Shown in pieces: positions 1 through 39,725 of a stretch of DNA of 39,725 nucleotides. The DNA lies in contig JAAZNC010000058.1 in the NCBI GenBank assembly GCA_012798455.1, positions 1 through 39,725 on the forward strand, written 5' to 3'. Position 1 is the first letter of the stretch. Each line of letters starts with the position of its first letter. Under the pieces are notes generated by a model, which saw only the letters and a program-made list of their open reading frames with translations, was not told the origin of the DNA and made no database searches. Source of the DNA: Chloroflexota bacterium. Its GTDB lineage: Bacteria; Chloroflexota; Anaerolineae; Anaerolineales; Anaerolineaceae. The position numbers and the translations under genes are program-made.

Positions 1-320
1 TAGGGGGAGACAAACAGAGCGCTCAGAGAGTGTTCATCACAGATCGATCCGACCCCGTTCATGAATTCGGCGATAAAGGGATTTTGAAAACTGGCGCTGA
101 TGCTCATGGGCACCAGCACCCCGATCACCCCGATGCTGCGCGAAACCATCGCCTGGGCGATGGCATTGGGGGCATAGCCCAGTTCCTTTGCCACTGAGAA
201 TATCTTTTCGGCAGTCTCGCTGCTGATCTGCCCCGGATCATTGAAAGCGAAAGACACCGAGGCGATGGAAACCCCGGCTTTTTGGGCGACATCGATGATG
301 GTAGCTCTTTTATTTTTCAT
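1..320 (-). CDS. LacI-family transcriptional repressor, N-terminal part (cut by window edge)
   Basis: Reading leftward from the ATG at 320, the product begins MKNKRATIIDVAQKAGVSIA, the classic LacI/GalR helix-turn-helix (residues about 5-25). The hinge region with APNAIAQAMVSRS follows, and then the start of the periplasmic-binding-protein-like effector domain (IGVIGVLVPMS). Only about 106 codons are inside the window; the effector domain continues off the left edge, so the sugar sensed cannot be deduced. It lies downstream of the deoR-type gene on the same strand, with a 182-base gap. A perfect palindrome sits directly upstream of its start and probably serves autoregulation. The family is clear; the target genes are unknown. 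Confidence 0.93.
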   Translation of the reverse strand, partial: MKNKRATIIDVAQKAGVSIASVSFAFNDPGQISSETAEKIFSVAKELGYAPNAIAQAMVSRSIGVIGVLVPMSISASFQNPFIAEFMNGVGSICDEHSLSALFVSP

Positions 321-346
321 AATTTACTTAAACGTTTAAGTAAATT
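321..346. promoter_or_regulatory. Perfect 26-bp palindromic operator of the LacI-type repressor
   Basis: Positions 321-346 form an uninterrupted perfect palindrome centred on AAACGTTT (core ACTTAAACGTTTAAGT at 326-341). A central CG inside an A/T-flanked palindrome is the hallmark of LacI/GalR-family operators. It lies immediately 5' of the lacI-type start codon, so autorepression is the natural reading. Confidence 0.85.
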
Positions 347-502
347 ATAGACCAAATCAGAAGAATGTCAATACGGATGTGAATCACCAGTAAAAATGTC
401 ACCATGGAAAACAAAAAGGTGATAATGAAACTGAAAGAGATTAAGCGGGCAGGGATGGTGAGCCGGCAGTGCAGCAGCCGCAGGCACAGCCAGATCTGAA
501 AT

Positions 503-1327
503 CTACGCAGGTGTTGTGAGATTGCCAGTGCGGGTGGTATCGGCTCCTGCCAGGATGATTTCGATCTCGGTTTCACTTAATGAATCCAACGCCTCTTGAG
601 GGAGAGCGCTGTCACATACGAAGATGTCCAGATCGTCCAGACCGGCGATGCGATATTGGGCGATTACACCCCATTTGCTGTGATCAGCCACCAGGATGGT
701 TTGCCCCAGACATTGATCGATCATCACCCGGCTGATCTCGGCTTCCTCCGGGATGGGTGAGGTGCAGCCAAAGCGATTGGCAACCCCATCCACCCCCAGA
801 ATGGCTTTGTTGGCGTACATCCGGCGCAACGTGTTGTTGGCAAGATCCCCCACAATGGAGGTGGAACTGGGGCGGAATATGCCTCCCAGTAGGATGATCT
901 TGAATTCTGCACTCTGCACCGCCATGGCTGCGCTGACGTTATTGGTGACCACTGTGATGTCTTTGAGATCAAGCCGGTTTTGCAGCGCGAGAAAGACCTC
1001 GGTGGTCGTGGTTCCGTTGTTGATGAAGATCATATCCCCATTTTCGACCAGTTGGACGGCAGCCCGGGCGATCCATTTTTTCTCTTGCTGGTGGATGGAG
1101 GCGCTGGCGCTGTAAATGGCTTCTTGCTGCATGCGCTGGATCAGGATCGCGCCGCCATGCGTCTTTTCGATCAATCCATGTCGCTCCATCCATTCCAGAT
1201 CGCGCCGGATGGTCGCTTCGGAAGCATCGAAGAGTTCCATCAGCGTTGATGATTTGACCACCCCATGCTGCTGCAGGTACCGCAAGATTTGCTGCTGCCG
1301 TTCGACCGGAATTAATTTTTTTGCCAT
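503..1327 (-). CDS. DeoR-family transcriptional regulator
   Basis: 274 aa. Residues about 8-60 form the DeoR winged helix (RQQQILRYLQQHGVV, then SEATIRRDLEWMERHGLIEK and THGGA). The remainder is the DeoR sensor domain, related to ribose-5-phosphate isomerase-like folds, with the typical segments NNGTTTTEVFLAL, TVVTNNV, LLGGIFR and ILVADHSKWG. Family members usually sense a phosphorylated sugar or sugar-phosphate intermediate. The gene is divergent from the ABC-transporter/phosphatase operon that starts at 1606, and the shared intergenic region carries repeated candidate binding sites, so it probably controls that operon and itself. The effector is not deducible from sequence. Confidence 0.93.
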   Translation of the reverse strand: MAKKLIPVERQQQILRYLQQHGVVKSSTLMELFDASEATIRRDLEWMERHGLIEKTHGGAILIQRMQQEAIYSASASIHQQEKKWIARAAVQLVENGDMIFINNGTTTTEVFLALQNRLDLKDITVVTNNVSAAMAVQSAEFKIILLGGIFRPSSTSIVGDLANNTLRRMYANKAILGVDGVANRFGCTSPIPEEAEISRVMIDQCLGQTILVADHSKWGVIAQYRIAGLDDLDIFVCDSALPQEALDSLSETEIEIILAGADTTRTGNLTTPA

Positions 1328-1346
1328 GCTGCCTCTTTATAATGAC

Positions 1347-1427
1347 GAAAAATGAGTGAAAAATGATAAATTAAGCAATTATTAACCTGGTATTCACCCT
1401 AAATTAACGAAAAATGACGAAATATGA
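1347..1427. promoter_or_regulatory. Direct-repeat cluster, candidate DeoR-type operator
   Basis: GAAAAATGA occurs at 1347-1355, 1358-1366 and 1409-1417, and GAAATATGA at 1419-1427. The copies form two pairs spaced 11 and 10 bases start to start, about one helical turn. In the opposite orientation the unit reads TCATTTTTC, resembling the TTTCRTTT-type repeats known for DeoR-family regulators such as AgaR. Location between the deoR-type gene and the operon fits. Binding itself is inferred. Confidence 0.55.
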
Positions 1428-1436
1428 ATTATTATG

Positions 1437-1466
1437 TTAGAATAAAATCAATATTGATTATATACT
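1437..1466 (+). promoter_or_regulatory. Possible promoter of the ABC operon
   Basis: A weak sigma-70-like pair is visible: TTAGAA at 1437-1442 and TATACT at 1461-1466 with 18 bases between. It lies just downstream of the candidate DeoR repeats, so bound repressor could block it. The -35 is poor, so this is a suggestion only. Confidence 0.3.
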
Positions 1467-1605
1467 AAAACGTGCATGTTTATCTCAATTTGATTTTTCT
1501 AGACGGTGAAAACCGGCAGCGAATACAGGAGGTGAAAATAGCCAAAAATACACCTGGAATATCAGCATGTCAGTCGATAAAATGATGAATAAGGAGAAAA
1601 ATAGG

Positions 1606-2901
1606 ATGAACAAGAAGATAGCCTTGTTGTTGCTGCTGAGTTTGTTGATCGTTGCAGGCTGCAAAACTGCCGCCGCCCCCGCAGAACCGGTTGTGGCGGA
1701 AGAACCCGCAGCACCAGTGGTTGAAGATGAACCGGTGGAAATCGCTTTCTGGTACCCCTATGGCGAAGGATCATGGACCGGAGATTTTCTGGCTGCCAAG
1801 ATCACTGAATTCAATGAAGCCAATCCCATGATCACAGTGGTGGGGCAGTCGTATGATTCGTACACTGCCATCATCGAAGCGCTGCAGCGCGCCTCGGCGG
1901 CTGGCAACCTGCCGGGCGTGGCGACCATCGGATACGGTTTCGATGAATATATCGTGAACAGCGGCATTGCTACCCCTCTCAATGACCTGCTCGGGGATGA
2001 AGCGGATGCCTTTCTGGGTGATTTCTTCCCCTCTCTGATCGAAGTTACCACATTTGATGGAGATACCTATGGCATCCCCCTGGCGCTTTCGGTTGCAGAA
2101 GTTTTCTATCACAGCGATGTCTTCGAACAGGCCGGCTTGGATCCCACCGATCCACCCGCTACCTGGGCGGAATTTCTGGAGACTGCCAGAATCATCCACG
2201 AAGAGCTCGGTATCTATGGCGCCGCATTCGCACTGGATGACCCCTGGACCTTTGAGACCACCGTGCGCTCGAATGGTGGTGCATTCCTGGATGAGAGCGG
2301 TATGCCGGTTCTGGATGCTGAAGCAGCCGTTGCTTCCCTAGCCGATTGGGGAGTTGGCACTGCCGATGGTTCGATCCTTTATAACGCAGATTTCTATGAA
2401 ACGTTGCAGTCTTTCGGTGCGCAAGAAGTAGCTATGTTTGCGACCTCAAGCTATGGCACACTGATCTATAAAGATATCGCACCGCTCGTAATGGCCATGC
2501 CCTGGCCGGCTGCCGAAGGGCAAGTGGCTCGCATTCCGGCAGGCGGAAATTCTCTGTATGTATTCGGTAACAGCGACGCGGAACGCAATGCTGCCGCCCG
2601 ATTCATCACCTTCCTCACCAGCGCAGAAGCCAATGCAGATTGGGCGATGAATTCCGGCTATATGCCCACCCGTAACGCAGCATTGACTGCCATCGCAGAT
2701 TTCATCGCGGATTTTGACAATTATAAAGTGGCGATCGATGCCATCGATAATGTCGTTCCTCCGACGCAGTTTGGCACCAGCGCACTGGAAGCCAACCAGT
2801 ACATCATGGAAGCCATCGAGGCGGTGATGCTCGGCGCGCAGGATGCTACAACTGCGCTGAGCGCTGCCAATCAAAAACTGGTCGACCTGCTTGCAAAGTA
2901 G
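1606..2901 (+). CDS. ABC transporter substrate-binding lipoprotein (family 1, UgpB/sugar type)
   Basis: 431 aa from the ATG at 1606, chosen because AAGGAG lies at 1591-1596 and the product starts with a perfect lipoprotein signal (MNKK, hydrophobic run, IVAGC with C19 as the lipidated cysteine). An in-frame ATG at 1567 would add 13 residues in front of the signal and is less likely. A Pro/Glu/Ala spacer follows C19, then a family-1 extracellular solute-binding fold (EIAFWYPYGEG, DSYTAIIEALQRA, GIPLALSVAEVFYHSDVFEQAGLD). Related proteins bind sugars, glycerol 3-phosphate or glycerophosphodiesters; the ligand cannot be read from sequence. It is first in an operon with two permeases, a PHP phosphoesterase and a HAD phosphatase. 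Confidence 0.93.
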   Translation: MNKKIALLLLLSLLIVAGCKTAAAPAEPVVAEEPAAPVVEDEPVEIAFWYPYGEGSWTGDFLAAKITEFNEANPMITVVGQSYDSYTAIIEALQRASAAGNLPGVATIGYGFDEYIVNSGIATPLNDLLGDEADAFLGDFFPSLIEVTTFDGDTYGIPLALSVAEVFYHSDVFEQAGLDPTDPPATWAEFLETARIIHEELGIYGAAFALDDPWTFETTVRSNGGAFLDESGMPVLDAEAAVASLADWGVGTADGSILYNADFYETLQSFGAQEVAMFATSSYGTLIYKDIAPLVMAMPWPAAEGQVARIPAGGNSLYVFGNSDAERNAAARFITFLTSAEANADWAMNSGYMPTRNAALTAIADFIADFDNYKVAIDAIDNVVPPTQFGTSALEANQYIMEAIEAVMLGAQDATTALSAANQKLVDLLAK

Positions 2902-2916
2902 AACGATCCATACCGA

Positions 2917-2943
2917 AAGGGAGGGGCTTCAAGTCTCTCCCTT
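2917..2943 (+). other. Intercistronic stem-loop after the binding-protein gene
   Basis: AAGGGAG (2917-2923) pairs with CTCCCTT (2937-2943), and the stem can extend inward with G-T wobbles. No T-run follows, so it is not a standard terminator. Hairpins between a binding-protein gene and downstream transporter genes commonly protect the upstream mRNA so that binding protein is made in excess; that role is inferred here. Confidence 0.6.
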
Positions 2944-2964
2944 AACTGCCAAAGAGGTGTACCT

Positions 2965-3840
2965 ATTTTAATTGATGCTCATTGCCATACCGATTGTTCA
3001 GATGGCAGTCTCACCATTGAAGAACGCATTGCCATGATCCGGGAGCTTGGATATCAAGCCGCTACCATCACGGATCATGATTTCATCTCGCCTGAAATGG
3101 TGCAGCGCGCGCGCAGGGCAGCCGGTGAGATGCCCTACATTCCGGCAGCCGAATTCTCCGCCTGTTATCGCCAGCAGACCGTGCATGTGCTGGGCTATTT
3201 CCTGGATGAGCGCAGTCCCATTCTTCAAGCGCACATCCTGCGCGCGCAGGATGCCGACCGCGAGATCACTGCGCAGCTGTTGCATGCGCTGCAGAAGAGA
3301 GGGGCGCATTTCGATATGGAAGACCTGCGCTCTTCTTCTCTGCATACCTTTTATTCCATGCAGCTAGTCAAACGGGCAGCCGCGGAATTATTTGAGAATG
3401 ATCCTCCCCGCACTTTGGAAGTATTTATGGAGATCCAGAATGATTTGGGCATCCTGTATGTCGATTACGCTCCATGGCAGGTGCAGGATATCATCGAGCT
3501 GATCCATAGCGCGCACGGCATCGCCGTACTGGCACATCCCGGGGGCGAAAATGATGCGGTGATGCGCAAGCTGGATTTCTTTCTGCACGATCGGGCTGCC
3601 ATCCGGCAGTATGTTGCCTGGGGGCTGGATGGGATCGAAACCCGCTGCCCGGTGCATTCTCCTCAGGAAACCAAATTCTATGAAGAGCTAGCATCCGAAT
3701 TTCAATTACTGACCACCGCCGGCAGCGATTGCCACGGCGACGATGATTACCTGGGAGCAGCCCTGATGGGGAAGTTCACCGATCTTTTTCAGGACGGGTA
3801 TGAACGCATGTTCAATCGCTGGGAGGAACTTTTTGCATGA
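2965..3840 (+). CDS. PHP-domain metallo-phosphoesterase, apparent ATT start
   Basis: 291 aa if started at ATT 2965, behind AGAGGTG at 2953-2959. The first in-frame ATG is at 3034, but starting there would delete the essential first metal motif, which is clearly encoded upstream: IDAHCHTDCSDGS (H6, H8, D13). Further PHP ligands are visible: ITDHD (D37, H38), E63, H74, LAHPGG (H191) and GSDCHG (D255, H257). The family hydrolyses phosphoesters using two or three metal ions; substrates include nucleotide 3',5'-bisphosphates, histidinol phosphate and cyclic sugar phosphates. No polymerase or nuclease domain is attached. The stop overlaps the next start (ATGA). Family assignment is firm; the substrate is unknown. 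Confidence 0.85.
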   Translation: MLIDAHCHTDCSDGSLTIEERIAMIRELGYQAATITDHDFISPEMVQRARRAAGEMPYIPAAEFSACYRQQTVHVLGYFLDERSPILQAHILRAQDADREITAQLLHALQKRGAHFDMEDLRSSSLHTFYSMQLVKRAAAELFENDPPRTLEVFMEIQNDLGILYVDYAPWQVQDIIELIHSAHGIAVLAHPGGENDAVMRKLDFFLHDRAAIRQYVAWGLDGIETRCPVHSPQETKFYEELASEFQLLTTAGSDCHGDDDYLGAALMGKFTDLFQDGYERMFNRWEELFA

Positions 3841-4784
3841 TCGATAAAATGATCGCGCGCGCGACCAAACAGTTCAACCTGCATGATCCGGCTGTCAAGA
3901 AAAAATGGAAGCGCACCCTGCAGGCGTTTCTTCTGGTGGGTCCGGCGCTTGTGATCGCGCTGGTTTTTGTCTACTATCCGGCAGCCTATATCCTGCGGCT
4001 CAGTTTCTTCGAGTGGGATCTGATCAGCCCGCAACAAACCTATGTCGGTCTGGGCAACTATGAAACGGTTCTGGCACACGGCAGTGACTTTTGGAAATCG
4101 CTGCTGATCACGCTGAAATATGGAATCATGTATATTGCATTCTCCCTTTCAATCGGTATGCTGCTGGCGCTCGCTTTGAACCGCATTAAGTTCATGAACA
4201 ATTTTTTCCAGTCGCTGTTTTTCGTCCCTTCGGTTACATCCATTTCGGTGGTGGCGGTGGTATGGTCCTTGATCTTCAACCCGCAGATCGGTCCGCTCAA
4301 TAAGATTCTCTCAAGTTTGGGCGTTTCCGGTACATCGCTGCCGCAGTGGTTTAACGATCCCAATCTGGCGCTGCCGGCACTGGCGGTGATCGGTTCTTGG
4401 CAGTCGTTGGGTTTCATCACCTTACTGCTGCTGGCTGGATTGCGCAATATCCCCACGACCTATTATGAAGCGGCGGCAGTGGATGGGGCGAACAAGTGGA
4501 AAAGCTTTTGGAAGATCACCCTGCCGTTGTTGAGTCCGGTGCTGTTCTTTGTGATCTTTATGCTGATCATCAATTCCTTCCAGGTGTTCGGAGCGGTGTC
4601 GATCATGACGCAGGGGCGCCCGCTGGGCAGCACCAATGTGGTGCTGTATTATATCTACCAGCAGGGTTTCCGCTTTTTCAACGCCGGCATCGCCAGCACT
4701 GCCTCATGGATCGTTTTTATGGTCCTGCTCGCAATCTACATGCTGCAATCGAAGTTAGGAGAGCGCAATGTCTTTTATCAGTAA
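3837..4784 (+). CDS. ABC sugar transporter permease (UgpA/MalF type)
   Basis: 315 aa. After a charged cytoplasmic N-terminus of about 25 residues come six membrane segments starting with the run FLLVGPALVIALVFVYYPAA. The signature EAA loop that docks onto the transporter ATPase is at residues about 211-230 (EAAAVDGANKWKSFWKITLP). The substrate-family phrases VGLGNY and QGRPLGSTNV are typical of sugar or glycerol-3-phosphate importers. It starts by ATGA overlap with the PHP gene and pairs with the next gene to form the membrane channel. Confidence 0.93.
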   Translation: MIDKMIARATKQFNLHDPAVKKKWKRTLQAFLLVGPALVIALVFVYYPAAYILRLSFFEWDLISPQQTYVGLGNYETVLAHGSDFWKSLLITLKYGIMYIAFSLSIGMLLALALNRIKFMNNFFQSLFFVPSVTSISVVAVVWSLIFNPQIGPLNKILSSLGVSGTSLPQWFNDPNLALPALAVIGSWQSLGFITLLLLAGLRNIPTTYYEAAAVDGANKWKSFWKITLPLLSPVLFFVIFMLIINSFQVFGAVSIMTQGRPLGSTNVVLYYIYQQGFRFFNAGIASTASWIVFMVLLAIYMLQSKLGERNVFYQ

Positions 4785-5640
4785 GAAGAGTTCACACCAA
4801 CGATTATCCATGAAAAATCAAAAACGCTGGGAAGAGCTCATCTTGTTGCTTGTATTGGGAGCTTTTGCCATGGTCGTCGTTTTCCCCTACCTTTGGATGG
4901 TGCTGACCTCCTTCAAGCCCATCAGCGAGATTTTCACCAAGAACATGCAGTTCTTACCGGTTGAGTGGCATCCGGAAAATTATCTGGAGGTGCTGCGCAC
5001 CGGCTCATTCGGTCGCTATGTGCTCAATTCGGTGTTGGTTACCACCATCGGGGTGACGCTTGAAGTGAGTATTTCCTTTCTTGGCGCGTATGCATTTGCG
5101 CGCTTGGATTTCTACGGAAAGGACTTGGTTTTCTTTCTGATCATGGGCACCATGATGATCCCGCCCCAGGTGCTGATGCTGCCTTCTTATCTGGTGGTGA
5201 ACGATCTGGGCTGGTTGGATAGCTATGCGGGGCTGATCATCCCGCGGGTGGGTGGCGCGTTCGGCATCTTTTTGCTGCGCCAGTTCATGCTGACTGTTCC
5301 AAAAGAACTGGATGATGCAGCGCAGATGGATGGCGCAGGCTTGATGCGCCGGCTGTTCAGCCTCTATCTGCCGCTGTGCATGCCTTCGGTGGTCACGCTG
5401 GGGGTGTTCTCGATGATCGGTTTCTGGAATGATTACTACTGGCCGCTGGTGGTTACCAGCACGGATGAGATGCGTACATTGGCGCTGGGGATCGGGCATT
5501 TCAAGAGTCTGGAAGGCATGGGGCAGTGGCAGCTCTTGATGGCAGCCGCTACCATGGCGACCATCCCGATGTTGATCGTATTCCTCATTTCCCGCAAGAC
5601 CTTGATCAAAAATATCACCAGCGGAGCGATCAAAGGATGA
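4768..5640 (+). CDS. ABC sugar transporter permease (UgpE/MalG type)
   Basis: 290 aa, starting at ATG 4768 behind AGGAGA (4757-4762) and overlapping the previous gene by 17 bases. A later in-frame ATG at 4810 is possible but has no comparable ribosome site. Six membrane segments; the EAA loop is at residues about 182-202 (DDAAQMDGAG then a membrane-flanking LP). The segments FPYLWMVLTSFKP near the N-terminus and NDYYWPLVVT near the C-terminus are characteristic of MalG/UgpE-like subunits. No ABC ATPase gene is in the operon, so it must use an ATPase encoded elsewhere or one lost from the 3' end of the operon. Confidence 0.93.
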   Translation: MSFISKKSSHQRLSMKNQKRWEELILLLVLGAFAMVVVFPYLWMVLTSFKPISEIFTKNMQFLPVEWHPENYLEVLRTGSFGRYVLNSVLVTTIGVTLEVSISFLGAYAFARLDFYGKDLVFFLIMGTMMIPPQVLMLPSYLVVNDLGWLDSYAGLIIPRVGGAFGIFLLRQFMLTVPKELDDAAQMDGAGLMRRLFSLYLPLCMPSVVTLGVFSMIGFWNDYYWPLVVTSTDEMRTLALGIGHFKSLEGMGQWQLLMAAATMATIPMLIVFLISRKTLIKNITSGAIKG

Positions 5641-6446
5641 AAGTTTTTCACCCAACAATCCTTGTGGATGAGCCGTTGCAGGGTGAAGATATCCTCTTTG
5701 ATCTGGATGGAACGCTCCTGCAGGGCGACCTTGGGGAGACCGTTTTTTACCATACCCTGTTGCTTTCTGACCTGTATGCTCCGGGTACCGGTAAATGGTT
5801 CCAGCCGCTCAAACAGGATATGCTCTTGCGGTTGACTGGGCAGCACGCCGAGATTTTGGATAATTACCTGAACAATATACAGCAGGAAAAATTCGAAGAA
5901 GCCTATACCAGCACCGCGCGCTGGCTGGTGGAGTTCAAGCCAGCAGACCTGCAAGCTCTGACTGAAGCGATCTTGCTGCGAGGAGCTGCCCCTGTACCTA
6001 TTCCTTGTTCTCTGGAGAATGGAGGTGAGCAGCGGAAGGTCACGCTGAACTATGGAGCGAGGATAAAAGAAGATATGCGCACCATGATCAGGGGATTCCA
6101 GGGAAAAGGAGCGCTGATCTGGATGGTTTCCGCCAGCCCCCAGATGCTCTGTGAGATCGCGGCAGAACAACTGGGCATTGCGCGCGAGAGGGTGCTGGGA
6201 GTGCAGTTGCCAACGAACGATGGAGATCAAGGGAGATTCCCCTGGGGAGAAGCCAAGGTGCAGGCGCTGCACCAGGCGGGAGTGTTGCGCGCGCTGCTGG
6301 CGTTCGGCGACAGCCAGGGCGATATCGCAATGCTGAAGATGGCAAAATACGCGGTGGTGGTTGCTGACGGCTCGAATAAGCTGCTGCAGCAGGTAGAAGG
6401 GGAGGATTGGCGGGTATACAGAGAAAGCACGGAAAAGGAGGTATGA
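5637..6446 (+). CDS. HAD-superfamily phosphatase (SerB-like fold)
   Basis: 269 aa from the ATG at 5637, which overlaps the permease stop (ATGA). HAD motif I is LFDLDGTLLQGD with nucleophile D22 and general acid D24; motif II is the Ser in WMVSASPQM (S165); motif IV is AFGDSQGDIAML (D225, D229). A large all-alpha cap lies between motifs I and II, as in phosphoserine-phosphatase-like members. The product has no signal peptide, so it acts in the cytoplasm. Placed after the permeases, it probably dephosphorylates the imported compound or a product of the PHP enzyme; that is inference. Confidence 0.88.
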   Translation: MKVFHPTILVDEPLQGEDILFDLDGTLLQGDLGETVFYHTLLLSDLYAPGTGKWFQPLKQDMLLRLTGQHAEILDNYLNNIQQEKFEEAYTSTARWLVEFKPADLQALTEAILLRGAAPVPIPCSLENGGEQRKVTLNYGARIKEDMRTMIRGFQGKGALIWMVSASPQMLCEIAAEQLGIARERVLGVQLPTNDGDQGRFPWGEAKVQALHQAGVLRALLAFGDSQGDIAMLKMAKYAVVVADGSNKLLQQVEGEDWRVYRESTEKEV

Positions 6447-6607
6447 AGAAGAAAGAGATAACACTTTTTTTAATAATATACTTTGGCTATGGATTGGATA
6501 GCCCAATTCTAAATAAAAATAGCGTGTGTATCATTAGCAAGTCATTATTAAATTTAAATAGAACAGGTTCGCCTTTAGTTGAGTGGAGAGCTGGAGTATG
6601 CTGCTAG
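6443..6607 (+). pseudogene. Probable 5' stub of a sixth operon gene, truncated at the AT-rich block
   Basis: An ATG at 6443 overlaps the HAD stop as ATGA and follows a strong GGAGG at 6437-6441, the same coupling used earlier in the operon. The 54-residue product (MKKKEITLFLIIYFGYGLD...) matches nothing I recognise. Base composition turns sharply AT-rich within about 20 bases of the start. The simplest reading is that the translation signals belong to a lost downstream gene and the rest is foreign sequence. A genuine small membrane peptide is the alternative. Confidence 0.45.
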
Positions 6608-6802
6608 TGGCTAAATCAGAGGTGCAATCAAGATGTTGATTTAAGGTAATTCAGAAAGATTAACCACTGTTTTGCGAAATGAACATCGAGTAATTGTAAA
6701 CGTTATTAGGAAAGAGAGTATTATTCATTTTTCACCATTATTGAAGCTATCGCAACAATTGAAGGATATTCTCCACTATCTATAACATTATTATTTTTTT
6801 GA
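6608..6802. other. AT-rich non-coding stretch at the left edge of the acquired block
   Basis: No credible gene, RNA, integrase or insertion-sequence end is seen here. It is about two-thirds A/T, unlike the preceding operon, and contains several short T- and A-runs. It follows the 3' end of the PTS IIA gene but shows no clear terminator hairpin. Confidence 0.5.
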
Positions 6803-7267
6803 TTAAGAGTTACTAACAGGACGATAATTCTTAATTAACGTCAATACATCAGAAACTTCCTCTTCATTAAAGGCCAAAAGCTTCGTTACAATTTCCTCAT
6901 CCTGTAAGAGAATTGAAAGATCCTGCAAGAGATCAATATGGCTTTTATGATCCACCGCTCCCAATCCAAACGCAATAAATACTGGATCATTTTCGGATCC
7001 AAAATTAATCCCCTTTTTTAGGGTTATCATCACCAGACTAATCCTTTTTACCCCATCCTCTGGTCTTGCATGCAGAAGCACAATGCCTGGTGCAACAACT
7101 GAGTAAGGACCCAGGTCTTCAATAGCCCCCTTCATTGCATCAACATAACTGAGTGAGATATCGCCTTCGTCAAGCATAAGCTCTCCCACTTTTGTAACTA
7201 CATCACGCCAATCAATCGCCTCAATTTTCAGTTTGATCCGATCCCCTGTTAAGTACTTTGCTAGCAT
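6803..7267 (-). CDS. PTS sugar transporter subunit IIA (fructose/galactitol/ascorbate superfamily)
   Basis: 154 aa, PTS_EIIA_2 fold. The phosphorylated histidine is H66 in VVAPGIVLLHARPEDGV, equivalent to the PHA motif of this family. The downstream segment LKKGINFGSENDPVFIAFGLGAVDHKSHIDLLQDLSIL is cut-and-paste typical (GS..NDPV..vf.l...d...Hl..L..L). It accepts phosphate from HPr and passes it to IIB. The start at 7267 follows AAGGAG at 7273-7278 (minus strand). It is divergent from the regulator at 7566 and separated by that gene from IIB and IIC, an unusual split order. AT-rich like its neighbours. Confidence 0.92.
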   Translation of the reverse strand: MLAKYLTGDRIKLKIEAIDWRDVVTKVGELMLDEGDISLSYVDAMKGAIEDLGPYSVVAPGIVLLHARPEDGVKRISLVMITLKKGINFGSENDPVFIAFGLGAVDHKSHIDLLQDLSILLQDEEIVTKLLAFNEEEVSDVLTLIKNYRPVSNS

Positions 7268-7565
7268 TATTGCTCCTTATAATAATATTTTATCCACACA
7301 GAATCTTGGATAGAATTAAGATAATTGCTTAATTTTTACTTCTAAATCATTTCTTTTGTATTTTAAGTCGAACCATTATTATCCCTTATAACGAGAATAT
7401 AAATAATGTAATAATTAATATGACACTTAAGCTAACTCACTCCCGATTAAGATATCGTTATGTTTTTAGAATAGATTTACTAAATGTCAATATTAAGGTA
7501 ATTTTAAATAATTATTACCCAATGCTCTATCGTGTACAAGTTTGTATTAATATAAGGTTCATTCA
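7268..7565. other. Divergent promoter region between PTS IIA and its regulator
   Basis: About 300 bases, very AT-rich, with no recognisable gene. Promoters for both the leftward IIA gene and the rightward regulator must lie here, but no convincing -35/-10 pair or operator stands out. Confidence 0.5.
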
Positions 7566-9695
7566 ATGGATAACAAAAATAATCCTCAAAGCTACACGCC
7601 TTCTACTGATCAAGATGCACACTATGCCAACCTATCTCCCACCAGCCGCAAACTTCTCATAGTCCTACTCCTCGAACAAAACCCAATCACTACCCATGAA
7701 ATAGGGAATCGACTTGGCATATCTGCACGTTCTGTTCAATACCATATAAGAAAAGAGTTATCTGGTGTTGTTAGAGAATTGGGCTTAATACTTGAAAACA
7801 AACCTAATTATGGCGTGAGTATTAACAATCCCGATATTGAGAAAAAAAAGCTATTAGAAAAACTGGATAAGTCATGTCCTAAAATTGATGTATTTTCAAT
7901 CGAGCAACGTAGGGATTTTCTTACACTGCATATTCTATTCACGGATGATTATGTTGATATCGATTCGCTAGCGAACAAGTTTAATCGTTCAAGAGGCACA
8001 ATACTAAAAGATATTGGATCATTAAAAAAATATCTAGGAAACAAAGATCTGGAATTAACATGGAATAAAAGCAAAGGCTATTTCATAAAAGGTAACGAAA
8101 GAACGATTAGAGAGATTATCCTCAATATCATTTTTGCGAATTACTCCATACAGGAACTAATTCAAATATGCAAGAACAAGCAAGACATAAAGGGGAGTAC
8201 CCACCCACTTGGTTTTCTTCCAAATAGCACAATCTTCTATTTATCAAAATACCCATTACGTTATTACTGGGATTTGATATATTTCTGCGAGCGTGAGAAT
8301 AATTTTCAAATTGATGATCCTTTAAGAGTTGAAATTGCACTCTATCTGAGTCTCATCATCCATCGCAATCTAAATCGTTTCAATATAGACAAAAGAATTC
8401 ACCCGAACCTATCTTTTTCCCGAGACGAGTTCCCAATTGCAGAAAAGATTATCCAACAGCTTGAGATCAAACACCAATTGAAATTAGGATATAGTGAAGC
8501 GGCTTACCTTTCCCTAAAATTAACATTAGTAAGCCCAAATTCATATAACCATGATCAAAAAAAATCCCTTCTATCCCCCTTTAATCAGATCCATGCAATC
8601 GCGAAGGATATTATCCAATACAGCGCACAATATCTTCACCCATGTCTTAAAACAGATCAAGAGCTTTTTATTGGCTTATGCAATCATCTTGAGATAAGTA
8701 TAAATCGAATTAAAAATGAATTATTCATCAAGAATTATTACTTACCAGAAATTTGCAGGAAGTATCAATATATTTATCAAATCGCGAAATTGTGTTCATC
8801 AATGATTGAGACAAACTATAATATATCCTTTCCAGATGATGAAATTGGATATCTCGCCATGCATTTTATAGCAGCAATTGAACGGTTACATTTATTAGTC
8901 AATCAAGAAATTAATACGTCAGTGATCTGCAACGAAGATTCAAGTGTATTGATAATGCTTTTGTCACGGTTGAATGCTGTATACCCGAGTATCGCCATTA
9001 AATCTATTTTTGATAATGTTGAAATCTCTCGCGATAAGATCAATAGCAAGATTTACGATCTGGTGATATCGACTACTCCTGTAGATTATCTCGATGTCCC
9101 GGTCATTGTTGTATCACCCTTTTTGAACCAAAATGATAAGAATAGGATCTTGGAGATAATCACAAAAGTTAATAAGAGAAAACTCAGGAATGAAAATGAG
9201 GTAAATCTCGCAGAATTACCATCCTTATCATCACTATTATCAAAAAAGAATATCCTCTTAGACGAAAACGTAAATTCTTGGCAAGAAGTTGTGAAGCTAA
9301 CATGCAGTATCTTAGAAAAAGATAACAATATCGAAAGGCGCTATTCTCGAGCGATATTGAATAATCTCACTACCAATGGTCCCTACATGGTCTCATGGCC
9401 ACATATCGCCCTATTCCATGCAAAACCAAGCGATGGGGTACGTGATCTGAGCATAGGCCTTGCTAAACTCCTATCACCCGTTCCATTCGGACACGCTAAG
9501 AATGATCCCGTATATCTGGCTTTCGTTATTGCAACAACTGATAGAATTTCCCACTTAAGAGTATTATATGAATTAAGTAAGATATGCACCGATCTAGAAA
9601 TTGTAGATAGATTGATACAGGCAAATAACAAAGATGAAATTTGCGACATAATCGAATATCAATGCCAGCTTTATCAACAAATAAACTATCCATAA
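7566..9695 (+). CDS. PRD-containing transcriptional regulator with EIIA domain (MtlR/LicR-like)
   Basis: 709 aa. Domains in order: HTH (about 28-65, ITTHEIGNRLGISARSVQYH), a second HTH (about 130-160, SLANKFNRSRGTILKDI), two PTS regulation domains (about 195-440, with DDEIGYLAMHFIAAIERL marking PRD2), an EIIB-like segment (about 445-540) and a C-terminal EIIA domain (about 565-705) with H618 in WPHIALFHAKPSDGV. Such proteins activate PTS operons; phosphorylation of PRD, EIIB and EIIA residues reports sugar availability and PTS flux. The EIIB-like segment shows no clear phosphocysteine signature. Central in the PTS block, so the flanking IIA and IIB-IIC-aldolase genes are the expected targets. 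Low GC throughout. Confidence 0.9.
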   Translation: MDNKNNPQSYTPSTDQDAHYANLSPTSRKLLIVLLLEQNPITTHEIGNRLGISARSVQYHIRKELSGVVRELGLILENKPNYGVSINNPDIEKKKLLEKLDKSCPKIDVFSIEQRRDFLTLHILFTDDYVDIDSLANKFNRSRGTILKDIGSLKKYLGNKDLELTWNKSKGYFIKGNERTIREIILNIIFANYSIQELIQICKNKQDIKGSTHPLGFLPNSTIFYLSKYPLRYYWDLIYFCERENNFQIDDPLRVEIALYLSLIIHRNLNRFNIDKRIHPNLSFSRDEFPIAEKIIQQLEIKHQLKLGYSEAAYLSLKLTLVSPNSYNHDQKKSLLSPFNQIHAIAKDIIQYSAQYLHPCLKTDQELFIGLCNHLEISINRIKNELFIKNYYLPEICRKYQYIYQIAKLCSSMIETNYNISFPDDEIGYLAMHFIAAIERLHLLVNQEINTSVICNEDSSVLIMLLSRLNAVYPSIAIKSIFDNVEISRDKINSKIYDLVISTTPVDYLDVPVIVVSPFLNQNDKNRILEIITKVNKRKLRNENEVNLAELPSLSSLLSKKNILLDENVNSWQEVVKLTCSILEKDNNIERRYSRAILNNLTTNGPYMVSWPHIALFHAKPSDGVRDLSIGLAKLLSPVPFGHAKNDPVYLAFVIATTDRISHLRVLYELSKICTDLEIVDRLIQANNKDEICDIIEYQCQLYQQINYP

Positions 9696-9712
9696 AGGAC
9701 AGTTTATTTGTT
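9676..9712. terminator. Stem-loop between convergent regulator and PTS IIB genes
   Basis: AACAAATAAACT (9676-9687) pairs perfectly with AGTTTATTTGTT (9701-9712), and TCC/GGA extends the stem inside. The regulator stop codon (9693-9695) lies in the loop. Position between two convergent genes suggests a bidirectional terminator, although the stem is A/T-rich and the T-tract is not clean. Confidence 0.5.
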
Positions 9713-9774
9713 CAAATCAGATGGTTTTTATTTAATCATCAATCAAGCGTCTATAAAAATAATTCCTCAACTAT

Positions 9775-10080
9775 CTATTCTTTAGCTGCAATTTCCTTCA
9801 ACGTAATGAGAATTTCATTCAATATACCTTCTTTATTTCTGCCGCTGATCAAATCTACCGCATTAATAACGGGGATTTTATAATCAGAAGGATTTAGACC
9901 AAGAGAAGTGATAATCAAATCCGCTTTTCCTAAATAATTCCGAATGGATGAAAGTGATGAACCCTGAAGCGTAGCATTGATCTTATTTTCTTCGAGGAAC
10001 TTTCTCAAATTGATCTTAATAATATTGGATGTTGAATAACCCATCCCACAAACAATAAGAATAAAGAATTCCCTTTCCAT
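9775..10080 (-). CDS. PTS sugar transporter subunit IIB (galactitol/ascorbate type)
   Basis: 101 aa from ATG 10080, preferred over an in-frame ATG at 10104 because GGAGAA lies about 8 bases upstream of 10080. The phosphoacceptor is C11 in FILIVCGMGYSTSN, the SgaB/GatB-type P-loop in which Cys is followed by GxGxxTS-like residues. IIB takes phosphate from IIA-His and delivers it to the sugar during transport by IIC. It is the last gene of the aldolase-IIC-IIB operon, with a strong hairpin just in front of its ribosome site. Confidence 0.9.
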   Translation of the reverse strand: MEREFFILIVCGMGYSTSNIIKINLRKFLEENKINATLQGSSLSSIRNYLGKADLIITSLGLNPSDYKIPVINAVDLISGRNKEGILNEILITLKEIAAKE

Positions 10081-10101
10081 ATAATTTTCTCCAATTAAAA
10101 G

Positions 10102-10143
10102 CATACCCTCATATTATTCATTTGTTCAGTATATGAGGGTATG
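10102..10143 (-). other. Hairpin between PTS IIC and IIB genes
   Basis: CATACCCTCATAT (10102-10114) pairs perfectly over 13 bases with ATATGAGGGTATG (10131-10143), leaving a 16-base loop. On the minus-strand transcript it lies between the IIC stop and the IIB ribosome site. It is not followed by a T-run, so processing, mRNA protection or translational tuning is more likely than termination. Confidence 0.7.
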
Positions 10144-10159
10144 TTTGTTATATCATTTA

Positions 10160-11437
10160 TTATCCACCAAAGAGAGAGCCAATTAACTTGAACAATTCTG
10201 TATTCAATAGATAAGTCAAGCAACTAGCATTCGTAATTTGAGCTGCGCCATAAGGAATGTCAACCCCACCTGCACTTTGAGCAAGGTTCGTATAAACAGG
10301 CGCCAATGCAGTTCCAACATACAGATCAATGGCAATTACAACGATCGAAAAGAGCAACCCTTTTAGAATATTCATCTTGAAGAATGGCATGAATAATGCC
10401 ATTAGGATGAATCCCACAGAGAGCATACCAACTGGTAATGTTTGGTTTCCAGGTAAGATCAAGCTTACAACAATAGCGATAGGAGCAATGAGGATACCAA
10501 CGGCTAATGTTTCTGGTTCTGCTGCTGCTAGAACTGAATCCAAACCGATGAAAAGTTTACGATCCTTGAATTTATTCTTTGCCCATTCTGACATTAATTC
10601 CGTGGTTTCGCTCAAACCTTCAATAAGAACACTCATTGTTACTGGGATGAAGTGCATACTCGCTCCAATTTTAATGCCGGTAAGAAGAACATCAGCAAAG
10701 CTATATTTCGCAAAAGCTGCCATAGCTGCACCAACAATGAAACCGATAATACCAGGTTCACCGAAAATACCGACCTTTTTTCGAATATTTTCTGCAGACC
10801 AGTTCGAATTCTTTATTGCTGGAACAAGATCGAAAAGTTTATTGAACAGATATGCAATGGGCGTATAAGTAACAGAATAGACATGTGGGAAAGATAATCC
10901 CTCAAATTTTGGTAGTACTTTGTGGATTATTGGAGCAGACCAATCTGCGATTTTCAATGTAATAACCATGGTGATAACTACTGATAGGACAGCATATAAT
11001 GTGCTGTCAGTTACTGCCCAGGTTAGAACTGCTGCATATCCACCAAAATAAAGTATATTCCAAATGTCTACGTCAATTGTTTTTGTCCACCTGAGGGTTA
11101 GAAGTACTAAATTCGTAAGTAATCCAATCGGGATAGCCAAGATCGCTACGGGGTTACTCAAAATCGCTGGGGTTGTACCAATGCTTAAATCCACAGTATT
11201 CATGCTAAGACCAAGGTTATTGATCATACCTGATGCCACACCAGCAACGGTTCCAAGGAATACATCATACGCAAAAGTACTCAATGCAAATAAGCCCATT
11301 GAATACATGAAAGCAGATCTAAGCGCTCTATCAATTTTCATTTTCAAGACTAAGTTCAAAAAAAAGAAAATGAAAAACATCAACACTGTACCGGGTAAAT
11401 ATACAATCCAATTCACAATATTAAGAAATGTCTCCAT
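10160..11437 (-). CDS. PTS sugar transporter subunit IIC (galactitol, GatC-type)
   Basis: 425 aa, strongly hydrophobic with about ten membrane segments. The opening (FLNIVNWIVYLPGTVLMFFIFF), the phrase SVTYTPIAYLFNKLFDLVPA and the GEPGIIGFIVGAAM segment are typical of EIIC-GAT. Family members translocate and phosphorylate galactitol or related polyols and pentitols; the precise sugar is not determined here. Good ribosome site GAGGAGATT upstream of 11437. In an operon with the upstream aldolase-like gene and the downstream IIB, in the AT-rich block. Confidence 0.92.
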   Translation of the reverse strand: METFLNIVNWIVYLPGTVLMFFIFFFLNLVLKMKIDRALRSAFMYSMGLFALSTFAYDVFLGTVAGVASGMINNLGLSMNTVDLSIGTTPAILSNPVAILAIPIGLLTNLVLLTLRWTKTIDVDIWNILYFGGYAAVLTWAVTDSTLYAVLSVVITMVITLKIADWSAPIIHKVLPKFEGLSFPHVYSVTYTPIAYLFNKLFDLVPAIKNSNWSAENIRKKVGIFGEPGIIGFIVGAAMAAFAKYSFADVLLTGIKIGASMHFIPVTMSVLIEGLSETTELMSEWAKNKFKDRKLFIGLDSVLAAAEPETLAVGILIAPIAIVVSLILPGNQTLPVGMLSVGFILMALFMPFFKMNILKGLLFSIVVIAIDLYVGTALAPVYTNLAQSAGGVDIPYGAAQITNASCLTYLLNTELFKLIGSLFGG

Positions 11438-11502
11438 TAGATAATCTCCTCAAATTTATTAATTAACATAAAAAAAATTTCTTCCTAGCACCTCCTTCAC
11501 AC

Positions 11503-12429
11503 CTAATAACCAGCTTTCCCAGAAGAATTGAATACGCGCATATAACCCATCATCATTTCTTTCACTTTTTGTAGAGCTGGTTTTTGAATATCAATTGGGA
11601 ACATCAAATTTTTATCTCTAACAAGAATATCTCTCACTGCTGTTGCCCAAATAACACCGTACTCCGATGCAACCTTAATCTCGCTTATGCCACACTTTAT
11701 CGACTCTTTTAGATCCTCTTCATTTACATGTGAGGATCCGTGCAAAATCAAATGTGCAGACGTAGTTTCTCGTATTGCCTTCAATCTATCCAAATCTAAT
11801 CTGGCGGTTCTTTTCACAGGCAATTTTTCTTCCTCCCAGAGGGAGCGAACATATTGCCCAATCGAAATGGCCAATGAATCCACACCTGTGACATCTACAA
11901 AATTTTTCGCCTGTTCTGGATCCGTCATTATCTCATCAGGAACTACAAAATCATCTTTGAAAGGTTCTTTATAATTCCGCACACCAGGAAAAAATCTACG
12001 CACTTCTCCAAGTGCACCACAGCATGCTATACCAGCAGCATGGCATAATCGAACAATTTCCTTAGTGATCTTTACATTTTCTTCATACGATAACAATGAT
12101 CCATCTATCATGATGGATTTCCACCCGTTATGAATACACATCATGACATCATTGAAGATGTTCTCATCAATTTTAAATGCATGGTCAACAGATAAGCACA
12201 CTGGTACTTTGGCATTATTTGCGGCAGTTAATAGAGCAGATGAAAAAACAGGGGCGCTAAAATCTTTAATGAATTCAGGACCTTGTAAGATGATCAATGG
12301 GGAATTCTCTTCTTCAGCTGCTTCAATAATTATCTTTATATAATCCATATCAAACGGGAACAATCCAGGAACAGCATAATTCCCTTTTTCCGCATTACTT
12401 AAGAGTGTATTCTCTGATACTAAGGGCAT
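11503..12429 (-). CDS. Class II aldolase family protein (GatY/KbaY/Fba-like) lacking one zinc-ligand histidine
   Basis: 308 aa, TIM barrel of the class II fructose/tagatose-bisphosphate aldolases. The general acid-base and first zinc ligand are present as SVDHA (D82, H83), ALGEV matches the family, and the third ligand is H230 in LILHGSS. At the place of the usual GTxHG (second zinc ligand, H180 in E. coli KbaY) this protein reads ISIGQYVRSLW, with no histidine. The catalytic metal site is therefore incomplete by family standards. As the first gene of the PTS operon it would be expected to cleave the phosphorylated sugar to triose units; with the missing ligand it may have altered chemistry. 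Ribosome site AAGGATC precedes 12429. Confidence 0.85.
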   Translation of the reverse strand: MPLVSENTLLSNAEKGNYAVPGLFPFDMDYIKIIIEAAEEENSPLIILQGPEFIKDFSAPVFSSALLTAANNAKVPVCLSVDHAFKIDENIFNDVMMCIHNGWKSIMIDGSLLSYEENVKITKEIVRLCHAAGIACCGALGEVRRFFPGVRNYKEPFKDDFVVPDEIMTDPEQAKNFVDVTGVDSLAISIGQYVRSLWEEEKLPVKRTARLDLDRLKAIRETTSAHLILHGSSHVNEEDLKESIKCGISEIKVASEYGVIWATAVRDILVRDKNLMFPIDIQKPALQKVKEMMMGYMRVFNSSGKAGY

Positions 12430-12465
12430 TTTCGATCCTTTCAGACAATTGAAATTTCATTTACG

Positions 12466-12510
12466 TATTGATAACTTTTGATAAATCAATTCTAGATTAT
12501 GAATATCAAT
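12466..12510. promoter_or_regulatory. TTGATA repeats upstream of the PTS/aldolase operon
   Basis: TATTGATA at 12466-12473 and TTTTGATA at 12476-12483 repeat with a 10-base period, and the reverse form TATCAAT is at 12504-12510. The position, 37-81 bases before the aldolase start, suits an activator site for the PRD regulator. Low-complexity AT sequence makes chance repeats plausible. Confidence 0.3.
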
Positions 12511-12581
12511 CTTTAATAAAAATAAGTACAAAAACCGTAGCAATAAATGCGACAAAATATTTATGCTAAATTAGGAAAACA

Positions 12582-12800
12582 ATGGCGCTGATGCCCGGAT
12601 CATCGGTGTTGATGGTAGCCGGGATGTTGTGCTCCAGAAAAACCTTGAGCGGGTGCGCAGCATAATCCGGTACGGTGCTGGTCAGGTTGGATTCGATGCC
12701 GATCTGTTTTTCCGCCAGATAATCGAGCAGGGCTGGGTCGCTCACCGCATGCACGGCATGCCCGATGCATTCGGCACTTAACTCACACAGCGCCTGTCAC
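12582..12800 (-). pseudogene. Decayed fragment of adenosine deaminase (partial copy of add)
   Basis: This stretch aligns without effort to 14927-15160 inside the intact add gene, in the same orientation. It encodes the active-site region [26 protein letters not shown] and NTDDPGIS. It lacks 15 bases (residues NVQTS) that in the intact gene lie between two GCTGGTC repeats, the trace of a slippage deletion. A TGA replaces the Trp codon of WQAL, and the 5' half and extreme 3' end of the gene are absent. It cannot make a functional enzyme. It marks the boundary between the AT-rich block and the AbiE pair. Confidence 0.85.
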
Positions 12801-12846
12801 ATATCCTTCTCTTAAGTTTTTTGTTTGTCCATCGGTTAAAGCCATC

Positions 12847-13710
12847 TTATTGCTCCCATACGGATATGATCAAAGATTGCACTTGTGGAAGAACATCAGC
12901 GGCAGAAGGGGTATCCGGCACAAAGGGAAGCAGTTGCTGCGACCATTCCGAACTGGCAACCATCATTAAATCCTCTGAGATGAAATCCTGCGGGGATGCA
13001 AAGGATACGCCCCTGACCGCGCATTTTTTCTCCAGTAACGGAATCAGCGCAGGGGTTTTGATTCTTGGCAACCGGAGAAGATTCCACAGATCATAATAAT
13101 CCCGGCAGACCCGGCTGGCTCCCCAACCGCGCTTCTGCAAACGGGTCTTACTTTGTAGGAGCGCGCGCAATTTTTCTGCGGTGATTTCAAGCAGAGCATA
13201 CACTGCAATTTGGGCGGAAATGCTCTCGGAAAAACCGTGCAACACCGGTCGTGTTTCCGTAGGGAAGAGAATCGGTTCATCCACGCTGATTTCCACTTTG
13301 AGCCGGCAAAGAGGCTGGCGCTGCTCAGGGAATTGTACCCGCACCAGGTAGGCTTTCTGCTCTCCAGGGTGAAGCAGCTTCAGAAGAAGTGGCTCGAATG
13401 TGACCTGGAATGGTCCGCGTTCGTTCAGCATCTCACCCATGTGGTGAACGACTGTTTCCATGCGCGCATCGATTTGGTCGATTGGTCCTGGCACCCGCGT
13501 TGAATAGTCCAGGTCTTCAGAGAAACGGTAGTCGGCGAAATAGAGCTTTCTTAGTGCTGTGCCGCCTTTTAATACCAGGTTTTCCCTCAACCCATCAGTG
13601 GCGGCGATCGCAGCCAGTAGATAACTCAACGCATAATCCCTTTCAACGATGTACGGTTGGACTTTCTTATGCTGGGTAACTGATCTGATCATCTGGGTGA
13701 CGCTGGGCAT
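12847..13710 (-). CDS. AbiEii-type nucleotidyltransferase toxin
   Basis: 287 aa, AbiEii/AbiGii (PF08843-like) fold of the DNA polymerase-beta-type nucleotidyltransferases. Signature elements: VLKGGTALRKLY (G49-G50-T51), RFSEDLDYS with the metal-binding acids D66 and D68, and the C-terminal ITAEKLRALLQ and RDYYDLWNLL. Known members transfer nucleotides to tRNA or otherwise halt growth and abort phage infection. It starts directly after the antitoxin stop (TAA then ATG with no gap), the usual tight type IV pairing. A tail of about 60 residues after the family core has no obvious motif. Confidence 0.88.
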   Translation of the reverse strand: MPSVTQMIRSVTQHKKVQPYIVERDYALSYLLAAIAATDGLRENLVLKGGTALRKLYFADYRFSEDLDYSTRVPGPIDQIDARMETVVHHMGEMLNERGPFQVTFEPLLLKLLHPGEQKAYLVRVQFPEQRQPLCRLKVEISVDEPILFPTETRPVLHGFSESISAQIAVYALLEITAEKLRALLQSKTRLQKRGWGASRVCRDYYDLWNLLRLPRIKTPALIPLLEKKCAVRGVSFASPQDFISEDLMMVASSEWSQQLLPFVPDTPSAADVLPQVQSLIISVWEQ

Positions 13711-14550
13711 TTAGGACCTTTTCAGATTTTCGTTGATATGCCAGGAAGAATCGAATTTTCCACTCTTTGGTTGACTGGTATCCAACGCGATCGTTCCAGT
13801 GATGGGAAAATTTCTCAAAGGAATTAAGAGATTGGGATCGGATCCCATTTTTTCCAAAAGCCACCCCAGGCGCTTGATCACAGTACCCACACCGTATCGT
13901 AAAGCGTAACTGACCAATTGCTCGAGCTTGATTTGTGAAAGAGCACCTTCCATGATCTCGCTGGCTGCCCTGATCCCGCCAAAAATATCGGGACGAACAA
14001 CCAAATCCAGAATTGTTCGTTCTGGATCAGTGATGGCTACCTGTTGCCAGGAATTTACCCAAATCTTCTCAAATCCCCAGAACCAGTCCTTCTTTACATA
14101 AATAAATTCAAATTCCAGACCAAAAGCTCGCCACGATGCTCTTCCTCTCGGGCGATAAGCCTTCCCCCGGCGCATCTCCGGGGTGATCACTTTATGCGGT
14201 GTTGAAGCCTGGATCATCACCGGGTTTTGAGTTGAAAAACCATGCTGGGCTAATGCAGACCAATGACTGATTGCCATCGGTTGAACTAATGCATTCGCGA
14301 TCGCAAATGGTGGGATATCACTCGAAAAAAGGGGGCTCTTTACAGCATAGGTTCCGCGCTTCAAGATTTCAATCCATCCGGATTGAGCGAGCTTACTGAT
14401 CAGTTTTCGAATTTGCTGGGGTGTTAATTTTTGATTGTCCGGCAGCGATGAAATCTGCTCAATTGTGAAGATTGGACCAAATTCAGTCATTGCTTTTTCA
14501 AGGATTTGAACCCCTTGAGAATTCGAATAAGAAATTTGCGCTTCTGGCAT
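13711..14550 (-). CDS. AbiEi-type antitoxin / transcriptional autorepressor
   Basis: 279 aa. The N-terminal 75 residues form a winged helix (IFTIEQISSLP, QQIRKLISKLAQSGWIEILKRGTYAV); the rest is the AbiEi antitoxin domain with AISHWSALAQHGFS, PHKVITP, DPERTILDLVVRP and GVGTVIKRLGWLLE. Known AbiEi proteins neutralise AbiEii without stable complex formation and repress their own promoter by binding inverted repeats. A near-perfect inverted repeat sits 11 bases upstream of this start. No Shine-Dalgarno is visible before 14550, and a TATAAT-like box lies only 5 bases away, so the mRNA may have a very short or absent leader. Confidence 0.87.
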   Translation of the reverse strand: MPEAQISYSNSQGVQILEKAMTEFGPIFTIEQISSLPDNQKLTPQQIRKLISKLAQSGWIEILKRGTYAVKSPLFSSDIPPFAIANALVQPMAISHWSALAQHGFSTQNPVMIQASTPHKVITPEMRRGKAYRPRGRASWRAFGLEFEFIYVKKDWFWGFEKIWVNSWQQVAITDPERTILDLVVRPDIFGGIRAASEIMEGALSQIKLEQLVSYALRYGVGTVIKRLGWLLEKMGSDPNLLIPLRNFPITGTIALDTSQPKSGKFDSSWHINENLKRS

Positions 14551-14560
14551 GGAATTATTA

Positions 14561-14597
14561 TACTTCTATAATCCCTATTATGGGTATTATAGAAGTA
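14561..14597. promoter_or_regulatory. Inverted-repeat operator of the AbiE pair
   Basis: TACTTCTATAATCCC (14561-14575) faces GGGTATTATAGAAGTA (14582-14597); the arms are complementary apart from one extra base. The repeat overlaps TATAAT-like hexamers on the minus strand, so binding would block transcription of the antitoxin-toxin pair. Confidence 0.7.
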
Positions 14598-14757
14598 ATA
14601 AATATTTCAGAGGGAGAATATTGCGTTGCAGATCAGCCAATTATTCCTGAAGCGAAGGAAGAGAACCAAAATGCAGTGTCACACTTGGCGTCTGACTCAT
14701 TTCATATCACTATTGGAAAATCTCAATATTGTTCGTTCCCACTTGCACCTGCATTGC

Positions 14758-14783
14758 TGTCAACTTTTGTCAAGTTTTGTCAA
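14758..14783. repeat. Three TTGACA hexamers in exact 10-base phase
   Basis: On the minus strand TTGACA occurs at 14783-14778, 14773-14768 and 14763-14758, each repeat spaced exactly 10 bases, overlapping the add stop codon. They look like -35 boxes aimed at the AbiE genes but lack a matching -10 at 16-18 bases. A phased protein-binding array is another reading. Confidence 0.5.
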
Positions 14784-15793
14784 CTGCATTTGCTGTCCAC
14801 CAGCGCTTGCTTCTCTTCCTCGCTCAAAAAACACACCTGTAGCGCGTTCTGCTGCGCCTGCCTTACCTGCTCCACACTCAGTCCCACTTGCTCCACTGCC
14901 ATTTGATATTCATAGGAGATGTCGATAGCGCTGATGCCCGGGTCGTCAGTGTTAATCGTGGCCGGGATACCGTGCTCTAAAAAAGTCTTGAGAGGGTGGG
15001 AGGCGTAATCCGGTACGGTGCTGGTCTGCACGTTGCTGGTCAGGTTGGACTCGACGCCGATCTGTTTTTCCGCCAGATAATCGAGCAGGGCTGGGTCGCT
15101 CACCGCATGCACGGCATGCCCGATGCGCTCGGCTTTCAGCTCGCGCAATGCCTGCCATACGCTCTCGGCTCCCAACACCTCACCGGCATGCGGCACGGCA
15201 TGCCAGCCGGCTTCTCTCGCTTTGTTGAAATGTTCCACGAATAGATCCCCGGGAAAATGCAGTTCATCGCCTGCCAGATCCAGCGCAATAATGTCATCCT
15301 TGTGGGTCAGCAGGGCATTCAGTTCCTGCCAGCACGCTTCCACCCCGTAGGTGCGGCTGATGATGCCGATCAGATTGACCTGGATGGGCAGCACTCGCTG
15401 AGCCGCCTGCACGCCATCCACCACCGCTTCCACCACCCCTGCCGGATCGAGGTTATGCGCTTTCGCCATAAACAGCGGGCTGAAGCGCAGCTCGATGTAA
15501 TCGATGCCCTCGTTGTAAGCATCTTCCACGTTCTCATAAGCGATGCGGTAGCAGGCGTCATAATTGACCATGGCTTTGGTGAGCCACTCGAACTTCTGGA
15601 AGAAATCCAGAATGCTGGGTTTGGGTTCCACCACCTGCACGGAAGGGCGCAAGCCCTCCACGCTATCGGCGGGCAAGCCCAGATTGTGTTTCAAGCCGAT
15701 CTCGAGGATGGTGCTGAGGCGCACATTGCCATCCAGATGACGGTGCAGTTCCACCAGCGGGAACTTGGGATCGATAGAAACTGAGTGCTTCAA
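14780..15793 (-). CDS. add: Adenosine deaminase
   Basis: 337 aa, full length for the family. Zinc site and catalytic motifs are complete: VELHRHLDG (H17, H19), [15 protein letters not shown], CxxSN-like ESNLTSN, and NTDDPGIS with the catalytic Asp pair. It hydrolyses adenosine or deoxyadenosine to inosine in purine salvage; related enzymes accept other aminated purine compounds, so the substrate is a family-level call. The start at 15793 lies 3 bases after the proC stop, indicating co-transcription with tgt-uppP-proC. A decayed partial copy lies 2 kb downstream beyond the AbiE pair. Confidence 0.92.
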
Positions 15794-15796
15794 GGC

Positions 15797-16645
15797 TTAT
15801 TCCTCGGGCGGATTGCTCTCGGCGTCGCGCCCCAGCTCTTTGGAGCGCTGGTAAGCCGCCCAGATGGCGCGTGAGATGGCAGTGCGGAAGCCGGCTTTTT
15901 CCAGATAATACAATGCCTCAGCCGAGGTGCCGCCGGGTGAGGTGACCTGATTGCGCAAACTGGCGAGGTGCTTGGCTTCGCTCTTGCCGTTGTCGTAGTA
16001 ATCCACCGAGCCGCGCAGCGTCTCGATCACCAGCTGCTCGGCGATGCGGCGCGGGAAGCCCAGATGCACACCGGCATCTACCATGGCTTCCATGAACAGG
16101 TATACATAAGCGGGTCCGGTGCCGGAGAGGGCAGTGGCTTTATCGAGGTAATCTTCCTCTTCCACGAAGATCTCCTTGCCGAAGGCGTTCAGAAAGGTAT
16201 GCGTCATGTCGCGCTGTGCCGGGCTGACCTGCGGCGAAGCACACCACACGCTGATACCCTCGCCGATCTGGGCGGGGGTGTTGGGCATGCAGCGTACGAT
16301 GCGCTCGTGCCCGCTCAGGCGGCTGATCTTGGCGATCGCAGCGCCGGCGATGATGGAAAGCATGAAAGCGTCGGGTTTGAGGGCGCCTTTCAGTTCACCC
16401 ACCACCTTCTGCATGCGTTGTGGTTTGATGGCAAGCACCACGATGTCCGCCTGGCTGGCAGCGGTACGGTTATCGCTGAAGGGCTGCACGCCATAGGTAG
16501 CTTGTAGTTCCTGGTTACGCTCTTCATTGGGACCCGAGATGAGGATATGCTGCGGGTCGGTCAGTCCCTTTTTCAATAAACCCTTGAGCATGGCTTCTGC
16601 CATGACCCCGGGTCCGATCAATGCAATGTGGATACCTGATAACAT
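15797..16645 (-). CDS. proC: Pyrroline-5-carboxylate reductase
   Basis: 282 aa. N-terminal Rossmann NAD(P) site IHIALIGPGVMAEAMLKGLL (here GPGVMA instead of the more usual GxGNMA), the VVLAIKPQ strand, MPNTPAQIGEG, and the C-terminal dimerisation signature TALSGTGPAYVYLFMEAM with QVTSPGGTSAEALYYLE. It reduces pyrroline-5-carboxylate to proline in the last step of proline synthesis. Sits between uppP and add on the same strand. Confidence 0.95.
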   Translation of the reverse strand: MLSGIHIALIGPGVMAEAMLKGLLKKGLTDPQHILISGPNEERNQELQATYGVQPFSDNRTAASQADIVVLAIKPQRMQKVVGELKGALKPDAFMLSIIAGAAIAKISRLSGHERIVRCMPNTPAQIGEGISVWCASPQVSPAQRDMTHTFLNAFGKEIFVEEEDYLDKATALSGTGPAYVYLFMEAMVDAGVHLGFPRRIAEQLVIETLRGSVDYYDNGKSEAKHLASLRNQVTSPGGTSAEALYYLEKAGFRTAISRAIWAAYQRSKELGRDAESNPPEE

Positions 16646-16717
16646 GATACGCTCTCATTCCACGGGCTGCCCCGTTCGTTTGCAGTATTTTATATTAAAA
16701 GTGAGGAAATGGAACGG

Positions 16718-18262
16718 TCAATTAAGCGAAGATTGCAGGCACAGCAGCAGGTCTTTGAGTTCACCGCTGGGCTGCTGCTCGAGCAGTGCCAGGATGGGCA
16801 GGTCGAGGGAGCCACCCGGCAGGTCGTTGACCTGCACTATGCTGACAGCCGCGCTCAACCACTGGGAGGGCAGAAAACCGGCAGCAGCCGCTTCGACTTG
16901 GAGCTGGGTGAGCAGCGTCTCGGCGGAGGGGACCAGCAGGGCATTGTTCATATGACTGCCAGTCAAACCGCTGGCATCTTCAAGCACATTCTGGTAGGGG
17001 TTGTTTTCGTAATAGATGTAAAAACGAATGGGTTCATCGAAAGCAGCCCCCCCCGCCTCGGAAAAAGCGCAGGAGGTGCAGTGCTGGAAAAACTCGCCCC
17101 ACGTGGCGTCATCTCCCTGCAGGAGGGTGAGTAGATCGTTGAAGTCCAGCGAGAGCAGGGGGTTGGAGGCATTGAGCGCCAGCATGAGGCTCTGGCTGCC
17201 CAACTGGTAGGAGTAAGCAGCCTGTTCAGAGGGCGAGGGGAAAGTCAGGCGCAATTCGCCGGGCTGGTAGGCAGCCACACTTTGCAGCAGCGGCAGGGGG
17301 TCAGCGAGGGTCTGCTCCATGCAGGTGGCGGCAGCAGGCGCCAGCCAATTCAACTCGGGGGTGTAGACGATACTGGTGGGCAATAGTTGTTCCTCTGTGG
17401 AAGGTGTTTCCGAAATGACAGGGGCAGGAGATGAATTTTGTGGAAAGACGAAACCGAATGACAGCACGGCAGCGCCCAGGAACAGGCAGTAGCCCGCGAA
17501 GATGAACAGGGAATGACTCTGCACGAAGGTCATCAACCACGAGATGGAAAAGTAACCCACCACCCCGGCGATGGTGAAACCGACCAGCATGACGGGCATG
17601 AACTGGCCCAGGTTGGGAATTTTGAGCAGATCGAAGACGCTCAACAGCCCGGCGGCTGCCATGACGGGGATCGCCATCAGAAAGGCAAAGCGCCCGGCGG
17701 AACGCCGCTCCAGATGGCGGGTCATGCCGCCTGCCATGCACGAGCCGGAGCGCGAAAGACCGGGGAAGAGCGATAGTACCTGGAACAGCCCGATCCATAG
17801 CGCGTCGTACCAGCGCAAGCCGGTCAGATCTCGATCGCGTTTGCCGAGCAGTTCTGCCAGGATGAGCAGCAGGGCGGTACCGAACAGGAAGAAGGCGGTG
17901 GCGCTGGGGTTGCCGAAAGCTTGCTCCACTAGATCTTTGAGGAACAGTCCAGCCGCACCGGCGGGGATAGTGGCGAGGATCAGGAACCAACCCAGACGGC
18001 TTTCGCTGGAACTGCCCGGCTTTTTTGCTTTGACATCGGCGAACATGGCTTTGAAGATCTCAATGATGTCCTTCCGGAAATAGACGATCACTGCCAGTAG
18101 GGTGCCCAACTGTACCAGCACGTCGAAGGGGAAGATCTGTTCGGCGGGGATGTTCCAACCCAACAGATAAGGCAAGATCACCAGGTGCCCGGAACTGGAG
18201 ATGGGTAGGAACTCGGTCAGTCCCTGGATGATACCCAGGATGATGGCTTGTAGAATGTTCAT
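16718..18262 (-). CDS. uppP: Undecaprenyl-diphosphatase UppP fused to a PstS-like extracytoplasmic domain
   Basis: 514 aa, nearly twice the usual ~270. Residues 1-273 are a complete UppP/BacA: GLTEFLPISSSGHLVI near the N-terminus and LSLFPGLSRSGSCMAGG near 163-179, with multiple membrane segments. It dephosphorylates undecaprenyl pyrophosphate outside the membrane to recycle the wall-polymer carrier and can give bacitracin resistance. Residues 274-300 are a Pro/Ser/Thr linker. Residues about 300-514 resemble phosphate-binding PBP domains: ALNASNPLLSLDFNDLLTLL then TWGEF (about 362-392), a YIYYEN segment, and NALLVPSAETLL with AAGFLPSQWLS. Known PstS-like proteins have vNPsNPlxsLtxxqLxxIfsG..tnWsev at this point. 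One continuous frame with no visible frameshift. Overlaps tgt by 4 bases. Confidence 0.9.
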   Translation of the reverse strand: MNILQAIILGIIQGLTEFLPISSSGHLVILPYLLGWNIPAEQIFPFDVLVQLGTLLAVIVYFRKDIIEIFKAMFADVKAKKPGSSSESRLGWFLILATIPAGAAGLFLKDLVEQAFGNPSATAFFLFGTALLLILAELLGKRDRDLTGLRWYDALWIGLFQVLSLFPGLSRSGSCMAGGMTRHLERRSAGRFAFLMAIPVMAAAGLLSVFDLLKIPNLGQFMPVMLVGFTIAGVVGYFSISWLMTFVQSHSLFIFAGYCLFLGAAVLSFGFVFPQNSSPAPVISETPSTEEQLLPTSIVYTPELNWLAPAAATCMEQTLADPLPLLQSVAAYQPGELRLTFPSPSEQAAYSYQLGSQSLMLALNASNPLLSLDFNDLLTLLQGDDATWGEFFQHCTSCAFSEAGGAAFDEPIRFYIYYENNPYQNVLEDASGLTGSHMNNALLVPSAETLLTQLQVEAAAAGFLPSQWLSAAVSIVQVNDLPGGSLDLPILALLEQQPSGELKDLLLCLQSSLN

Positions 18263-19386
18263 GGCTTGTTCCTTTCGGAGGGTGGGATGTTTTCAAGCAG
18301 CGCGGCGGCGGTCTGTTCGAAGCTGCCCTGTAAAATGGCTTCCCGTAGGGTAACCGCCAGGTTGAACAGGGTGTGGATGTTGTGAATGGAGATGAGGGTG
18401 GCACCCAGCATCTCGCGCGCGCGGATGAGATGGCGCAGATAAGCCCGCGAATAATAACGGCAGGCATAGCAGGTGCAGGCTTCATCAATGGGGCGCTCAT
18501 CGCGGGCATATTGGGCGTTCATCAGGTTCATACGTCCCGAGAGGGTTTGCGCCGCGCTGTGGCGCGCCAGGCGGGTGGGCAGCACGCAGTCGAACATATC
18601 TACCCCACGCCGGATGCCCTCGATCAGGTCATAGGGCGTGCCCACGCCCATCAGATAGCGCGGTTTGTCGGCGGGCAGCACCGCGTTGACCACCTCGATG
18701 GCAGCCAGCATCTGCTCCTTGGATTCGCCCACCGAAAGACCACCGATGGCGTGCCCGGAAAAGCCCAGCGAGCTGATAAAAGCCGCCGAGCGTTCGCGCA
18801 GTTCGGGAAAGACACCACCCTGCACAATGCCGAACAGCGCCTGGTCGGGGCGCGTCTTGGCAGCCAGGCAGCGTTCTGCCCAGCGATGGGTGCGCTGCAT
18901 GGCGCGCGCGTTGTACTCAAAATCAGTAGGGTCGGCACATTCATCAAATGCCATGATGATATCGGCGCCCAACTGTTCCTGTACCGCGATGGAAGTCTCC
19001 GGGGTGAAGCGGTGGGTGGCGCCATCCAGATGGCTGCGGAAAGTGACGCCGTCCTCATCGATCCTGCGCAGCCCGTTCAGCGAAAAGACCTGAAAACCAC
19101 CCGAGTCGGTCAGGATGGCGCGCTCCCAGTGCATGAACTGGTGCAGCCCACCCAGTTCATGGATCAGATCCGCACCGGGGCGCAGGTAGAGGTGATAGGT
19201 GTTGGAAAGGATGATGGAGGCACCGATCTCAAGCAACTGCTCGGGCGTGACCGCTTTGACGGTGGCTTGCGTGCCAACCGGCATGAAAACCGGGGTTTGG
19301 ATGGCACCGTGCGGGGTCTGAAAAATACCGGCACGGGCGCTGCCCTGGGTGGCTTCGACGACATACTGAAAATTCTCTAGGGTCAT
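18259..19386 (-). CDS. tgt: Queuine tRNA-ribosyltransferase (tRNA-guanine transglycosylase)
   Basis: 375 aa. Family hallmarks are complete: NTYHLYLRPG, LTDSGGFQVFSLN with the catalytic Asp region, ADIIMAFDEC, GHAIGGLSVGE, YLMGVGTP and VDMFDCVLPTRLARH. The structural zinc site CTCYACRYYSRAYLRHL is followed by HNIHTL. It swaps G34 for preQ1 in tRNAs reading NAY codons. First gene of a minus-strand operon with uppP (ATGA overlap), proC and add. A divergent promoter region shared with alr lies between 19387 and 19477. Confidence 0.96.
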   Translation of the reverse strand: MTLENFQYVVEATQGSARAGIFQTPHGAIQTPVFMPVGTQATVKAVTPEQLLEIGASIILSNTYHLYLRPGADLIHELGGLHQFMHWERAILTDSGGFQVFSLNGLRRIDEDGVTFRSHLDGATHRFTPETSIAVQEQLGADIIMAFDECADPTDFEYNARAMQRTHRWAERCLAAKTRPDQALFGIVQGGVFPELRERSAAFISSLGFSGHAIGGLSVGESKEQMLAAIEVVNAVLPADKPRYLMGVGTPYDLIEGIRRGVDMFDCVLPTRLARHSAAQTLSGRMNLMNAQYARDERPIDEACTCYACRYYSRAYLRHLIRAREMLGATLISIHNIHTLFNLAVTLREAILQGSFEQTAAALLENIPPSERNKP

Positions 19387-19477
19387 GTGCTTTTCCTGCG
19401 CTGATTATAGCCGATACCGGCATGCTGGCGGAAGTCTTGACTTGCCCGTTTGGAAAGGGGAGTTTATACTAAGGCGC

Positions 19478-20599
19478 ATGATGAACAATGACAACTATGC
19501 CACTTGGCTTGAGATCGATCTGAATGCCATCACCGCCAATTACAATCGCTTGAAAGACATCAGCGGCGTGCCGGTGATGGGGGTGGTGAAAGCCAATGCC
19601 TACGGGCACGGGCTGGAAGAGACCGCGCTGCACCTGCAGCACATCGGGGCGCAATGGCTGGGAGTGGCACGCATTGAAGAAGCATTGCAATTACGCGAGA
19701 GCGGCATTCGAACCGCTATCATGGTACTGGGTTATACCTCCCCCAAACGGGTGAGGGATGCCCAGCAAGCCAATATCCACCTGACCATCTACGATCCGCT
19801 GGTAGCGCACATGTACGAAAAGGAAGTGGACAGCGATCTGGGTAGATTGAACCTGCATGCCAAGATCGACACCGGCATGGGACGCCTGGGGGTGCCCGCC
19901 AGGATCGCGCCGGCATTTATCGAGGATCTGAGCAGGGTCAGGATGTTCAACCTCGAAGGGGTTTTCACCCACTTTGCCTGTGCGGACGAGCCTGAAAAAC
20001 CGGTCACGCTGGAGCAGATCAGCAAATTCGAAGATGTGCTGGCAAAATTGAAAGAAAAAGGCATCAGTCCTGGTTTGGTGCACGCTGCCAACTCCGCCGG
20101 GACGCTCAATTTCCCGCAGGCTCACTACCACATGGTGCGTTGTGGCATTGCCACCTATGGTCTGACACCGGCAGCATCCATGACATTGCCGGAAGGTTTT
20201 ATGCCGTCGCTGGCGTGGAAGACACGCCTGATCTCGATCAAGAGCATGCCGCAAGGGCACGGCATCAGCTATGGGCACCACTACCATACCCGGGAAGGAG
20301 AACGCGTCGGCGCCATTGCGGTGGGCTATGGAGACGGCATGCGGCGCGTGATGGGCAATCATGTGCTGTTGCGTGGCAAGAAAGTGCCCATGGTGGGTTC
20401 GGTATGCATGGACCAGTGCATGCTCAATCTGGATGCAGTGCCGGATGCCCAGGTGGGGGACGAGGTGGTGCTGATCGGGTCGCAAAATGGCAGCACGCTC
20501 AGCGCAACTGACCTGGCACAAGACTGGAACACGATCAACTATGAGGTTATCTGCGGAATGGCAGCCAGAATGCCACGCCGCTATATTCGATCACATTGA
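19478..20599 (+). CDS. alr: Alanine racemase
   Basis: 373 aa from ATG 19478 (ATG 19481 is equally possible); an earlier in-frame ATG at 19385 would overlap tgt and add an unrelated leader. The PLP lysine is K38 in VVKANAYGHG. The C-terminal domain contains the catalytic tyrosine region GISYGHHYHT, the motif VGYGDGMRR and MVGSVCMDQCMLNLD. It makes D-alanine for peptidoglycan and complements the cell-wall role of the neighbouring uppP. Translationally coupled to recJ. Confidence 0.95.
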   Translation: MMNNDNYATWLEIDLNAITANYNRLKDISGVPVMGVVKANAYGHGLEETALHLQHIGAQWLGVARIEEALQLRESGIRTAIMVLGYTSPKRVRDAQQANIHLTIYDPLVAHMYEKEVDSDLGRLNLHAKIDTGMGRLGVPARIAPAFIEDLSRVRMFNLEGVFTHFACADEPEKPVTLEQISKFEDVLAKLKEKGISPGLVHAANSAGTLNFPQAHYHMVRCGIATYGLTPAASMTLPEGFMPSLAWKTRLISIKSMPQGHGISYGHHYHTREGERVGAIAVGYGDGMRRVMGNHVLLRGKKVPMVGSVCMDQCMLNLDAVPDAQVGDEVVLIGSQNGSTLSATDLAQDWNTINYEVICGMAARMPRRYIRSH

Positions 20600-22317
20600 C
20601 ATATAAAAATTTAAGCTACAGCAATAAAGCATGGATCCTGCCGCAAACCCTGCCGGAAACGGGTGTGGAAGGACTGGAAGGCTATCCGCGCTTGATACAG
20701 CAGGTGCTCTACAACCGCGGCTACCGTGATGCACAAACGGTACAGGAATTCCTGCATGGCGAAGGGGAAATGCTGGATCCCTACCTGCTGAGCGATGTGG
20801 ATAAAGCAGTGAAGCGCATCCGGGCGGGTATTGCCAACCATGAAAAGATGGTGGTGTACGGGGATTTCGATGTGGACGGCATCAGCGGTACGGCGCTGCT
20901 GTGCCAGGCGCTGGCGGAAGCAGGGGCGCAGGTCACGCCATATATTCCGGATCGCTTTGCGGAAGGGTATGGCTTGAACCTGGATGCCATGCACTCCATT
21001 GCCGAAGAAGGCACGCAGTTGTTGCTCACGGTGGATTGCGGCATCCGCTCGGTAGCGGAGGTGAAGCTGGCACAGGAACTGGGCATGGATGTGATCCTGA
21101 CCGATCACCACCTGCCGGGAGAAGATATACCACCCGCTTATGCAGTGATCTGCCAGAAGAAGGATGAAGAACTGTATCCCAACCGGCATATTGCCGGCGT
21201 GGGCTTGGCTTACAAATTGATGCTGGCACTGTTCCAGCAGATGGGGAAAAGCAGTGCGGATATCGAAAAATACCTGGATCTGGTGGCGCTGGGTACGGTG
21301 GCGGATGTGGTGCCGCTGGTAGGTGAGAACCGCACACTGGTGAAAAAAGGGCTGGCAGTTATGCAACAAGGTAAGCGGGTGGGACTGTGTGCATTGGAAG
21401 TGGAAAGTGGTATCCCTGATGCAGCGCAGGTGACCGCGGAACACATTGGTTTCCGGTTAGGTCCGCGACTGAACGCAGCTGGCAGGCTGGATTCGGCGCT
21501 GCTGGGGTGGAAGTTGCTGACCACTCAGGATGAAAGTGAAGCAATGGAACTGGCAGCGCGCCTGAACGTATTGAACGGGGAACGTCAGGCAAAGACCGAA
21601 GAAGCATACCAGACCGCCTCGGCACAGATATATGTGGAGCGGGAAGGAAAGGGTGAAGAAATCATCTTCGCGGTCAATGAAGCTTTCCATGAGGGCATTG
21701 TGGGGCTGGTGGCATCCAAATTGACCGAGGAGCATTACCGCCCGGCGATCGTGGGCACTGCCCATAATGGGCTGATCCGCGCATCCTGCCGTAGCGTGGA
21801 AGAATTCCATATCACCCACGCACTGGATGCCTGCAAGGAGTTACTGGTCCAGTACGGCGGGCATAGCATGGCTGCGGGTTTTTCGGTGGAACGGCAGAAC
21901 GTACAAGCTCTGGAAGAAAAACTGCTGCAGATCGCACGCGGCGAGGTGAACTGGGAAGATGCGAACCCCAAATTGGAACTGGATGGGCAGGTGAACGCGG
22001 CGGAATTGAACAGTCAGATCCCCGCCATCATGAAGGGATTGGCATTGTTCGAGCCGACCGGGGAAGGCAACCGTAAACCGTTGTTATATGGGCAGGGGTT
22101 GCGGGTGCAGGAAAAACGGCTGGTAGGAAAAAACCAGACCCACCTGAAGCTGAAATTGAAAGAGGGCTTCATCTTGTGGGATGCGATCGCATTTGGCATG
22201 GGGAATATCATCAATGACCTGGCAGATACGGTGGATATTGCTTTTCATTATGATATCAACGATTTCAATGGGGGCATTCAGTTAATGGTGCGCGATATAC
22301 GAGCCAGCACTGACTAG
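20596..22317 (+). CDS. recJ: Single-stranded-DNA-specific 5'-3' exonuclease RecJ
   Basis: 573 aa, starting at TTG 20596, which overlaps the alr stop. DHH phosphoesterase motifs: [27 protein letters not shown] and [10 protein letters not shown] (metal ligands), followed by DHHA1 with [15 protein letters not shown] and a C-terminal OB-fold ([17 protein letters not shown]). Its length matches the bacterial core enzyme. It acts in recombination and repair, degrading single strands from the 5' end. Tail-to-tail overlap of 4 bases with the glycosyltransferase. Confidence 0.95.
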
Positions 22318-22997
22318 AGTTTTATCCAACGAAATTTGAACAGTGTCCACAGGGCGATGAAGGCATCGCGTGGGCGGATCTTTTTGCCCTGATGATAGGC
22401 GCGCGGATGAAAACAAACGGGCACCTCGTAGATAGGGATATGCCGGCGTAGCAAGCGGGCGGTGATCTCGGGCTCGATCTCAAAACCTTCTGTAGTTAAT
22501 TGAAGTAAGGGGAGCACATCTTTATGGAAGACCTTGTAACCGGTCTCCATATCGGTCAGGTGCGACCCATATACCAAATTGGTGGTGAAGGTGAGAAAGC
22601 GGTTGGCGAGCTTGTTCCAGAACAGGATGCCGGCTGGGGCACCGTGCATGAAGCGCGAGCCATAGATGACCAGCACGTTCTTTTCCTGAAAGGGTTGCAG
22701 CAGGGTTGGGTAATCGCAGGGATCGTATTCCAGGTCAGCGTCCTGGATGATGAGCACATCCCCGCTGGCATGCTGCAGACCGGTGCGGATGGCGGCGCCT
22801 TTGCCGCGGTTGTGAGGGTGGGTATGGACGTGTACCATGGGATCATGAATGGAGGCGAGGATAGCAGCACTGTGATCACTTGAGCCATCGTTGATGAAGA
22901 GCACCTCATTGACCAGAGGAGAAGCTTTGACGGCTTGATAGGTGGAGAGCAGGGAAGTTTCTTCATTATAGAGGGGGATGATGACGCTGACGTTCAT
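22314..22997 (-). CDS. Family 2 glycosyltransferase (polyprenyl-phosphate sugar transferase-like)
   Basis: 227 aa, GT-A fold. Nucleotide-sugar motifs: [11 protein letters not shown] at the N-terminus, [31 protein letters not shown] and the metal-binding QDADLEYDP. The segment [12 protein letters not shown] with EIEPEIT and the R/H-rich [20 protein letters not shown] is typical of DPM1-like enzymes that load a sugar onto a lipid phosphate carrier. No membrane segments, so it works at the cytoplasmic face. Donor and acceptor are unknown. Confidence 0.9.
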
Positions 22998-23163
22998 AGT
23001 GTTGATTATAAATGAAAGGAAAGGAGTAGGAATGCTGGTTTTAAGCGATGAGTAATTGATCGCGATGGCAGTTTGTGGGTTTTAAGATGAACGATCGGGT
23101 AGATCGTTTGATCTGGTTTGGGTGAGATTATTCAGAAAGTTCTGGGTGACATATTAGACAATA
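22998..23163. other. Short intergenic stretch without recognised elements
   Basis: 166 bases between two minus-strand genes. I see no hairpin with a T-run, no RNA gene and no convincing promoter. Confidence 0.4.
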
Positions 23164-24108
23164 CTACAGGCATTCTCCCAGATCGCACAGGTTGTTGTGG
23201 TTGGCATCCGCATAGCGGCGGCAGCTGCCGGGGTAGGCACAGCCTTTCGGACAGCGAACAACGCAAGCAGAAGCAGTATTGGTAGGTGTGGGAGTGAGGG
23301 TCGGATCAGTAGAGGTACTCTGTGATAGCGTGGTGATAGGGGTAGTTGGTGAGATGACCTGGCTTTGCCCGTGGTTACGACGCTGGGTATGGGTCTGAGG
23401 TTCGGGCAGAATAGTGGAAGTGGGGGATGCTGTTGGGATAGGCGAGGAAGGGACGGTCGAGGTGGGGAGTGTATCTGGAATGGATGACTCCTGTCTGCTA
23501 TTACCTTCAATGAAGATCGAACGGAAAGTGGTGGTGCTACCGATGATGAAGGCGGAGAGGGATGCGATACCCACTGTGCCCATCAGTCGCAATACTTCGC
23601 GGCGTTCCTGGTTCACAATATCAGGTTGCAACAGATCTGTCGTACGGGTCTTGGACTTACGAAGTACAGGTTTTTGAAATACCTTGTGCATGGAGGAGAT
23701 GATCCAACGCACGTGTAAAGCGACCTTGAGTACTAGCAATGCCAAAGCAACGATGGAAGCGAAGACATGCAAATTGCGCACCAGCAAATAATCGGGGAGA
23801 GGCAGCTCGAACCAGGTGGAGATCATCAGACCGGTCAGTAAAATGGTCTCGAAGCCAATCATCAAGAGAAGATCAATTATGAAATGCAGGCGCTGGCTCC
23901 CCAATCTCTTCTGAAAAAAATGCTGGAGTAGATTGATGACCCACTTCCAATGACGCAACAGATGATAGCCAGCCAGGATACAAATGAACAATCCTCCCCA
24001 TTGGTGTAAAGAGAGACCGGTAACATCAAGGAAAAATGCCAGAATGAAACTTGCAAAGAGAATGAGATCTACCCACCAGTTTGTGTTAATTGTTTGACGT
24101 TTTGCCAT
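23164..24108 (-). CDS. DUF4405/cytochrome-b-like membrane protein with internal twin-Arg segment and Cys-rich tail
   Basis: 314 aa. Residues 1-135 hold four membrane helices with histidines placed like haem b ligands (H35, H49, H53, H114, H132), as in DUF4405/cytochrome b561-like proteins. After a basic cytoplasmic loop comes ERREVLRLMGTVGIASLSAF (about 168-187), a twin-arginine-like start of a fifth hydrophobic segment. A Ser/Thr/Pro-rich linker (about 203-278) leads to a compact tail with six cysteines (C282, C286, C290, C296, C308, C313) and DANHNNLCDLGEC, which resembles an EF-hand/dockerin calcium loop. The tail should lie outside the membrane. An electron-transfer role is inferred; partners are not visible. 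Confidence 0.7.
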   Translation of the reverse strand: MAKRQTINTNWWVDLILFASFILAFFLDVTGLSLHQWGGLFICILAGYHLLRHWKWVINLLQHFFQKRLGSQRLHFIIDLLLMIGFETILLTGLMISTWFELPLPDYLLVRNLHVFASIVALALLVLKVALHVRWIISSMHKVFQKPVLRKSKTRTTDLLQPDIVNQERREVLRLMGTVGIASLSAFIIGSTTTFRSIFIEGNSRQESSIPDTLPTSTVPSSPIPTASPTSTILPEPQTHTQRRNHGQSQVISPTTPITTLSQSTSTDPTLTPTPTNTASACVVRCPKGCAYPGSCRRYADANHNNLCDLGECL

Positions 24109-24270
24109 TATCTATGGTCCTGTGTTGTCTGATAGCAATTTAATGGATGTCTATGAAGAAGTTATGAAATTTCCATGAGGACTGTGTAAATTAACACATA
24201 ACGAGCTTATTTCTTATATAAAAGAACAAAATAAATAGAGAAAATTGGAAAGTGACTATACAATAAATAT
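24109..24270. other. AT-rich divergent promoter region
   Basis: 162 bases between divergent genes (DUF4405-type left, HD-GYP right). A/T-rich with several TATA-like tracts, but no single promoter or operator can be singled out. Confidence 0.4.
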
Positions 24271-26634
24271 ATGCAGGTGATGTCACACCACCTGGAAAAA
24301 GATAAGACCATGATCATTATCCTCGCCATCTCTATCACGTTGCAGTTTTTTGCGGCGATCTATGCTCTTACACTCATTAAAATCACCGGGAAAGTACGCT
24401 CATGGCTGAGCATCTCGATTGCCATGATGCTAATGACATTCAGAAGAGGGTTTTTTCTTTATGAGATTCTCGGAGGGCACCCGTTTACCGATCTGGATTG
24501 GGCAATTGAAAGCATTGCATTATTGACTTCCTTGCTGTTGGTGATTGGGATCATCTGGATTGCACCGCTGTTCACATCCATGCAGGTGACCAATCTGAAT
24601 TTAAAAAGATCCAATCGGGTGTTGAAAGTACTCAGTGAGTGTAACCAGATCATCATCTATACGACCGATGAAACAACCATGATGTGTGAAATCTGCCGGG
24701 TGATCGTTGAAACAGGGGGATATCGGGTTGCCTGGGTCGGAATGGCGATGCCAGATGCAGAAAAAACAGTCCGACCCGTAGCGCAATACGGATCCAGCAA
24801 CGGTTACCTTGAACAAGTCAAGATCACATGGGATGAAAGTGCAACAGGTCAAGGTCCGACCGGCACTGCAATTCGAACCGGCGAAGTTAAGATAACTCAT
24901 GAAACTGATACTGATCCACACTTCACTCCCTGGCGCGTGGAAGCACTTGAACGAAATTTCCGAACGTCTATTTCATTCCCCATAAAAGTAAACAATCGGG
25001 TTATCGGGGCACTGAATATCCTTTCTGAACGAGATGTATTCGATAAGGAAGAAGTCGATTTTATTTCGGAATTAACCAACAATATGGCTTTTTCGATCCA
25101 GGCCCTTCATACCAGGCAGCAAAAAGAACAGGGTGACCATGAACTGTTCGAATCACAACAACGTTTAAACGAAGTCATTCGCAGATCGCCATTTGGGATG
25201 ATTGAATGGAGCAAGACTTATAAAATCGAAGCCTGGAACCCTGCTGCAGAGCAAATATTTGGCTATAGCGAAAAAGAAGCATTGGGAAAAGACATAGGAT
25301 TGCTAATCGAAGATGCCACACGAGGATCGGTAAAAACCATCCTTGATGAGGTGTATCTTGATAAGGGAGGATATTTCAGCACGAATGAGAATATCTGTAA
25401 AGATGGTAAGAAAATCATTTGTGAATGGCACAATTATCCGTTGTTTAGCAAAGAAGGTGAAGTATTCAGTGTGGCATCCCTGATCGAAGAAGTCACTGAA
25501 CGCATTCAAGCTGAGCAAATGCGCGAATATCAGCTCAAACGTCTAAGTGCACTGCGCAACATCGATACCTCTATTTTGGGCAGTTTAGATCTAGCCATGA
25601 CGCTTAAAACGATCATTGAGGAATGCATCGAAAATCTGAACCTGGATGCGGCGATCATTTATCAGTACGACCCGCTGTTGAATCGACTTGACTATAAAAG
25701 CAGCATGGGATTTCAAGCAAACGGTTGGCAGTATCTCGATGATAAACCCGGCGAGATGCTCTCTGGAGAGGTTGTTCTCAAGAGAAAAATGCTTCGGATT
25801 CCCGATCTATCCGAAGTTGAGAAAGATAATTATCAATTCTCATTAATTAAGGCAGAGCATTTTATTAGTTATATAGGTATTCCTTTGATCGCAAAGGGAA
25901 GGATAAATGGTGTGCTGGAGGTTTACCAACGCTCACCTCTCGCCGAACATAATGGTTGGTACGATTTCTTGAATACATTGGCAGGGCAGGCAGCCATTGC
26001 CATTGATAATGTTGAACAATTCGAAGAATTGCAGCAATTGAACAGAGACCTATCCCAGGCATACGAAAAAACCCTGGAAGGCTGGTCGCGAACGCTAGAA
26101 TTGCGTGATAATGAAACTGAAGGGCATTCGGTGAGAGTGGCAAGTATCGCCCTGCAACTGGCGAAGAAAGTGGGTGTGGTACAGGAAAAACTGGTACATA
26201 TCTATCGCGGTGCCTTACTGCACGATATTGGTAAGATTGGAATCCCGGATAGCATTTTGCATAAAGCTGGTTCGTTGACGGATCAAGAATGGAAATTAAT
26301 GAAACGACATCCCAAAATCGCTTACGATCTACTATCTCCGATCCAGTATCTAGCACCGGCGCTCAATATTCCCTACTGCCATCATGAAAAGTGGGATGGA
26401 TCTGGTTATCCCAATGGATTAAAAGGGGAACATATCCCCATCGAAGCACGTATTTTCGCGGTAATCGACGTGTGGGATGCATTAAGATCAGATCGTCCAT
26501 ACCGGAAAGCCTGGGATGAAGAAAAAACGAAGAATTACATTAAAGAACAATCCGGAAGCCATTTTGACCCACGGATTGTGCAAAGCTTCTTTGCGCTACT
26601 GGACGAAATACCGAACAACATAAAAGAAGCATAA
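24271..26634 (+). CDS. Membrane-anchored GAF-PAS-GAF-HD-GYP cyclic-di-GMP phosphodiesterase
   Basis: 787 aa. Three N-terminal membrane helices (to about residue 105); first GAF (about 125-285, YRVAWVGMA, FRTSISFPI); PAS (about 300-430, FGMIEWSKTYKIEAWNPAAE then IFGYS); second GAF (about 440-600, YIGIPLIAKGRINGVLEVY); short coiled linker; HD-GYP (about 612-775). The metal-binding and catalytic motifs are intact: LLHDIGKIG (H651, D652), HHEKWDGSGYP (H704, H705, GYP 712-714) and a VIDVWDALRSDRPYR segment. Intact HD-GYP domains hydrolyse c-di-GMP; two GAFs and a PAS provide ligand or redox input. Starts at 24280 or 24310 are also in frame and the ribosome site is not decisive. Confidence 0.9.
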   Translation: MQVMSHHLEKDKTMIIILAISITLQFFAAIYALTLIKITGKVRSWLSISIAMMLMTFRRGFFLYEILGGHPFTDLDWAIESIALLTSLLLVIGIIWIAPLFTSMQVTNLNLKRSNRVLKVLSECNQIIIYTTDETTMMCEICRVIVETGGYRVAWVGMAMPDAEKTVRPVAQYGSSNGYLEQVKITWDESATGQGPTGTAIRTGEVKITHETDTDPHFTPWRVEALERNFRTSISFPIKVNNRVIGALNILSERDVFDKEEVDFISELTNNMAFSIQALHTRQQKEQGDHELFESQQRLNEVIRRSPFGMIEWSKTYKIEAWNPAAEQIFGYSEKEALGKDIGLLIEDATRGSVKTILDEVYLDKGGYFSTNENICKDGKKIICEWHNYPLFSKEGEVFSVASLIEEVTERIQAEQMREYQLKRLSALRNIDTSILGSLDLAMTLKTIIEECIENLNLDAAIIYQYDPLLNRLDYKSSMGFQANGWQYLDDKPGEMLSGEVVLKRKMLRIPDLSEVEKDNYQFSLIKAEHFISYIGIPLIAKGRINGVLEVYQRSPLAEHNGWYDFLNTLAGQAAIAIDNVEQFEELQQLNRDLSQAYEKTLEGWSRTLELRDNETEGHSVRVASIALQLAKKVGVVQEKLVHIYRGALLHDIGKIGIPDSILHKAGSLTDQEWKLMKRHPKIAYDLLSPIQYLAPALNIPYCHHEKWDGSGYPNGLKGEHIPIEARIFAVIDVWDALRSDRPYRKAWDEEKTKNYIKEQSGSHFDPRIVQSFFALLDEIPNNIKEA

Positions 26635-26688
26635 CCGATAGGTTCATCCCTCATTCGATAAAAAGACACATGATGCAGAATTTTTTTA

Positions 26689-26762
26689 TGCCCCAGGAGG
26701 GATTCGAACCCCCAACCTAGGCGTTAGGAGTGCCTCGCTCTATCCATTTGAGCCACTGGGGC
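26689..26762 (-). tRNA. tRNA-Arg (anticodon CCT)
   Basis: A 74-base cloverleaf on the minus strand. The acceptor is GCCCCAG (26762-26756) paired with CTGGGGC (26696-26690), discriminator A at 26689. The T-arm GGGGGTTCGAATCCC is canonical. The anticodon loop CTCCTAA carries CCT, the rare arginine AGG reader, as in E. coli argW. The CCA end is not encoded. Confidence 0.93.
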
Positions 26763-26803
26763 ATATGGATGAAATTATAGCATTGAGAAAAAGGGCTGAC
26801 AAG

Positions 26804-26840
26804 AAAAAAAGAAGCTGCCGGTAGCTATCCGGCAGCTTTT
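26804..26840 (-). terminator. Rho-independent terminator
   Basis: AAGCTGCCGG (26812-26821) and CCGGCAGCTT (26829-26838) form a perfect 10-bp stem with a 7-base loop. On the minus strand it is followed by seven T residues (26810-26804). On the plus strand only TTTT follows, so leftward termination is favoured. Confidence 0.85.
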
Positions 26841-26942
26841 GGGAGGGATTGCCATCAACTACCCTTCTGGGGTCAAACAGCATGAGGAGGGACACGCTGT
26901 TTTGCGATGGCGATACCATACTTATAAGGAGTTTGGTATCTG
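26804..26942 (-). ncRNA. Candidate structured small RNA with C-rich (anti-Shine-Dalgarno) loops
   Basis: On the minus strand, a TATATTAT box (26955-26948) precedes a compact set of paired elements. Hairpin 1: GATACCA (26940-26934) with TGGTATC (26918-26912), loop containing ACTCCTTA. A helix GCCATC (26911-26906) with GATGGC (26856-26851) encloses hairpin 2, AAACAGCGTG (26902-26893) with CATGCTGTTT (26884-26875) and loop TCCCTCCT, and hairpin 3, ACCC/GGGT (26873-26861). Single-stranded AATCCCTCCC (26850-26841) follows, then a terminator. Loops and linker could pair with ribosome-binding sites. It matches no RNA family I recognise; the plus-strand reading would instead present GGA-rich loops. 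Confidence 0.5.
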
Positions 26943-27082
26943 AAGAGATAATATACCTAAATTGTCCTAATTACTATTAACAAAATCTCAGATTCATGTT
27001 TGATTGACGAATGTTTTAAAAGTTATTGGATGGTTTTATGACTATAATTCCATTAGGAAATAAATTATTGCAAAGGACCGCT

Positions 27083-28750
27083 ATGAATCAAGCTTATTAT
27101 CGCAAGTGGCGACCATCAACATGGGACGAGGTAGTAGGGCAAGATGCCATTGTGCATACGCTTCACAATGCCGTCACGCTCGAAAAATTTGGACATGCCT
27201 ATTTATTTTCCGGGCCACGCGGCACGGGGAAAACCTCTACTGCACGCATTTTGGCAAAAGCACTGAATTGTACCCATGACGAGCGAGTAAGGAGACCATG
27301 CGAAGAATGTGAGAACTGCAAAGCGATCAATAATGGCAGGTTCATGGACCTGATTGAGATCGATGCCGCTTCAAATACCAGCGTGGATGATATCCGCGAT
27401 CTGCGAGAAAAGATCAATTATTCCCCAACACAGGGCGAATACAAAGTGTACATCATCGATGAAGTGCACATGCTTTCGACAGCGGCTTTCAATGCATTGC
27501 TAAAGACCCTGGAGGAGCCACCGTCTCACTCGATCTTCATTTTGGCGACGACCGAGATCCATAAGATCCCGGCAACTGTACTTTCGCGCTGTCAGCGCTA
27601 CGAATTTCGGCAGATCCCTTTGAATACTATTACCGCTCAACTAAAGGAAATTGCTGAAAAGGAAAAATTGAAATTTGAAACCAGTGCACTAACCATGATC
27701 GCTCGGCAAGCTACCGGCAGCATGCGGGATGCTATCTCACTGCTGGACCAGATTGCATCAACCGGAGAAGAGATCACGCTGGCGCTAACCGAAGAGGTAC
27801 TGGGAACCTCTTCCAATGAAAATGTGACCAAACTGGTAGAAGTGCTGTTGCGCCGCGAGATGGATGGGGCGATTGATGCAATTCATGCGGCATTAGATAG
27901 CGGGACGGATGCACGGCAATTTACTAACCAGGTGGTGGAGTATTTACGTTCACTGCTGTTGGTCAAAACTGGAAATGCCAGTGATGTGGAAGTCACGCAG
28001 GATATCAAAAATAAGATGCAGGAAGAAGCAGAAGGGATTTCCATTCCTGCTTTGGCGGAATGGATTCGCAATTTTAACCAGGCATTGCACAATATGGGAT
28101 CGCGCTGGCAACCCAGCTTGGCATTGGAAATGGCAGTGGTGGAGAGCTTGGATGCCGATAAGAAAGAGGTTGAAAAAGCGATATCTCTCAAGAGCATCGG
28201 AACCAGTCAACCGGAGCGAAAAACAGAGAGTGCTTTGCGGCATGCCGCGAAAAATACACAAAAGGAACGAAGTGCTGTAACAAAAATAATAGGAGCAAAA
28301 CCTGCTGAGAGTGAGAAAATTGAACTTGAGCCTCAGGTAAATGAAGAAGTGACCAAGAACGTGGAGGTTAAGACCGCTACGCAAGCTCCATCAGAAGATA
28401 CGTTGCTTTCCAACTGGAAGGAGATCAAAACAGTGGTACGGCAAGAAAAGGCGCATATTGCAGGCTTGCTCAATTCGTGCAAATCCGTCAGTTTGGATGG
28501 CAATAGGCTAAAATTAAGTTTTGAAAGTGAGATCCTGTTGGCAAAGATGAACACTGAAGGCAACCGGGAAGTAACACAAAGAGCTGTAAAGACAGTAACC
28601 GGGATGGATGTGCAGATCGAATGTATGGTTATCAAAAATAACGGAAATGACAATGGAAAGGATAATTATCTTGCGGAGGAGCACGGTAATTTGGTAAGTG
28701 CCGCCCTTTCGCTGGGTGGAGAAATCGTAGAGAAGGAGAATAAAGATTAA
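27083..28750 (+). CDS. dnaX: DNA polymerase III subunit gamma/tau
   Basis: 555 aa from ATG 27083, which has AAAGGA just upstream and gives the canonical MNQAYYRKWRPSTWDEVVGQ; an in-frame ATG at 27026 would add 19 atypical residues. AAA+ clamp-loader motifs: Walker A SGPRGTGKTSTA, the zinc-binding cysteines in CTHDERVRRPCEECENC, Walker B YIIDEVHML, sensor 1 FILATTE and the SRC motif LSRCQRYEFR. Domain III and a C-terminal tau extension with a Lys/Glu-rich linker follow. Forms the clamp loader core of the replicase. Head of the dnaX-ybaB-recR cluster. Confidence 0.95.
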   Translation: MNQAYYRKWRPSTWDEVVGQDAIVHTLHNAVTLEKFGHAYLFSGPRGTGKTSTARILAKALNCTHDERVRRPCEECENCKAINNGRFMDLIEIDAASNTSVDDIRDLREKINYSPTQGEYKVYIIDEVHMLSTAAFNALLKTLEEPPSHSIFILATTEIHKIPATVLSRCQRYEFRQIPLNTITAQLKEIAEKEKLKFETSALTMIARQATGSMRDAISLLDQIASTGEEITLALTEEVLGTSSNENVTKLVEVLLRREMDGAIDAIHAALDSGTDARQFTNQVVEYLRSLLLVKTGNASDVEVTQDIKNKMQEEAEGISIPALAEWIRNFNQALHNMGSRWQPSLALEMAVVESLDADKKEVEKAISLKSIGTSQPERKTESALRHAAKNTQKERSAVTKIIGAKPAESEKIELEPQVNEEVTKNVEVKTATQAPSEDTLLSNWKEIKTVVRQEKAHIAGLLNSCKSVSLDGNRLKLSFESEILLAKMNTEGNREVTQRAVKTVTGMDVQIECMVIKNNGNDNGKDNYLAEEHGNLVSAALSLGGEIVEKENKD

Positions 28751-28752
28751 GA

Positions 28753-29070
28753 ATGGCAAAGGGAGTAAAGGGGCTTTTGAATTCGGATAATATTTTGGGT
28801 CAAATGCGTCAGATGCAGGAGCAGCTGAAAGTGGCACAAAAAGAACTGGAAAAAGAAGAGATCAGTGCGGACATCCGCGGTGGCGCAATCACGATCACTT
28901 TTACAGGGGGGCAGGTTTGTAAAACTATCGAAATCGATCCAGACCTGTTGAAGAGCGTGGATGCTACTACTCTGGAGAATCTGCTGGTGGAAGTTACCAA
29001 TAAAGCCCTAGACAAGGTACGCAAAGAAACCATGAAAAAACTGGGACCGATCGGTGGTTTGGGACGCTAA
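28753..29070 (+). CDS. ybaB: YbaB/EbfC family nucleoid-associated protein
   Basis: 105 aa, full length. A coiled helix QMRQMQEQLKVAQKELEKEE leads into the beta-sheet ITITFTGGQVCKTIEIDPDLL and a C-terminal helix VTNKALDKVRKETMKKLGPI. The family binds DNA as a dimer and is almost always encoded between dnaX and recR, as here. Two bases separate it from dnaX. Confidence 0.95.
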   Translation: MAKGVKGLLNSDNILGQMRQMQEQLKVAQKELEKEEISADIRGGAITITFTGGQVCKTIEIDPDLLKSVDATTLENLLVEVTNKALDKVRKETMKKLGPIGGLGR

Positions 29071-29082
29071 AGGGAGAAAATA

Positions 29083-29688
29083 ATGGCACTGCTTCCTGAG
29101 CCTCTGCAACGGTTGGTCATGGCGCTTGAAAGGCTGCCCGGCGTGGGACCAAAAACTGCTGCCAGGTTGGCATTCTTTCTGCTGAAAGCACCCGAGCAGG
29201 TCTCTAACGAGCTGGCAGAAGCACTGAAAGAACTGCGCAACGCAACCGGAATCTGCCAGACCTGCTTCAACATCACGCTGGTCAACCGCACGCAGTGTGA
29301 TATCTGTGCCAATACACAGCGCGATGCGCATATCATCTGTGTGGTGGAAGACCCCATGGACGTACTGGCAATCGAGCGCGCGGGAGCTTTTCAAGGAAAG
29401 TATCACGTGTTGCATGGGGCGCTTTCACCAATTGAGGGTATTGGACCGGAAAACCTGCGCATGCGGGAGCTAGAGGAACGGGTAAAGAAAGGCAATATCA
29501 GTGAGATTATCCTAGCCACCAATCCCAGTATGGAAGGGGATGCCACAGCATTGTATTTGAAAAAACAATTGGCTGATTATAATGTACGCATCACGCGCCT
29601 GGCACGGGGATTGCCGGTGGGCGGTGACCTGGAATACACCGACCAAACTACCATCCTGCGTGCACTGGCGGGCAGACAGGATATGTAA
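29083..29688 (+). CDS. recR: Recombination protein RecR
   Basis: 201 aa. N-terminal helix-hairpin-helix LERLPGVGPKTAARLAFFLL, the C4 zinc finger (CQTCFNITLVNRTQCDIC), a Toprim domain (ICVVEDPMDVLAIERAG, ILATNPSMEGDATALYL) and the C-terminal RLARGLPVGGDLEYTDQTTI. It works with RecF/RecO in loading RecA at gaps. AGGGAG precedes the start. Last gene of the cluster, followed by a terminator. Confidence 0.96.
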   Translation: MALLPEPLQRLVMALERLPGVGPKTAARLAFFLLKAPEQVSNELAEALKELRNATGICQTCFNITLVNRTQCDICANTQRDAHIICVVEDPMDVLAIERAGAFQGKYHVLHGALSPIEGIGPENLRMRELEERVKKGNISEIILATNPSMEGDATALYLKKQLADYNVRITRLARGLPVGGDLEYTDQTTILRALAGRQDM

Positions 29689-29700
29689 GAGGGTTTAATA

Positions 29701-29736
29701 AAAAAACTGGTTCATTTCGAAAAGAACCAGTTTTTT
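29701..29736. terminator. Bidirectional Rho-independent terminator between recR and the HerA-like gene
   Basis: AAAAAACTGGTTC (29701-29713) pairs perfectly with GAACCAGTTTTTT (29724-29736) around a 10-base loop. Both strands end the stem in a T-run, so it can terminate the convergent transcripts. Confidence 0.92.
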
Positions 29737-29745
29737 GTTTTTCAC

Positions 29746-32085
29746 TTATTCCCACAAGATACCAAACTTATCCACGCGGATGCGCTGCTTGGTAGGGGTA
29801 AGGCGAATTTCCTCGATGTTTTGTGGGACGGCACTCCACTTTGCGGTGAGATCGTTTTGTTGGTCTTGCAGGTCGTGCTGCAAATCAGTCAACTCTTCTT
29901 GATAATCCGAGAAGACCTGTTGGGCTTCCCCCAGTTTTGCTTGAGATTCTTGCAACATGCGGTTCTTGGTAAGAGAACTTGATAAACCGGTCACTTTCTT
30001 CTTGGTGAGGAGAGAAATGACCGCTTGACCACCCTTGCCGAGCAATTCCAAGCGGCGATTATTGACCTCGGATTCATATTTAGCCACTCGTAATTTTTGG
30101 CGTTCCACCTTATTCTGTGCGGAAGTGAGTTTGGTCTGGAACTTTCTCTCCAATACATCCAAATCAGTTTTCAGCCTATCCTGTGCCAGTTTGGCACAGC
30201 GTTGTTCAAATGCTGCACGTGATTCACCGGCTTCGGACTGGATGCCGAGGTCCTTGTTGCGCAGCACGGAAAGGCTATCGGTCTCATAGATCCACTGTTC
30301 GAATTCTCTGGTTTGATTTGCCCACCACTTAGCATCCTGCAGCCATTGGGAAAGACTGGAGCGTTCCTTTTTAGCATCCCGCAGCACTTCAAAAGCATCC
30401 AATTTCAAGTCGGGCTGTTGGAACTTATCCCAGGCAAGGGCTTTCAGCGGCGGATCAGGAATAACAACCGTGATGAGGTGGCTGGCATTGATGACAGGAC
30501 TGCGCGAATAAAAACTGACCTCTGCCTGAGCCAGCAATGCAGGGTTGTTTCCGGATGAAGCGCTAGCGCTGCGAACGAAGTCCACTATGGCGGAGGGAGC
30601 AATGGTTGAAGGAGTGGGAGGAGCAGTAGAATAAGTTTCTATTTTTTTGGCTGGTGCAAATGGAACTTCTGCGTGGCTTACACCAGCCAGTGCGTTGAGG
30701 GCGGGAATTTGGCGCAATGCTAATGGTCCGGCAAGGTAGTTCATTGCCCAACGGGTAGAAAATATTTGAGGTTTTTTTTCATGTACATTCTGAAGCAAGA
30801 AAATCCGTTTGCCAAGCGAGGAAATGGACTTATCCAGTTCGGTACGGCTCAAATCACCGGATATGCTTTCCAAGCCATCCAAGAGACGCTGTTTATCCTG
30901 GTCAGTCTGCAAACGACCGATCATCCAGGTACCGGCATTGGAAAGCGCTTTGTAATCCACATCGATAGGGTTCTGGGTGGTGAGCACTAGACCCAATCCA
31001 AAAGCGCGAGCCTGTTTGAGCAGGCGAATGATGAGTGTTTTGGATGGCGGGTTGGCAACCGGTGGAAGGAAGCCTAGAATCTCATCAAAATAGAGAATGG
31101 CGCGCAAGCTGGTGGTGCCGGTTTGTTTGCGCATCCAGGCGTCGATAGTGGAGAAAAGCAGGGTGACGAAGAACATACGTTCCGAATCATCAAGGTGAGC
31201 GAGATAAAAAATGCTGTGGCGAGCTTTCCCTTCGGCGGTATAGAGGAGTGCGGAAATATCCAGTGACTGCCCTTCGACCCAGGATTGGAAAGAGGGGGAT
31301 GCCAGGAAATTATTCAGTTGGAGAGCCAGGGCATCACGTTCCTTTTTAGGGAAGAACTGGTCAATAGTGAAGGCACCTAATTTGGTGATGGGGGGTTCCT
31401 GGATAAGCAAGATCAGAGAAGTTAGATCGAGTTGAGAACCGGTCTTCCAGCTATGCTCCATGATATTGGCGAGCAGGATATGTTCTCGTGAACGCAGGGG
31501 ATCAATATCCTTGAACCCAACCAGGGTCAAGAGCGCAGAAACCGTGCTGGCAATCATATCACGCAAAGGCTCTTCATTTTCCTCCCAATTGAGATTGGGT
31601 GGATTGAAGGAAGTCAGAATGTCAACCGGGATACCCTTGGATGAGCCAGGGGTATAGATTGCCAAATCTACACTGGATTGCAGTTTAAGCAGGTCCTCTT
31701 TACCCAGTTCCCATTCCTGCAAGCCATTCTTCCAATTTTCGGCGGTGATGGCTGCCATGTCAGAGATGGTCTTATCTTCACTACGAGCCAGATCAGGGTT
31801 GATCCAGGGCTCAAAGTCAGCCGGTTTCAATTCGGGAAAGTGCAGCATGAGGTTGGTCAGGTCACCTTTGGGGTCGAGGATAATGGCAGGAATGGCTTGC
31901 ATGGCTGCCTCTTCCAACAGTCCGATGCACAAACCGGTCTTGCCCGAACCGGTCATGCCGGTCACGATGGCGTGAGTGGTCAGGTCATCCACATCGTAAA
32001 AGAGCGGTTGACCGATAACCAGCTTCTTCTTTGTTAGGTCATATAATTTACCTAGATAAAGGTCTTTTTTATTTCGATCTATCAT
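29746..32085 (-). CDS. HerA/DUF87-like ATPase with C-terminal coiled coil
   Basis: 779 aa. Walker A is VTGMTGSGKTG (43-51), followed by ILDPKGDLTNL; Walker B is ILYFDEILGFLPP (about 330-342), then KQARAFGLGLVLTTQNPIDVDYKALSNAGTWMIGRLQT, the sensor region of HerA/VirB4-like ATPases. Residues about 560-770 contain a long charged helical region rich in Lys/Glu/Gln. HerA-like proteins pump DNA or polypeptide; with NurA or Sir2 partners they act in repair or phage defence, but no such partner is adjacent. It is divergent from a large membrane protein. The substrate is unknown. Confidence 0.85.
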   Translation of the reverse strand: MIDRNKKDLYLGKLYDLTKKKLVIGQPLFYDVDDLTTHAIVTGMTGSGKTGLCIGLLEEAAMQAIPAIILDPKGDLTNLMLHFPELKPADFEPWINPDLARSEDKTISDMAAITAENWKNGLQEWELGKEDLLKLQSSVDLAIYTPGSSKGIPVDILTSFNPPNLNWEENEEPLRDMIASTVSALLTLVGFKDIDPLRSREHILLANIMEHSWKTGSQLDLTSLILLIQEPPITKLGAFTIDQFFPKKERDALALQLNNFLASPSFQSWVEGQSLDISALLYTAEGKARHSIFYLAHLDDSERMFFVTLLFSTIDAWMRKQTGTTSLRAILYFDEILGFLPPVANPPSKTLIIRLLKQARAFGLGLVLTTQNPIDVDYKALSNAGTWMIGRLQTDQDKQRLLDGLESISGDLSRTELDKSISSLGKRIFLLQNVHEKKPQIFSTRWAMNYLAGPLALRQIPALNALAGVSHAEVPFAPAKKIETYSTAPPTPSTIAPSAIVDFVRSASASSGNNPALLAQAEVSFYSRSPVINASHLITVVIPDPPLKALAWDKFQQPDLKLDAFEVLRDAKKERSSLSQWLQDAKWWANQTREFEQWIYETDSLSVLRNKDLGIQSEAGESRAAFEQRCAKLAQDRLKTDLDVLERKFQTKLTSAQNKVERQKLRVAKYESEVNNRRLELLGKGGQAVISLLTKKKVTGLSSSLTKNRMLQESQAKLGEAQQVFSDYQEELTDLQHDLQDQQNDLTAKWSAVPQNIEEIRLTPTKQRIRVDKFGILWE

Positions 32086-32195
32086 TTTTCACCAGTCCAT
32101 TTATTGATATCTTTATTGTATATGGAGAAAGAGCAGTATGCCAGGGATTTTACAAAAAGGAGGGAGTGGATATAATCAAACCAAGGAAAAGAATC
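32086..32195. promoter_or_regulatory. Divergent promoter region, HerA-like ATPase and PP2C-like membrane protein
   Basis: 110 bases separate the two divergent start codons. An AGGAGGGAGTG sequence at 32158-32168 looks like a ribosome site, but its GTG is only two bases away. No confident promoter boxes were identified. Confidence 0.35.
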
Positions 32196-34520
32196 ATGGG
32201 TATTGATCTGTACATTCATCACCTCAACCATGTTATAACAGCAATAGCAGTACCTGAATGCACGCTAGCGATGACCAGCACGTTGCGCAGTCACCGCCAT
32301 CGCAAGGGAGATATGCTGGTGGTACTGCTGGATCTGCCCCCATCTGTCCCTGTCGAAATCCATGAGATCCTGCAAAAAGCTGGAAAAAGATTCTTTGAAA
32401 CACCAGGCACGGTCACGAATGCTATCCAAACGGCGGCGGCGGAGATCAATGCTGCACTACTGGATTTCAACCAGAATTGTGAAGATGATGAGATAACCAG
32501 TGCAACTGCAAATCTGGTGGTATATCACAACGGATCCATTTTTATAGGACAAGCAGGGCTGACACATACCTTGGTATTGGATGATGAAGCCATCCGCCAT
32601 TTTAGCAATCTGGATACCAATGAAAGAGGTCTGGGAGCTGCACGTCGTTTTTATCTAAATTTCAAGCAGACTTCTGTAAAAGCAGGAAATATTATCATTC
32701 TTGCAAACACCCTTCCCGCGATATGGAATGAGGAGCAACTGGCTGGCATCACTCGCGCAGGTATGGATGTGGTGAAGGAGCGGTTGTTGGATCATGCAAT
32801 GGAGGATGTCAGGGCAATGGTGATCAAATGCCGCGAGGGCAAAGGAATCATAGTAGAAGAACAGTGGGAAGACGCGCTTATTCACCCAGAAGAGCAGAGA
32901 AGTGCAGCTACTATATCCCAATCCCAGAAGATGATCATCCACCCCGCGATGACCGAGGAGCAAGATCAGTCAAACCTGTATAACCGTGATCCAAAGGAAA
33001 TATCAGAGCATGCACCCTCTGATGGTCTGGGATATAAAGTTGAGCCATTATTTCCATCTGGCGGCCCCCCCACTAAGGCGGGGGACATGATCATCCAAGC
33101 CGGACAAACGGAAAAAATCGCCCCCTCTAAGAAAACAGAACCATCGCAACGCTTGAAAAAGCAAAATAGCCCTGGTCGAATGGTCAGGAAAAGGATGATT
33201 ACCATTCTGACAGCATTGAAAGATGGCATCCGAAATCTCTTCCTCAAGATCGACAAACGCCTTTCTCCCGAAGCAATCCCACTGGAAGGGGGAACTTCCA
33301 CTAATATCATGAGCTTCGTGGTGATTGCCATCCCCATTCTTCTGATCGCGATATCAATGCTGGTCTATATTTACAGCGGGAGAAGGGAGCAGCATCAAAC
33401 CTACCTGGAAGAAGCACAAACCTATATCAGCATGGCTGCTTCGCTGGAAGAACCTGGTCAACAACGGGAGTACTGGTCAAAGGCTTACGAAACCGTGCTG
33501 AAAGCTATAGATTTTGGCGACAGTGACCTGGCAGATAGTCTGCTGGCACAAACACAATCGATTATCGACGACATGGATCTGGTGACACGTCTGGATTTCA
33601 GACCAGCGACAACCTCACAGTTCAGCAGTGATGTGAGCTTGAGCAAGATCAAGAGCAATGAGTCAGGTGTGTATCTGCTGGATGATTCCAGTGGGAAGAT
33701 TTTTCACATCACCAAGGATAGTAAAGGTTTTTACGAGGTGGACGCAAATTTCCAGTGCACCCCTGGCACCTATGGGGTAGTGAGTATGGGAAAGATTGTC
33801 GATTTTGTGATGCTACCCACCAACACACGCGGATATGAACTGCTGGCGATCGATGTGGATGGCAACCTGCTTTACTGTCAGCCGGGAGAGGATCCTGATG
33901 AAGGATCGATTATCCCACCCAGTGATGAATGGGGCAGAATTGCGGCTATCGGCTTGGACGAATATACCCTGTATGTGGTGGATTCCGAAACAGATCGCAT
34001 CTGGAGTTATGCAGGACGAGATTTTGAGATTGCTGCCATGGCGGGTATCGTATTCAGCAGCCATCCGGCGGATTACCTGGGCACAGAAGAGGTTGATCTG
34101 GGGGGGGCGCTGGATGTGATTGCAAACAAAGAGGATCTATTCGTCCTGCATCAGGATAGCCACATGACCACCTGCCAGTACAATCCTTATCGGGAAGGTA
34201 ATGCCACTGAGTGTCAGGATCCGACTCCGTATGGTGACAGCCGCATTGGATATGAAAAGAACCCCCTGGTTTATTTTGATGCGCAATTCAGGGTAATTCA
34301 GGAAACCTTGTATCCCAACTCGGCATTCTATATTTTGGATACAGCACAAAAGGCAATCATGCAGTTCAGTTATCAGCTCAACCTGGAACGGTTGATCAAA
34401 CCACAACCAAGTAAGACCTATCCCCTGCCTGGCACGGGGATGAGCGGAACGGGAATTACTTCGGAAAAAGAACTGTTCCTAGCTTTCGGAAACCAATTGT
34501 ATATCGCCAACCTGCCATAA
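32196..34520 (+). CDS. Large membrane protein: degenerate PP2C-like cytoplasmic domain, one membrane helix, extracytoplasmic repeat-like domain
   Basis: 774 aa from ATG 32196, chosen for AAGGAA about 8 bases upstream; in-frame codons further left overlap the divergent gene. Residues 1-250 follow the PP2C/SpoIIE layout (SATANLVVYHNGSIFIGQAG, a RGLGAARR turn, VKAGNIIILANTL, DVRAMVIKCREG) but lack the metal-binding aspartates, so catalysis is doubtful. A Pro/Ser/Gln-rich linker leads to one helix (about 372-394). Outside lie a helical segment (about 400-455) and a domain with repeated strand phrases (GVYLLDDSSGKIFHI, ELLAIDVDGNLLYC, TLYVVDSETDRIWSY), suggestive of a beta-propeller. No family recognised for the whole; likely a signalling or sensor protein. 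Confidence 0.65.
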   Translation: MGIDLYIHHLNHVITAIAVPECTLAMTSTLRSHRHRKGDMLVVLLDLPPSVPVEIHEILQKAGKRFFETPGTVTNAIQTAAAEINAALLDFNQNCEDDEITSATANLVVYHNGSIFIGQAGLTHTLVLDDEAIRHFSNLDTNERGLGAARRFYLNFKQTSVKAGNIIILANTLPAIWNEEQLAGITRAGMDVVKERLLDHAMEDVRAMVIKCREGKGIIVEEQWEDALIHPEEQRSAATISQSQKMIIHPAMTEEQDQSNLYNRDPKEISEHAPSDGLGYKVEPLFPSGGPPTKAGDMIIQAGQTEKIAPSKKTEPSQRLKKQNSPGRMVRKRMITILTALKDGIRNLFLKIDKRLSPEAIPLEGGTSTNIMSFVVIAIPILLIAISMLVYIYSGRREQHQTYLEEAQTYISMAASLEEPGQQREYWSKAYETVLKAIDFGDSDLADSLLAQTQSIIDDMDLVTRLDFRPATTSQFSSDVSLSKIKSNESGVYLLDDSSGKIFHITKDSKGFYEVDANFQCTPGTYGVVSMGKIVDFVMLPTNTRGYELLAIDVDGNLLYCQPGEDPDEGSIIPPSDEWGRIAAIGLDEYTLYVVDSETDRIWSYAGRDFEIAAMAGIVFSSHPADYLGTEEVDLGGALDVIANKEDLFVLHQDSHMTTCQYNPYREGNATECQDPTPYGDSRIGYEKNPLVYFDAQFRVIQETLYPNSAFYILDTAQKAIMQFSYQLNLERLIKPQPSKTYPLPGTGMSGTGITSEKELFLAFGNQLYIANLP

Positions 34521-34524
34521 TGTG

Positions 34525-34980
34525 TTAGTCTATGGTTTGCTGCTGCAGCGCCTGTAAAATATTGGACTCCAATTTCTGACCGATACCGGACAGGGTGTGT
34601 AGTTTCCCATCCTTCGCAGCCTGATACAGTTCTGGCAGGGTGGTGATGCCCAACGATCTCCAGATCAGAGCAGTGGTCTTGGGACCGACTCCGGGCAGTG
34701 TAAGCCAATCCAGCAGAGCAGGGGGAATCTCCGCTTCCAGTTTTTGCAAGAACTGCAGGTGACCGCTGGTGTTCAATTCCTGGATCTTCTCGGCGATCGC
34801 CTGACCAACGCCGGGTATAGCTTTCATGGTCGATATTTCCATATCTGACAGAGGGGCATCCCAATTGCGAATGCTATCGGCAGCTCTTTCGTAGGCGATG
34901 ATCTTGAAACTATGCTCCCCTTTGATCTCCAGCAGGTGGGCTATCCGAACGAACACAGCAGCGATGTTATCATTATCCAT
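34525..34980 (-). CDS. Stand-alone PolX-type N-terminal HhH domain protein
   Basis: 151 aa matching only the first ~150 residues of family-X DNA polymerase PolX: IAHLLEIKGEHSFKIIAYERAADSI (8-kDa lyase-like part), MKAIPGVGQAIAEKIQEL and LTLPGVGPKTTALIWRSLGI (two helix-hairpin-helix motifs), and LSGIGQKLESNILQAL. The palm polymerase and the PHP exonuclease that normally follow are missing; the frame ends in TAA and the neighbouring gene begins 4 bases further on. Either a truncated polX or a dedicated DNA-binding protein. Divergent from the PLP-enzyme gene. Confidence 0.85.
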   Translation of the reverse strand: MDNDNIAAVFVRIAHLLEIKGEHSFKIIAYERAADSIRNWDAPLSDMEISTMKAIPGVGQAIAEKIQELNTSGHLQFLQKLEAEIPPALLDWLTLPGVGPKTTALIWRSLGITTLPELYQAAKDGKLHTLSGIGQKLESNILQALQQQTID

Positions 34981-35010
34981 ACCTAGATTATAGTGATATT
35001 TGGAGCAATG

Positions 35011-36144
35011 ATGGGTACGGAAATTCTAAAGAGCATACAAAGACCGACCATGCTGGTGGACCTGCAAAAAGCACGCCGCAATATTGCGGTGATGAAAGCG
35101 AAAGCTGATGTAAATCAGGTAAACCTGCGCCCGCATTTCAAGACCCACCAGTCAACACGGATCGGTGAATTATTTCGAGAAGTCGGAGTAAAAACGATCA
35201 CGGTATCTTCGGTGAAAATGGCGGAATATTTCGTACAAGCCGGCTGGCAGGATGTTCTGATCGCTTTTCCGCTCAACTGGCGGGAAATGGATATCATCAA
35301 CCGATTGGCTAAAAAATGCACTCTGGCAGTACTGGTGGATAATGCCTCCAGCATGAAGTTTCTTTCTCAAAATGTACAGCAGCCGCTGGGCGTATGGGTG
35401 AAGATTGATACGGGGCTGCATCGGATGGGGATCTGGTGGGAGGCGGAAGAAGAGATTCTGTCACTGGTCACAGCAATCCAGAACGTGCCAGTATTGGAAT
35501 ATCGCGGTATCTTGACTCACGCCGGTCATACCTACCAGACTTCATCGGCAGGCGAGGCACGCGAATACGCTAGAACCAGCAGACAAGCCATGCTGACAGT
35601 GAAATCACATCTGATAGAACATGGATGTCAGGCAGGGCTGGTTTCGATTGGGGATACCCCCGGTTGCCGGTTAATGAACGACTTTGCCGGAGTAGATGAA
35701 ATCTGCCCCGGGAATTTCGTATTCTTCGACCTGGAGCAATGGCATCTGGGCGCATGCAGTGAGGAAGAGATCGCCATCGCGCTGGCTTGCCCGGTGGTAT
35801 CTAAAAACACGGTACGCCATGAACTGGTTTTATATGGAGGCGCTATCCACTTTGCCAAAGAGACGCTGAATATCGATGGATGCCCTGTGTATGGACTGAT
35901 GAGCGAATTCGAAGACGGAACGTTTGGAAATATTCGAGCGGATTGTAAGTTAATCAAGACCACACAGGAACACGGTGTCCTGTGGGTGCCGGAAAAGATC
36001 TTCAATCAATACCAGATTGGAGATGTGGTACTTATGGCCCCGGTGCATTCGTGCCTGATGGTGCAAGCCATGGGGGAGTATGTAGATATCCAAAGTGGCG
36101 AACATATTTCCACCATGGTTCAGCAGATTCCTATCCGTAGATGA
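35011..36144 (+). CDS. Fold-type III PLP enzyme, D-threonine aldolase / D-serine dehydratase-like
   Basis: 377 aa from ATG 35011, five bases after TGGAG; ATG 35008 and 34993 are in frame. N-terminal alanine-racemase-like barrel: PTMLVDLQKARRNI, PLP lysine K44 in LRPHFKTHQS, VWVKIDTGLHRMGI, ILTHAGHTY and SIGDTPGCRL. C-terminal zinc site: APVHSCLMVQAMGEY (H346, C348), the His-x-Cys pair typical of eukaryote-like D-serine dehydratases and D-threonine aldolases. Expected reaction: metal-dependent cleavage or deamination of a D-hydroxyamino acid. The exact substrate is not determined. Its 3' end overlaps the protease gene by 14 bases. Confidence 0.87.
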   Translation: MGTEILKSIQRPTMLVDLQKARRNIAVMKAKADVNQVNLRPHFKTHQSTRIGELFREVGVKTITVSSVKMAEYFVQAGWQDVLIAFPLNWREMDIINRLAKKCTLAVLVDNASSMKFLSQNVQQPLGVWVKIDTGLHRMGIWWEAEEEILSLVTAIQNVPVLEYRGILTHAGHTYQTSSAGEAREYARTSRQAMLTVKSHLIEHGCQAGLVSIGDTPGCRLMNDFAGVDEICPGNFVFFDLEQWHLGACSEEEIAIALACPVVSKNTVRHELVLYGGAIHFAKETLNIDGCPVYGLMSEFEDGTFGNIRADCKLIKTTQEHGVLWVPEKIFNQYQIGDVVLMAPVHSCLMVQAMGEYVDIQSGEHISTMVQQIPIRR

Positions 36145-37330
36145 TGGTAAGGGGAACAGGAATAAAGGTAAGGATAAAAACCAACAGCATCATAATACCA
36201 AGCCATTTGCGTTTGTTATCCATCTGGGTGATCTGGTCAAGAGGTTCCGCATACAATTGTCCCATAAAGAGTGCCAGTACTGCCCAAAACCACCAGGTGT
36301 TCCAAAAAATGCCAAGCAAAACCAAACCGGCGATGATGAAGGGTAGGATGCGGCGTGAAGCACGTGTTCCAAATACAGATTGCAGGATGTGCCCTCCATC
36401 CAACTGTCCAACCGGGATGAGGTTCAACATGGTAACAAACAATCCTGCCCAACCTGCCCAGGCAACCGGATGGAGCATGACATCCAATCCACCCCAGGGG
36501 ATGGGATTCCCTGTGAAGAAATAACGAAACCAGTAGGTGATCAATGCCAGACCACTGGCATTGGCGGGTTCAGGTAAAAACTTACCAAAACTGATATATT
36601 TGAGTAACAGATAGAGAATGGAATTGCCTTCCATTTGATAACCGCTACCAGCAGGCAATGAAACAGGCAGTGCTTCAACATTGGAAAGATGCAACCCGAT
36701 CAGCAAGACAATGATCGACACCACCAATCCACTCAAAGGTCCGGCAACAGCAATATCAAACAGCTGTTTTTTATTCTTGGGGATGGAACGCATGTTGATG
36801 AAGGCGCCCATGGTACCAAAGGAACTGAATGGAAAGGGGATAAAAAAAGGAAGGGTCACATCCACACCATGTTTTTTGCCCATGAAATAATGTCCCAACT
36901 CATGTGTGCCGAGAATGGCGATGAGGGAGACGGCAAATGGCCAACCGTTCTTCAAGATGCTCAGAATGGCTTGCCAAGTATCCTGTGGGAGGGCCGTATC
37001 CAACCCGTATAAGCCGCCGGTAAAGAGCACACTAAAGATAGTAAGGATGAAGAGTACCAGATTCAAGCGAGGGTTGGCTTTTTTAGGACGTTCTAATTCA
37101 GGAACCAGTAGAACAATCTGCTGTTTTCCCTCCAGACGGAAAAGAGGCACTAATTTGAGGGGTTTGAGCCCTGCCTCCATATGCGCATAAGCGATCTCGC
37201 TATCTGGATTCTTCAAGGTGCCGGTAAATCTGGCAACGACCGTATTTGCCTCTCCGCTGCCATAAACCACGTCGGCAATGTCAAATTCCTGTTGGATGAT
37301 CTCGAAGTATTTTGTCTGGTCATAGGGCAT
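36131..37330 (-). CDS. Site-2 protease family membrane metalloprotease (EGY-like, M50)
   Basis: 399 aa. An N-terminal cytoplasmic part of about 85 residues resembles the soluble head of EGY-type proteins. Zinc site: GTHELGHYFMGKKHGVDVTL (H143, E144, H147), third ligand in LNLIPVGQLDGGHI (about 305-320). About eight membrane segments; the PFFIPFPF signature follows the HExxH helix. Such enzymes cleave transmembrane substrates in regulated proteolysis or protein quality control; the substrate is unknown. No PDZ domain is visible. Confidence 0.9.
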   Translation of the reverse strand: MPYDQTKYFEIIQQEFDIADVVYGSGEANTVVARFTGTLKNPDSEIAYAHMEAGLKPLKLVPLFRLEGKQQIVLLVPELERPKKANPRLNLVLFILTIFSVLFTGGLYGLDTALPQDTWQAILSILKNGWPFAVSLIAILGTHELGHYFMGKKHGVDVTLPFFIPFPFSSFGTMGAFINMRSIPKNKKQLFDIAVAGPLSGLVVSIIVLLIGLHLSNVEALPVSLPAGSGYQMEGNSILYLLLKYISFGKFLPEPANASGLALITYWFRYFFTGNPIPWGGLDVMLHPVAWAGWAGLFVTMLNLIPVGQLDGGHILQSVFGTRASRRILPFIIAGLVLLGIFWNTWWFWAVLALFMGQLYAEPLDQITQMDNKRKWLGIMMLLVFILTFIPVPLTIIYG

Positions 37331-37408
37331 AATGGATTTCCTGTTCTTGTTCAGGACATATTGTAGTAGGAAAAAAGGACAACCCGCATAAGAGATTTCT
37401 TAAACAGG

Positions 37409-37502
37409 CGGGAATGGATGGGAGTCGAACCCACCACGACCTGCCTAACAGCCCGTCACCGATTTTGAAGACCGGGGGACCCACCGGGACCCTGCCATTC
37501 CC
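37409..37502 (-). tRNA. selC: tRNA-Sec (selenocysteine, anticodon TCA)
   Basis: A 94-base tRNA on the minus strand with the 8-bp acceptor typical of bacterial tRNA-Sec: GGGAATGG (37502-37495) pairs with CCATTCCC (37417-37410), discriminator G. The anticodon loop CTTCAAAA carries TCA (plus-strand TGA at 37466-37468), a long variable arm CGGGCTGTTAGGCAGG-like follows, and the T-loop GGTTCGACTCC is canonical. It decodes UGA as selenocysteine with SelB. The CCA end is not encoded. No sel gene lies nearby. Confidence 0.93.
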
Positions 37503-37543
37503 ATTAAAAGCATATCCTATAGGGGAAAGCTTGTAAAGAGAAG

Positions 37544-38266
37544 TTACCTAAGAAGGGTGATCTTTTCAACACCCCTGACCTGAGAGAAAGCTGCTCCCTG
37601 AGCGATATGGGTGTGAACCAATACAGGATCAAGCACGCGCACCCCTGCCAGGATATCCAACCCGAAATCGAAAAGCAGGGGAGTCATGGGAGTGCTGGGA
37701 CCCATCATGATCTTCAATGTGTGGACATCACACAGAGAGAGATATTTTTCTGCCCAATTATTAATGAGCGTATTGGCGGTCATAGCGAGGATATCAGCCC
37801 GGGGCAGCAGATTCTCAGCTTCGGAAGGGAGATATTCCCCCTCAGCTGGTTGCAGGTCGATGACCCAAACGGTTTTCGCCACCTGTTTTACTTTGGAGGC
37901 AAATGGGAAATGCCCGATCAAAGCAACATTCTTCCCCTTTCCTTTTTCCAATAGTACATCCGCTACATTCACAATTTTGCGATTTGCTGTGGGAGGATCC
38001 AACAGTGAATTGATGGCAGCCAGAGCAATGCTTACCTCGAGAGAGTTCAGTGATGAATGCAGGGTAGCAAGTTCGAGGGCACTCTTTTTCAGCAGCGATC
38101 CGGCATCGGAAACGAGCTGTTCTCCATGTGGCTGACAACCCAAGACGGTAGAAGCCATGCCGCTATGATGACTGGTCACCAGCGTCCAATGCGCACAGAC
38201 CTCGATCAGTTTCACTGAATAATCTTGCCGCAAAGCAGAATAAATGGTGGATAGAATAGTATTCAT
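37544..38266 (-). CDS. DUF364-type (putative heavy-metal chelation) Rossmann-like protein
   Basis: 240 aa from ATG 38266; an in-frame upstream ATG would run through a terminator and is rejected. N-terminal DUF4213-like part (residues about 1-80, VKLIEVCAHWTLVTSHHSGMAST), then a Rossmann-like half with VALIGHFPFASKVKQVAKTVWVIDLQP, PRADILAMTANTLINNW, LKIMMGPSTPMTPLLFDFGLDILAGVRVLDP. Proteins of this family are linked to metal or corrinoid handling, but the function is not proven. It lies just upstream of tRNA-Sec on the same strand. Family call is fairly sure, role unknown. Confidence 0.75.
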   Translation of the reverse strand: MNTILSTIYSALRQDYSVKLIEVCAHWTLVTSHHSGMASTVLGCQPHGEQLVSDAGSLLKKSALELATLHSSLNSLEVSIALAAINSLLDPPTANRKIVNVADVLLEKGKGKNVALIGHFPFASKVKQVAKTVWVIDLQPAEGEYLPSEAENLLPRADILAMTANTLINNWAEKYLSLCDVHTLKIMMGPSTPMTPLLFDFGLDILAGVRVLDPVLVHTHIAQGAAFSQVRGVEKITLLR

Positions 38267-38295
38267 TTTTGATCTTGTGGACTGAATCTTGAAGC

Positions 38296-38322
38296 AAAAG
38301 ACCCCCCTTTGGGAGGTCTTTT
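38296..38322. terminator. Rho-independent terminator after osmC-like gene
   Basis: The arms 38296-38307 and 38311-38322 (AAAAGACC / GGTCTTTT at the outside) form a 12-bp stem with one mismatch and a 3-base loop. T residues flank the stem on both strands; it terminates the OsmC transcript before the DUF364-type gene. Confidence 0.75.
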
Positions 38323-38327
38323 CTTTG

Positions 38328-38768
38328 TTATTCTGCCAACACCACTTCCACGGGAGTGGTGTGCATGAGATTATCAGAAATGGGGCAGCGGCGATCCACC
38401 TCTTCGATGAAAGCCTGTTTTTCTTCCTGGCTAAGGTCGGCATCAATCTTCACGGAAGCTTTGAAAGATTTGAAACCAGCGCGATCCTTATCATCCTGAC
38501 CGCGTAGAACTTCCAGATTCAATTCCCCTTCCACTTCCACTGAGACATCGCGTAATACAATACGCTTCTGGTTTGCTACGATCTTGGCGATCGTGATCAA
38601 GCAGCCAGCCAAAGAGATGAAGACATAATCGAGCGGGGTGGGTCCCTTATCAGTGCCACCCATGGCTGGGGGCTGATCAACGTAAGCGGTATGGGCACCG
38701 GCTTTGGTTTCGATCAAGAAACCTTCCAGACCCTTGGCGGTCACTTTTACGGTTTTATTGGTTGCCAT
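38328..38768 (-). CDS. OsmC/Ohr family peroxiredoxin-like protein
   Basis: 146 aa from ATG 38768, with GGAGGA about 6 bases upstream; an in-frame ATG at 38798 lacks such a site. Signature cysteines are both present: SLAGCLITIAKIVANQ (peroxidatic) and DRRCPISDNLM (resolving). The segment KGPTPLDYVFISLAGC is typical. The family reduces organic hydroperoxides or thiol-reactive compounds in the cytoplasm. Monocistronic, with a terminator after its stop. Confidence 0.9.
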   Translation of the reverse strand: MATNKTVKVTAKGLEGFLIETKAGAHTAYVDQPPAMGGTDKGPTPLDYVFISLAGCLITIAKIVANQKRIVLRDVSVEVEGELNLEVLRGQDDKDRAGFKSFKASVKIDADLSQEEKQAFIEEVDRRCPISDNLMHTTPVEVVLAE

Positions 38769-38900
38769 AACTGTCCTCCGTCGTATTTTGATTCCCATTA
38801 TAACAAATAGAAAAAAAGAACATGTTGGGTGGAAGAATGCGCGTGTTTTTTGCGAAGTAAAGAGTAGAAAATGGTTTTCTGTGTAGATGATAGTCTGTTC

Positions 38901-39461
38901 TTAACGGAAAAAAGCCCACGGCAAGATGGAATAAAAGAAAGGCTGCAACCAGAGCATCGACAAACCGAGCAGAACACCTAAAATCCAGCCGGCCACAATG
39001 TCACTGAGGTAATGAACCCCCAAGATCACCCGCGCAAAGCTGACTAGGAAGACCCAGATGGTGATCAAGATGGCGAGCGGGTTTAACTGCAAACCCCAGA
39101 ACAACACCGCCAACATGGCAGCCCGGGCGGCATGCCCGGAAGGAAAAGAGTGCGGATCACTATTGCGGTAGATGGCACCCCAATCTCCGGCAGGACGACT
39201 GCGCTTGATGATGAACTTTATAGCGAGCACAAAAATTGCTTGAATGAGAATAGAACCTGCCAGGAAAGCAGTGTAGGTGTGCCATTGCCCATCTGTGAAC
39301 AACCAGATGGTGAAAAGGAATGCCAACCAGTACCAGGAATCACCGGAATGGGCGAAGAAAACCGCCAGGGTATGGATAAGTTTGTTCTTCTCTCCCCATT
39401 GGCGGAATTTTCCGGATAGGGAAACGTCTTTTTGTAGAATATTTTCGACCCATTTTTTCAT
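38901..39461 (-). CDS. PAP2-family membrane phosphatase
   Basis: 186 aa from ATG 39461; a TTG 54 bases upstream is in frame but weaker. The three phosphatase motifs are complete: KFIIKRSRP, SFPSGHAARA and SFARVILGVHYLSDIVAG. About five membrane helices. Family members dephosphorylate lipid phosphates such as phosphatidic acid, phosphatidylglycerol phosphate or undecaprenyl pyrophosphate on the outer face, so it could back up the UppP encoded earlier in the window. Substrate not determined. Confidence 0.9.
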   Translation of the reverse strand: MKKWVENILQKDVSLSGKFRQWGEKNKLIHTLAVFFAHSGDSWYWLAFLFTIWLFTDGQWHTYTAFLAGSILIQAIFVLAIKFIIKRSRPAGDWGAIYRNSDPHSFPSGHAARAAMLAVLFWGLQLNPLAILITIWVFLVSFARVILGVHYLSDIVAGWILGVLLGLSMLWLQPFFYSILPWAFFR

Positions 39462-39563
39462 AATCAAAAAGTCCTGAAGCAATAGTGCAACCCATTTTAA
39501 CACTTTTCCAGGCAAGTCTATGCGAGAATGCCGTTAAAATAAAATGGTTCAGGAGAAATCGTT

Positions 39564-39725
39564 ATGCCGACTCTTTTTCAAGTGGATGCGTTTACCGACC
39601 GGATATTTCATGGGAATCCAGCGGCGGTATGTGTGCTGATAGAAAAAAGAGCCGATGGTTGGATGCAACAACTGGCACTGGAGATGAACCTCTCAGAAAC
39701 TGCCTTCTTATTGCCAGAGGAAAAA
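39564..39725 (+). CDS. PhzF-family isomerase, N-terminal part (cut by window edge)
   Basis: First 54 residues only, starting MPTLFQVDAFTDRIFHGNPA behind AGGAGAAA (39551-39558). FQVDAFT, F.GNPAAV and NLSETAF (with the catalytic Glu) are PhzF/YddE hallmarks. The remainder lies outside the window. The family isomerises or epimerises small metabolites; function here is unknown. Confidence 0.88.
   Translation, partial: MPTLFQVDAFTDRIFHGNPAAVCVLIEKRADGWMQQLALEMNLSETAFLLPEEK

Follow-up and report, generated by a model that had tools for sequence, protein, structure and literature searches.

Does the gap between a tRNA-Arg gene and dnaX encode a regulatory RNA, and if so on which strand, under which control and against which targets? 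The question comes from a window of 39,725 nucleotides, the whole stretch of Anaerolineaceae DNA analysed here, in which an initial annotation, made from the letters alone, had proposed for 26804-26955 a new Chloroflexota small RNA with anti-Shine-Dalgarno (anti-SD) loops of the RsaE/RoxS kind. That proposal has gained support from compensatory changes, from conservation and from the lack of an Rfam match, with repression of translation as its putative outcome.

Fold, strand and C-rich segments

Hairpin 1, a closing helix, a 10-bp hairpin, an ACCC/GGGT hairpin, a linker and a terminator with a T tract had been described as one nested fold, and all were found again on the minus strand, where the sequence from 26940 to about 26803 gives an RNA of about 138 nt with an intrinsic terminator at its end. 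Its 5' end is placed near 26940-26946, from the start of hairpin 1; the annotated interval holds as sRNA up to that point, and its remainder, to 26955, is promoter. The RNA and its neighbours are laid out as follows.

26688-26763, minus strand: tRNA-Arg(CCT), neighbouring gene, from the tRNA search
26803-26940, minus strand: sRNA of about 138 nt, 5' end set at the start of hairpin 1
26908-26940, minus strand: P1, 5' hairpin GATACC..GGTATC with CUCCUU in the loop region and CUCCUUAUA in the apical part, from the fold
26845-26907, minus strand: P2, closing helix GCCATC/GATGGC around P3 and P4, from fold and alignment
26869-26898, minus strand: P3, 10-bp hairpin with loop UCCCUCCU, a predicted anti-SD element, from fold and alignment
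26835-26851, minus strand: linker with AAUCCCUCCCA, a predicted anti-SD element, single stranded in the fold
26803-26838, minus strand: intrinsic terminator, 10-bp stem followed by the T tract CTTTTTTTC, from the fold and a terminator check
27083-28750, plus strand: dnaX, neighbouring divergent gene

Inside P2, P4 is a small 4-bp ACCC/GGGU hairpin. In the window copy, a single loop is CCCUCC, and the terminator loop is poor in C. The minus strand has an MFE of -55.4, whereas shuffled sequences average -30.2 (z -7.3), and 0 of 200 shuffles reach so low a value. The plus strand of the same interval also folds well (z -5.6), as is expected for any set of hairpins, and carries GGAGG within its loops, which fits the suggestion of a CsrA-titrating RNA that presents GGA motifs from that strand. 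We regard this as exceedingly improbable: a check for CsrA found none in five genomes of the genus, which removes the idea there, and the promoter, the T tract and the terminator all lie on the minus strand. Promoter, T tract and loop conservation agree in pointing to the minus strand as that of the sRNA. A protein-coding reading was rejected as well, since short ORFs are present in the interval but indels between relatives are not multiples of three.

In a BLAST search over 60 related genomes, the element appeared in all 4 same-genus genomes (G001-G004) at 68-95% identity, always divergently upstream of dnaX, so that its predicted conservation at this site is borne out. Among the resulting five aligned sequences, 10 of 41 pairs are changed on both sides with pairing kept, and the -10 element and the sequence upstream of it are better conserved than the hairpin 1 loop. 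In G004, the terminator (L003:1643-1728) contains an assembly gap, a run of N, with copies of the terminator stem on both flanks.

Compensatory changes, which the annotation had proposed to seek in relatives, are abundant in a larger alignment of 80 distinct sequences. There pairing is kept in 95.2% of helix cells, against 78.6% in shuffles, 389 cells are compensatory, with both sides changed (86 in shuffles), no pair of the 34 lacks a two-sided change, and covariation scores 0.427, compared with 0.168 for shuffled sequences and 0.06-0.07 for slid structures; since the sequences were aligned by fitting them to the model, these statistics lean towards the structure. Given how large the effect is and how the slid controls collapse, there is little doubt that the helices are real. 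P1 is paired in 98.5% of its helix cells, with extra ACU/AGU pairs that not all relatives keep, and the terminator helix shows two-sided changes at 14 of 14 model pairs.

The unpaired segments behave differently from the stems. Among 78 members, CCCUCC/CCCCCC hexamers number 3.4 per RNA against 0.18 in shuffles, their bases are unpaired in 92% of cases against 44% for all C, and the same test found no G-rich counterpart; the linker is C-rich in 68 of 78 relatives. Thus the stems drift while unpaired CCCUCC/CCCCCC is kept in the P3 loop, the linker and often the terminator loop, from which we infer that the C-rich loops are probably the working parts of the RNA.

Distribution and genomic neighbourhood of the family

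A covariance model built from the five same-genus sequences (R1) turned up clear relatives in two genera, g17 and g30, between dnaX and tRNA-Arg(CCT), and weaker matches in other genera, from which matches on the terminator alone were left out (L042-L046, L049-L053, L055, L056). Reading the sequence upstream of dnaX in additional genomes supplied more members. A second subtype (C7) emerged, with strong covariation of its own, in which the P3 loop is UCCCCCC, the linker AUUCCCUCCCUGA and the terminator hairpin loop carries GUCCCCCCCA. A model built from this subtype alone, and so from genera other than that of the window (R2), picks up the window copy with E 4.3e-9; it also finds relatives in 85 of 147 family genomes and 31 of 40 genera, nearly always at one copy per genome; in genus g18 and most of g16, the R2 search left the RNA missing or unrecognised. 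In a class-wide sample, many genomes of f12, a second family of the order, have the RNA, with CCCUCCC in hairpin 1 and, in some, a C7 hairpin that together with P2 is itself the terminator. A plasmid search gave no similar DNA. By these searches the RNA is a gene family conserved across Anaerolineales (Chloroflexota) and absent from Rfam.

Named members come from Levilinea saccharolytica, Thermanaerothrix daxensis, an Anaerolinea sp. and Anaerolineaceae MAGs, and the cultured hosts are the first two together with, putatively, Anaerolinea thermolimosa. Since this sRNA, mostly one copy per genome, reaches across two families of the order, has a regulatory input that can be read and occurs in strains available in culture, it makes Hfq-free post-transcriptional control testable in Chloroflexota.

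Two matches in f34, another family of the class, were set aside, their clear part being only terminator-like hairpins with CCCCCCU loops. These hairpins (L139:1501-1645 and L138:1501-1597, both minus strand) resemble the linker and terminator part of the sRNA, as possible homologues of it, and in L139 CCCTCCCTCA stands ahead of the CCCCCCU-loop hairpin.

The neighbourhood invites the thought that the RNA is a cis-acting leader controlling either tRNA-Arg, downstream on its own strand, or dnaX on the opposite one: dnaX lies divergently within 2 kb of the RNA in 25 of the 30 genomes with both mapped, and tRNA-Arg(CCT) lies downstream in several genera. We nevertheless consider a leader very unlikely. 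An intrinsic terminator closes the RNA, the tRNA has a promoter-like site of its own (TTGTCA-17-TATAAT, 26774-26802, 11/12 match), a conserved TATAAT for dnaX at 27043-27048 sits between the element and that gene, and in G047 (f12) the RNA is near neither dnaX nor tRNA-Arg(CCT). Because the RNA is not near dnaX in G047, dnaX is better taken as a neighbour of the trans-acting sRNA that we favour than as its target.

A further neighbour is a YacP-like NYN-domain gene (Rae1-like nuclease), which shares the strand of the sRNA and precedes it at 48 of the 56 loci with enough sequence for this check, in both families, its end mostly 46-92 nt before the RNA. In L087, it runs from about 520 to 56 nt upstream, with a similar arrangement at 47 other loci; a further example is L236:14023-14490. 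In the window's genus, no YacP-like NYN gene was found beside the RNA. The nuclease and the sRNA may be functionally linked.

Promoter and candidate regulator

Upstream of the RNA, the promoter consists of the following elements.

26986-26992, minus strand: TCTGAGA, first repeat of an 11-bp-spaced series, box of the response-regulator type, aligned with the TCTWAT repeats of relatives
26975-26981, minus strand: GTTAATA, second repeat, 11 bp downstream of the first, from the alignment
26964-26970, minus strand: TTAGGAC, putative third, degenerate repeat, GACAA-like in relatives, placed by its spacing
26948-26955, minus strand: TATATTAT, -10 element, conserved across the genus alignment as well as in most of 80 promoters

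Most of the 80 promoters read TCT[TA]AT-N5-TTTAATG, that is, two direct repeats spaced by 11 bp, often with a third (GACAA), and TATATTAT follows about 20 nt after TTAATG; the second repeat, TTAAT[GA], is the best-conserved promoter element, and a -35 consensus is absent from its usual place. Direct repeats of 11 bp are a general layout of OmpR-family sites. Direct-repeat pho boxes at a strict spacing to the core promoter are the arrangement through which PhoB/OmpR-family regulators activate (PMC10294691).

A comparison with phosphate genes bears on the regulator. In G000, G002 and G003, all of the window's genus, which have a cluster RR-HK-pstS-pstCA-pstB-phoU, tandem repeats of the type CCTTAAT-CAAA-CCTTAAC-CTTT-CTCTCAT-TTCT-TGTTAAA precede pstS, at a distance to a TATTAT-like -10 similar to that in the sRNA promoter. 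When scored with a matrix derived solely from the sRNA promoters of other genera, the pstS boxes of these three genomes rank 2nd, 8th and 11th of 172,204 positions, 21 of 4963 random segments reach the score of the weakest of them, and dinucleotide shuffles of the same intergenic regions give each a chance of 0.4-1.6%, the three genomes being close relatives and thus non-independent. The repeat layout at the -35 region and the ranking of the pstS boxes together make control of the sRNA promoter by a response regulator of the PhoB/OmpR type well supported.

Whether that regulator is PhoB is a narrower matter. The pstS boxes read TTAAA/TTAAC, the sRNA promoters TTAAT, and the box match at pstS is weak in G025 and absent in G029, so that an OmpR-family regulator other than PhoB is possible. 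We give a substantial chance, if short of even, to the same sRNA being driven by such a regulator, for instance of a redox or envelope-stress system: 11-bp direct repeats are common to the OmpR family, and the protein encoded beside pstS scores better with the YycF model than with the PhoB model, though under the cut-off of both. Against it stand the box similarity and promoter spacing common to the sRNA and pstS in the three genomes, as well as one sRNA promoter of genus g17 that carries TTTTAC-N5-GTTAAC, as at pstS. PhoB itself is a plausible candidate for the regulator.

The -10 region of the window's genus is palindromic (window 26940-26965 and L005:1560-1580; TGGATATACTATATCCA in G002), with changes that are partly symmetric between species, perhaps an added repressor site; the palindrome TGGATATACTATATCCA was set aside as an operator, since it is not kept outside the genus. 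A link to pst through the PBP_like_2 gene near the RNA in G047 was also dropped, the operon looking, by gene order only, like a tungstate-type transporter.

Known counterparts and the proposed mode of action

At the gathering score, Rfam 15 matched only tRNAs in the window and 16 relative loci, with no match to 6C, RsaE, SRP, tmRNA or Chloroflexi-1, and at permissive E (up to 1-5) it gave only sub-threshold matches, none convincing. The annotation's exclusion of SRP RNA, 6S and tmRNA is in line with this; for 6S, the covariance model puts this genome's gene elsewhere, at G000:C22:30947-31124. Among the papers searched, none describes a C-rich sRNA in Chloroflexota. A weak covariance-model resemblance to the alphaproteobacterial sRNAs BjrC1505 and ar7 (21.3 and 24.9 bits, far under the gathering scores of 50 and 60, and in another phylum) is probably due to C-rich hairpins plus a terminator.

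Closer counterparts in function exist. RoxS/RsaE of Bacillales is under the control of a two-component regulator. RsaE pairs with SDs through UCCC(C) seeds present in duplicate, which were tested by EMSA and CLASH (PMC9217828), and C-rich seeds pairing with SDs are what we propose here; however, there is no sequence or covariance match, and architecture and phylum are different. In 6C and the mycobacterial B11, hairpins with C-run loops pair with G tracts in 5' UTRs (PMC10470900, PMC8628891), and, to judge from the title under which PMC10470900 cites Mai et al. 2019, they bind targets without RNA chaperones. The C7 subtype has the same kind of C-run loops, and indeed the pair of hairpins, each with six or more C in its loop, that marks 6C, without an Rfam match; the window copy lacks this pair, with CCCUCC instead of six Cs. 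Moreover, 6C/B11 is actinobacterial, whereas the Anaerolineales RNA matches no Rfam family and has an extra 5' hairpin, a single-stranded CCCUCC linker and a multibranch P2. Most likely it works like 6C/B11 and RsaE/RoxS with no detectable homology to them: judged by sequence, its functional kind is known, the family itself is not in Rfam, and C-rich seeds, which apparently arose independently here, would be known from one more phylum.

The whole is best explained, and we think probably correctly, by a response-regulator-driven, Hfq-independent anti-SD sRNA that represses translation. As we infer it, an independently transcribed, trans-acting RNA of a conserved Anaerolineales family would be expressed from the minus strand when an OmpR/PhoB-type response regulator, possibly PhoB and hence under phosphate starvation, binds the 11-bp direct repeats in the -35 region and activates the promoter. 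Its stable stems would present at least two unpaired C-rich segments (here CUCCUU, UCCCUCCU and AAUCCCUCCCA), which would pair with the G-rich SD of their mRNA targets and, with no need of Hfq, keep translation from initiating. Two features expected of a trans-acting anti-SD sRNA are present: a promoter and terminator of its own, by sequence evidence, and conserved unpaired C-rich seeds. Hfq was not found in 21 genomes. The genome's GGAGGGA-type SDs are complementary to the sRNA loops, and GGAGGGA-N2-12-ATG has 81 sites in the genome and the reversed pattern 15; SDs matching the loops are therefore common.

Among ORFs behind GGGAGGGA-N2-12-ATG in nine genomes, with part of the sites covered, no target common to genera was found beyond generic response regulators, which counts weakly against the putative targets. 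It would suit a structured RNA that uses its C-rich loops to bind a protein or to sponge G-rich RNAs, with no anti-SD pairing to mRNA, as would the very stable stems and the near-invariant loops of the C7 subtype (UCCCCCC, AUUCCCUCCCUGA). This we consider unlikely, for the loops switch between CCCUCC and CCCCCC from one subfamily to another, the C-rich segments shift among the hairpin 1 loop, the linker and the terminator loop, and no candidate protein was identified; changing loops and shifting segments are more in keeping with pairing by short seeds than with a protein site that stays in place. With anti-SD pairing as the preferred mechanism, a broader proposal can be put forward tentatively, at rather less than even confidence: the PhoB (phosphate-starvation) core response of Anaerolineales may include one ancient Hfq-independent anti-SD sRNA, mostly beside a gene for a Rae1/YacP-like ribonuclease, which turns off the translation of a group of mRNAs.

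Elsewhere in the window, a selenocysteine tRNA gene lies at 37407-37502 on the minus strand (RF01852, 67 bits; ARAGORN agrees), which suggests selenoprotein synthesis in this organism.
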